Shown: in pieces, positions 1 through 36,805 of the stretch
How the letters are laid out: each line of letters starts with the position of its first letter
How positions within the stretch are numbered: the first letter of the stretch is position 1
Virus record (IMG/VR): IMGVR_UViG_3300009508_000029
Coordinates: 1-36,805 of that record
Source of the DNA: a virus
Length of the DNA: 36,805 nucleotides
Reading direction: 5' to 3' (one strand)
The notes under the pieces: generated by a model
The model's input: the letters and a program-made list of their open reading frames with translations, nothing else
The model's database searches: none
What the model was told of the DNA's origin: nothing
Made by a program: the position numbers and the translations under genes

Positions 1-2
1 AA

Positions 3-209
3 ACCCACCGCACAGAAAAAACTCAAGACCGCACATGTCCTGTATGTAAAACTTATTCATTTTCCCCCCGAGACGACCTATATATGAATAGGTTTAAAGC
101 CTGCCGCCTTTGTTACTACGATTTTATCTTTTGTAGAGAGGACGACTGGATGAGCGGGAAGAGACCAACTGATGAACAAATCAGTACATGCCTAAGGAGA
201 AGAAAGTAA
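3..209 (+). CDS. Small zinc-ribbon protein, 5' end cut by window edge
   Basis: The frame is open from base 3 to a TAA at 207-209, directly before the next start codon. It encodes a CPVC motif, about nineteen residues, then a CRLC motif, the spacing of a small zinc ribbon, followed by a basic tail. The only ATG in frame (84) lies between the two cysteine pairs, so starting there would destroy the metal site; the true start is therefore probably left of the window. The middle part (SPRDDLYMNRFKACRLC) resembles small zinc-ribbon proteins I associate with marine T4-like phages, from memory only. Its position before the terminase genes gives no clear function. A DNA- or protein-binding role is a guess. 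Confidence 0.6.
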   Translation, partial: THRTEKTQDRTCPVCKTYSFSPRDDLYMNRFKACRLCYYDFIFCREDDWMSGKRPTDEQISTCLRRRK

Positions 210-767
210 ATGGCATCTGTATTAGAAATAATTAGAGGTTTGAGCCAAGCCGCAGCAAACGCATATGACGGCGGAGAACTCGATGAAGAGATCGGACTTA
301 AGCGTGAAGCAGGTCATCCTGTTTTAGATAGTCGGGTTATCGATGGTTTTGCTGTAAAGTTTGCAGCCAACAAATTAGTCATTAATTATCAAAGTGAGAT
401 GCTGGTGAAAGAACTTCATCCTCGAAACCGCTTTGAGAATGAGATAAACGAACGATTCAATGACATCGTAAAGTTTTTGAAAAAAGAGTATAAAAAAGTC
501 ATGAAAGAGTCATGCAAATTAACGGAAGATGGAGACGCCGATATCATGGTTCAGGGTACCTCTCGGTACAGAACATGGGTCCAGGCTAGCCGACAATATA
601 ATATTGGCAACATTGATGAGGTTGATTCAGTGCGCCAAACTTCTGACCATACCGCCGGTGATTTTAAGACTTACCGTAAGCAGTTTACAGACTTCCTGAG
701 CAAAGAATCATCGAAAAGACCTTCAAATGATAAGGCTGGCAAAAATCCCGATACTCCGGAGGCCTAA
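210..767 (+). CDS. Conserved hypothetical protein upstream of terminase; positional candidate for small terminase
   Basis: This 185-residue protein starts at an ATG with a strong AAGGAGA site at 192-198 and ends in TAATG, sharing one base with the terminase start. It is mixed alpha/beta in character, with a lysine-rich segment around residues 85-100 (VKFLKKEYKKVMKES) and a disordered, charged C-terminus. I see no helix-turn-helix or other catalytic motif. T4 has its small terminase gp16 (about the same length) just before gp17, so the position would fit gp16, but the sequence shows none of the features I would need to claim it. The tight coupling to the large terminase suggests a packaging or head role. 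Confidence 0.7.
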   Translation: MASVLEIIRGLSQAAANAYDGGELDEEIGLKREAGHPVLDSRVIDGFAVKFAANKLVINYQSEMLVKELHPRNRFENEINERFNDIVKFLKKEYKKVMKESCKLTEDGDADIMVQGTSRYRTWVQASRQYNIGNIDEVDSVRQTSDHTAGDFKTYRKQFTDFLSKESSKRPSNDKAGKNPDTPEA

Positions 768-2338
768 TGCCATCTAACAAGCGGGAAACAATGGCGGAAA
801 TTATCCGCTGTGGCAAAGACCCTGCTTATTTTTGTAACAACTATGCAAAGATTTCACACCCCATGGAGGGTTTGATTTCTTTTGACATGTACGGGTTTCA
901 AGAAGAGGCGCTTAAGGACTTCAAAGATCACCGCTTCAGTGTTATTTTGAAAGCCCGTCAGTTAGGTATCTCCACAACGGTTGCTGCTTACGTCTGTTGG
1001 CTAATGTTGTTTCATCGAGATAAGAATGTTTTAGTAGTTGCTACTAAGCTCGGCACAGCAACAAATCTAGTAAAGAAAATTAAAGCAATTCACAAGTATC
1101 TGCCACCATGGTTGAAGATTGCAGAAATTTCTATCGATAATCGACAGTCTTTTGAACTTTCTAATGGATCTCAAGTAAAGGCATCATCTACTTCTGGCGA
1201 TGCTGGACGTTCAGAGGCGCTGTCGCTATTGGTTGTTGACGAAGCTGCTTTTGTTGAGGGTATGGAAGAATTATGGGCTGGTCTCTATCCCACCTTATCT
1301 ACTGGTGGACGCTGTATTGCTCTTTCTACTCCCAATGGAGTGGGTAATTGGTTTCACAAGACTTATACCGAAGCCGAAGAAAATAAGAACGCCTTTCATA
1401 CTATTAAACTACCGTGGGATGTGCATCCCGACAGAGACCAGGAGTGGTTTGAAAAAGAGACACGCAACATGTCACGCCGAGAGATTGCACAAGAACTTGA
1501 GTGCAACTTTAATGCTTCGGGTGAAACTGTTATCCACGGCGATGACTTAAAGGTAATTTTGGAAAACTCCCATGATCCCTCCTACAAAACTGGTTTTGAC
1601 CGCAATTATTGGATTTGGGAGCCCCCGCAACCTTCAAAGAATTATATCTTAGTGGCCGATGTGGCTCGTGGCGATGGTTCTGATTTTAGTGTGGGGCACG
1701 TTTTTGAGACTACCACGATGACACAGGTGGCAGAATATCAAGGTAAAATTACGCCTGATATGTTTGCCCCTTTATTATACTCCATGGGCGTAGAATACAA
1801 CAATGCATTGCTTATTGTAGAGAATAATTCCCTGGGAATCGGTGTTTTGAGTAGGTTGCAAGATTTAGAGTATAAAAATCTATATTATAGTGTAAAATCT
1901 ACTCATGAATATGTTGATGAACTTACTGCACAGGCAATTGGCGCAGTTCCGGGTTTTACTATGTCAATGAAAACACGACCACTTGTTATTGCGAAGTTTG
2001 AGGAATTCATCAGAAATAAACTAATTACTATTAATTCATTGCGTTTAGCAAACGAGATAAAGACTTTTGTTTGGCACAATGGCAGGGCACAATCCATGAG
2101 GAGTTACAATGATGATCTGGTTATTGCCGCCTCGATTGGGTGTTGGGTCAGGGACACAGCCCTTACTACTAATAAGCGGGAGACTGAATTCAAAAAAGCA
2201 TTGCTGACTTCTATTTCAGTATCAAGTACTCGACTTAACACTAAAATAGAAGGACAGCACGGCTATAAACAAGGTGAATCAACTTTCAAAGGTACTGATG
2301 GAAATACTCATGACCTCGGCTGGATAATTAAAGGATAA
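767..2338 (+). CDS. 17: Terminase large subunit, gp17-like packaging ATPase/nuclease
   Basis: This is the motor that pumps DNA into the prohead and cuts the concatemer. The N-terminal ATPase half has a Walker A-like segment KARQLGIST at residues 62-70, Walker B LLVVDEA at 154-160 (D158, E159) and the coupling motif STPN at 187-190. The C-terminal RNase H-like nuclease has ADVARGDGSD near 297-306 (D298), VENNS at 351-355 (E352) and YNDDLV at 448-452, the expected metal-binding acids. The usual Walker A lysine is isoleucine (I68); the basic residue is instead K62 at the start of the loop. Length 523 is somewhat short compared with T4 gp17 (610). GGAGG at 758-762 serves the start, which overlaps the previous stop. 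Confidence 0.96.
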   Translation: MPSNKRETMAEIIRCGKDPAYFCNNYAKISHPMEGLISFDMYGFQEEALKDFKDHRFSVILKARQLGISTTVAAYVCWLMLFHRDKNVLVVATKLGTATNLVKKIKAIHKYLPPWLKIAEISIDNRQSFELSNGSQVKASSTSGDAGRSEALSLLVVDEAAFVEGMEELWAGLYPTLSTGGRCIALSTPNGVGNWFHKTYTEAEENKNAFHTIKLPWDVHPDRDQEWFEKETRNMSRREIAQELECNFNASGETVIHGDDLKVILENSHDPSYKTGFDRNYWIWEPPQPSKNYILVADVARGDGSDFSVGHVFETTTMTQVAEYQGKITPDMFAPLLYSMGVEYNNALLIVENNSLGIGVLSRLQDLEYKNLYYSVKSTHEYVDELTAQAIGAVPGFTMSMKTRPLVIAKFEEFIRNKLITINSLRLANEIKTFVWHNGRAQSMRSYNDDLVIAASIGCWVRDTALTTNKRETEFKKALLTSISVSSTRLNTKIEGQHGYKQGESTFKGTDGNTHDLGWIIKG

Positions 2339-2341
2339 GAC

Positions 2342-4222
2342 ATGGCAGACAACAATAATAATAACACTAATAATCCTCGGAATACCGATTCTCCTCTTTT
2401 TAAGAGGTTGACTCGTCTATTCAGTGGACCCATGGTTGACTACGACCGCCCAGCAGTTATTCGAGGTACTCGAAGAGACGTGACGAAGTACACGTTCAAG
2501 AGCAGTACGGGTAGGGAATTCAAGAAGAAGGAATATTATAATCCTTTTAGCGGACAGACAAATTCAGTCCTCTGGGCACGTAATAAGCAAATCCGATATA
2601 CGGATTTTGATCAAATGGAGTACATGCCTGAAATTGCTTCTGGTCTGGACATCTATGCAGATGAGATTACTACTTCTACAGTTTTTAACCCTATCGTTGA
2701 GATCGACTGCCATAACCGAGAAATTAAAGATATTATCACTACCCTTCTATACAAGGTATTGAACGTTGAAGCTAACTTGTTTGGCTGGACACGCAGTATG
2801 TGCAAGTATGGTGACTACTATTTGTACATGGACATCGACGATAAGTTGGGAATCACAAATGTTATCCCCCTTCCGGTGCGTGAGATCGAGAGAATAGAGG
2901 GAACGGACCCTACGAATCCTAACTACATTCAATTCTTTTGGCAACAAGCCGAAGGAAACAAGGGCGTTACGTTTGAGAACTGGCAAGTGTCTCATTTTCG
3001 AGTACTTGGTTCCGATAAATATGTGCCTTATGGAACCTCCGTCTTAGAGCCCTCTCGTAGAATCTGGCGCCAATTAGTGTTGCTCGAAGATGCGATGATG
3101 GCTTATCGCATTGTTCGCTCGCCTGAACGCCGAGTGTTCTACATTGATGTAGGTAATATTGCTCCTGAGGATGTAGAGCAATATATTGAGCAGGTTAAGA
3201 CCCAGATGAAGCGAAATCAGATTGTTGATGACGAGACTGGTCGGGTAGATTTACGATACAATGCTATGAGCGTGGACGAGGACTTTTATATCCCAGTCCG
3301 TGGCGCTGCCAATAATACTCGTATTGAAACTCTGGCTGGAGGTCAATTTACCGGAGATATTGACGATGTAAATTATCTCCGAGACAAGCTATTTTCAGCA
3401 CTAAAAATTCCTAAGGCTTACCTGGCCCAGTCGGACGCCCAAGAAGATAAAACTACTCTGGCTCAGAAGGATATTCGATTTGCTCGGACCATCCAACGCC
3501 TCCAGCGTGTCGCCATTGCAGAACTAGAGAAGATGTGCATTATTCATCTTTTCACATTAGGATTTCGCAACAACGATTTGTTGTCATTTAAGTTGCATTT
3601 GAATAATCCCTCTAAGATTGCTGAGTTGCAAGAATTAGAGCATCTGCGCACTAAGTTTGAAATTGCTGGCAATGCCACAGAGGGTCTGTTTTCTAAGCGA
3701 TGGGTTTATCAAAACGTCTTTAAGTTATCTACTGAAGAGGTTGAAAGAATCCAAGTCGAGCAAATCGGTGATGCCCGATACAACGCCGCTATGGAAGCGG
3801 TCAGTACCGAACAGGTAGGTGGAGACATGTCCGGCGACACCGCTGGTGATGATTTGATGGGAGATCTAGGGGGAGACACCGATACTCCCGATACTCCTGA
3901 GGACGAAGTTGAGGCAGGACCTCTGTTGGCAGAACCTGATGCCGGCGAGGAGCCGCCCGGACAGCGTACTGATTTATCAAAAGATGCTCGTAAGCACGGT
4001 GCAATGAACAGGCATATGCAAAGTCTTGGAGGAACATACGGCTTAGGCGGATCTAAGAGACTATTTAAAGGTAGCACTGAACTAGGTTTATTATCAAAGG
4101 GTCGCATCACTACCGGCGAATCCATGGAGAACCGAGAGGATGCTATCATTTTGGAGACCCAACATGAGATTAAAAAACTTATAGCCCAGTTGGAAAAAGA
4201 ACATGAAAATAAAACACAATAA
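2342..4222 (+). CDS. 20: Portal vertex protein, gp20-like
   Basis: The dodecameric portal forms the DNA entry and exit channel and nucleates head assembly. The 626-residue product has the T4 gp20 signature region around residues 323-365, including RIETLAGGQF, DDVNYLRDKLF and ALKIPKAYL, and a canonical central body (GLDIYADEITT near 101-111). The N-terminus is asparagine-rich. After the core comes an acidic, glycine/aspartate/proline-rich stretch (about 490-540) and a basic, helical C-terminus, making it longer than T4 gp20 (524). The start has AAGGA at 2331-2335 and follows the terminase stop by three bases. Its 3' end overlaps the next gene by 20 bases. Confidence 0.95.
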   Translation: MADNNNNNTNNPRNTDSPLFKRLTRLFSGPMVDYDRPAVIRGTRRDVTKYTFKSSTGREFKKKEYYNPFSGQTNSVLWARNKQIRYTDFDQMEYMPEIASGLDIYADEITTSTVFNPIVEIDCHNREIKDIITTLLYKVLNVEANLFGWTRSMCKYGDYYLYMDIDDKLGITNVIPLPVREIERIEGTDPTNPNYIQFFWQQAEGNKGVTFENWQVSHFRVLGSDKYVPYGTSVLEPSRRIWRQLVLLEDAMMAYRIVRSPERRVFYIDVGNIAPEDVEQYIEQVKTQMKRNQIVDDETGRVDLRYNAMSVDEDFYIPVRGAANNTRIETLAGGQFTGDIDDVNYLRDKLFSALKIPKAYLAQSDAQEDKTTLAQKDIRFARTIQRLQRVAIAELEKMCIIHLFTLGFRNNDLLSFKLHLNNPSKIAELQELEHLRTKFEIAGNATEGLFSKRWVYQNVFKLSTEEVERIQVEQIGDARYNAAMEAVSTEQVGGDMSGDTAGDDLMGDLGGDTDTPDTPEDEVEAGPLLAEPDAGEEPPGQRTDLSKDARKHGAMNRHMQSLGGTYGLGGSKRLFKGSTELGLLSKGRITTGESMENREDAIILETQHEIKKLIAQLEKEHENKTQ

Positions 4223-5036
4223 AAAAAGAAATACAGCATTTTTATTTGAGACCTTAATTCTCGAATTGACAAAGTCTATTGTGGACCAAAACCCTTCCCG
4301 TGGAAAAAAGATTAAGGGAATTCTCTCGGAGCACTTCCGGAAAGGTATGGTTCTTTTTGCAGAGTTGGATTGTTTTAAGTCGCTGACTGATAACGAGACT
4401 CCTGTGGATCATTATACTGCCGAAAAACTTGTGCATCACGCCCGCCGTGCGTATGATGACCTTGATAGGGATGAAATATTTGCAGAACAATCCCAAGTGA
4501 TTAATAGGGTAAATAAGGAACTGGGTAAAGAAACATTTAATAACTTTGTCCCTAACTATAAATCTTATGCGACGCTGTCTCAAATCTTTGGAAAACACAT
4601 TTCGGTAAAGAATCGTGTACTCATGGAGCGCAAGATTATCCACAACCTCACTCAAGATAAATCTGTAGAAGAGAAAATTGAACCAGTAGACAATCTAGTT
4701 GTTGATAGCTTTGTAGAGCGATTTAATAAAAAGTATCAAGATCTACTTCCCGAGCAGGCAGAATTACTTCAAAAGTTTGTGTCCACTCCTAATATGCAAT
4801 CAGTAGAGTTTCGTATGCACCTTGCCGAAGAATTAAAAAGAATTCACCGCTCTGTTAAGGAATCTTTGGGATCACCTGAAGTAACAGAGGATGAAGAGAT
4901 GACATCGAACACAAAGAAGGTCATTGAATTAATAGAGGGCATGAACGTCTCTAAGATGGACGAGAAGCAAATCATTAAGGTTTTAAAACTGCAAAAACTT
5001 GTCCGAGAGTATCAAGAAGATGCCAATAAAAATTAA
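4203..5036 (+). CDS. Hypothetical head-region protein, charged and helical
   Basis: The ATG at 4203 lies inside the last codons of the portal gene; the ribosome binding site is only a weak AAGAA, so translation is probably coupled to the portal. The 277-residue product is rich in lysine and glutamate, with long predicted helices and no recognisable catalytic motif. It lies between portal and prohead protease, where T4 carries the prohead core genes 67 and 68, so a core or assembly role is possible by position only. The C-terminus overlaps the next gene by 17 bases. Confidence 0.75.
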   Translation: MKIKHNKKRNTAFLFETLILELTKSIVDQNPSRGKKIKGILSEHFRKGMVLFAELDCFKSLTDNETPVDHYTAEKLVHHARRAYDDLDRDEIFAEQSQVINRVNKELGKETFNNFVPNYKSYATLSQIFGKHISVKNRVLMERKIIHNLTQDKSVEEKIEPVDNLVVDSFVERFNKKYQDLLPEQAELLQKFVSTPNMQSVEFRMHLAEELKRIHRSVKESLGSPEVTEDEEMTSNTKKVIELIEGMNVSKMDEKQIIKVLKLQKLVREYQEDANKN

Positions 5037-5562
5037 ATTCGGAAGTGAGGCTAAGCCCAAACCACCCCAGGCGAGAATATCCCTTCAGATTACTCGAACC
5101 CTAGATAATAATTTGCTTATTCATGACCATGAGTACTTGGACATTGTGATCGTACCGTCGGAAAACAAAATCACGCTCATGCCCAAGCCATATGTAGATA
5201 AGGATATTTACGATTATCAGCGAGATTTAATGTATGACCTTCAACAGAAGGGAATCCTTGAAGACTACCCTACCGGTGGACCTGTTTTTGGTATGGTCGA
5301 GGCGACTTATCCTAAAACTTCTGAAAGTGGAGTAGATACTCTGGAGGCTCTACTTTATCAGTTGGATAAGTATCTTGCAAAAACCCAAGCCGAAGAACAC
5401 AAGGCAAGAGAATATGATGAAAATATAGAAGATAACTTCACCGACCCCCCTGCTGATGAAACCACGGCTTATGGAGAGATCCCCCCTTATCAGGATACGC
5501 CAGGGGCTAACTCTATCGGCGCTCCTACATATACCTTTGCTGGGTATGGATACCTGTATTAG
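5020..5562 (+). CDS. Hypothetical head-region protein with acidic, proline/tyrosine-rich tail
   Basis: The chosen start is ATG 5020, within the end of the previous gene; an in-frame TTG at 4999 would add seven residues but has no better binding site. The 180-residue product begins with a basic, beta-rich region (MPIKIKFG) and ends with a low-complexity tail rich in proline, tyrosine, glycine and acidic residues. I recognise no family. Its place between portal and prohead protease suggests a part in head assembly. It could be an analogue of the small T4 prohead core proteins, but nothing in the sequence proves it. Confidence 0.7.
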   Translation: MPIKIKFGSEAKPKPPQARISLQITRTLDNNLLIHDHEYLDIVIVPSENKITLMPKPYVDKDIYDYQRDLMYDLQQKGILEDYPTGGPVFGMVEATYPKTSESGVDTLEALLYQLDKYLAKTQAEEHKAREYDENIEDNFTDPPADETTAYGEIPPYQDTPGANSIGAPTYTFAGYGYLY

Positions 5563-5570
5563 AGATTGAA

Positions 5571-5912
5571 TTGTTAATAGTATTTATTCTTGCTGCTTAT
5601 GGCTTGACACAGATTATCGTATATTCTAAAATTTTAGAACCCATTCGTCCACGAGCATATTTTTTTCACTGCCCTATGTGTGTAGGCTTTTGGGTAGGAG
5701 TGCTTCTTATCCTCCTAAACCCATTTACAGAACTATTTACCTATGATGTTTCGATGGTGAACTGTTTTTTAATGGGTTGTTTGGCATCGGGTACATCGTA
5801 TACACTTTGTATGCTTATATCTGACGGAGGATTACAGCATGAATACAGAACGCAAGGGGTCATGGACTCAAAAATGGATGCTAAGACCAGTAACCAATTG
5901 TTGCAGGGGTAG
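5571..5912 (+). CDS. Small membrane protein, DUF1360-like
   Basis: The frame opens with TTG at 5571, preceded by AGAG at 5561-5564; no ATG is available. The product (113 residues) has a hydrophobic N-terminal segment (residues 1-16), then HCPMCVGFWVGVLLILL, where a CxxC leads into a second membrane segment, and a third hydrophobic stretch around 55-75. The C-P-x-C-x-G-F-W pattern is what I recall for DUF1360-type membrane proteins; the function of that family is not established. A membrane protein between portal and prohead protease may tie head assembly to the inner membrane, where T4 proheads are built. That is inference. Confidence 0.65.
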   Translation: MLIVFILAAYGLTQIIVYSKILEPIRPRAYFFHCPMCVGFWVGVLLILLNPFTELFTYDVSMVNCFLMGCLASGTSYTLCMLISDGGLQHEYRTQGVMDSKMDAKTSNQLLQG

Positions 5913-5958
5913 CAGTATCGTGCGGGTAACGCCCGCACTCAAAGGAGAAACAAAATGA
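5839..5958 (+). CDS. Short hypothetical gene (39 codons) coupled to gp21
   Basis: An ATG at 5839 has a near-perfect GGAGG at 5826-5830 with eight bases between. It reads 39 codons to a TGA that overlaps the gp21 start in ATGA. It lies in a different frame from the end of the membrane protein gene, overlapping it by 74 bases. The product is small and basic, with SWTQKW near the N-terminus and a CCRG motif in the middle. The strong ribosome binding site inside another gene and the ATGA junction are the arguments that it is translated. It could be a small prohead core protein (gp67-like by position) or a leader coupling translation into gp21. Confidence 0.5.
   Translation: MNTERKGSWTQKWMLRPVTNCCRGSSIVRVTPALKGETK
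5920..5938 (+). other. Perfect 7-bp hairpin before gp21
   Basis: GTGCGGG pairs perfectly with CCCGCAC around a TAACG loop. There is no T-run after it, so it is not a standard terminator; AAAGGAGA, the gp21 ribosome binding site, begins three bases later at 5941. It may be an RNA processing or stability element or may modulate gp21 translation. It lies within the 39-codon frame ending at 5958. Confidence 0.5.
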
Positions 5959-6548
5959 ATAAGAAATATGTCTTAAAAGAGTTTATGAACTTAGATTACA
6001 GTGACGATCTTCTCACAGAGGAAGAGCGTGAGGGAAATCGTGAAGGAACTCATCTTATTTTAGCCGGCAAGATACAAATGGCTGAGTCTAGAAATGGTAA
6101 CGGGCGAGTTTACCCCCGCACTATCCTCGAAAGAGAGATAAAGAACTATGGAAAACTTGTCAAGGAGCGCCGCTCACTTGGCGAACTAGACCACCCAGAC
6201 GAGTCGGTCATCAACCTGAAGAACGCTAGCCATCTTATCACGGATGTATGGTGGAACGGCGACAACGTGATGGGCAAGATAAAAATTCTAGAGACTCCTG
6301 CTGGACAAATTGCCAAGCAACTGGTCCAAGGTGGCGTATGTCTGGGCATCTCAAGTCGTGGTTTAGGCTCCACACGCCAGCAGGGCGGTGTTACCATGGT
6401 TGAGGATGATTTCCAGTTATTATGCTTTGACCTGGTCTCTGAGCCCAGTACAACTGGTGCGTTTTTGGTAGCAGAAAATAAAATCAAAACCCACTTAACC
6501 AAGGCAGACAAAATTAACCGTGCCCTAAACGATATCTTAGGAGATTAA
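5955..6548 (+). CDS. 21: Prohead core protease, gp21-like
   Basis: This serine protease cleaves scaffold and capsid proteins before DNA packaging. The 197-residue product has the T4 gp21 (MEROPS S80-type) pattern: AESRNGNGRVYP at about 43-54, GELDHP with the likely catalytic H80, GISSRGLGS with the likely nucleophile S133 or S134, and FDLVSEPST with D159. AAAGGAGA at 5941-5947 supports the ATG at 5955. It follows the small coupled frame and precedes the scaffold and capsid genes it should process. Length is close to T4 gp21 (212). Confidence 0.94.
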   Translation: MNKKYVLKEFMNLDYSDDLLTEEEREGNREGTHLILAGKIQMAESRNGNGRVYPRTILEREIKNYGKLVKERRSLGELDHPDESVINLKNASHLITDVWWNGDNVMGKIKILETPAGQIAKQLVQGGVCLGISSRGLGSTRQQGGVTMVEDDFQLLCFDLVSEPSTTGAFLVAENKIKTHLTKADKINRALNDILGD

Positions 6549-6549
6549 G

Positions 6550-7596
6550 ATGGCTGGTGCAGGATATGGGGCAAAAGACGACGACGGATCCTGGGGCTTT
6601 AGAGCCACAGCGGATGGGAAGATCCTCCTAGGGAACACCTCAGATGACACAGTCCAAGTAACTGGGTCTTTGGTTGTTAATGGCGGATCTACTTTCAACG
6701 AGGGATCTATTGATACCGACTTCCGAGTAGAAAGTAATCACGCCACTCATATGTTCTATATTGACGGCGGAAACAACCGCATTGGTGTTGGGAACAACTC
6801 ACCCCAAAATCTATTGGACATTGTAGACCCTTTTAATGATATATCAGGTCACGAAAGAGATGCGGTATTAAGACTCGCTAGTAAAAAATCTGTGGGCATT
6901 AAATTAGTTGCCGACACTGATAATACAGATGAGTCTGATAATCCTTTTATAGATTTTTATGCAGATGGCAACTCAGATACCTCCGGCAGAAATAACAGAA
7001 AAGGCTCGCTGGCATTAGAGGATGTAGCCGGTACGACTTTCACGGGATCTTTGGCAGATGCTTTCTTTATGGATGCATTTTACCCCCTGATTGGTCATAG
7101 CAGCCGACCATTGCAGATCGCTAATGCTAGTGTAAACGGTGGTCATGCTGCCCGTATCACACTAGAGGGAACAAATGGTTATGTCGGCATTCATACGGCA
7201 ACACCAACCCACTCGCTTGAAGTAAGTGGAGACTTTAAGGCAACAGAAGAGGTCATATTAGGCACGACAAGCACAGACTTGGGTAGTGGAACTACAAGCA
7301 CTCTTACTCCCGCTAGTTCTGTTCATCTTCTCGATGCTACCTCTATTACGATGGACCACGCTGTCGGGGCACATGTGATGACCATAGCGGACGGCACGAC
7401 CGCCGGGCAAATACTAAAAATTATATTAAACACTACCACTAACAATGTGCTTATTGCGGTGAGCACTACAAACATACTCGGTTCGTATAGCGGCATCGCC
7501 TTCGAAAATAATAAACAAGGTGCTGCATTTGAATTTATTTGGACCGGGAGCAAGTGGGCAATGATTAGTAGTAATCCGTTAGCCACCGCCGGCTAA
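6550..7596 (+). CDS. Fibre-like structural protein within the head gene cluster
   Basis: The 348-residue product carries sequence typical of trimeric phage fibres: GSLVVNGGSTFNEG near residue 40-53, DFRVESNHATHMFYIDGGNN near 57-76, then NRIGVGNNSPQNLLDI. A second copy of the same theme occurs near 210-228 (GYVGIHTATPTHSLEVSG). Such repeats are common in marine phage tail fibres and structural proteins. It starts one base after the gp21 stop and lies five genes before the capsid gene, so a head-fibre or decoration role is as likely as a tail-fibre role. There is no intramolecular chaperone domain visible at the C-terminus. Confidence 0.7.
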   Translation: MAGAGYGAKDDDGSWGFRATADGKILLGNTSDDTVQVTGSLVVNGGSTFNEGSIDTDFRVESNHATHMFYIDGGNNRIGVGNNSPQNLLDIVDPFNDISGHERDAVLRLASKKSVGIKLVADTDNTDESDNPFIDFYADGNSDTSGRNNRKGSLALEDVAGTTFTGSLADAFFMDAFYPLIGHSSRPLQIANASVNGGHAARITLEGTNGYVGIHTATPTHSLEVSGDFKATEEVILGTTSTDLGSGTTSTLTPASSVHLLDATSITMDHAVGAHVMTIADGTTAGQILKIILNTTTNNVLIAVSTTNILGSYSGIAFENNKQGAAFEFIWTGSKWAMISSNPLATAG

Positions 7597-7612
7597 CATA
7601 GAAAGGAAAGAG

Positions 7613-8017
7613 ATGAAAAAATCGGAACTCAAAAATATTATTAAAGAATGCGTCAAAGAGGTCATCTTTGAGGAGGGCGTTCTTTCTGGGATTATAACTG
7701 AAGTAGTTCAGGGTATGGGGGTTGCTACCCAACTGGTAGAGTCTCGCCCATCGGCACCTCACCATGCAACTCAACCCACTCCTCCTGCGTTGGCAGAAAC
7801 AAAAAGACAGGTCCTGTCTGCTATTGGAACTAATTCCTACGATTCCTTAAAAAACAAATTTGAAAACCCTGAATTGTTTGAGGGCACCAAGCCTTTGCCA
7901 TCGGATAAGGGCGGTAAAGGGGGAGCCCTTCAGGGTCTGGACCCAGCAGACCCAGGGCTTGATATAACTAATATCCCAGGATTCGGAAACTGGGGACACG
8001 TCGTCAAAAACATTTAA
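7613..8017 (+). CDS. Hypothetical protein with conserved-looking helical N-terminus
   Basis: The 134-residue product begins with an amphipathic helix (MKKSELKNIIKECVKEVI, then FEEGVLSGIITEVVQG), followed by a long flexible, proline-, lysine- and glycine-rich region. GAAAGGAAAGAG upstream is a good ribosome binding site. I know of no function. The N-terminal helix has the look of a targeting or binding segment and the rest looks disordered, so it may be a virion or prohead accessory protein. Confidence 0.65.
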   Translation: MKKSELKNIIKECVKEVIFEEGVLSGIITEVVQGMGVATQLVESRPSAPHHATQPTPPALAETKRQVLSAIGTNSYDSLKNKFENPELFEGTKPLPSDKGGKGGALQGLDPADPGLDITNIPGFGNWGHVVKNI

Positions 8018-8036
8018 TCATTAGAAAGATAAAAAA

Positions 8037-8309
8037 ATGAGAAGAAATAATAATTTTAAAAACAACAACAAGCAGCAGCCTCTCGATACCCAAGTAACAG
8101 TTCGAGCAGAAGAGTGCCGAGGTGATGCTGACCGCATGGTCCGCCGTTTCTGTAAGAAGGTTAAAAAAGACGGAATCATTGAAGAACTAAGAGAAAGGCG
8201 TCACTTTACGAAGAAGTCTGCCATCAAGGCAGAGGAACGCCGTCAAACTAAAAGATTAATCAGAAAAGTAAATATGCGCTCCCAGGCACTACTTAAGACT
8301 AGAAGATAA
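8037..8309 (+). CDS. rpsU: Ribosomal protein bS21 homolog, phage-encoded
   Basis: The last 75 of 90 residues follow bS21 (RpsU) along its length. Phage TQVTVRAEE aligns with the bS21 start VIKVRENEP, phage RRFCKKVKKDGIIEELRERR with [20 protein letters not shown], and both continue into a lysine/arginine-rich helix. An extra asparagine- and lysine-rich stretch of about 18 residues sits at the N-terminus. In bacteria bS21 is a late-assembling protein of the 30S subunit near the anti-Shine-Dalgarno end of 16S rRNA. Phage copies have been reported from aquatic viruses including pelagiphages; an effect on initiation on phage messages is a proposal, not shown here. It lies among head genes, preceded by only a weak binding site (GAAAGAT). 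Confidence 0.82.
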   Translation: MRRNNNFKNNNKQQPLDTQVTVRAEECRGDADRMVRRFCKKVKKDGIIEELRERRHFTKKSAIKAEERRQTKRLIRKVNMRSQALLKTRR

Positions 8310-8320
8310 AGGAGAAACCC

Positions 8321-8746
8321 ATGGCAACATCGCCCGATACAACTCAATATTATACTCGCCAGTACGCTGGACTCGGTAGCGTATCTTCTTACCAAGTTTC
8401 CGGAGTTCCTTTTGTCACTGGATCTGGAATTACTCCAGTCAACACAGGAATGGGACAAGCAGTATCTTTCCCAAGAGTTACTAAATCCATTACTCTTTTG
8501 CCCACCGCTGACCAGATTAAATTAGCCTTTGTCCCTACAGGGTCTTCGACTAAGGTGGCAACTGACCACTCTATCAGCTTTCCGTCCACCGGTACTCCAG
8601 CAATCACGTTGGACGTGAAATGCAGCGAAGTGCATATCTTTAATGTAGGTGCCCAGACCACGCAAGGATGGACTATTTATGCCTCTTTGACCGGCATCGA
8701 CCAACAAGCCATGTTCCCCTTAACTGGCTCTGGTCTTACAGAATAG
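8321..8746 (+). CDS. Probable small virion protein, capsid-decoration candidate
   Basis: The 141-residue product is beta-rich and rich in serine, threonine and glycine, with few charges, as is typical of capsid or decoration proteins. Visible segments include SFPRVTKSITLLP and EVHIFNVGAQ. AAAGGAG precedes the ATG. It lies just before the scaffold gene and after the bS21 homolog. I do not recognise a named family. A head-surface protein is the best guess from position and composition. Confidence 0.65.
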   Translation: MATSPDTTQYYTRQYAGLGSVSSYQVSGVPFVTGSGITPVNTGMGQAVSFPRVTKSITLLPTADQIKLAFVPTGSSTKVATDHSISFPSTGTPAITLDVKCSEVHIFNVGAQTTQGWTIYASLTGIDQQAMFPLTGSGLTE

Positions 8747-8776
8747 TAAAATCCTTGTCCTTTGACATCACCGCTG

Positions 8777-8790
8777 ACTATTTATTTTGA
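8777..8790 (+). promoter_or_regulatory. Candidate late promoter element before scaffold gene
   Basis: ACTATTTATTTTGA lies about 30 bases before the scaffold start. Similar ACTATTTAT-type words precede the sheath gene (14497) and the tube gene (17601). A TTGACA at 8762-8767 is also present but the spacing to a -10 box is short. T4 late promoters are a single TATAAATA box, so an AT-rich octamer is plausible; the same word also occurs inside coding DNA (for example 8672), so support is weak. Confidence 0.3.
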
Positions 8791-8820
8791 TGCATTGTCA
8801 TCATAGAAGGGGATATTAAT

Positions 8821-9795
8821 ATGTCTAATATGTTAGAGCAAGCCATTCTCGATGCTAAAACACTTCGAGAATCTGCGCTTAAGACCGCCGAACAGGCAGT
8901 AGTCGAAAAGTACTCCACTGAAGTACGAAGTGCGGTAGAAAAACTATTAGAACAAGAAGATGATCTTGACCTTGGCGCAGAGCCAGAAGAAGAGGTAGAC
9001 CTTACTACAACAATGGAACAGGTTCCGATGTCCCATCTCTCGGAAGAGGGAGATCAGGTTGTCGTGGACCTCGAAAATATTTTGGCTGCCGCTGATGAAG
9101 TCCCTAGCGATGAAGAATATGAGGCTGACCTTTCCGATGTCGCAGACAATATTGATGTTTCTCTAGACGGCGACCTCCCAAGGGATGTTGCCCCCGGTAA
9201 TCGAGATGACGAGATTGATATTGACGAAGCCGAATTGGTGACGATGTTTAAAGAGATGATGGTCGTCGATATTCCTAAAGTAGAATTAGAGAAGGCTGAA
9301 GAGGCTCTGACACAAGGTCAATTAGAGTCGGATGAGGAAACCATTTATACCTCCACCGACGGCATGGATGAAGAAGATATTAAAGAACTTGAACGTACCC
9401 GTGATCGTTTTATGGGCGTCCAAGAAGAAAATCTACAATTACGTACTACACTTAAAGAAGTTAAAGGCACTTTAGAGGGATTACTCCTCCAAAATGCTCG
9501 GTTACTATATGCGAATCGTGTTCTAAACGACACCTCCCTGAATGAGCAGCAAAAAAATAGAATTGCTGAGTTGGTGGGGAATGCACAATCAGTAGAAGAG
9601 GCAAAGACAATCTTCGAAACACTTCAAAAGACAATGGCAGAATCTCGTCAACCACGTGCTGCACAATCATTGTCTGAAGCGATCACTCGAAGATCCTCAG
9701 TCGTCCTCACTAGTCGCCGCTCGGAAGAGCAGACATCTACCGAAGGGCAACCTACCTACAATCGTTGGGCCACACTCGCCGGAACAACAAAATAA
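8821..9795 (+). CDS. 22: Prohead scaffolding core protein, gp22-like
   Basis: The 324-residue product is very acidic and almost wholly helical, with glutamate/aspartate-rich stretches at 50-190 and a coiled-coil-like region around 195-250 (EENLQLRTTLKEVKGTLEG). It ends with a short basic, threonine-rich tail (NRWATLAGTTK). Composition, size (T4 gp22 is 269) and position directly before the major capsid gene identify it as the scaffold that fills the prohead core and is degraded by gp21. The assignment is from character and synteny rather than strong motif identity. Confidence 0.85.
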   Translation: MSNMLEQAILDAKTLRESALKTAEQAVVEKYSTEVRSAVEKLLEQEDDLDLGAEPEEEVDLTTTMEQVPMSHLSEEGDQVVVDLENILAAADEVPSDEEYEADLSDVADNIDVSLDGDLPRDVAPGNRDDEIDIDEAELVTMFKEMMVVDIPKVELEKAEEALTQGQLESDEETIYTSTDGMDEEDIKELERTRDRFMGVQEENLQLRTTLKEVKGTLEGLLLQNARLLYANRVLNDTSLNEQQKNRIAELVGNAQSVEEAKTIFETLQKTMAESRQPRAAQSLSEAITRRSSVVLTSRRSEEQTSTEGQPTYNRWATLAGTTK

Positions 9796-9824
9796 TACAA
9801 ATCTTTTTATAAGGAGAAAAATAA

Positions 9825-11648
9825 ATGTCTGTATTAGATACCCTAACAGAAGGCATCAAGGCTCGTTCCTTGGCCAATGAGGGTGAAGCACTTCTAGGCA
9901 AGTGGGAAAGAACTGGTCTCTTAGAGGGTCTGGGCGATATTAATCGTTCCAATATGGCTCGTCTACTGGAAAACCAGGCTGCTCAGTTGCTTAAAGAAAC
10001 CAGCACAATGTCTGGTGGAGATGTCGAAGGCTTCGCCTCAGTTGCATTCCCAATCGTTCGCCGTGTATTCGGTAACCTTTTGGCACAGGACCTTGTATCG
10101 GTCCAACCCATGAGCCTCCCCAGCGGACTCATCTTCTTCCTCGATTTCACCTTCTCGGGTGACGATGCGATGACAGATACGTGGCGCTTGGCTCAAAACC
10201 AGAACACATCACTGTACGGTGGTGGCGTTGTCGGTTCTCAGCTTACAGGTGGTGTTGACCTCGGCGCACCGAATGATGGCTATTCGTTCTACAACTTGAA
10301 CAATGGCTTTGCAAGCCCGACAGGATCTACCGTCATTGCAGCCCCGGAGCTTAACGTTATTGCCTCGGGTACTTTCGGTGACGTAAAGTCGTCTCCGGGC
10401 GGCTATGTTTCGACATGGTTGCGTGATGACCCGGTTTTCGTATCTGGTTCTACCAGTTATGCTGTCGCCACATTGGCAAAACCCTCTAACATCAACGAAG
10501 ATGACTATGTTGCTCTTGTGGTTGGTGTTGACGGTGTTGCAACCCGAAATGGTGGAATTGTTGGAAATCTCACATCTCCAACCTCACAATTCCTCGTTCG
10601 TACATTGACTTCGGAGCACACGGCATCTGGCGAGTTGCGTCTTGTATTCTTTGGTACAGGATCTGCCGCTGTTGGTTCGGCTATTCCCGCTGATGGTGGT
10701 GGCGCAGCCAACCTGTCGGCTTCTATTGCTGATGTTAACCGTGCTTACTACCCGATCGTCGATGCGTTCGTCGATGGCGGTGCCCTCGGTTCTATCGTTG
10801 GTGCCAACTCTCCTGCTCCCAATCAATGGGGACTGGAAAACAACAATCACATCCCGCAGATCGACATCAAGATCGACTCGGTCGCTGTGACTGCTGTTAC
10901 TAAGAAGCTCAAGGCTAAGTGGAGTCCTGAACTTGCACAAGATTTGAATGCTTACCACAACCTCGACGCTGAAGTTGAGTTGACAAGCATCCTGTCTGAG
11001 CAAGTGGCTCTTGAAATTGACCAAGAGATTCTTGAAGACCTTATCAAGGGTGCAACTGCTGGTACATTGTACTGGTCTCGCAGCCCAGGTAAGTTCCTGA
11101 ACCGTGAAACCGGTGCCGTTGTCGGTATCGATGCAGCAGGTGGCTTGTCGAGCTACCCAGACTTCACCGGAAACGTTTCCGAGTGGTACGAGACCTGTCT
11201 TGAGACCGTTAACGAAGTTAGCGCCCGTATCCATCGTAAGACGCTCCGTGGCGGCGCAAACTTTATCGTTTGCTCTCCCGAAGTTGCCAACATTCTTGAG
11301 TTCACCAGCGGATTCCGTGCTACGGCTGCCGTTGATGAGGCTAAGGGAAGTTGGGGTGTCAAGAACGTAGGTTCTATTAGCCGTAAGATGGACATTCATG
11401 TCGATCCTTACTTCCCTCGCAACCTCATTCTTGTTGGTCGCCGTGGAAGCAGCTTCTTGGAAAGCGGCTATGTGTATGCACCTTACGTGCCACTGCAAGT
11501 CACACCTACCATCTTCGGAACCGAAGACTTCGTGCCTCGTAAGGGCGTGATGACTCGCTATGCGAAGAAGATGGTTAGACCTGACATGTACGGTCTTGTT
11601 GTTGTTGCCGACCTTGTCGCCGATGTGCCTTACCCCTCGGGTGGCTAA
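9825..11648 (+). CDS. 23: Major capsid protein, gp23-like
   Basis: The 607-residue HK97-fold shell protein shows T4 gp23 signatures: FPIVRRVFGNLLAQDLVSVQPM near 76-97, LKAKWSPELAQDL and EVELTSILSEQVALEID in the middle, and ANFIVCSPEVANILE then YVYAPYVPLQVTPT toward the C-terminus. T4 gp21 cuts after (I/L)xE. Two matching sites are LLE|G at E34 and LKE|T at E58; the second lies closest to the T4 position (65). AAGGAG before the ATG is strong. A codon preference shifted toward C/G third positions relative to neighbours fits a highly expressed gene. It is longer than T4 gp23 (521). Confidence 0.97.
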   Translation: MSVLDTLTEGIKARSLANEGEALLGKWERTGLLEGLGDINRSNMARLLENQAAQLLKETSTMSGGDVEGFASVAFPIVRRVFGNLLAQDLVSVQPMSLPSGLIFFLDFTFSGDDAMTDTWRLAQNQNTSLYGGGVVGSQLTGGVDLGAPNDGYSFYNLNNGFASPTGSTVIAAPELNVIASGTFGDVKSSPGGYVSTWLRDDPVFVSGSTSYAVATLAKPSNINEDDYVALVVGVDGVATRNGGIVGNLTSPTSQFLVRTLTSEHTASGELRLVFFGTGSAAVGSAIPADGGGAANLSASIADVNRAYYPIVDAFVDGGALGSIVGANSPAPNQWGLENNNHIPQIDIKIDSVAVTAVTKKLKAKWSPELAQDLNAYHNLDAEVELTSILSEQVALEIDQEILEDLIKGATAGTLYWSRSPGKFLNRETGAVVGIDAAGGLSSYPDFTGNVSEWYETCLETVNEVSARIHRKTLRGGANFIVCSPEVANILEFTSGFRATAAVDEAKGSWGVKNVGSISRKMDIHVDPYFPRNLILVGRRGSSFLESGYVYAPYVPLQVTPTIFGTEDFVPRKGVMTRYAKKMVRPDMYGLVVVADLVADVPYPSGG

Positions 11649-11654
11649 TTAGCG

Positions 11655-11672
11655 AGTAGTCGAAAGACTATT
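11655..11672 (+). other. GAAA-tetraloop hairpin after gp23
   Basis: TAGTC (11657-11661) pairs with GACTA (11666-11670) around a GAAA loop; one A-T and one G-T pair extend the stem outward. It starts a few bases after the gp23 stop and precedes the terminator at 11690. A stable tetraloop hairpin here could protect the capsid message from 3' exonucleases. Confidence 0.5.
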
Positions 11673-11689
11673 TGAATAACAACGAAGGG

Positions 11690-11722
11690 AACCTCGTCCT
11701 AGTGACGGGGTTTTCTTTTATT
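11690..11722 (+). terminator. Rho-independent terminator after major capsid gene
   Basis: AACCTCGTC (11690-11698) pairs with GACGGGGTT (11704-11712), a nine-base stem with one G-T pair and a five-base loop, followed by TTCTTTTATT. It lies 42 bases after the gp23 stop, so it probably ends the head transcript and separates it from the neck genes. Confidence 0.85.
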
Positions 11723-11775
11723 CAAATCATTTTTTGTGATTAGAAAAACTACTTATAAAGAAGCGAGGGTTTAAG

Positions 11776-13035
11776 ATGCCAACAGATTTACAACCAAGAA
11801 GTGTTCAAAGCGCAGTTGTTCTCCCAGCAACAGGGAGCACCAGCGATGTAAGTGCGTTGTTAGCGTACAATATTTATAGTACTTCACCGTTCTTAAGTGG
11901 GGCAGTTGATCAGGTTGCCTACACATATAACAAACTGGGCGGCAATGTATTAGATCTAGAGATAACTCCTAGAAATGTGTATAATGCCTACGAAGAGGCT
12001 TGCCTAGAATATTCTTACTTAATTAACTCCCACCAGTCTAAAAATGTATTATTTCAGTTGCTGGGGGCTACGACAGGATCATTCGATCAAGACGGCGAAT
12101 TTACAGAATATTCAGGCTCTGGAGGCATCACTGCTAACCCTAGTCTCAAATACCCAAAATATCTTTTTAAGTATCTGACCTCTATTGGGAAAGGCATGAG
12201 TACTCACCTGGGCGTGGGTTCAATTGATACAATTTATTCGGCTTCCTTCCGAGTGGTGCCGGAGCAGCAAGATTATGATCTACAGGCTATTATTTATAGT
12301 GCATCTCTGGAAGCAGGATCGCCCTTTAGTAATAGTGTTGGAAAACAGGCCATAGACATCGTGCGAGTATATTATAAGACACCTGCTGTAATGTGGAACT
12401 TCTTTGGCGGGAACGCTGTGGGAACAGTAGGGAACCTGTCTACTTACGGAATGTATGCGGACGATAGCACTTTTCAGTTGGTCCCTGCGTGGCAGAATGT
12501 CCTTCAGGCATACACCTTTAAAGAGGATATGCATGTACGAGCCTCACATTTCTCTTTTCGCTTAAATAATAATAAACTAAGAATATTCCCTAGACCTCAG
12601 AGTGATTTTAATCCCCAGAAGTTTTGGGTAGATTTTCATCCCTCCGCTGATCCGCTGGGAGAATCTTCTGATCGCAAACATGGGGTACAGGGAGTCAATA
12701 ACCTTAATACCTTACCTTTCCCCAATGTGCCTTACAAAAATATTAACAGTATTGGGAAACAGTGGATACGTCGATTTGCTTTATCATTGGTCAAGGAGAC
12801 TCTTGGGCAGGTACGTTCCAAACTGGCAACTATCCCCATCCCCAACAATGATATCACCCTGAACGGACCCGCTCTCATCACTGAGGCTAAAGAAGAGCAG
12901 ACAGCATTGCGAGATGAATTAAAGGCCGTGCTGGATGAGATGGTATACTCTGCCTTGGCAGAGAAAGATCAAGCCATGCAAGAGAGTATTCAGAATATTG
13001 CCATTAAGGTGCCGGCTGGCATTTATGTTGGATAA
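11776..13035 (+). CDS. 13: Neck protein, gp13-like
   Basis: The 419-residue product resembles T4 gp13 head-completion proteins, most clearly in the C-terminal part: KQWIRRFALSLVKETLGQV, then a PNNDITLNGPALITEAKEE stretch and a helical end. A segment at about 60-85 (ITPRNVYNAYEEACLEYSYL) also fits. It caps the filled head and accepts the tail together with gp14. T4 gp13 is 309 residues; here an insertion lies in the first half. It opens a new transcription unit after the gp23 terminator and is followed by gp14 after four bases. Confidence 0.85.
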   Translation: MPTDLQPRSVQSAVVLPATGSTSDVSALLAYNIYSTSPFLSGAVDQVAYTYNKLGGNVLDLEITPRNVYNAYEEACLEYSYLINSHQSKNVLFQLLGATTGSFDQDGEFTEYSGSGGITANPSLKYPKYLFKYLTSIGKGMSTHLGVGSIDTIYSASFRVVPEQQDYDLQAIIYSASLEAGSPFSNSVGKQAIDIVRVYYKTPAVMWNFFGGNAVGTVGNLSTYGMYADDSTFQLVPAWQNVLQAYTFKEDMHVRASHFSFRLNNNKLRIFPRPQSDFNPQKFWVDFHPSADPLGESSDRKHGVQGVNNLNTLPFPNVPYKNINSIGKQWIRRFALSLVKETLGQVRSKLATIPIPNNDITLNGPALITEAKEEQTALRDELKAVLDEMVYSALAEKDQAMQESIQNIAIKVPAGIYVG

Positions 13036-13039
13036 TTAA

Positions 13040-13570
13040 ATGGCTCAAAATAGATGGACACAACCTTTGCAGCCACCTCCTCCCTTATTTGTTGGGGCGG
13101 CTGAAAGAAATTTTGTAAAACAACTTAATGATGAGGTCATTGAGAAGGTAATTGGGCAACAGATTCTCTATTTCCCTATTGATCTGGATCGAACAAATTA
13201 TAATGTTTACGGTGAAGCCCTCGAAAAAACTTTTTACTCACCTGTTCGAGTATATTGTCTCGTTAACTTTGATGAATCAGAAAGAACACAGGGTACATAC
13301 GGTTTTGATAACGTGCGTATGATTACGGCACATTTTAATGACCGACGAATTTCACAAGATCAGAACCTTTATTTACGTTTAGGGGACTTCGTCCAGTATG
13401 ATGATACTTTCTTCGAGATTATAGACGTGAGTGCTCCTAAGAAAACATTATTTGGTCAAGACTCAGACTTTGCAGATGGGTACCGTTTGGCTCGTAGTAT
13501 TACGGGACGTGAGGCTCGCCAGGGAATGTTTGATCCCGGTCGTCTCCTCGGCGACTCAATTAGGAGATAG
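13040..13570 (+). CDS. 14: Neck protein, gp14-like
   Basis: The 176-residue product follows gp13 at once, as in T4, and has the look of gp14 head-completion proteins: FVKQLNDEVIEKVIGQQILYF near 25-45 and a beta-rich body (LYLRLGDFVQYDDTFFEI) near 110-130. T4 gp14 is 256 residues, so this is shorter. It would join gp13 at the portal to form the collar. Only a weak GGA lies before the ATG, suggesting coupling to gp13. Confidence 0.8.
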   Translation: MAQNRWTQPLQPPPPLFVGAAERNFVKQLNDEVIEKVIGQQILYFPIDLDRTNYNVYGEALEKTFYSPVRVYCLVNFDESERTQGTYGFDNVRMITAHFNDRRISQDQNLYLRLGDFVQYDDTFFEIIDVSAPKKTLFGQDSDFADGYRLARSITGREARQGMFDPGRLLGDSIRR

Positions 13571-13575
13571 ATATA

Positions 13576-14457
13576 ATGCCAATTCGTACACCTTTAAATC
13601 AGAAATTGGACTCGACATACGGGTTTAAGCCATCAACGCTGGAAGATATTGACCAAGCCTTGTTCAACTACCTAAATGATGACTTATCGGTATCCTGTGA
13701 AACGAATAGCGGCTTTAAAAAGGTCCCAATCATCTTTGCCAGTCCTGAGAGATCTTTTTCTATAAAGAACGATCGTGACTTGCGCTCTAATGACCGTGTG
13801 TTGGAATATCCTCTCATAGCGATTGTACGTCGAGGACTCACAAAGAACCCCGAGAACAAAGGTCGATACGGGGTGTATATTCCTCCTTACTTTGACTTTT
13901 ATGACCGAGGCGGCGCAATACCTATAGCCCGCCGTGTCATGCAGGAAAAAACAAGAGACCGAGCCAACGCTACGGCTATTAATAAGTTTGGGGACAAGAC
14001 AAACAAAACTTATTCTACATTCCCTTTCGACAATAAGAAGGTGGTATACGAAACGTTGTTTGTTCCTTATCCTACATTTGTGGAAGTGGATTACGAGATT
14101 AAGATTATTTCTTCATACCAGGCACAGATGAATGAGATGTTGGCACCCTTCCTCTCAGAGTTCTCTACTCCTGCTGTATTCTCTGTTCAACACGAGGGGC
14201 ACACTTACGAAGCCTTCATCGATCCGGGGCTTAGCAACGATAGTAATAATGAAAGTTTGGATACTGACGAACGATTGTTTAAGAGTACCGTAACAATCAA
14301 GGTTCTAGGTCACTTAATCGGGTCAGACAAGAATCAGAAAACCCCTAATGTTGTTGTCCGAGAATCAGCCGCAGAAGTTACGATTGGCAGAGAGCGTATG
14401 GTTCTGGGTGATGAACCCGAATTTCACGTGGGAAGAAAAGATAAATACCGCCGTTAA
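13576..14457 (+). CDS. 15: Tail-completion / sheath-stabilising protein, gp15-like
   Basis: The 293-residue product sits between gp14 and the sheath gene, the T4 position of gp15, and is close to its length (272). Visible features are a central KKVVYETLFVPYPTFVEVDYEIK stretch (spanning about 155-177, only partly quoted) and a C-terminal segment ending in ERMVLGDEPEFHVGRKDKYR. Such proteins cap the tail tube and sheath and bind the neck. The related T4 gp3 tube terminator is an alternative I cannot exclude. AGGAGA precedes the ATG by eight bases. Confidence 0.72.
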   Translation: MPIRTPLNQKLDSTYGFKPSTLEDIDQALFNYLNDDLSVSCETNSGFKKVPIIFASPERSFSIKNDRDLRSNDRVLEYPLIAIVRRGLTKNPENKGRYGVYIPPYFDFYDRGGAIPIARRVMQEKTRDRANATAINKFGDKTNKTYSTFPFDNKKVVYETLFVPYPTFVEVDYEIKIISSYQAQMNEMLAPFLSEFSTPAVFSVQHEGHTYEAFIDPGLSNDSNNESLDTDERLFKSTVTIKVLGHLIGSDKNQKTPNVVVRESAAEVTIGRERMVLGDEPEFHVGRKDKYRR

Positions 14458-14496
14458 ATAGAAAAAGATATTGCAGGGTGTTTGGAGCGATCGGTT

Positions 14497-14510
14497 ACTA
14501 TTTATTAATA
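14497..14510 (+). promoter_or_regulatory. Candidate late promoter element before sheath gene
   Basis: ACTATTTATTAATA lies in the 108-base gap between the gp15-like and sheath genes, about 55 bases before the sheath start. It resembles the words before the scaffold and tube genes. The gap itself holds no gene. No matching -35 box is apparent, as expected for a T4-type late promoter. Confidence 0.35.
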
Positions 14511-14565
14511 GCATTTAGTGTCCAAGACCATGCAATCATGTTTCTAGTGAGGAGAACAATTTTCA

Positions 14566-17500
14566 ATGGCTGACAACTCTTCAAGACGGTTTAAATTCAT
14601 TTCACCCGGCGTCTTTATCGATGAGATCGATAATTCTCAAATACCTCGTACTCCTACGGCAGCAGGTCCCCTTGTTATGGGACGAGCCCAAAGAGGACCC
14701 GCAAACTTACCTGTTACAATCAACTCATTTTCGGAATTTGTTGAAACATTCGGCAACCCTGTTCCTGGCAATATTGCCACGGATGTATGGCGTGAAGGCG
14801 ACTTCACCGCTCCTACCTATGCAGCCTTTGCTGCACAGGCATGGTTAGCCAATAACGGACCTATTACCTTCATGCGAGTGTTGGGTGACGAGTCCGCACA
14901 GGCAACGACTGACGGTAGGGCAGGTTGGAAAGTTCCCCCCGTTGCACAGAGTTATGCCGGCAATGATGACGGCGGAGCCTATGCTCTCGTGGTCTTTCCG
15001 GAGTCTACTGCCAGTAATATCACAGGTTCAGTAGCAGCCCAATTTTATTGCAACTCTGGTCGCATTCTTTTAAGTGGAAGCGCCACTCTTCCCGGCGCTG
15101 ATCCTAGGATGCTCGACGGCTCGACTATACGATCAGTCACCAATATTAACAGTATTAATCTCGTAGTGACTGGGTCTGATCCTGTTGTCAACGAAAAAGT
15201 GACAGTTAGTCTTAATCCTGCCAGTGAAAACTTTATTCGCAAGGCTTTGAACACTAATCCAACTATTACTAATACGGCTATTACTTCTCAGGCCACAATG
15301 ACTGCCTCCCAGGGTGGAAACTTGTGGGTAGGTGAAACTTTTGAGCGATCCCTGTCCCAGGCTAGTACTAGTTCTATTGGAGTACTTGATAGTCTAGGGG
15401 GCAATGCTCTCGCAGCACCCTTCCGAGCAGTACTTTTACCTATGACAATGCCTGACGGCACGATAACAAAGCAGCAAAATGATTTCGAAGGTGCTGCGAC
15501 CCGAGCCTCGACTGGTTGGTTCGTTGCACAGGACTTGTCTAATAATGCCGCTGCTTACTACGCTAGTAACATGCAACGTCTTTTCCGTCTGGAAGCGATT
15601 ACAGCCGGTGAAGAAATCCAAAGGCAAGTAAAAATATCGATTGCAAACATTACTGCACCCAAGGGTAACTTCCAAGATTACGGATCATTCTCGGTCTTGG
15701 TTCGTGCCATTGGTGACACAGATAATGCGGTACAAATCATTGAGCGTTATGATAACCTCAATCTTAACCCGGCATCCCCGGACTTTGTTGCTGCTCGTAT
15801 CGGTGATAAGTACCAGGAATATGATAAGCTCAATCTACGCAATGTAGAGTACGGTCAGTTCCCCAACCAATCTAATTACATCAGAGTCGTTATGGACGAT
15901 GACGTAGCAGCCGGTGTTGGCGAGCGTCGCCTCTTACCCTTCGGTGTGTGGGGACCTCTCAAATACCGTGATGTATCTTATGCTAGCGGATCTGGTGGTT
16001 GGTCAAACTTCGGATCCGCCGCCTCAGGTACGTATGCTAACTCTGTCGAGACCATGCTTAATGGCGGGGACTCATTACGCTTTGGAAATGCTGGATTTTC
16101 CGGTTCAGCATTTTTCTCGGGTAGTCAATCTAATTTCCCAGTTCTTATGGCAACCACCGCTTCGCTGAATTGCAGCATCCGCTTCCCAAGCCTTCCGCTG
16201 CGCCAGTTGAGTACGTGGGGATCCCCCCGCTCTCTTCGTGGTACTTACTGGGGAGCCTGGTCCGGACGTAGTGCAACGGATACTTTCTATAATGAAAGTT
16301 TGCCCGATATGTTACGCCCTCGCTCTTTCGATGTTCAGTCTTCGGGGGAGTCGGCTAATCCAGCGGCAACGACACATGATATTGAAGGTCAGACGACCAC
16401 AAATTCGCTTACTGACTCGGTAGTGACATCTTGGGTCTTCTCTCTTGATAACATTTCTGGATCGGCGACCGCAGGATACGCCTATGGCCCCGGCTACCGC
16501 CGTGACGCCACAAGTGTGTCGGCTATTAACGGGTCGTACACTGCCTCGCTAGACGCAGGCTTGGATCGTTTCACGACGATGCTTGCTGGTGGCTTTAACG
16601 GGTATGACATCACCGAGCGTGAACCTTTCCGCAACAGCGCCTTTAGTACTGCCACGGACGAGAAGGCTTCTTACGAACTGTTTAGTCTTCGTAAAGCAAT
16701 TAACATCGCTTCGGATCCCGACTATGTTCAGATGAATGCAGTGACGATTCCTGGAATCTGGGTATCTTCAGTAACTGATTACTTGCTGGATACAGCCGAG
16801 AATCGTGCAGACACTTTGGCACTTATTGATATTCAGTACGGATATACACCAAGTGCTGAAACAGTGTTGGGGCCGGCTGCTGCTAACGAAGGTAACACGC
16901 CTAGTGCTGCCGCCAATGCTCTAGCAGGACGAAGCATCAACAATAGTTATGGTGCCACATATTACCCATGGGTCCGCATCTTTGATTCCAATACGAATCA
17001 GACATTGTGGGCACCGCCAACCGTTGCTGCCTTGGGTGTCTTGTCAACTACCGACAGACTTCAGGCTCCGTGGTTTGCCCCTGCTGGATTCACCCGAGGT
17101 GGATTGAGTGAGGGTGCTGCTGGCATCCCAGTCCTCGATGTATCTCGCCGCCTGACTTCAGACGACCGAGACACATTGTATGACAATAATATTAACCCAA
17201 TTGCTAAGTTCCCCGCAGAAGGAATCGTAGTGTTTGGTCAAAAGACTCTACAGCAAACAGCATCGGCTTTGGATCGTATTAACGTCCGTCGCTTGATGAT
17301 CTACTTGAAGCGTGAGATTTCCTTCATTGCTTCTCGCTTGTTGTTTGCTCCTAACGTGCAAGATACCTGGGATCGATTTATCGGTCAGGCAACTCCTGTG
17401 CTTGAAAGCGTAAAGGCTGAATTCGGTATTGAAGAATTCCGTCTCATTCTCGACGAAAGCACAACGACTCCTGATCTTATTGATCGTAACATTATCTATG

Positions 17501-17589
17501 CTAAGTTGCTTGTTAAGCCCACAAGGGCAGTCGAGTTCTTCGCAATCGATTTTGTTGTCACAAATAGTGGCGCATCATTTGCGGATTAA
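14566..17589 (+). CDS. 18: Contractile tail sheath protein, gp18-like
   Basis: The N-terminus (FKFISPGVFIDEIDNS, then GPLVMGRAQRGPA) and the C-terminal domain (RRLMIYLKREISFIASRLLF, WDRFIGQATPVLESVKAEFG, RAVEFFAIDFV) are unmistakable sheath signatures. Sheath subunits wrap the tube and contract to drive it into the cell. At 1007 residues it is far longer than T4 gp18 (659); the extra length is in the middle (about 230-700), rich in serine, glycine, alanine and asparagine, and likely forms outward-facing domains. GAGGAGAA precedes the ATG. Confidence 0.96.
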   Translation: MADNSSRRFKFISPGVFIDEIDNSQIPRTPTAAGPLVMGRAQRGPANLPVTINSFSEFVETFGNPVPGNIATDVWREGDFTAPTYAAFAAQAWLANNGPITFMRVLGDESAQATTDGRAGWKVPPVAQSYAGNDDGGAYALVVFPESTASNITGSVAAQFYCNSGRILLSGSATLPGADPRMLDGSTIRSVTNINSINLVVTGSDPVVNEKVTVSLNPASENFIRKALNTNPTITNTAITSQATMTASQGGNLWVGETFERSLSQASTSSIGVLDSLGGNALAAPFRAVLLPMTMPDGTITKQQNDFEGAATRASTGWFVAQDLSNNAAAYYASNMQRLFRLEAITAGEEIQRQVKISIANITAPKGNFQDYGSFSVLVRAIGDTDNAVQIIERYDNLNLNPASPDFVAARIGDKYQEYDKLNLRNVEYGQFPNQSNYIRVVMDDDVAAGVGERRLLPFGVWGPLKYRDVSYASGSGGWSNFGSAASGTYANSVETMLNGGDSLRFGNAGFSGSAFFSGSQSNFPVLMATTASLNCSIRFPSLPLRQLSTWGSPRSLRGTYWGAWSGRSATDTFYNESLPDMLRPRSFDVQSSGESANPAATTHDIEGQTTTNSLTDSVVTSWVFSLDNISGSATAGYAYGPGYRRDATSVSAINGSYTASLDAGLDRFTTMLAGGFNGYDITEREPFRNSAFSTATDEKASYELFSLRKAINIASDPDYVQMNAVTIPGIWVSSVTDYLLDTAENRADTLALIDIQYGYTPSAETVLGPAAANEGNTPSAAANALAGRSINNSYGATYYPWVRIFDSNTNQTLWAPPTVAALGVLSTTDRLQAPWFAPAGFTRGGLSEGAAGIPVLDVSRRLTSDDRDTLYDNNINPIAKFPAEGIVVFGQKTLQQTASALDRINVRRLMIYLKREISFIASRLLFAPNVQDTWDRFIGQATPVLESVKAEFGIEEFRLILDESTTTPDLIDRNIIYAKLLVKPTRAVEFFAIDFVVTNSGASFAD

Positions 17590-17600
17590 TTTGGCAGGAC

Positions 17601-17612
17601 ACTATTTATATC
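17601..17612 (+). promoter_or_regulatory. Candidate late promoter element before tube gene
   Basis: ACTATTTATATC lies directly before the AAGGAG of the tube gene, in the 41-base gap after the sheath stop. It matches the words before the scaffold and sheath genes in its first nine positions. Because it is so close to the ribosome binding site the leader would be very short, which weakens the case. Confidence 0.3.
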
Positions 17613-17630
17613 AAGGAGTAAAAACAGGTA

Positions 17631-18200
17631 ATGGCTAGTTTATTTTGGAATGACGTAAGAACTGAACCGAAACGCAGATTTCGATTTGAGTTGAAATTTA
17701 CTAATAAAGTGGAAGGTGTTGCAGTACCGATCCCCGTATGGACGATTAAGACTGCCAGCAAGCCAAAGGCTAATGTAAGTGTAATTGAGCACCAGTACAT
17801 TGACCATACTTTCAAATATCCTGGGCGTGTAACCTGGGATCCCATTACGGTGACTCTGGTTGACCCTGTTGATCCTGATTTGTCTTACGCTTTCTTGGAT
17901 GTCCTCGGAGCCAGTGGGTACAAGTTCCCCACGACTGCAAATAACTCTAAATTAAGTTTGAGCAAGAAGGGCTTTTACGATGCAATCGGCATTGTCATGA
18001 TTGACCAGATTGATGAAGATGGAAATATTATCGAGCGTTGGGAACTTCAAAATCCCTTCATTACCTCGGTAGATTTCGGAGGATCGTTGGACTACTCTTC
18101 AGACGACATGAATGAAGTAACAGTCGAGATTGCCTATGACTGGGCAAAACTGACTAAAACTCAAGCATACGGACTCAGTCAAACTGCTGCGGCAAATTAA
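17631..18200 (+). CDS. 19: Tail tube protein, gp19-like
   Basis: The 189-residue product follows the sheath gene as in T4 and has tube-protein features: WNDVRTEPKRRFRFELKF at the N-terminus, VPIPVWTIKTASKP near 40, YIDHTFKYPGRVTWDPITV near 58-76 and GGSLDYSSDDMNEVTVEIAY near the end. It stacks as hexameric rings to form the channel for DNA. T4 gp19 has 163 residues. AAGGAG lies twelve bases before the ATG. Confidence 0.93.
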   Translation: MASLFWNDVRTEPKRRFRFELKFTNKVEGVAVPIPVWTIKTASKPKANVSVIEHQYIDHTFKYPGRVTWDPITVTLVDPVDPDLSYAFLDVLGASGYKFPTTANNSKLSLSKKGFYDAIGIVMIDQIDEDGNIIERWELQNPFITSVDFGGSLDYSSDDMNEVTVEIAYDWAKLTKTQAYGLSQTAAAN

Positions 18201-18212
18201 AACAAGAGTCTC

Positions 18213-18241
18213 TTAAATTTATTTTCCTTTTGCTATATACT
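18213..18241 (+). promoter_or_regulatory. Weak sigma70-like promoter before gp26-like gene
   Basis: TATACT (18236-18241) is a good -10 box; TTAAAT (18213-18218), 17 bases upstream, is a poor -35 box. It lies in the gap between the tube gene and the gp26-like gene. The -10 region resembles the TATAGT boxes before gp32 and the helicase gene. Confidence 0.3.
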
Positions 18242-18264
18242 AGTAGAAGAGAAAGGTTGCATAT

Positions 18265-19158
18265 ATGAGTCGCAATGAAAATCGTACCGAAAATATTGAT
18301 CCGGAATTCCTAGCGGAAGGATCTCCCCAGCCCACCAGTAACACGCCTCCGGGCTTGTCTCCTGACAATAACCCTACAGCCCCTAGTATTAATTGGGCTG
18401 TTCCTAGTGAGTTTGTAGAATTGCCAAGTCAAGGTAGGTTCTATTCCGAGGATCATCCTCTTTACAACCAGACCACTATGGAAATTCGCTATATGACGGC
18501 GAAAGAAGAGGACATCCTCACATCGAAGGCACTCCTCAAGCAGGGCGTTGCACTTGACCGTATGTTACAAAATATTATTGTGGATAAGCGAGTTCGAGTT
18601 GATACACTATTGGTAGGGGATAAAAACGCTCTTCTAGTGGGTGCTCGCCGTACAGGATATGGCGCTGATTACACTACTACTATTACCTGTCCATCATGCG
18701 ACAACGCTGATGAATATACTTTTGACCTAGCAGAGCCGCCCATCAACAATGTGGCAGAAACCCTAGCAACTGCCGACGATATTGTTCAGACCCAGGAAGG
18801 AACCTTTAAGTTTCTTCTTCCTATGACCAAAGTAGAGGTAGAGTGCCGCCTTTTAACAAGTGCGGATGAGGCGGTTTTTTCCAAGAATCTTCAAAAGAAG
18901 AGCCGTGGTAACCAAAGCAGCGGAACCATGACAGAACTGTTCCGAACCTACATTGTAAGTGTAAACGGTGACACGTCTCCCATCATGAAGGAAACCCTCA
19001 TCCAAAACATGCCAGCCCGTGATGCTCGTTACCTTAGAAATCGCTACAGCGAGATTGTTCCTAATATCAATCTAGCCCAACATTATGCTTGCTCTAACTG
19101 TGACTATGAGACCGATATGGAGGTCCCGCTCGGCGTGGACTTTTTTTGGCCTAAGTGA
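18265..19158 (+). CDS. 26: Baseplate hub / tail assembly protein, gp26-like with zinc sites
   Basis: The region from about residue 45 (PSEFVELPSQGRFYSEDHP, EIRYMTAKEEDILTS, KQGVALDRMLQNII) fits the T4 baseplate protein family of gp26. Two CxxC pairs, CPSCD near 145 and CSNCD near 278, probably bind one zinc. The first 40 residues are disordered and proline/asparagine-rich. It ends with VPLGVDFFWPK. T4 gp26 (208 residues) is a baseplate hub component. Its 3' end overlaps an ORF in the +1 frame, and a seven-T run lies three codons before its stop. Confidence 0.8.
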   Translation: MSRNENRTENIDPEFLAEGSPQPTSNTPPGLSPDNNPTAPSINWAVPSEFVELPSQGRFYSEDHPLYNQTTMEIRYMTAKEEDILTSKALLKQGVALDRMLQNIIVDKRVRVDTLLVGDKNALLVGARRTGYGADYTTTITCPSCDNADEYTFDLAEPPINNVAETLATADDIVQTQEGTFKFLLPMTKVEVECRLLTSADEAVFSKNLQKKSRGNQSSGTMTELFRTYIVSVNGDTSPIMKETLIQNMPARDARYLRNRYSEIVPNINLAQHYACSNCDYETDMEVPLGVDFFWPK

Positions 19159-19360
19159 CGAGTATATCCAAAATACTTACCAACAACTGTTCCAACTAAA
19201 GTATTACGGCAATTGGAGTTTCTTCGAAGCCTATAATTTACCAGTTCGTATGCGAATTTGGTTTTTACAGCAAATTAAAGAATACAAGGAACGAGAGAAC
19301 GAACAGCGTCAGCAAGCCCGCCGCAAATCAGGTGGTGCTCGTGGCAAAAGATACACATAA
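19085..19360 (+). CDS. Small tail-assembly ORF overlapping gp26-like gene; start unclear, possible frameshift product
   Basis: The convincing protein part begins after the upstream stop region: DEYIQNTYQQLFQLKYYGNW, then SFFEAYNLPVRMRIWFLQQI and a charged helix rich in glutamate, glutamine, lysine and arginine. Such small proteins (aromatic G-(N/S)-W/F-S-F then LP-V-R) follow gp26-like genes in distant T4-like phages, from memory. In-frame ATGs at 19085 and 19106 lie inside the upstream gene with no ribosome binding site, and none exists between 19109 and the conserved part. It may be made by a +1 (or -2) shift at the T7 run at 19141-19147, as tail-assembly chaperone pairs often are. A gp51-like role is possible. 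Confidence 0.6.
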   Translation: MLALTVTMRPIWRSRSAWTFFGLSDEYIQNTYQQLFQLKYYGNWSFFEAYNLPVRMRIWFLQQIKEYKERENEQRQQARRKSGGARGKRYT

Positions 19361-19408
19361 AAATAAATAGATGATCAGACTACTTAGTAGAGCGGAGGAT
19401 GTGTATCT

Positions 19409-19738
19409 ATGAAGATCGATTTTGAAAACGAAATCCTAGATCTTAACGATTTTAAAAGTGATCAATTGAACGAGAATATTCTCCACGTCTTAGCAGCGTG
19501 GATTGAATACTTATTGTCCAAGATGTTTAAAGGTCGTAGGATCCCAGTAAAAGTACGAGGAAACCGTATTGAGGTGACCCGCTTTACTGACGCTTTGGTC
19601 AACGAAAAAAGATATATGGACTTTATCCGTAAGTATGGACTGGATGATCCCATGACTTACAAACAAAAAGCACGTCTTGATGTGGCAATCCGCCGTTTCG
19701 AGCGTGAGTCTGGTATTAACTGGCCTATCCGGAATTAA
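19409..19738 (+). CDS. Hypothetical protein before tape measure gene
   Basis: A 109-residue, mostly helical protein with a hydrophobic amphipathic stretch (ILHVLAAWIEYLLSKMF, about 25-41) followed by basic segments. GGAGG at 19394-19398 is a strong binding site. I recognise no family. It lies between the small tail-assembly ORF and the tape measure gene, so a tail-assembly role is likely by position. Confidence 0.7.
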   Translation: MKIDFENEILDLNDFKSDQLNENILHVLAAWIEYLLSKMFKGRRIPVKVRGNRIEVTRFTDALVNEKRYMDFIRKYGLDDPMTYKQKARLDVAIRRFERESGINWPIRN

Positions 19739-19755
19739 CCAAGGAATTCTAGATT

Positions 19756-21849
19756 ATGGTAGCGGAAAATGATCCCAAGAAATTAGCGGAAGAACTATTA
19801 AAGCTGCTTAAAAATGCGGCGAACAAAGGGTCTTCAACCTCTTCTACGGAGAGGGCTACTGCTGATGTGAAGGAAGCCGAAGCCGAATTGGCGGCCCGTG
19901 CTAAGAATAACGCCAGTCTTCAAGAGTATCTAGTTCTTTTAGAAAAACAAAAAGAATTAAAGAAACAAAACCTAGACCTTAGCCTACAAGAACAGGCAGC
20001 CATGCGTGCCGCCCAAGCACAACTTGACGAAGCCGACAAGAAACAGATTAAACAGACGGAAAGCACCAAGAAAGCAGCGGCTGCTGTAAAGACATATGAG
20101 CAGGCAGTAGAAAAAGCCAATAAGGCTATCGGACCCTTCGGCGAAGCAATGGGTGCTTCTGCTATTCTTGTGAACCAACTGACACAAGGTCATTTAGCAC
20201 TTTTTACTACAATGGGTGGCGTCTTAGATAAGACGGTGGGAATGGCTTTCTCTATTAGTGATTTGAATGCGGATCTGGCAAAACAGACAGGACAGGTTTC
20301 CGCTTTATCTGATAATTTTGGTCGCCTTAGACAGGATACTGCCAATAATACTTTATCTCTTGTAGACCTTCAAAAGGCTCTAGTGGGTCTCAACTCGGGA
20401 TATCAAGATTTTGCTTTTCTAGGAGAAACAGTCCAGGACGAAGTGGCTTACCTTACCCGAAATTTTAAAGACTTTGGTGCATCGATAGAATCTACGACTA
20501 AAGCCTTTGATTTCTTCGGTACCACGATGAACCAGGCTCCCCGTCAGGCAATTGGCACCCTTAATAGACTTAAGGATCTTACAAGACTAGTGGGACAAGG
20601 AATTGAAACTATCCTGAAGGATCTCGATGGGCTGCGAGATCCCCTTACCAGATACGGGACAGCAGCCGAGGGGCAGTTTATTAAACTAAAGAAGTTGGCC
20701 CGTTCCTTGGGGATGGAAACACAGGATATCTTCAAGGTAGCCGAAGGTTTTGATACGTTCGAGAGTGCCGCTGAAAGAGCAATGATGTTGAACGCCCAGT
20801 TTGGAACTCGGTTAAACAGCGCCTTTATCATGTCTTTGGAACATAATGAAAGAATTTTGGCCATTCGAGGAGAATTCCAGCGCCAAGGTCTTGATGTAAA
20901 CAAGATGAATAGGCGTGAGATCCAAATGCTTGCAGGAGGACTTCAGATCAGCGAAGAACGAGCAAAGCGACTTCTGGATACCCGCAAGAGTCTTCACCAA
21001 ATTACCAAAGAAGATGAAGCAGCGAACAAGCGAATTTCAGACTATCGAGGAGCCACGGAAAAGATTGAAATAGCCATTCAAAACATGCTAGTAAAGAATG
21101 CCGATGTTATGGTTGACTTTGTGAATGGTTTAGGGAATGCCCTTACGAAGCTAGCCGAGATGAAAGATTCAGCCACTGCTTTTGGGCGAGCCCTGACCGG
21201 TGCTTTTACTGGATTTCTGGCGCTGCCTTTCGTGAAGTTTTTCGTTAATATAGGAAAAGTTTTAAGCAAGATTACCGGCTACTTGGGAACGATTGGGAAA
21301 TATATAAAGATTGTCGGCGGAGTGGTCAGTTCCGCATTTGCGATCTTCTTCGCCGCCAAAGACGTGTTGCAATCATTGGGCTTCTTCACCGACTCTGAAG
21401 CCGAACAACAGCAAGCGCAGAAGCGATTGGCAGCGGGCGCAGTCGGCGGCGTCGGCGGTGCGATGATGGGAGGACCTGTGGCCGCCGCTATTGGTTATAT
21501 GACCGCCCGAGAAGCCCCAGGGCTTTTCTCTCCTATGGAGGAGCCGGGAGCCACCGCCTCCGACCCTAATAGTCTCCCTCCGGGAAAATCCACTATCCCC
21601 GTCCAGCAAGGTCCCAAACTTGATGACTTTTTCCTAATCGACGGGGTGTTACACGCCATGAATGAGGGAGATATGGTTCTGGGCGGAACAAATCTTTTGG
21701 GTAATGAAGGCGGCGGATTGAATAAAGGGCAGAAAATAGTCGTTAAAGAACTTACGATGCCTATTACATTAAAGGTGGGCAAGCAAGAGTTCGCCATGGC
21801 GACTGAGACTGCACTTGATGTAATCTTTGATCCATCGTATTTATCCTAG
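19756..21849 (+). CDS. 29: Tail tape measure protein, gp29 analogue
   Basis: The 697-residue product starts with a long charged coiled coil (residues 1-125, rich in alanine, glutamate, lysine, glutamine), has a helical middle and a hydrophobic region at about 475-550 (ALTGAFTGFLALPFVKFF, IKIVGGVVSSAFAIFFAA) with membrane-like segments, then a glycine-rich stretch (AAGAVGGVGGAMMGGPVAAA) and a small C-terminal domain. This layout is typical of tape measure proteins, which set tail length and may help DNA cross the inner membrane. Its place before the gp48/gp54-like pair matches T4 gene 29. It is slightly longer than T4 gp29 (590). Confidence 0.85.
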   Translation: MVAENDPKKLAEELLKLLKNAANKGSSTSSTERATADVKEAEAELAARAKNNASLQEYLVLLEKQKELKKQNLDLSLQEQAAMRAAQAQLDEADKKQIKQTESTKKAAAAVKTYEQAVEKANKAIGPFGEAMGASAILVNQLTQGHLALFTTMGGVLDKTVGMAFSISDLNADLAKQTGQVSALSDNFGRLRQDTANNTLSLVDLQKALVGLNSGYQDFAFLGETVQDEVAYLTRNFKDFGASIESTTKAFDFFGTTMNQAPRQAIGTLNRLKDLTRLVGQGIETILKDLDGLRDPLTRYGTAAEGQFIKLKKLARSLGMETQDIFKVAEGFDTFESAAERAMMLNAQFGTRLNSAFIMSLEHNERILAIRGEFQRQGLDVNKMNRREIQMLAGGLQISEERAKRLLDTRKSLHQITKEDEAANKRISDYRGATEKIEIAIQNMLVKNADVMVDFVNGLGNALTKLAEMKDSATAFGRALTGAFTGFLALPFVKFFVNIGKVLSKITGYLGTIGKYIKIVGGVVSSAFAIFFAAKDVLQSLGFFTDSEAEQQQAQKRLAAGAVGGVGGAMMGGPVAAAIGYMTAREAPGLFSPMEEPGATASDPNSLPPGKSTIPVQQGPKLDDFFLIDGVLHAMNEGDMVLGGTNLLGNEGGGLNKGQKIVVKELTMPITLKVGKQEFAMATETALDVIFDPSYLS

Positions 21850-21861
21850 GGAGAAGAAAAG

Positions 21862-22911
21862 ATGTCATCACCATTTAAACTTATCGATGAACGTATCGCT
21901 GCCACCAACGAGCGTCGGCTCCGAGAAATTGAAACCCTTAAGAGCTTTGAACGAGACAAAATGCTCACAGGTGCTCAAAATTTGTTCCGAAGACAGGGGC
22001 AAGACTTAACTATGATGCATGTACCTACTGGGTACCTCGTCAAGTTTCCTGCTTTTTTAGATAATATTAATGATGCTTACACTTCGAAATGGACTGAGGA
22101 ATCCGTCTTTGGGCGCATGGACCCTATCAGTGTGTTTTCTCACACTGAGCGTGTTATTTCTGTCGCTTGGAATGTGCCAGCGGATTCATTCGAACAGGCT
22201 GAGGCTAACCTTGCGAGAGTTAATCAACTTATTAGTTTCCTCTATCCTTTGTATGACAAGAGCAATGGAGAAACTGGGGCAACAGATATAAATCAAAGTC
22301 CGTTGATCCGTCTAAGTTTTGGAAACATCATCAAAGCCCCCGGTGCTACAGGTCTGTTGGGGTTTGTAAATGGAATAACCTTTGATCCTATTTTAGATTA
22401 TGGAATGTTTAATCGTAAAAAGATTGGCGGGGCTCGGTTAAATGGGGACCCCCAGGATAATGAATACTTCCCCAAAACTTTTCGCCTTAACCTGGAATTC
22501 AATGTTCTGCACGAGAATGAACTGGGGTTTAAAACTTTCGTCAAGCAGAAGAAGAGATTTCAGGAGTCATCCACCAATCAGCGAGGGGAACGCTTTACTT
22601 TCCATGACTCAAATCTAGATTTTAACAACTTTCCTTATAAAACAGAGGGAGCCAAGACCGGATTTGGGAGTGAGAATTATATCTCTTATCCGACTGCTAA
22701 TTCGAGTGGTGATGGATATCTTCCAACTCCCTCGGAAATCATTCAGGACAAAATTGCCCAACAGGCAAAATATCGGAGTGATAATCCTGGCTCTTCTCGT
22801 TACAATCAGAATGGTGTGCCAGGCGAGGGGAGGATGAAAGAGATGGAACCCTCAGGGTTTGGTCTTGTTTATAATTCCAAAGATGGCTTTTTTAGTAAAA
22901 CCCGGTTTTAG
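21862..22911 (+). CDS. 48: Baseplate tail-tube initiator, gp48/gp54-type (first copy)
   Basis: The 349-residue product contains a core shared with the next gene: QGQDLTMMHVPTGYLVKFPA, ISVAWNVPADSFEQAEANLA, RVNQLISFLYPLYD, GITFDPILDYGMFNRKK and GDPQDNEYFPKTFRLNLEF. T4 has two tube-like baseplate proteins, gp48 and gp54, in this order after gp29; they nucleate the tube on the hub. Assignment to gp48 rather than gp54 rests on order. The C-terminal 100 residues are specific to this copy and look flexible. GGGAGAAG precedes the ATG. Confidence 0.72.
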   Translation: MSSPFKLIDERIAATNERRLREIETLKSFERDKMLTGAQNLFRRQGQDLTMMHVPTGYLVKFPAFLDNINDAYTSKWTEESVFGRMDPISVFSHTERVISVAWNVPADSFEQAEANLARVNQLISFLYPLYDKSNGETGATDINQSPLIRLSFGNIIKAPGATGLLGFVNGITFDPILDYGMFNRKKIGGARLNGDPQDNEYFPKTFRLNLEFNVLHENELGFKTFVKQKKRFQESSTNQRGERFTFHDSNLDFNNFPYKTEGAKTGFGSENYISYPTANSSGDGYLPTPSEIIQDKIAQQAKYRSDNPGSSRYNQNGVPGEGRMKEMEPSGFGLVYNSKDGFFSKTRF

Positions 22912-22925
22912 GGAGATTTTGATTT

Positions 22926-23870
22926 ATGGCTAAGACAAGGACATCTGAAGAGGCTTTGCTCGAAAATGAACTCATATCAGCCGGACTAGGTGATACAAGA
23001 GTCGCCACTGATCGGAGCACTGTTCTAAAGCGCACCATCAATGACGATAACCAAGTTCCAGGAGCCTGGAATCAGTTCAAGGGTCAAGGACAAGATCTTA
23101 CTATCCGCCATATTGCCACGGGTTTTCAAGTAAAATTCCCTGCTTTCTTGGAAGAGTTGAGCGACGGTTACACTTCTACATGGCGCAAACAAACTGCTTT
23201 TGGTCGTCAGGATCAGATCGAAACCTTTCAGGGTGTAAAGCGGGCTATATCTGTTGCATGGGTAGTTCCTGCTGATTCTTTCGAACACGCTCAGGCAAAT
23301 CTTGCACGGGTTAACAAACTCCTAAGTTTCTTGTATCCTGTATATGATGTGCGACCCATAGGAGGATATGCTGTTCAGAACCAAGACCCTCTGTGGAAGT
23401 TAAGTTTTGGTAATCTAATTCGCAATGCTAAGACTGGGGCTGGATTAATGGGGTATATAAATGGCATAACATTTGATCCCAATGTAGATATTGGGTTATT
23501 TAATCGAAAGAAAACTGCTGGTCCTCGAACTGGGGATCCGCAGGATAACGAATACTACCCTAAGGCGATTAAGTTGAACTTTGAGTTTACTGTCCTTCAC
23601 GATTATTCTTTGGGCTACCAAGCCAAGCCAGCATCAGAATCCGTGGTCACTACCTCTAACGGGGTGGCAGTAGAGACCCAAAAGACTTCATATGTATTTA
23701 ACGAGCCCACTTTGAATTTTGGCAACTTTCCCTACAAGACAGATAAATATCCGGGTGCTCGCAACACAGAGAGTATCATCCTTCCTACAAACAAAGTGAA
23801 TGATGTTTATGCATCTGATATCCCCTCTCCTAATCTTACCTTCACTCGGAACCCGGACCCTGGCCCCTGA
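22926..23870 (+). CDS. 54: Baseplate tail-tube initiator, gp48/gp54-type (second copy)
   Basis: The 314-residue product is a clear paralog of the one before: GQGQDLTIRHIATGFQVKFP, ISVAWVVPADSFEHAQANLA, RVNKLLSFLYPVYD, GITFDPNVDIGLFNRKK and GDPQDNEYYPKAIKLNFEF match in order. In T4, gp54 follows gp48 and starts tube polymerisation; length (T4 gp54 is 320) agrees. The N-terminal 45 residues and the C-terminus differ from the first copy. GGGAG lies before the ATG. Confidence 0.72.
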   Translation: MAKTRTSEEALLENELISAGLGDTRVATDRSTVLKRTINDDNQVPGAWNQFKGQGQDLTIRHIATGFQVKFPAFLEELSDGYTSTWRKQTAFGRQDQIETFQGVKRAISVAWVVPADSFEHAQANLARVNKLLSFLYPVYDVRPIGGYAVQNQDPLWKLSFGNLIRNAKTGAGLMGYINGITFDPNVDIGLFNRKKTAGPRTGDPQDNEYYPKAIKLNFEFTVLHDYSLGYQAKPASESVVTTSNGVAVETQKTSYVFNEPTLNFGNFPYKTDKYPGARNTESIILPTNKVNDVYASDIPSPNLTFTRNPDPGP

Positions 23871-23928
23871 GTGATTATAAATTTTTTTCTTAACTAATTA
23901 ATATAATGAAAACTGGGAGGTTACCATC

Positions 23929-24267
23929 GTGGCTTATTCTCGCTATAGTAATGTGAATATATTTTTAAATAAAAACAAAGACTATAAAAACACCTTTTAT
24001 GATAAGAGGGACATTTCTCAAGCATTCCAGTATGGTGTTTCCCAAATTAAATATCCTTCGGAACAGGTTCGAGCACAATTAGAGAACATCCCACTTGTGT
24101 GGAAATCCACAGATACACTATACAATATAGCCCACCAATACTATGGATTCCCGGATTATTGGTGGGTGGTCGCCTGGTATAATAAAAAGGCTTCAGAGGC
24201 TGAATTCAAGGTGGGGGATGTTTACTTTGTTCCTCTTCCGTTGGAAGATCTGATAGGGTATTTCTAG
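23929..24267 (+). CDS. 53: Baseplate wedge protein, gp53-like with LysM-like fold
   Basis: The start is GTG 23929, supported by GGGAGG at 23915-23920. The 112-residue product has a basic, aromatic N-terminus and a LysM-like second half: VWKSTDTLYNIAHQYYGFPD, then YWWVVAWYNKKASE and VGDVYFVPLPLEDL. T4 gp53 carries such a LysM-like domain and links wedges into the baseplate ring; this version is shorter (T4 gp53 is 196). A TATAAT at 23902-23907 lies in the 58-base gap before it, with only a T-rich -35 region. Confidence 0.75.
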   Translation: MAYSRYSNVNIFLNKNKDYKNTFYDKRDISQAFQYGVSQIKYPSEQVRAQLENIPLVWKSTDTLYNIAHQYYGFPDYWWVVAWYNKKASEAEFKVGDVYFVPLPLEDLIGYF

Positions 24268-26871
24268 ATGGCTACTCCAGCACAAAAAACCGCTGTCAAG
24301 GTAGCAACTGCTAAGGGCTCAAACCAGAACATCTTACTTAGTTCTATCCAAGACCTTGTTAAGCAATCTGGGCTTTTATATACTACAGGATTTGAAGACT
24401 TCCTTCAGCCGGCTGGATCCAGCGTCGGATTGCCCGATGCAACCGCCGGTCTACCTGTCACTCAACAACAGATAGAAAATGCTAGCACTGATATGTTAGA
24501 TGCCGTTACGCAAGAATACGGACTCTTCGACAAGGATGGCAAGCGATATAATGTAGACCGTTATGTAGCGGCATTTTATGGACCACCCGAAGATGTCAAT
24601 ACCCGGCTTCTTCATCCCGCTTTTTCAAGTGAGTTCCTTCACGCTAAACCAAGCCAATTGTCTCTGTTGCAGCCATTGCTTAAGTTTTTTATGGTCAACA
24701 GGGATGGTGAAGAGCAAGAAATATATTTTAGCGACCACATGACTGAAAAAAGGAGTCTCGAATTAGCATCTCTTCGGAGAGCGGGAACACAAAGTGAAGT
24801 ATTATCGCCCAAATCGGATAAAGGGTCCAATGTGGGAATTAAATCTTTTACCTGGGATTACCACAACAAGCATGAAGGTGACAGGATTATACGGGCAAAT
24901 CTAGAACTATATTTTGGGAGCCTGGGAGAACTAGTTAACGAAAATTACTTGCAATTTTTATTTACTAATGGCCGCACCTCTGTGATGTTTCCCAATCTTG
25001 GTCCAAATGGTTCAAGGGATACCCTAGACGACCGCCGCCAAGCACTTTTTGTAGAATTGGACCACCTCCAGAACCTCATGGAAAGCGCCAAGACAAAGGG
25101 AAAGCAGATCCTTTACCTACCCATTAACGGAGGAAGTGATTCCCTTCTAGATAAAAATGACTTCCTTCAATTAAAGGTGGCAGTTGGATGGAATGTCCCC
25201 AAGGGATCACAACAAAAATTATTACGCCTGTTTTCGGGAGATGCCGACACCAAGCGAACCAAATTAAATGATTTTTTAGAGTCTGTCAACCGCACCCAGC
25301 GAGTGATTACTTTGGGACTCGTTGATTATGAGGTTAATTTTTCTCAAGAGGGTCCCACTACTTTATCTATAAAATACATGGGAAGTGCTGATAGTTATCT
25401 TGCAAGTGTACATTCCGATATTTTTGGACAATATAACCAAGAACTCCCACTTAATCAAAAGACTGTATATATGGATCTAAGCGCCCTGGGGCACACCCAA
25501 CTGATCAAGCAAATAGAGTCGGATGCTCTAAAAATAGGATATGTTTACTATAACTTCATCACCCAGGGGCAATACCAAAAGGATGGGAAAACTATAACCA
25601 CAGGTGAGCCCTCTTATATGGGGCTCATGTTGGAGAGAAAATATCTTCAAGTCGCACTCCAATCCGCCACCCTTAACAAAACCGGATCGGCGGCTAGTAT
25701 AAAGATCTCTGCTCAATTGGCCGTAGTAGACTCGGTCATTGATTTGTATTTAAAAGTCACAGAGCCTGAGCGCCTAGCTACTATGATGGCTTCATTGGTC
25801 CGCAATCAGCAGATCTTCAGGGCAGTCTATAGAGATGGTAAGAAGGTCGAGGTAAAGCGTGGGGCGGAAATATATGACTCCGACTGGAAAGCAAAGATAA
25901 AACGCCTCTTTGAAAAGTGGTCCAAAAGCAAGGAAGCACCCAACCTTGGGGATCTTTATAGTCCACCACAGGAAGGAGAGCGACATATATTCTATCTCCG
26001 CCTTGGTGATCTTCTAAAGACTGCCTCTGTATTGGCAGAGTTGCGTGATGATGTAAAATTTGTCCTGGGCACCATGGACCCAACTTCACTAGGGCTACCC
26101 AATAACGGCGATTATATTTCAATTTATGATATTCCCATCTCTCTTGAATATTATATGCAGTTTTTCTATGAAAAGTTTGTTGGACAAGGGAGACCTTCCT
26201 ACCCTATGAGGTCCTTTGTGGATGATTTACAGACTCTAGTGGGATCTCTCGTTAACCAACTTAGTGATTATACGGTTCAAACTAGTTTTGGCATGACTGT
26301 TTATAGTTCATATAATTTTATCCAAGAAAAGGTCTTAATACCTCAAACTATTACCCGGTACCAACAACGCAATAATAACATAGTCTATAAAAAAAAGCAG
26401 GGTGGTAAGATTTTTCATCATTATGTATTTTTTGCTAACCAGATAAAGCCAGATGAGAGATATGGGGACAAAAAGAAAGACGAAGAAAATGGAATCTATC
26501 ATTACGTGCTCGGCTCTGACAGAGGACTCGCAAGAGAGTTTAACTTCACTAAAATTGACATGCCCCAGTATAAAGCACTTCAGATTGAGGCAGCGAATTA
26601 TGGCGTTAGCAAACTAGAGAGAACAGTCGCCTCTTCTCGTGCCTTGATTCTCCCTCAAAATATAGAAATTGTGATGTTTGGGAACAACCTACACCAGAAT
26701 GGAGACTATATCTATGTAGATAGTAGGGTTGCACTAGGAGACTATGCGAATAAAGTATTATCCATCGGTGGGTACTATAAGGTCGTTAGGTCTAGTCACT
26801 CTATTAAGCCAGGGGAGTTTCGAACAGTCTTGACTTGCTTGTACGCTATGCCAACGGGCGAAAAACCTTAA
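24268..26871 (+). CDS. Large baseplate structural protein, hub candidate
   Basis: The 867-residue product starts immediately after the gp53-like stop. It is soluble, mixed alpha/beta, and has no lysozyme or protease motif that I can find. The C-terminal part (QNIEIVMFGNNLHQNGDYIY, DYANKVLSIGGYYKVVRSSH, SIKPGEFRTVLTCLYA) resembles the end of myophage hub proteins of the gp27/gp44 type, where the last domain reads as a small barrel with a GGYY-V-x-x-x-H-x-I motif. On that basis it may be the hub, with the rest as added domains. A wedge protein is the alternative. Confidence 0.6.
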   Translation: MATPAQKTAVKVATAKGSNQNILLSSIQDLVKQSGLLYTTGFEDFLQPAGSSVGLPDATAGLPVTQQQIENASTDMLDAVTQEYGLFDKDGKRYNVDRYVAAFYGPPEDVNTRLLHPAFSSEFLHAKPSQLSLLQPLLKFFMVNRDGEEQEIYFSDHMTEKRSLELASLRRAGTQSEVLSPKSDKGSNVGIKSFTWDYHNKHEGDRIIRANLELYFGSLGELVNENYLQFLFTNGRTSVMFPNLGPNGSRDTLDDRRQALFVELDHLQNLMESAKTKGKQILYLPINGGSDSLLDKNDFLQLKVAVGWNVPKGSQQKLLRLFSGDADTKRTKLNDFLESVNRTQRVITLGLVDYEVNFSQEGPTTLSIKYMGSADSYLASVHSDIFGQYNQELPLNQKTVYMDLSALGHTQLIKQIESDALKIGYVYYNFITQGQYQKDGKTITTGEPSYMGLMLERKYLQVALQSATLNKTGSAASIKISAQLAVVDSVIDLYLKVTEPERLATMMASLVRNQQIFRAVYRDGKKVEVKRGAEIYDSDWKAKIKRLFEKWSKSKEAPNLGDLYSPPQEGERHIFYLRLGDLLKTASVLAELRDDVKFVLGTMDPTSLGLPNNGDYISIYDIPISLEYYMQFFYEKFVGQGRPSYPMRSFVDDLQTLVGSLVNQLSDYTVQTSFGMTVYSSYNFIQEKVLIPQTITRYQQRNNNIVYKKKQGGKIFHHYVFFANQIKPDERYGDKKKDEENGIYHYVLGSDRGLAREFNFTKIDMPQYKALQIEAANYGVSKLERTVASSRALILPQNIEIVMFGNNLHQNGDYIYVDSRVALGDYANKVLSIGGYYKVVRSSHSIKPGEFRTVLTCLYAMPTGEKP

Positions 26872-26891
26872 CAATCATGTGGAGTAAATAA

Positions 26892-28397
26892 GTGGCTAAC
26901 CAAATTCGTCCAGACCCCCAAAATACACCAGAAGAGTTTTCTTATGGAGAAAACAACATTGGTTCCCGAGAGATTTTTTTAGAGCGTCAGAAATATGATA
27001 AAGAGATTTTTCCCGATAATTTAATTTCCAATTTTATGGAGACTTGGACTACTGACCGTTTTTATGGATTAGTCAACACCAAGGGAAATACTGTTGTAGT
27101 AGATGAAAAATATCTAAAGCCTTTGCGTTATGCGGGTGGCACCACTCTTTTTACGCTCAATTTTGTAGCAGATGCCTGGGGAGACTTTTGTACTCGCCTA
27201 CGTGAGTTGTCGGCTAATGATCAACTGTATAAGAATAGTCCCTGGTCAAACCCCAACGCTATTAAGGCATGGGACTCAATCGATAACGGCTATCGAGATT
27301 ACATGACTCAAATTATTTATCCTGCCTTTAATCAGTTGTTCTTGGCACGAAACGGTCGAGACAAAAAGGTTCGGGATATAAACTCTTTCATGGGCATGTT
27401 CGAGAAGTTTATGGACGAGATTATGATAAGTCTTGGACCTGTGACCAGATCGGGATTTATTGAAAGTAATTATATTTCACCATTGGCCTCCGGATTAATG
27501 ATAGAAATAGGCAATGACGATTATTCTAGTGATTTCACAAAATCTTATGAGTACAAGGATGACAACTTTCAATTAGTCGCCCGCATCGCTGCTCAATATG
27601 GCTTTGCTATAGATAAAAACATTCCTTGGCGCTTCATCGCTGATTTACGTAGTCCGGCAATGCAAGAATACATGTATGGTGTCCCTATAGAACAATTTAT
27701 TCTTAATGATCTTACCGTTGAGTCCTGCGAGCCTTTTTATCTTGATCCTGAGATCCCGCCTGTTGCCTTTGGGTACTCGCAAATTGACGGAATGAGAGAT
27801 GTGCAGCGTCGTATCACTTTTCATTTTGATGATCAGGGAGAAGTAGTGCCGGGCTATGCGGCATATCAAGGGGTGAGGAGCGCAACCCAGCCCGAGGTAT
27901 TTGATATTTTGTTTTCTACTGCCTATAGCGCCACTTGGGATTCTGATATAGACGTGTTAGTGCCTCAACTAGTATCTTATTATAATACCTATGTGGCGGC
28001 TTTACCTGTAGTATCTGCACGTGAACCCTATCTTTATGAACACGGGGTGTGCCCGCCGGAGACCTTCTCAATCGTTCGCACTCAGATCGACCTAGATAAT
28101 TTTGCGGCTCTCTATGAGGATCGCTGGAGGCTACGGACATTTTATCACCTACGACGCCTCGAACGATCTACTCGGAAATCTCGGGAACTAATGGTAAGAG
28201 AGGTTCAAAAAATAATGAATATCTATAACCTGAGTGGAGTGAACGGCTACCGCCGAGCCTTGAGATATACCCAAGAAGAGTTTATTGGACCTTACGACAC
28301 TGATCCGTTAACACTCGACACAGTTGGGGATATAATAAAGCAACGTGGGAAAGGAGAAGAGCGATATGCTTTTCCAGACACTGGACGACAAGACTGA
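26892..28397 (+). CDS. Hypothetical baseplate or tail structural protein
   Basis: The start is GTG 26892 with GGAG at 26881-26884. The 501-residue product is rich in aromatic and acidic residues, with no signal, membrane segment or known motif. Visible segments are PDNLISNFMETWTTDRFYG near 40-58 and EDRWRLRTFYHLRRLERSTR near 415-435. Its place after baseplate genes makes a virion role likely. Its last 32 bases contain the ribosome binding site and start of the DNA polymerase gene. Confidence 0.7.
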   Translation: MANQIRPDPQNTPEEFSYGENNIGSREIFLERQKYDKEIFPDNLISNFMETWTTDRFYGLVNTKGNTVVVDEKYLKPLRYAGGTTLFTLNFVADAWGDFCTRLRELSANDQLYKNSPWSNPNAIKAWDSIDNGYRDYMTQIIYPAFNQLFLARNGRDKKVRDINSFMGMFEKFMDEIMISLGPVTRSGFIESNYISPLASGLMIEIGNDDYSSDFTKSYEYKDDNFQLVARIAAQYGFAIDKNIPWRFIADLRSPAMQEYMYGVPIEQFILNDLTVESCEPFYLDPEIPPVAFGYSQIDGMRDVQRRITFHFDDQGEVVPGYAAYQGVRSATQPEVFDILFSTAYSATWDSDIDVLVPQLVSYYNTYVAALPVVSAREPYLYEHGVCPPETFSIVRTQIDLDNFAALYEDRWRLRTFYHLRRLERSTRKSRELMVREVQKIMNIYNLSGVNGYRRALRYTQEEFIGPYDTDPLTLDTVGDIIKQRGKGEERYAFPDTGRQD

Positions 28398-29583
28398 GTG
28401 TGTAGGCATTTATGCAGACGAACAATTGTATTTTAATTTAGATTCTTTGCCTTCTGCCCTTGCTCGGACTTGGTCCTACTCGCCCTATCTTCGAAATCAC
28501 GATGTAGAATATGCTTCTTTGTACCTTGAGGGACAAAAAATAGAAGATATAATCCCCGAATATCTAAAGGATGACTGGTCTGACATCTCTCAAAGAGTGC
28601 TGTCCTTTAAGCGATCCCTCAATATCGGACATGTCAGCCTTTCGGAAAACTGCTTTTTTGATTTAGTACCAAAGCGTTTTCTTATCGAGTGGTGCGAAGT
28701 AAAAAACAAGATAACAGAATACGTCTTTGCTAATGTAAAAAAGCCTCTACGCTATGGGTTTCATCATCATGTTAATATGATGCTGGAAGATATGTCTCAC
28801 CGCAAGATAAACGTCTGCCCTAAGACACTAAGAACGTATGAGTCGGATACTAAATTAGGGAAACAGGTTGCCACTATTATGGGCAGACCACCTTTCGTCA
28901 AGTATTCTCAGTTTGGCACCAGAACTGGACGCCTTACCACCCGGAAAGACAGTTTTCCTATTTTGACACTACCTAAAACGTTACGCAGCGCCGTCAAGCC
29001 TAGCAATGATTCATTTGTTGAGATTGATTTCAATGGGGCTGAAGTACGGACTCTCTTAGGACTATTGGGCAAGCCACAACCTCCTGGCGACATCCATGAG
29101 TTTCACCTCAACAACATCTTTGAGAGTATCGCCACACGAGGGGATGCTAAAGTAGCCTTTTTTGCCTGGCTCTATGGCTCATCACAGGGCGACCCTGCTG
29201 AACGATTGAGGCTTACAGAGTTTTATAATAAACAGGAACTACTTGATACATACTGGCAAGATGGCACAATTACCACTCCTTACGGGAAGAGTATGGATAA
29301 TGTTGATCAGCACCACGCTCTCAATTACCTCATTCAGTCTACGTCTGCTGAATTAACGCTCAAGCAGGCTCTTAAAATAGATTATCTTTTACGCTCCCAG
29401 GGGACTGGATCTTATATTACATTTATTATCCATGACTCGGTAATTGTTGATCTTAAAGATGAGGATGAATGGTTATTGCCTTCCATACTTAAGTTAATGT
29501 CATCAACTAACTTTGGACCATTTGAAATAAATGCCTCCCAGGGGGAAAATTTGGCAAACTTACGGAAACTAAAGCATGGATAA
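28366..29583 (+). CDS. polA: Family A DNA polymerase, polymerase domain only
   Basis: The 405-residue protein carries polymerase family A motifs in order: TGRLTTRKDSFPILTLP (187-203, like TGRLSSTDPNLQNIP), motif A VEIDFNGAEVR (D221), the O-helix RGDAKVAFFAWLYG (258-271; K262, F266 and Y270 match Pol I K758, F762 and Y766), YLIQSTSAELTLKQA (321-335) and motif C IIHDSVIVD (354-362; D357). The Pol I glutamate after that aspartate is serine here. No 3'-5' exonuclease or 5'-3' nuclease domain precedes it; a separate FEN-type gene lies at 32918. ATG 28366 is chosen over GTG 28345 because AAGGAG (28351-28356) sits nine bases before it. T4 itself uses a family B enzyme. Confidence 0.9.
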   Translation: MLFQTLDDKTECVGIYADEQLYFNLDSLPSALARTWSYSPYLRNHDVEYASLYLEGQKIEDIIPEYLKDDWSDISQRVLSFKRSLNIGHVSLSENCFFDLVPKRFLIEWCEVKNKITEYVFANVKKPLRYGFHHHVNMMLEDMSHRKINVCPKTLRTYESDTKLGKQVATIMGRPPFVKYSQFGTRTGRLTTRKDSFPILTLPKTLRSAVKPSNDSFVEIDFNGAEVRTLLGLLGKPQPPGDIHEFHLNNIFESIATRGDAKVAFFAWLYGSSQGDPAERLRLTEFYNKQELLDTYWQDGTITTPYGKSMDNVDQHHALNYLIQSTSAELTLKQALKIDYLLRSQGTGSYITFIIHDSVIVDLKDEDEWLLPSILKLMSSTNFGPFEINASQGENLANLRKLKHG

Positions 29584-30424
29584 GATTATAGGACTAGGCA
29601 AGACAGGATGTGCTTTAGCAGAGGAATTTACAGCATACCCTGAATATCGAATATACAAGATACTAGATGAAAGCAATGAGAGGGGGACACTGGAATTAGG
29701 CACCTACTCATCAATGGACCAATACGAAGAGAATGTAGACGAGGCAGAAGTATCCTCTTATTTGAGATCAGTTAAAGAGGGCGATGGTGTTCTGTTTATC
29801 CTCTGCGGTGGCGACCCCATCACCGGTGCGGCATTACGTATTCTCAAGTGTATTAAGGACGCTACTATCAATGTCCTGTACGTATGCCCGGATCGGGAAA
29901 TGTCCTCTACTGACAGCCGAACCAATGATAAGATTGCCTTTAATATTTTGCAGCAGTACGCCCGTTCTGGAGTGTTCAATAATCTCTTTTTGTCCCACTA
30001 TTCTACTGTTGAGACTCTCATCGGCGACGCCTCTATCGAAGAGTATGACAAAAAGATCAATTATTTTATAACCTATGCTTTGGCGATGATTAATTTCTTC
30101 GAGCACTCTCCAGCCGTAGTAAATGGAAAGCTAAAGCCTCTCGACTGGGCTTCGATTTCTAGCCTCGGCATAGGGTCTCTAGATACTGAAGAAATAAACT
30201 TTCTTTTCCCCCTTCAAGATACAACCGAAATGCATTTTTATTTTGGAATCCCCGAGGAAGACCTAAAAAGGGATCAATCCCTGATGAAGAAGATAAAAGA
30301 ATACGTAAGGTCTTTTCGAAGCGACGGCAAAACAGTGAGTTTTTCGGTCCATCCGACTACGTTTGAAGGAATCATGGTATTGTGTCATGCTTTCTCCACT
30401 CAGATCCAGTCTTTGGTAGAATAG
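29576..30424 (+). CDS. Divergent tubulin/FtsZ-like protein
   Basis: The 282-residue protein follows the FtsZ pattern in order. KIIGLGKTGCALAEEF (3-18) matches the first strand and loop (IKVIGVGGGGNNAVNRM). GDGVLFILCGGDPITGAAL (69-87) matches [20 protein letters not shown], the signature loop. NVLYVCPDRE (99-108) fits the next strand, FNNLFLSHYSTVETLIGDAS (134-153) fits the IPNDRILEI segment, KINYFITYALAMINFFEHSP (160-179) fits helix H7, and KPLDWASI (187-194) the T7 loop (NLDFADV). The C-terminal third (EMHFYFGIPEEDL, KTVSFSVHPTTFEG) fits the activation domain. The signature loop has lost the second and third glycines and one of two T7 acids is serine, so GTP use may be altered. Related phage proteins (PhuZ, TubZ) form filaments that position phage DNA. 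It overlaps the polymerase gene by eight bases. Confidence 0.72.
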   Translation: MDKIIGLGKTGCALAEEFTAYPEYRIYKILDESNERGTLELGTYSSMDQYEENVDEAEVSSYLRSVKEGDGVLFILCGGDPITGAALRILKCIKDATINVLYVCPDREMSSTDSRTNDKIAFNILQQYARSGVFNNLFLSHYSTVETLIGDASIEEYDKKINYFITYALAMINFFEHSPAVVNGKLKPLDWASISSLGIGSLDTEEINFLFPLQDTTEMHFYFGIPEEDLKRDQSLMKKIKEYVRSFRSDGKTVSFSVHPTTFEGIMVLCHAFSTQIQSLVE

Positions 30425-30435
30425 CCAATTAACAG

Positions 30436-30447
30436 ACTATTTAATAA
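30436..30447 (+). promoter_or_regulatory. Candidate phage promoter word before gene at 30479
   Basis: ACTATTTAATAA lies in the 54-base gap after the tubulin-like gene. It resembles the ACTATTTAT words before structural genes, with one base changed. No -35 box is evident. It is a weak call. Confidence 0.22.
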
Positions 30448-30478
30448 GACTAATATCTCCGAGGAAAGTGAACATACA

Positions 30479-30922
30479 ATGTCAAACTCATCCCGCCCAA
30501 GGGGCATTCTTTTAGCATCTTTTATTAATACCGACAATGATGAGGACATCTTGACAGAAGTGCAGGCTATCGTTGATAACTTGACGTTGACAAACAAATT
30601 CATCTTCCTGCTTGCTCAAGAATCTGATCCATCTAAAAAGATTCTTACATACAATGCACTCACCGAGTCGGGCTCTCCTTTTAATCCTCGTCTATATACT
30701 ATTCGAGTGCATCGCAAGAAGCAGACAAATACTCTCTATACGATAAACGCTCTGAACTCGGCACTCTCCCTTGAACACGAGGGGAAGACTGGGAAAGATC
30801 TAAAATTAGACTGGGAAAAGTATACTAATTCTCTTCTCTTGAGCACCAATAAAAAACTTGCGGTTCATCCTGTTGAAGTCCTTAAGATTTTTAAAATAGA
30901 AGACGAACCCGAAGAAAAATAA
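30479..30922 (+). CDS. Hypothetical protein between tubulin-like gene and gp32
   Basis: The 147-residue product has a mixed alpha/beta pattern: RGILLASFINTDNDEDILTE at 8-27, a hydrophobic strand KFIFLLAQES near 40-49, RLYTIRVHRKKQTNTLYTIN near 72-91, and LLLSTNKKLAVHPVEVLKIF near 118-137, then an acidic end. I know no family for it. GAGGAAAG lies upstream of the ATG. Lying between the tubulin-like gene and gp32, it may belong to replication or to the tubulin system; nothing shows which. Confidence 0.68.
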   Translation: MSNSSRPRGILLASFINTDNDEDILTEVQAIVDNLTLTNKFIFLLAQESDPSKKILTYNALTESGSPFNPRLYTIRVHRKKQTNTLYTINALNSALSLEHEGKTGKDLKLDWEKYTNSLLLSTNKKLAVHPVEVLKIFKIEDEPEEK

Positions 30923-30923
30923 C

Positions 30924-30951
30924 TTTACACCCTCTCCTTATGTGGTATAGT
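30924..30951 (+). promoter_or_regulatory. Sigma70-like promoter for gp32
   Basis: TTTACA (30924-30929), a 16-base spacer and TATAGT (30946-30951) precede the gp32 start by 36 bases. A TG pair is nearby at 30943-30944. The same layout, TTTAYA, 16 bases, TATAGT, occurs before the helicase gene. It starts just after the upstream stop codon. This looks like an early promoter read by host RNA polymerase. Confidence 0.6.
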
Positions 30952-30987
30952 GGATACACGGTCAACTAACCAGTAAAGGAGAAACAC

Positions 30988-31764
30988 ATGGGTATTGATC
31001 TTGCAAAGATGCGGCAGAAGCACGCCGCTCTTACCAATCGGGGAGGAGACTCCTCAGAAAACTTTTGGAAGCCAGACGAGGGCACGCACCAGTTGCGACT
31101 AGTATGCCCGCCAAACGGCGATCCATTCTTTGAGGCGTATTACCACTACGGCATGGGTGCCGAAGGTAAGACTACCGTCCTCAGCCCACGCACTAATGGC
31201 GACGCAGATCCCATTGCAGAGTGGGGAACCAGTCTTTGGAACGAAGGCACTGACGGCTCAAAGGAAGCAGCAAAACGCTTCTGGCCTAAGATGCGAGTGT
31301 TCGCTCCCATCGTCGTCCGTGGCGAAGAGGACAAGGGCGTTCGCTGGTGGGGCTTTTCCCGCACCACCTACCAAGCACTACTTGATGTAGTCCTTGACCC
31401 CGAGTACGGGGACATTACCGATACCGAAAAGGGTACGGACATTCGCATTGACTACGGCAAGAAGTCGGGTCAATCATTCCCAACGACTGATGTGCGCCCA
31501 ATGCGCCGCACCTCACCCTTGGCGAAGACCGAAGAAGAAGTCAACACTCTTCTTGAAACCATCAAAGTCGCTGCGGATGTCTTTGACGTTGCTAGTTACG
31601 AGGACTGCCAAAAGGTTCTTAACGATACCTTGGGTGACACGGAGACCACAACTACCTCCGAGTCCACTCGTTACAACAACACCACGACTACTGCCCCTGC
31701 CACGAACACGGGCATGGAAACCGTGACGGATATCGAATCAGCGTTTGATGATTTGCTGTCGTAG
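30988..31764 (+). CDS. 32: Single-stranded DNA-binding protein, gp32-like
   Basis: The 258-residue protein has the T4 gp32 plan: a basic N-terminus (LAKMRQKHAAL), a core starting FWKPDEGTHQLRLVCPPNGD with FFEAYYHYGMG, aromatic residues suited to stacking on bases (VRWWGFSRTTYQALLDVV), and an acidic tip (DIESAFDDLLS) like those that recruit partners. The cysteine/histidine zinc site of T4 gp32 is missing; only two cysteines are present. A threonine-rich linker (about 215-245) precedes the tip. AAAGGAG before the ATG is strong and it has its own promoter. It coats single strands for polymerase, UvsX and helicase. Confidence 0.9.
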   Translation: MGIDLAKMRQKHAALTNRGGDSSENFWKPDEGTHQLRLVCPPNGDPFFEAYYHYGMGAEGKTTVLSPRTNGDADPIAEWGTSLWNEGTDGSKEAAKRFWPKMRVFAPIVVRGEEDKGVRWWGFSRTTYQALLDVVLDPEYGDITDTEKGTDIRIDYGKKSGQSFPTTDVRPMRRTSPLAKTEEEVNTLLETIKVAADVFDVASYEDCQKVLNDTLGDTETTTTSESTRYNNTTTTAPATNTGMETVTDIESAFDDLLS

Positions 31765-31782
31765 TTGACCAGCACCCGCAGG

Positions 31783-31806
31783 GGGGCACGGGGTTATAGG
31801 TGCCCC
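31783..31806 (+). other. Strong hairpin between gp32 and uvsX
   Basis: GGGGCAC (31783-31789) pairs perfectly with GTGCCCC (31800-31806) around a ten-base loop; flanking bases can extend it with one bulge. It is followed by TCCTTATGG, too short a T-run for a normal terminator. It may partly end gp32 transcripts, so that more gp32 than UvsX is made, or stabilise the gp32 message. Confidence 0.5.
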
Positions 31807-31828
31807 TCCTTATGGAAATGGAGATTAA

Positions 31829-32899
31829 ATGGGAAATAGAGCCGGAAACAGCCTTGTAAGTGATCTGCGTAATGAACTAAACAAGGCAGCCAAAGAAAAT
31901 ATTGCATACGATTTGAGCGGAGATAATCCAACGGACGTCAAAACCTGGATCTCAACTGGGTCAACGCTTTTAGATTATATTATCTCTAACCGCCGAGACG
32001 GGGGTATCCCTGTCGGCAAACTCACCACAATCGCTGGCGAGTCTGCCAGCGGCAAGAGTCTTATCGTCACTCAGATCTTAGCGAACACACAAAAGATGGG
32101 AGGCGTTGCTGTCTATATTGACACAGAGAACGCAGCGTCGCCAGATTTCATGGAACAGTTAGGACTGGACACAAAGAATAACTTTATGTATGTTCAGCCT
32201 GGCACAATCGAAGAGGTGTTTGAGAGCATTGAACGTCTTATCGGGCTTATTCGAGAGAAGGCCCCTGATAAGTTGGTTTGTATTGTTTGGGATAGCGTTG
32301 CTGGTACACCAGTTAAGGCTGAGATCGAAGGGGACTATGATCCTAACAGCCGTATCGGATTGACTGCCAAAGCACTAGCCAAAGGTATGCGAAAAGTAAC
32401 GGAGGCTCTTGGGAAAGAGCAGATCGCTGTAGTTTTCACCAACCAGTTGAAAACCAACATTGGCGTGATGTTTGGAGACAACCGAGTGGAGCCAGGTGGC
32501 AAGGCTCTACCCTATCATGCCTCCAGTCGTATCTGGCTGACCCAGCACAAGGGAAAAGCCAACGGTCAGATCCTAAATGAAAAGAAGCAGGTCATTGGTT
32601 TTCACACCAGTGCCAAGACGATGAAGTCTCGCTTCGGACCATCACCAAGGAGTTGTCAGTTCGATGTATTGTTTGACCTTGCTAACGACCGTGTTGGCGT
32701 TGATGACGAAGGTTCCTGGCTTACTGCTATCGCTGGCACGCCTGGCTGTATTCGCAGCGGCGCTTGGTATACTATCAACGTTGACGGCGAAGATAAAAAG
32801 TTCCAAAGCAAAGACTTTCCGAAGCTCTTAGAAGATAAGAAGTTTAAGGAAAGAGTTCTTGACATCCTAGAGGATGAGTGTAGAATAGGTAAGAAGTAA
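31829..32899 (+). CDS. uvsX: UvsX/RecA-type recombinase
   Basis: The 356-residue protein is a RecA-fold strand-exchange ATPase: Walker A GESASGKS (70-77), the catalytic-glutamate strand VYIDTENAASP (95-105, E100), Walker B LVCIVWDS (149-156, D155), and the DNA-binding loop region around 203-230 (FTNQLKTN, DNRVEPGGKALPYH). The aspartate-glutamate dyad and the EPGGKAL-like motif are shared with RecA and UvsX. It works with gp32 in recombination-dependent replication. Start ATG is preceded by GGAG. It fits UvsX in length (T4 391). Confidence 0.94.
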   Translation: MGNRAGNSLVSDLRNELNKAAKENIAYDLSGDNPTDVKTWISTGSTLLDYIISNRRDGGIPVGKLTTIAGESASGKSLIVTQILANTQKMGGVAVYIDTENAASPDFMEQLGLDTKNNFMYVQPGTIEEVFESIERLIGLIREKAPDKLVCIVWDSVAGTPVKAEIEGDYDPNSRIGLTAKALAKGMRKVTEALGKEQIAVVFTNQLKTNIGVMFGDNRVEPGGKALPYHASSRIWLTQHKGKANGQILNEKKQVIGFHTSAKTMKSRFGPSPRSCQFDVLFDLANDRVGVDDEGSWLTAIAGTPGCIRSGAWYTINVDGEDKKFQSKDFPKLLEDKKFKERVLDILEDECRIGKK

Positions 32900-32917
32900 A
32901 ACTCTACCGGAGACCCC

Positions 32918-33874
32918 ATGAAAAGATTGCTTATCATTGATGGACAAAACATGTTCATCCGTAACTATGTCATGTCCCCTCAGTTGGATATTAATGGTCA
33001 TCCTATTGGAGGACTAACCGGATTTCTGCGGTCACTACAAAAGGAGGTTCGCCGAGCAAAGGCAGATCGTGTAGTGATTGCCTGGGAAGGACCTGGCGGA
33101 TCACAGTCTCGTCGTGATAAAAACAAAAACTACAAACTTGGTCGGAAAGCCCCGAAACTAAATAGAGAGTATGAGTTTTCCACCCCGGAAGAGGAGAGGG
33201 AAAATAAGTACGAACAACTGTTGCGTCTGACTGAGTATTTGGAAAACCTCCCCATCTTACAGATGTCGCTAGAAAATATAGAAGCGGATGACATCATCGC
33301 ATGGCTTTGTCACTGTAATGAGTATAAAGAGTGGCAGAAAGTAATTGTCTCAAATGACCAAGACTTCTTCCAGTTGTGTGACGATCATACTATCATTTTG
33401 CGTCCTGGGAAAAACGAACAAATAATCAACAAAAAGCGAGTGCTTGAGGACTTCGATATTCACCCTCGTAACTTTGCCTGGGCACGTGCAATCGTAGGCG
33501 ACAAATCAGATAATTTGGTCGGAGTGAAGGGTCTTGGGCTCAAGACTGTTGCTAAAAGATTTCCGTTCCTTTCCGAAAATAAAGACTATGGCTTTAGTGA
33601 GATTATGTCTCACGCAAAAAATAATAAAGCGAAAGTCAAGGCATATCAAAATGTTCTCGATAGTGAGGAAATTATTGCTTCAAATTATGAAATTATGCAG
33701 CTATATACCTCTACCATCTCGCCGCAAGGAGTTAACAAACTCAAGTATGCAATTGAGAACGACGGGGTCGAACTTGATCGCACTAAAATTAGGACAATGC
33801 TTCTCAAGGATGGTATCGGTACTCTTAATATAGACGAACTTATGTTGATGTTAAACTCTCATAGAAAAGTTTGA
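32918..33874 (+). CDS. 5'-3' exonuclease / flap endonuclease (T4 RNase H-like)
   Basis: The 318-residue product has the FEN/PIN nuclease pattern: LLIIDGQN (4-11, D8), ENIEADDIIAWL (119-130; E122, D124, D125), VSNDQDFFQL (144-153; D147, D149) and VGDKSDNLVGVKGLGLKT (193-210; D195, D198 and the helix-hairpin). These acids bind the two metals. It would remove RNA primers and flaps, the activity Pol I carries in the same chain and this phage keeps in a separate gene. An aspartate common in the second motif is glutamate here (AWEGPG, E57). GGAG lies just before the ATG. Confidence 0.9.
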   Translation: MKRLLIIDGQNMFIRNYVMSPQLDINGHPIGGLTGFLRSLQKEVRRAKADRVVIAWEGPGGSQSRRDKNKNYKLGRKAPKLNREYEFSTPEEERENKYEQLLRLTEYLENLPILQMSLENIEADDIIAWLCHCNEYKEWQKVIVSNDQDFFQLCDDHTIILRPGKNEQIINKKRVLEDFDIHPRNFAWARAIVGDKSDNLVGVKGLGLKTVAKRFPFLSENKDYGFSEIMSHAKNNKAKVKAYQNVLDSEEIIASNYEIMQLYTSTISPQGVNKLKYAIENDGVELDRTKIRTMLLKDGIGTLNIDELMLMLNSHRKV

Positions 33875-33878
33875 GAGT
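33855..33878 (+). other. Hairpin over the exonuclease stop codon
   Basis: ACTCTCA (33855-33861) pairs with TGAGAGT (33872-33878) around a ten-base loop that includes the end of the reading frame. It is followed by GCCCTTTATATTTTC, a mixed T-rich stretch. It could be a weak terminator ending the gp32-uvsX-exonuclease transcript before the helicase promoter. Confidence 0.4.
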
Positions 33879-33882
33879 GCCC

Positions 33883-33910
33883 TTTATATTTTCGTTATAT
33901 AGGCTATAGT
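33883..33910 (+). promoter_or_regulatory. Sigma70-like promoter for helicase gene
   Basis: TTTATA (33883-33888), 16 bases, TATAGT (33905-33910), 18 bases before the helicase start. The layout and -10 box are identical to those before gp32. The leader would be short, about ten bases, but includes AAGGAAC as a binding site. Confidence 0.5.
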
Positions 33911-33928
33911 AAGGAACAAGGAAATTAA

Positions 33929-35434
33929 ATGACCGAACAACAATACGACACATTCAGTAAGTTCGGAAAGTCCTTCCAGGAAAAATTAGTAAAGACCATT
34001 CTCTTTGATCGCAACTTTGCGAATCAAATGGAAGAGGTCCTCGATACTAGTTATTTAGAGTTGAAGTATCTTCAAGTCTTTGTGGATCTTCTCTTCCAGC
34101 ATAAGCAAGATTACCCGCACCCAACCTATGAAGCAATGGTTTCAGTTGTGCGGACACAGACCGAAGATTATTCAGATAGTATTATTAAACAGGTCATCGA
34201 GTTTATGGCTCGTATCAAGAGCAATGCCATCGGTGACGACGACGAAGAATATGTTAAAGAAAAGTCCCTAGACTTTTGCAAGAAGCAGAAACTAAAAGAA
34301 GCCATCCTCAAGTCGGTGGACCTTCTCCAATCCCAGAGTTTTGACCAGATTCAAAAGGTCATCAACGACGCTATGAACCTTGGAGCAGACAACGATCACG
34401 GGCACGACTATCACGAAGATATTCTTGACCGCTTTGAGATGAAGATGCGCAACCCTGTCTCCACTCATTGGGATGAGATTGATGATATTACAAAAGGTGG
34501 CCTCGGCAAACGAGAACTTGGTGTAGTGGTTGCACCAACTGGAGCCGGCAAGTCTATGGCGCTTGCTCACCTAGGTGCGATGGCAGTTGTCAAAGGCAAG
34601 ACGGTGGTCCACTATACGCTAGAACTTGCCGACACTGTGGTTGGCCAACGCTATGACTCCTGCATCACAGGCATCGAACTAAAGAATTTGATGTCCATGA
34701 AGGAGGCTATTATCGGGGTCATCGAACACATCCCTGGGCAACTCATTATCAAAGAGTATCCTACCAAGTCAGCCTCTACCCGCACAATTTCAACGCACCT
34801 AGAGAAACTAAAACAAAAAGGTATCAATCCCGATATGATTATCGTGGACTACGCTGACCTTTTGAAGCCAACAGCAAGCGGGTTCAAGACCCAGGAACTC
34901 CGCCATAGCCTCGGTAACATCTATGAAGAACTGCGAGCCATCGGTCAAGTGTGGGACATCCCAGTGTGGACAGCATCCCAGACAAACCGGAGCGGACTAA
35001 ACGCAGATGTAATCACGATGGAATCTATCAGTGAAGCATTTAGCAAGTGCTTTGTGGCTGACTTTATCTGTTCCATCTCCCGCACGGTTGAGGATAAGAC
35101 TGAGAACAAAGGTCGTATGTTCGTAGCCAAAAACCGCAACGGTGTTGATGGCATTGTCTACCCGATGGAGATTGATACTTCCAAGGTTCATCTGCGAGTG
35201 CTCCCACCTGACGAACACTCAACGATCGATGCTGTGGTGATGAAGACCAAGCAAGAGCAAGACGAACACCTTCGCCAGAAGTATAAGAAGTTCAAAGCGA
35301 CCCGAGATAAAAAAGCAGAAGACGCCCGCCAAAAAGCGGACGATAAAAAAAAAGAGAATGAAGAACAAAAGAGCCTCAAGCAAGGCTTACGAGATTTAAA
35401 ACAAAGTATTGAAAAGGAGCAAGTAGCATCATGA
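33929..35434 (+). CDS. 41: Replicative DNA helicase, gp41/DnaB-like
   Basis: The 501-residue protein has a helical N-terminal domain (1-170) and a RecA-like motor with Walker A VAPTGAGKSM (201-210), VVHYTLELADTVVGQRYD (226-243, the catalytic-glutamate strand), Walker B MIIVDYADLLKP near 307-318, and WTASQTNRSG near 348-357 with the sensor glutamine. This is the SF4 helicase that unwinds the fork in T4 (gp41, 475 residues). The last 70 residues are a charged coil rich in lysine, glutamate and glutamine, longer than in T4. It overlaps the following gene in ATGA. Confidence 0.93.
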   Translation: MTEQQYDTFSKFGKSFQEKLVKTILFDRNFANQMEEVLDTSYLELKYLQVFVDLLFQHKQDYPHPTYEAMVSVVRTQTEDYSDSIIKQVIEFMARIKSNAIGDDDEEYVKEKSLDFCKKQKLKEAILKSVDLLQSQSFDQIQKVINDAMNLGADNDHGHDYHEDILDRFEMKMRNPVSTHWDEIDDITKGGLGKRELGVVVAPTGAGKSMALAHLGAMAVVKGKTVVHYTLELADTVVGQRYDSCITGIELKNLMSMKEAIIGVIEHIPGQLIIKEYPTKSASTRTISTHLEKLKQKGINPDMIIVDYADLLKPTASGFKTQELRHSLGNIYEELRAIGQVWDIPVWTASQTNRSGLNADVITMESISEAFSKCFVADFICSISRTVEDKTENKGRMFVAKNRNGVDGIVYPMEIDTSKVHLRVLPPDEHSTIDAVVMKTKQEQDEHLRQKYKKFKATRDKKAEDARQKADDKKKENEEQKSLKQGLRDLKQSIEKEQVAS

Positions 35435-36805
35435 ATGAGCAGGACGTATCAACACAAATTTTATCTGACATCACAGTGTATATGAAGTACGCTAGATACT
35501 TGCCAGAGAAGCAACGCCGTGAAACCTGGGAAGAACTAGTCGCTCGGAACATGGACATGCACATGAAGAAGTATCCCAATCTCAAGCAAGAGATTAAGGA
35601 CAACTATCAGTTTGTTTATGACAAGAAGGTATTACCCTCAATGCGCTCCATGCAGTTCGCTGGCAAGCCCATTGAGATCTCACCCAATCGTGTGTTCAAC
35701 TGCGCCTACGCTCCAGTTGATGATTGGCGTGTCTTCGGCGAGATTATGTTTTTGCTGCTCGGCGGAACTGGCGTTGGCTACTCTGTCCAACAACATCACG
35801 TTGATGAACTGCCAGAAATTCGCAAACCAAATGTTAATCGTACTCGGAGGTATTTAGTAAATGACAGTATTGAAGGATGGGCAGACGCTGTTAAGTATCT
35901 TATCCGGAGTTACTTCTTCGGTGGTTCTAAACTACGATTTGATTATAGCGATATTCGTCCTAAGGGTGCTCGCCTTGTAACTTCGGGCGGCAAAGCCCCA
36001 GGACCCCAGCCACTCAAAGAGTGCTTGGTCAAGGTTGAGGGCGTTCTTAACGAGAAAAATGATGGTGACAGATTGTCTGCCATTGAAGTCCACGACATCG
36101 TTTGCCACATTGCCGACGCTGTGCTGGCTGGCGGCATCCGACGTGCTGCTCTCATCTCTTTGTTCTCCGCAAGTGACAACGAGATGATTGCCTGCAAGGC
36201 TGGCAACTGGTGGGAGACTAATCCGCAGCGTGGACGAGCCAATAACTCTGCTGTACTTTTGCGGCACAAGGTCACAAAAGAATTCTTCCTAGACTTGTGG
36301 AAACGAGTGGAAGCATCCAACGCTGGCGAACCTGGCATCTATTTATCTAACGACAAGGACTGGGGAACCAACCCGTGCTGTGAGATTGGACTACGACCAT
36401 TCCAGTTCTGTAATCTGACTGAAGTAAATGTCAGTAACATCACAGGACAAAATGATTTGGAACAGCGGGTCAAGGCTGCCACCTTTATCGGCACGCTCCA
36501 AGCAGGCTATACTGACTTCCATTATCTGCGCCCAGTTTGGCAGCGGACCACTGAAAAGGATGCACTCATCGGCGTGTCCATGACAGGCATCGCTTCGGGT
36601 CGTGTGCTCCAAGACGACATTAGTTTGACGGACGCTGCGAACGTAGTGAAGGAAGAGAATGCTCGTGTGGCAGATATGATTGGAATCAACCAGGCAGCCC
36701 GCACAACCTGCGTAAAACCTGCCGGCACCACGAGTTTGACCCTGGGAACATCCAGTGGCATCCACGCCTGGCACAACGATTATTATATCCGCCGAATCAG
36801 AGTTG
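35431..36805 (+). CDS. nrdJ: Ribonucleotide reductase, class II-like, 3' end beyond window
   Basis: An open frame of 458 codons starts at ATG 35431 within the helicase stop (ATGA) and runs off the window. AAGGAG at 35414-35419 serves it. Features in order: VFNCAYAP with redox Cys C91, LLLGGTGVGYSVQ (108-120), LAGGIRRAALISLF (232-245), TNPCCEIGL with the thiyl-radical cysteine C316 and partners N314 and E318, QFCNLTEVN with the second redox Cys C327, and KPAGTTSLTLGTSSG (429-443), the phosphate-binding loop. The GGIRRAALISL and PQRGRANNSAV segments look like adenosylcobalamin-dependent (class II, monomeric RTPR-type) enzymes rather than class I NrdA; the missing C-terminus would help decide. 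It supplies deoxynucleotides for phage replication. Confidence 0.85.
   Translation, partial: MNEQDVSTQILSDITVYMKYARYLPEKQRRETWEELVARNMDMHMKKYPNLKQEIKDNYQFVYDKKVLPSMRSMQFAGKPIEISPNRVFNCAYAPVDDWRVFGEIMFLLLGGTGVGYSVQQHHVDELPEIRKPNVNRTRRYLVNDSIEGWADAVKYLIRSYFFGGSKLRFDYSDIRPKGARLVTSGGKAPGPQPLKECLVKVEGVLNEKNDGDRLSAIEVHDIVCHIADAVLAGGIRRAALISLFSASDNEMIACKAGNWWETNPQRGRANNSAVLLRHKVTKEFFLDLWKRVEASNAGEPGIYLSNDKDWGTNPCCEIGLRPFQFCNLTEVNVSNITGQNDLEQRVKAATFIGTLQAGYTDFHYLRPVWQRTTEKDALIGVSMTGIASGRVLQDDISLTDAANVVKEENARVADMIGINQAARTTCVKPAGTTSLTLGTSSGIHAWHNDYYIRRIRV

Follow-up and report, generated by a model that had tools for sequence, protein, structure and literature searches.

Frameshifting in the genes of tail assembly chaperones (TACs) is classic. 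In a paper of 2022, Vladimirov, Gautam and Davidson (Virology 566:9-15) reportedly identified the TAC genes of T4-like phages, in several groups of which TAC-C is said to be joined to a gp26-type TAC-N by frameshifting. T4 itself has gene 26 and gene 51 as two separate genes on opposite strands, whereas the window, by which I mean the whole stretch of 36,805 nucleotides of viral DNA analysed here, holds a single locus with adjoining frames. According to the available passages of the 2016 review PMC5009743, the G-T frameshift is widely conserved with the exception of T4, the shift in the archaeal HSTV-2 is very likely +1, and lambda G/GT shifts by -1, as opposed to the +1 of the window. In the accessible parts of PMC12846349, the poly-T signals of T4-like TACs are described as -1, again opposite to the direction proposed for the window. 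The same parts describe a TAC in the Pakpunavirus Adele which resembles that of the window in that TAC-N ends with a conserved poly-T signal; however, that signal, GTTTTT, works in the -1 direction, unlike the +1 of the window.

The +1 sites of release factor 2 (RF2, gene prfB) are given as CUU_U, and more rarely UUU_U, in the available portions of PMC5009743 and PMC12421855. The likeness to the locus described here lies in the slip codon, which is either CUU_U or the minority form UUU_U, and in the proposed forward slip of the tRNA in the P site. Compared with RF2 as these portions present it, the site in the window has a sense codon rather than a stop in the A site, no Shine-Dalgarno (SD) sequence at 3 nt and no known autoregulation, and it would yield two assembly proteins. 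A further likeness is to the bypass of T4 gene 60. Section 36 of PMC5009743 describes a hairpin there immediately on the 5' side of the shift, and the closing of its last pairs, as the mRNA emerges from the exit channel, could pull the mRNA. Unlike the 50-nt hop of gene 60, the shift proposed here is of a single base, and the putative 5' hairpin occurs in some relatives only. A literature search that covered titles, abstract openings, passages and few subscription papers returned no description of a +1 shift in T4-like TACs, and within the same scope neither the rule for the base before the run nor the covarying hairpins of the relatives, both given below, were found. The +1 direction may already be stated in the 2022 paper of Vladimirov and co-workers.

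The source record carries a T4-type terminase, a gp20 portal, a gp23 capsid and sheath genes, and the features described below from the tail sheath gene to the tape measure gene lie on the plus strand. The TAC locus (18265-19360) sits between a tube-like gene and a tape measure gene. The former, annotated as tail tube (17631-18200), matches PF06841 gp19 at E 1.6e-5 with 25.2 bits, which is under the curated cut-off of 28.2, and follows the tail sheath gene (14566-17589; PF17482, E 1.8e-9). The tape measure gene (19756-21849; phrog_167 tail length tape measure, E 1.3e-8) is separated from TAC-C by one small gene (19409-19738), for which a Pfam search gave no match at E 0.1. Beyond the tape measure gene, the genes at 21862-22911 and 22926-23870 look like tandem paralogues, with the common motif GQDLT..H..TG..VKFPAFL.

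The gp26-like gene (18265-19158), putatively the short form TAC-N, encodes 297 amino acids ending in FFWPK, and its 3' end reads TTT TTT TGG CCT AAG TGA in frame 0, the stop TGA being at 19156-19158. The sequence-only reading of this DNA had drawn attention to a run of seven Ts three codons before the stop; the run is indeed present at 19141-19147, in frame 0 as TTT TTT T(GG) and preceded by a C at 19140, and the three codons TGG CCT AAG lie between TTT TTT and the stop. The same reading had assigned the downstream open reading frame to +1 relative to the gp26-like gene, which is confirmed: the frame is open up to 19360, and the part after the slip (19148-19360 with its stop, 70 amino acids) is recognised as TAC-C by the open frame, the profile and the family alignment. 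I regard it as highly probable that this is the TAC gene of a T4-like myovirus with a programmed +1 ribosomal frameshift. Most ribosomes would read through to the TGA and make the 297-residue TAC-N. Some would wait with peptidyl-tRNA-Phe on the UUU at 19144-19146, the slip codon proposed from the statistics of codon 2 and the analogy to RF2, and with the Trp codon UGG (19147-19149), proposed as the waiting codon from the A-site codon counts, in the zero-frame A site. These waiting ribosomes would slip one base onto the UUU at 19145-19147 and then read GGC CUA AGU and so on to 19360, producing the predicted fusion TAC-NC of 364 amino acids with the junction ...DFF-GLSDEYIQ.

The gp26-like protein matches PF12322 T4_baseplate (E 1.7e-13; 51.2 bits against a cut-off of 24.5) and the baseplate hub family phrog_150 (E 4.9e-14), and its AlphaFold2 model has a mean pLDDT of 90.8. 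With VIA-align, residues 35-142 gave 3fgx at Z 6.7, 3klu (YqbN) at 6.0, 2ob9 (the HK97 TAC) at 5.6 and the next entry at 4.0, where a Z below 8 may reflect chance similarity; 3fgx and 3klu I take to be TAC proteins as well. Foldseek placed 2ob9 at rank 1, weakly at E 0.37. Among viral models, 62 match the protein at E <=0.001, and those listed under a name are mostly proteins of the baseplate hub or of its assembly. Comparing profiles with T4 gp26 and gp51 gave weak results (probability 26.8% and 16.5%, respectively) that covered little beyond a zinc-ribbon stretch, and a sequence search of the PDB with the TAC-N profile found nothing but a de novo protein (E 0.05). TAC-C resembles DUF6760, with 20 of 50 members matching at E 0.05 (best 3.2e-5, the window being under the cut-off), so that DUF6760 may be the TAC-C domain elsewhere; the DUF6760 model also matches 4 of 14 control genomes below the cut-off, and such weak matches say little. 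A match to phrog_634, baseplate hub assembly catalyst, was obtained for 5 of 50 members (best E 0.0016), and hhalign did not show homology of TAC-C to T4 gp51 (probability 0.1%). From the likeness in fold and the position of its first product, the locus most likely makes TAC-N and TAC-NC, and on fold, position and family together a TAC function is its most likely role.

Relatives were gathered by similarity to the gp26-like protein, from six scans of viral contigs (the best 80 at most from each) and from annotated phages; the printed search peptides of these scans fall outside the slip site. Of the 269 loci collected, 6 with truncated ends were dropped, which leaves 263 loci, the window included, with 208 distinct junctions (some contigs are present more than once). 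A TAC-C profile was seeded from 19 sequences in the +1 frame and run on the three forward frames, where it found the domain in 259 loci, 248 in +1 and 11 in -1. Rebuilt on these hits, the profile recovered the domain from 262 of the 263 loci, in +1 in 248, in -1 in 14 and in frame 0 in none, and the sole miss (L038) carries the motif and ends before TAC-C. That the downstream frame is conserved, as it had seemed from the single sequence, is thereby borne out. At 90% amino-acid identity the loci form 186 clusters, with 175 in +1, 10 in -1 and 1 without a call. The analyses of the aligned site use 172 of the 175 +1 clusters, L045 and L085 (both TTT TTT C) and L084 (TTT TTT A) being left out, and L089 and L090 stand outside the census. 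Comparison of related genomes, which the earlier reading had proposed as a check, shows that relatives with as little as about 30% identity still have the T-run motif and the +1 relation, which is far beyond chance; at the sequence level there is strong support for the suggested programmed frameshift at a TAC locus ahead of the tape measure gene. Contigs from MAGs, mostly of Flavobacteriales and not used to define the motif, agree: all 7 complete junctions read TTT TTT T, have the domain in +1 and have no T preceding the run, where the test covers complete junctions (L278 is a truncated eighth MAG locus) and kinship to the census loci is not accounted for.

The codons of the site are chosen in a way specific to the direction of the shift. 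Of the 172 aligned +1 clusters, 163 have TTT and 9 have TTC as codon 1, and codon 2 is TTT in 160, CTT in 11, CTA in 1 and TTC in none. Background Phe codons are 79% TTT and 21% TTC, and the probability that all 160 Phe codons at codon 2 are TTT is log10 P ~ -21.7 (based on per-gene usage, with kinship ignored). With TTT or CTT at codon 2 in 171 of the 172 clusters, the tRNA would therefore nearly always be able to re-pair one base forward, and the UUU_U of the window is of the same RF2 type. In the A site, TGG is found in 162 clusters, TAC in 7 and TTT, TTC and CGT in one each. The base preceding the run is C in 102 clusters, G in 38, A in 29 and T in 3, with T at 37.4% of background third bases; T is avoided here in the +1 lineages, and the -1 heptamer U UUU UUU is lost with it. 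Neither of two known arrangements was seen in the window: the SD sequence 3 nt upstream and the A-site stop of RF2 are absent, the GGAGGT being 19 nt upstream and the A-site codon TGG, and a -1 heptamer X XXY YYZ with a downstream -1 frame is absent as well, with C at 19140 and the downstream frame in +1.

Taken together, this pattern fits an RF2-like +1 slip better than a -2 slip, slippage by the polymerase or separate initiation. Between +1 and -2 the earlier reading had not chosen. The two lead into the same frame, and TTTTTTT permits a -2 slip of the ribosome, as in Mu, which would add one Phe at the junction; the TTT CTT sites by themselves are also compatible with it. However, where codon 1 is TTC, in 9 of 172 clusters, a tRNA paired with UUU in the P site would have to move onto UCU, the preceding T should be irrelevant and yet is avoided, and the pair of CUU_U and UUU_U is that of +1 shifting in RF2 in the available portions of PMC5009743 and PMC12421855. 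I favour +1 because 11 clusters have CTT_T as the slip codon, because TTC TTT T is among the variants and because a T is avoided ahead of the run, and consider a -2 slip improbable.

There is likewise little chance that RNA polymerase slips on the seven Ts, which would give mRNAs minus one U in which a normal ribosome joins the frames. A run of 7 Ts is a possible slippage site, but it is interrupted in the clusters with TTTCTTT (11) and TTCTTTT (8), in which the +1 frame is kept, and longer runs are rare, with a T before TTTTTTT in 1 of 172 clusters (L137) and TTT TTT TTT in 1 (L035). The covarying hairpins beside the site in some relatives also point to translation, without being proof of it.

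In the -1 lineages the base before the run is different. All five -1 clusters that have a T run have a T ahead of it, the sites being GGT TTT TTC (L088), AAT TTT TTC (L247), AGT TTT TTC (L249), GAT TTT TTC (L250) and AGT TTT TTT (L086, RAS14); the isolate PA5oct, with its frame assigned by eye, is -1 with AGT TTT TTC. Exceptions exist. L137 reads AAT TTT TTT TGG, with a T before the seven Ts, yet it is +1, and LIS04 (L084, TTT TTT A) and L087 (TTT CTA T) require a slip one codon earlier. No such site was seen in the isolate Slicko01. Three -1 clusters (L056, L080 and L094) read AAT TTC TTC, with no clear slip site; TTCTTCTGGCCTTCCCG(G/A)TAG is conserved among them, their downstream domain is in -1, and the sequence matches none of the known slip motifs. 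The remaining two, L262 and L266, are without a T run and have an ATG a few bases past the gp26 stop, and TAC-C looks like a separate gene in them. The labels +1, -1 and separate require no fewer than 4 changes on a FastTree tree, in which L262 and L266 are placed with the +1 rows, with a support of 13 only.

That the downstream frame of the window is such a separate gene, expressed by reinitiation or from the ATG at 19085 or 19106 and never fused, is very improbable: although these ATGs exist, L262 and L266 have theirs just past the stop, and a scan scoring start codons alone (ATG, GTG or TTG in the +1 frame, between its upstream stop and the tenth codon after the slip) finds at least one possible start in 100 of the 175 +1 clusters (ATG in 44; a start at or after the slip in 19), the other 75 have none, L262 and L266 are those without the T run, and TTT_T/CTT_T and a single constant frame in 175 of 186 clusters would be left unexplained. 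Of the separate start and ribosome binding site in relatives, which the sequence-only reading had named as evidence against a frameshift, a possible start codon is thus present in many +1 clusters and no ATG, GTG or TTG in the others, and the separate arrangement is suggested for the two clusters lacking the run. In the window itself, no SD sequence is found ahead of the ATG at 19085 or that at 19106, as had been stated. The accompanying statement, that no start follows 19109, holds for ATG, GTG and TTG up to 19250, where there is an ATG that lies within the conserved core.

Sequences that could stimulate the proposed +1 shift were sought on both sides of the run. The SD-like GGAGGT of the window (19119-19124) lies 19 nt 5' of the proposed slip codon. 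In its column GAG is used for 31 of 32 Glu codons among the 43 clusters near the window, and SD-like 5-mers at -45..-5 number 322 against 139 expected from synonymous shuffles (172 clusters). This sequence was considered as a possible frameshift stimulator, but its spacing of 19 nt fits neither the 3 nt for +1 nor the 9-14 nt for -1 that are given in PMC5009743, and as a possible ribosome binding site of the second frame, but +1 has no start there.

In the stretch from -40 to 0 ahead of the run, the 172 clusters fold more strongly than their synonymous shuffles, with a mean z of -1.66 (s.e. 0.13), as compared with -0.06 to -0.15 for windows from -200 to -80. Because GC-rich codons inflate this result, it was repeated with dinucleotide shuffles, which gave a mean z of -0.96 (s.e. 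0.11) for -40 to 0 and -0.12 to -0.34 for -160 to -40; on the other side of the run the dinucleotide z is -0.89 for +12 to +45 and -0.49 for +49 to +89. A search for one set of base pairs common to the 172 +1 clusters as a whole gave none, and the geometry of the hairpins varies by clade. Covariation was therefore counted within three clades, which were picked after the predicted folds had been seen and whose members were taken by protein identity.

In a clade of 12 members, an upstream hairpin has 83.3% of its cells paired versus 75.9% in shuffles, and a covariation of 0.331 versus 0.195, values that none of 500 shuffles reached; with shifted pairings no more than 56.9% is paired. A downstream hairpin directly after TGGCCN, in two registers, is counted in 34 of the 172 clusters (a count without a shuffle control of its own), and its covariation is 0.267 versus 0.129 in 17 distinct rows and 0.490 versus 0.255 in 7 rows, again with 0 of 500 shuffles as high in each. 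Hairpins that covary are thus seen in some relatives. By stricter measures covariation is weaker or absent in all three clades: for two-sided pair changes 21, 49 and 46 of 500 shuffles were as high, and for further pair types 36, 200 and 496 (the clade with the upstream hairpin first). Upstream folding is weaker in the clusters with the downstream hairpin (-6.3 vs -9.2 kcal/mol, Mann-Whitney p 1e-4, uncorrected for kinship). In the hairpin of the 12-member clade, the top occupies -25 to -14 and the 3' strand of the lower part -11 to -4. When the slip codon is in the P site, this top would have left the ribosome and the lower strand would lie within the exit channel, an arrangement similar to that put forward for the 5' stem-loop motor of T4 gene 60.

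The window has no convincing hairpin on either side of its slip site. Upstream, its folding has a z of -2.5 versus synonymous shuffles and -0.17 versus dinucleotide shuffles, and downstream it folds worse than dinucleotide shuffles (z +1.42). Nine near relatives share a consensus hairpin upstream, 3 of whose 7 pairs are broken in the window. For the 19 clusters at >=45% identity, the window among them, the mean upstream z is -1.54.

A wider proposal, which I offer tentatively and think possible rather than probable, is that T4-like TACs share a single site with two directions, in which C, G or A before UUUUUU(U) would give +1 and U would give -1. Where a +1 lineage has a 5' hairpin, its zipping shut would pull the mRNA one base forward, as proposed for T4 gene 60, and other lineages would have swapped the 5' for a 3' hairpin. 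If true, there would be natural -1 and +1 versions that differ in the base before the T run, and hence a testable determinant of frameshift direction, and the swapped hairpins would allow a test of whether a ribosome can be pushed forward by a hairpin behind it. The frameshift itself, if true, would provide a large natural comparative set of +1 sites, and the correct gene model where several isolated phages have a TAC locus annotated as overlapping or truncated hypothetical genes.

Among isolates, a fitting site is found in Mel-JY01, immuto, SP-15 and GXN1, and RM378 (TCC TTT TTT TGG, +1) and BRock also fit, with frames assigned by eye; this survey leaves out LuckySocke, Alone3, Slickus01, pSt2308, Callisto, sp. 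30-2 and Cassandra. In the isolates examined for annotation (L081, which is Mel-JY01, L082, L085, L280 and L281), the locus is not annotated as a frameshifted gene. It appears there either as an overlapping pair (WWT39325/WWT39326) or with a short downstream hypothetical gene in the +1 frame (immuto35A_232, SP15_046, HWB05_gp135 and Rm378p030).
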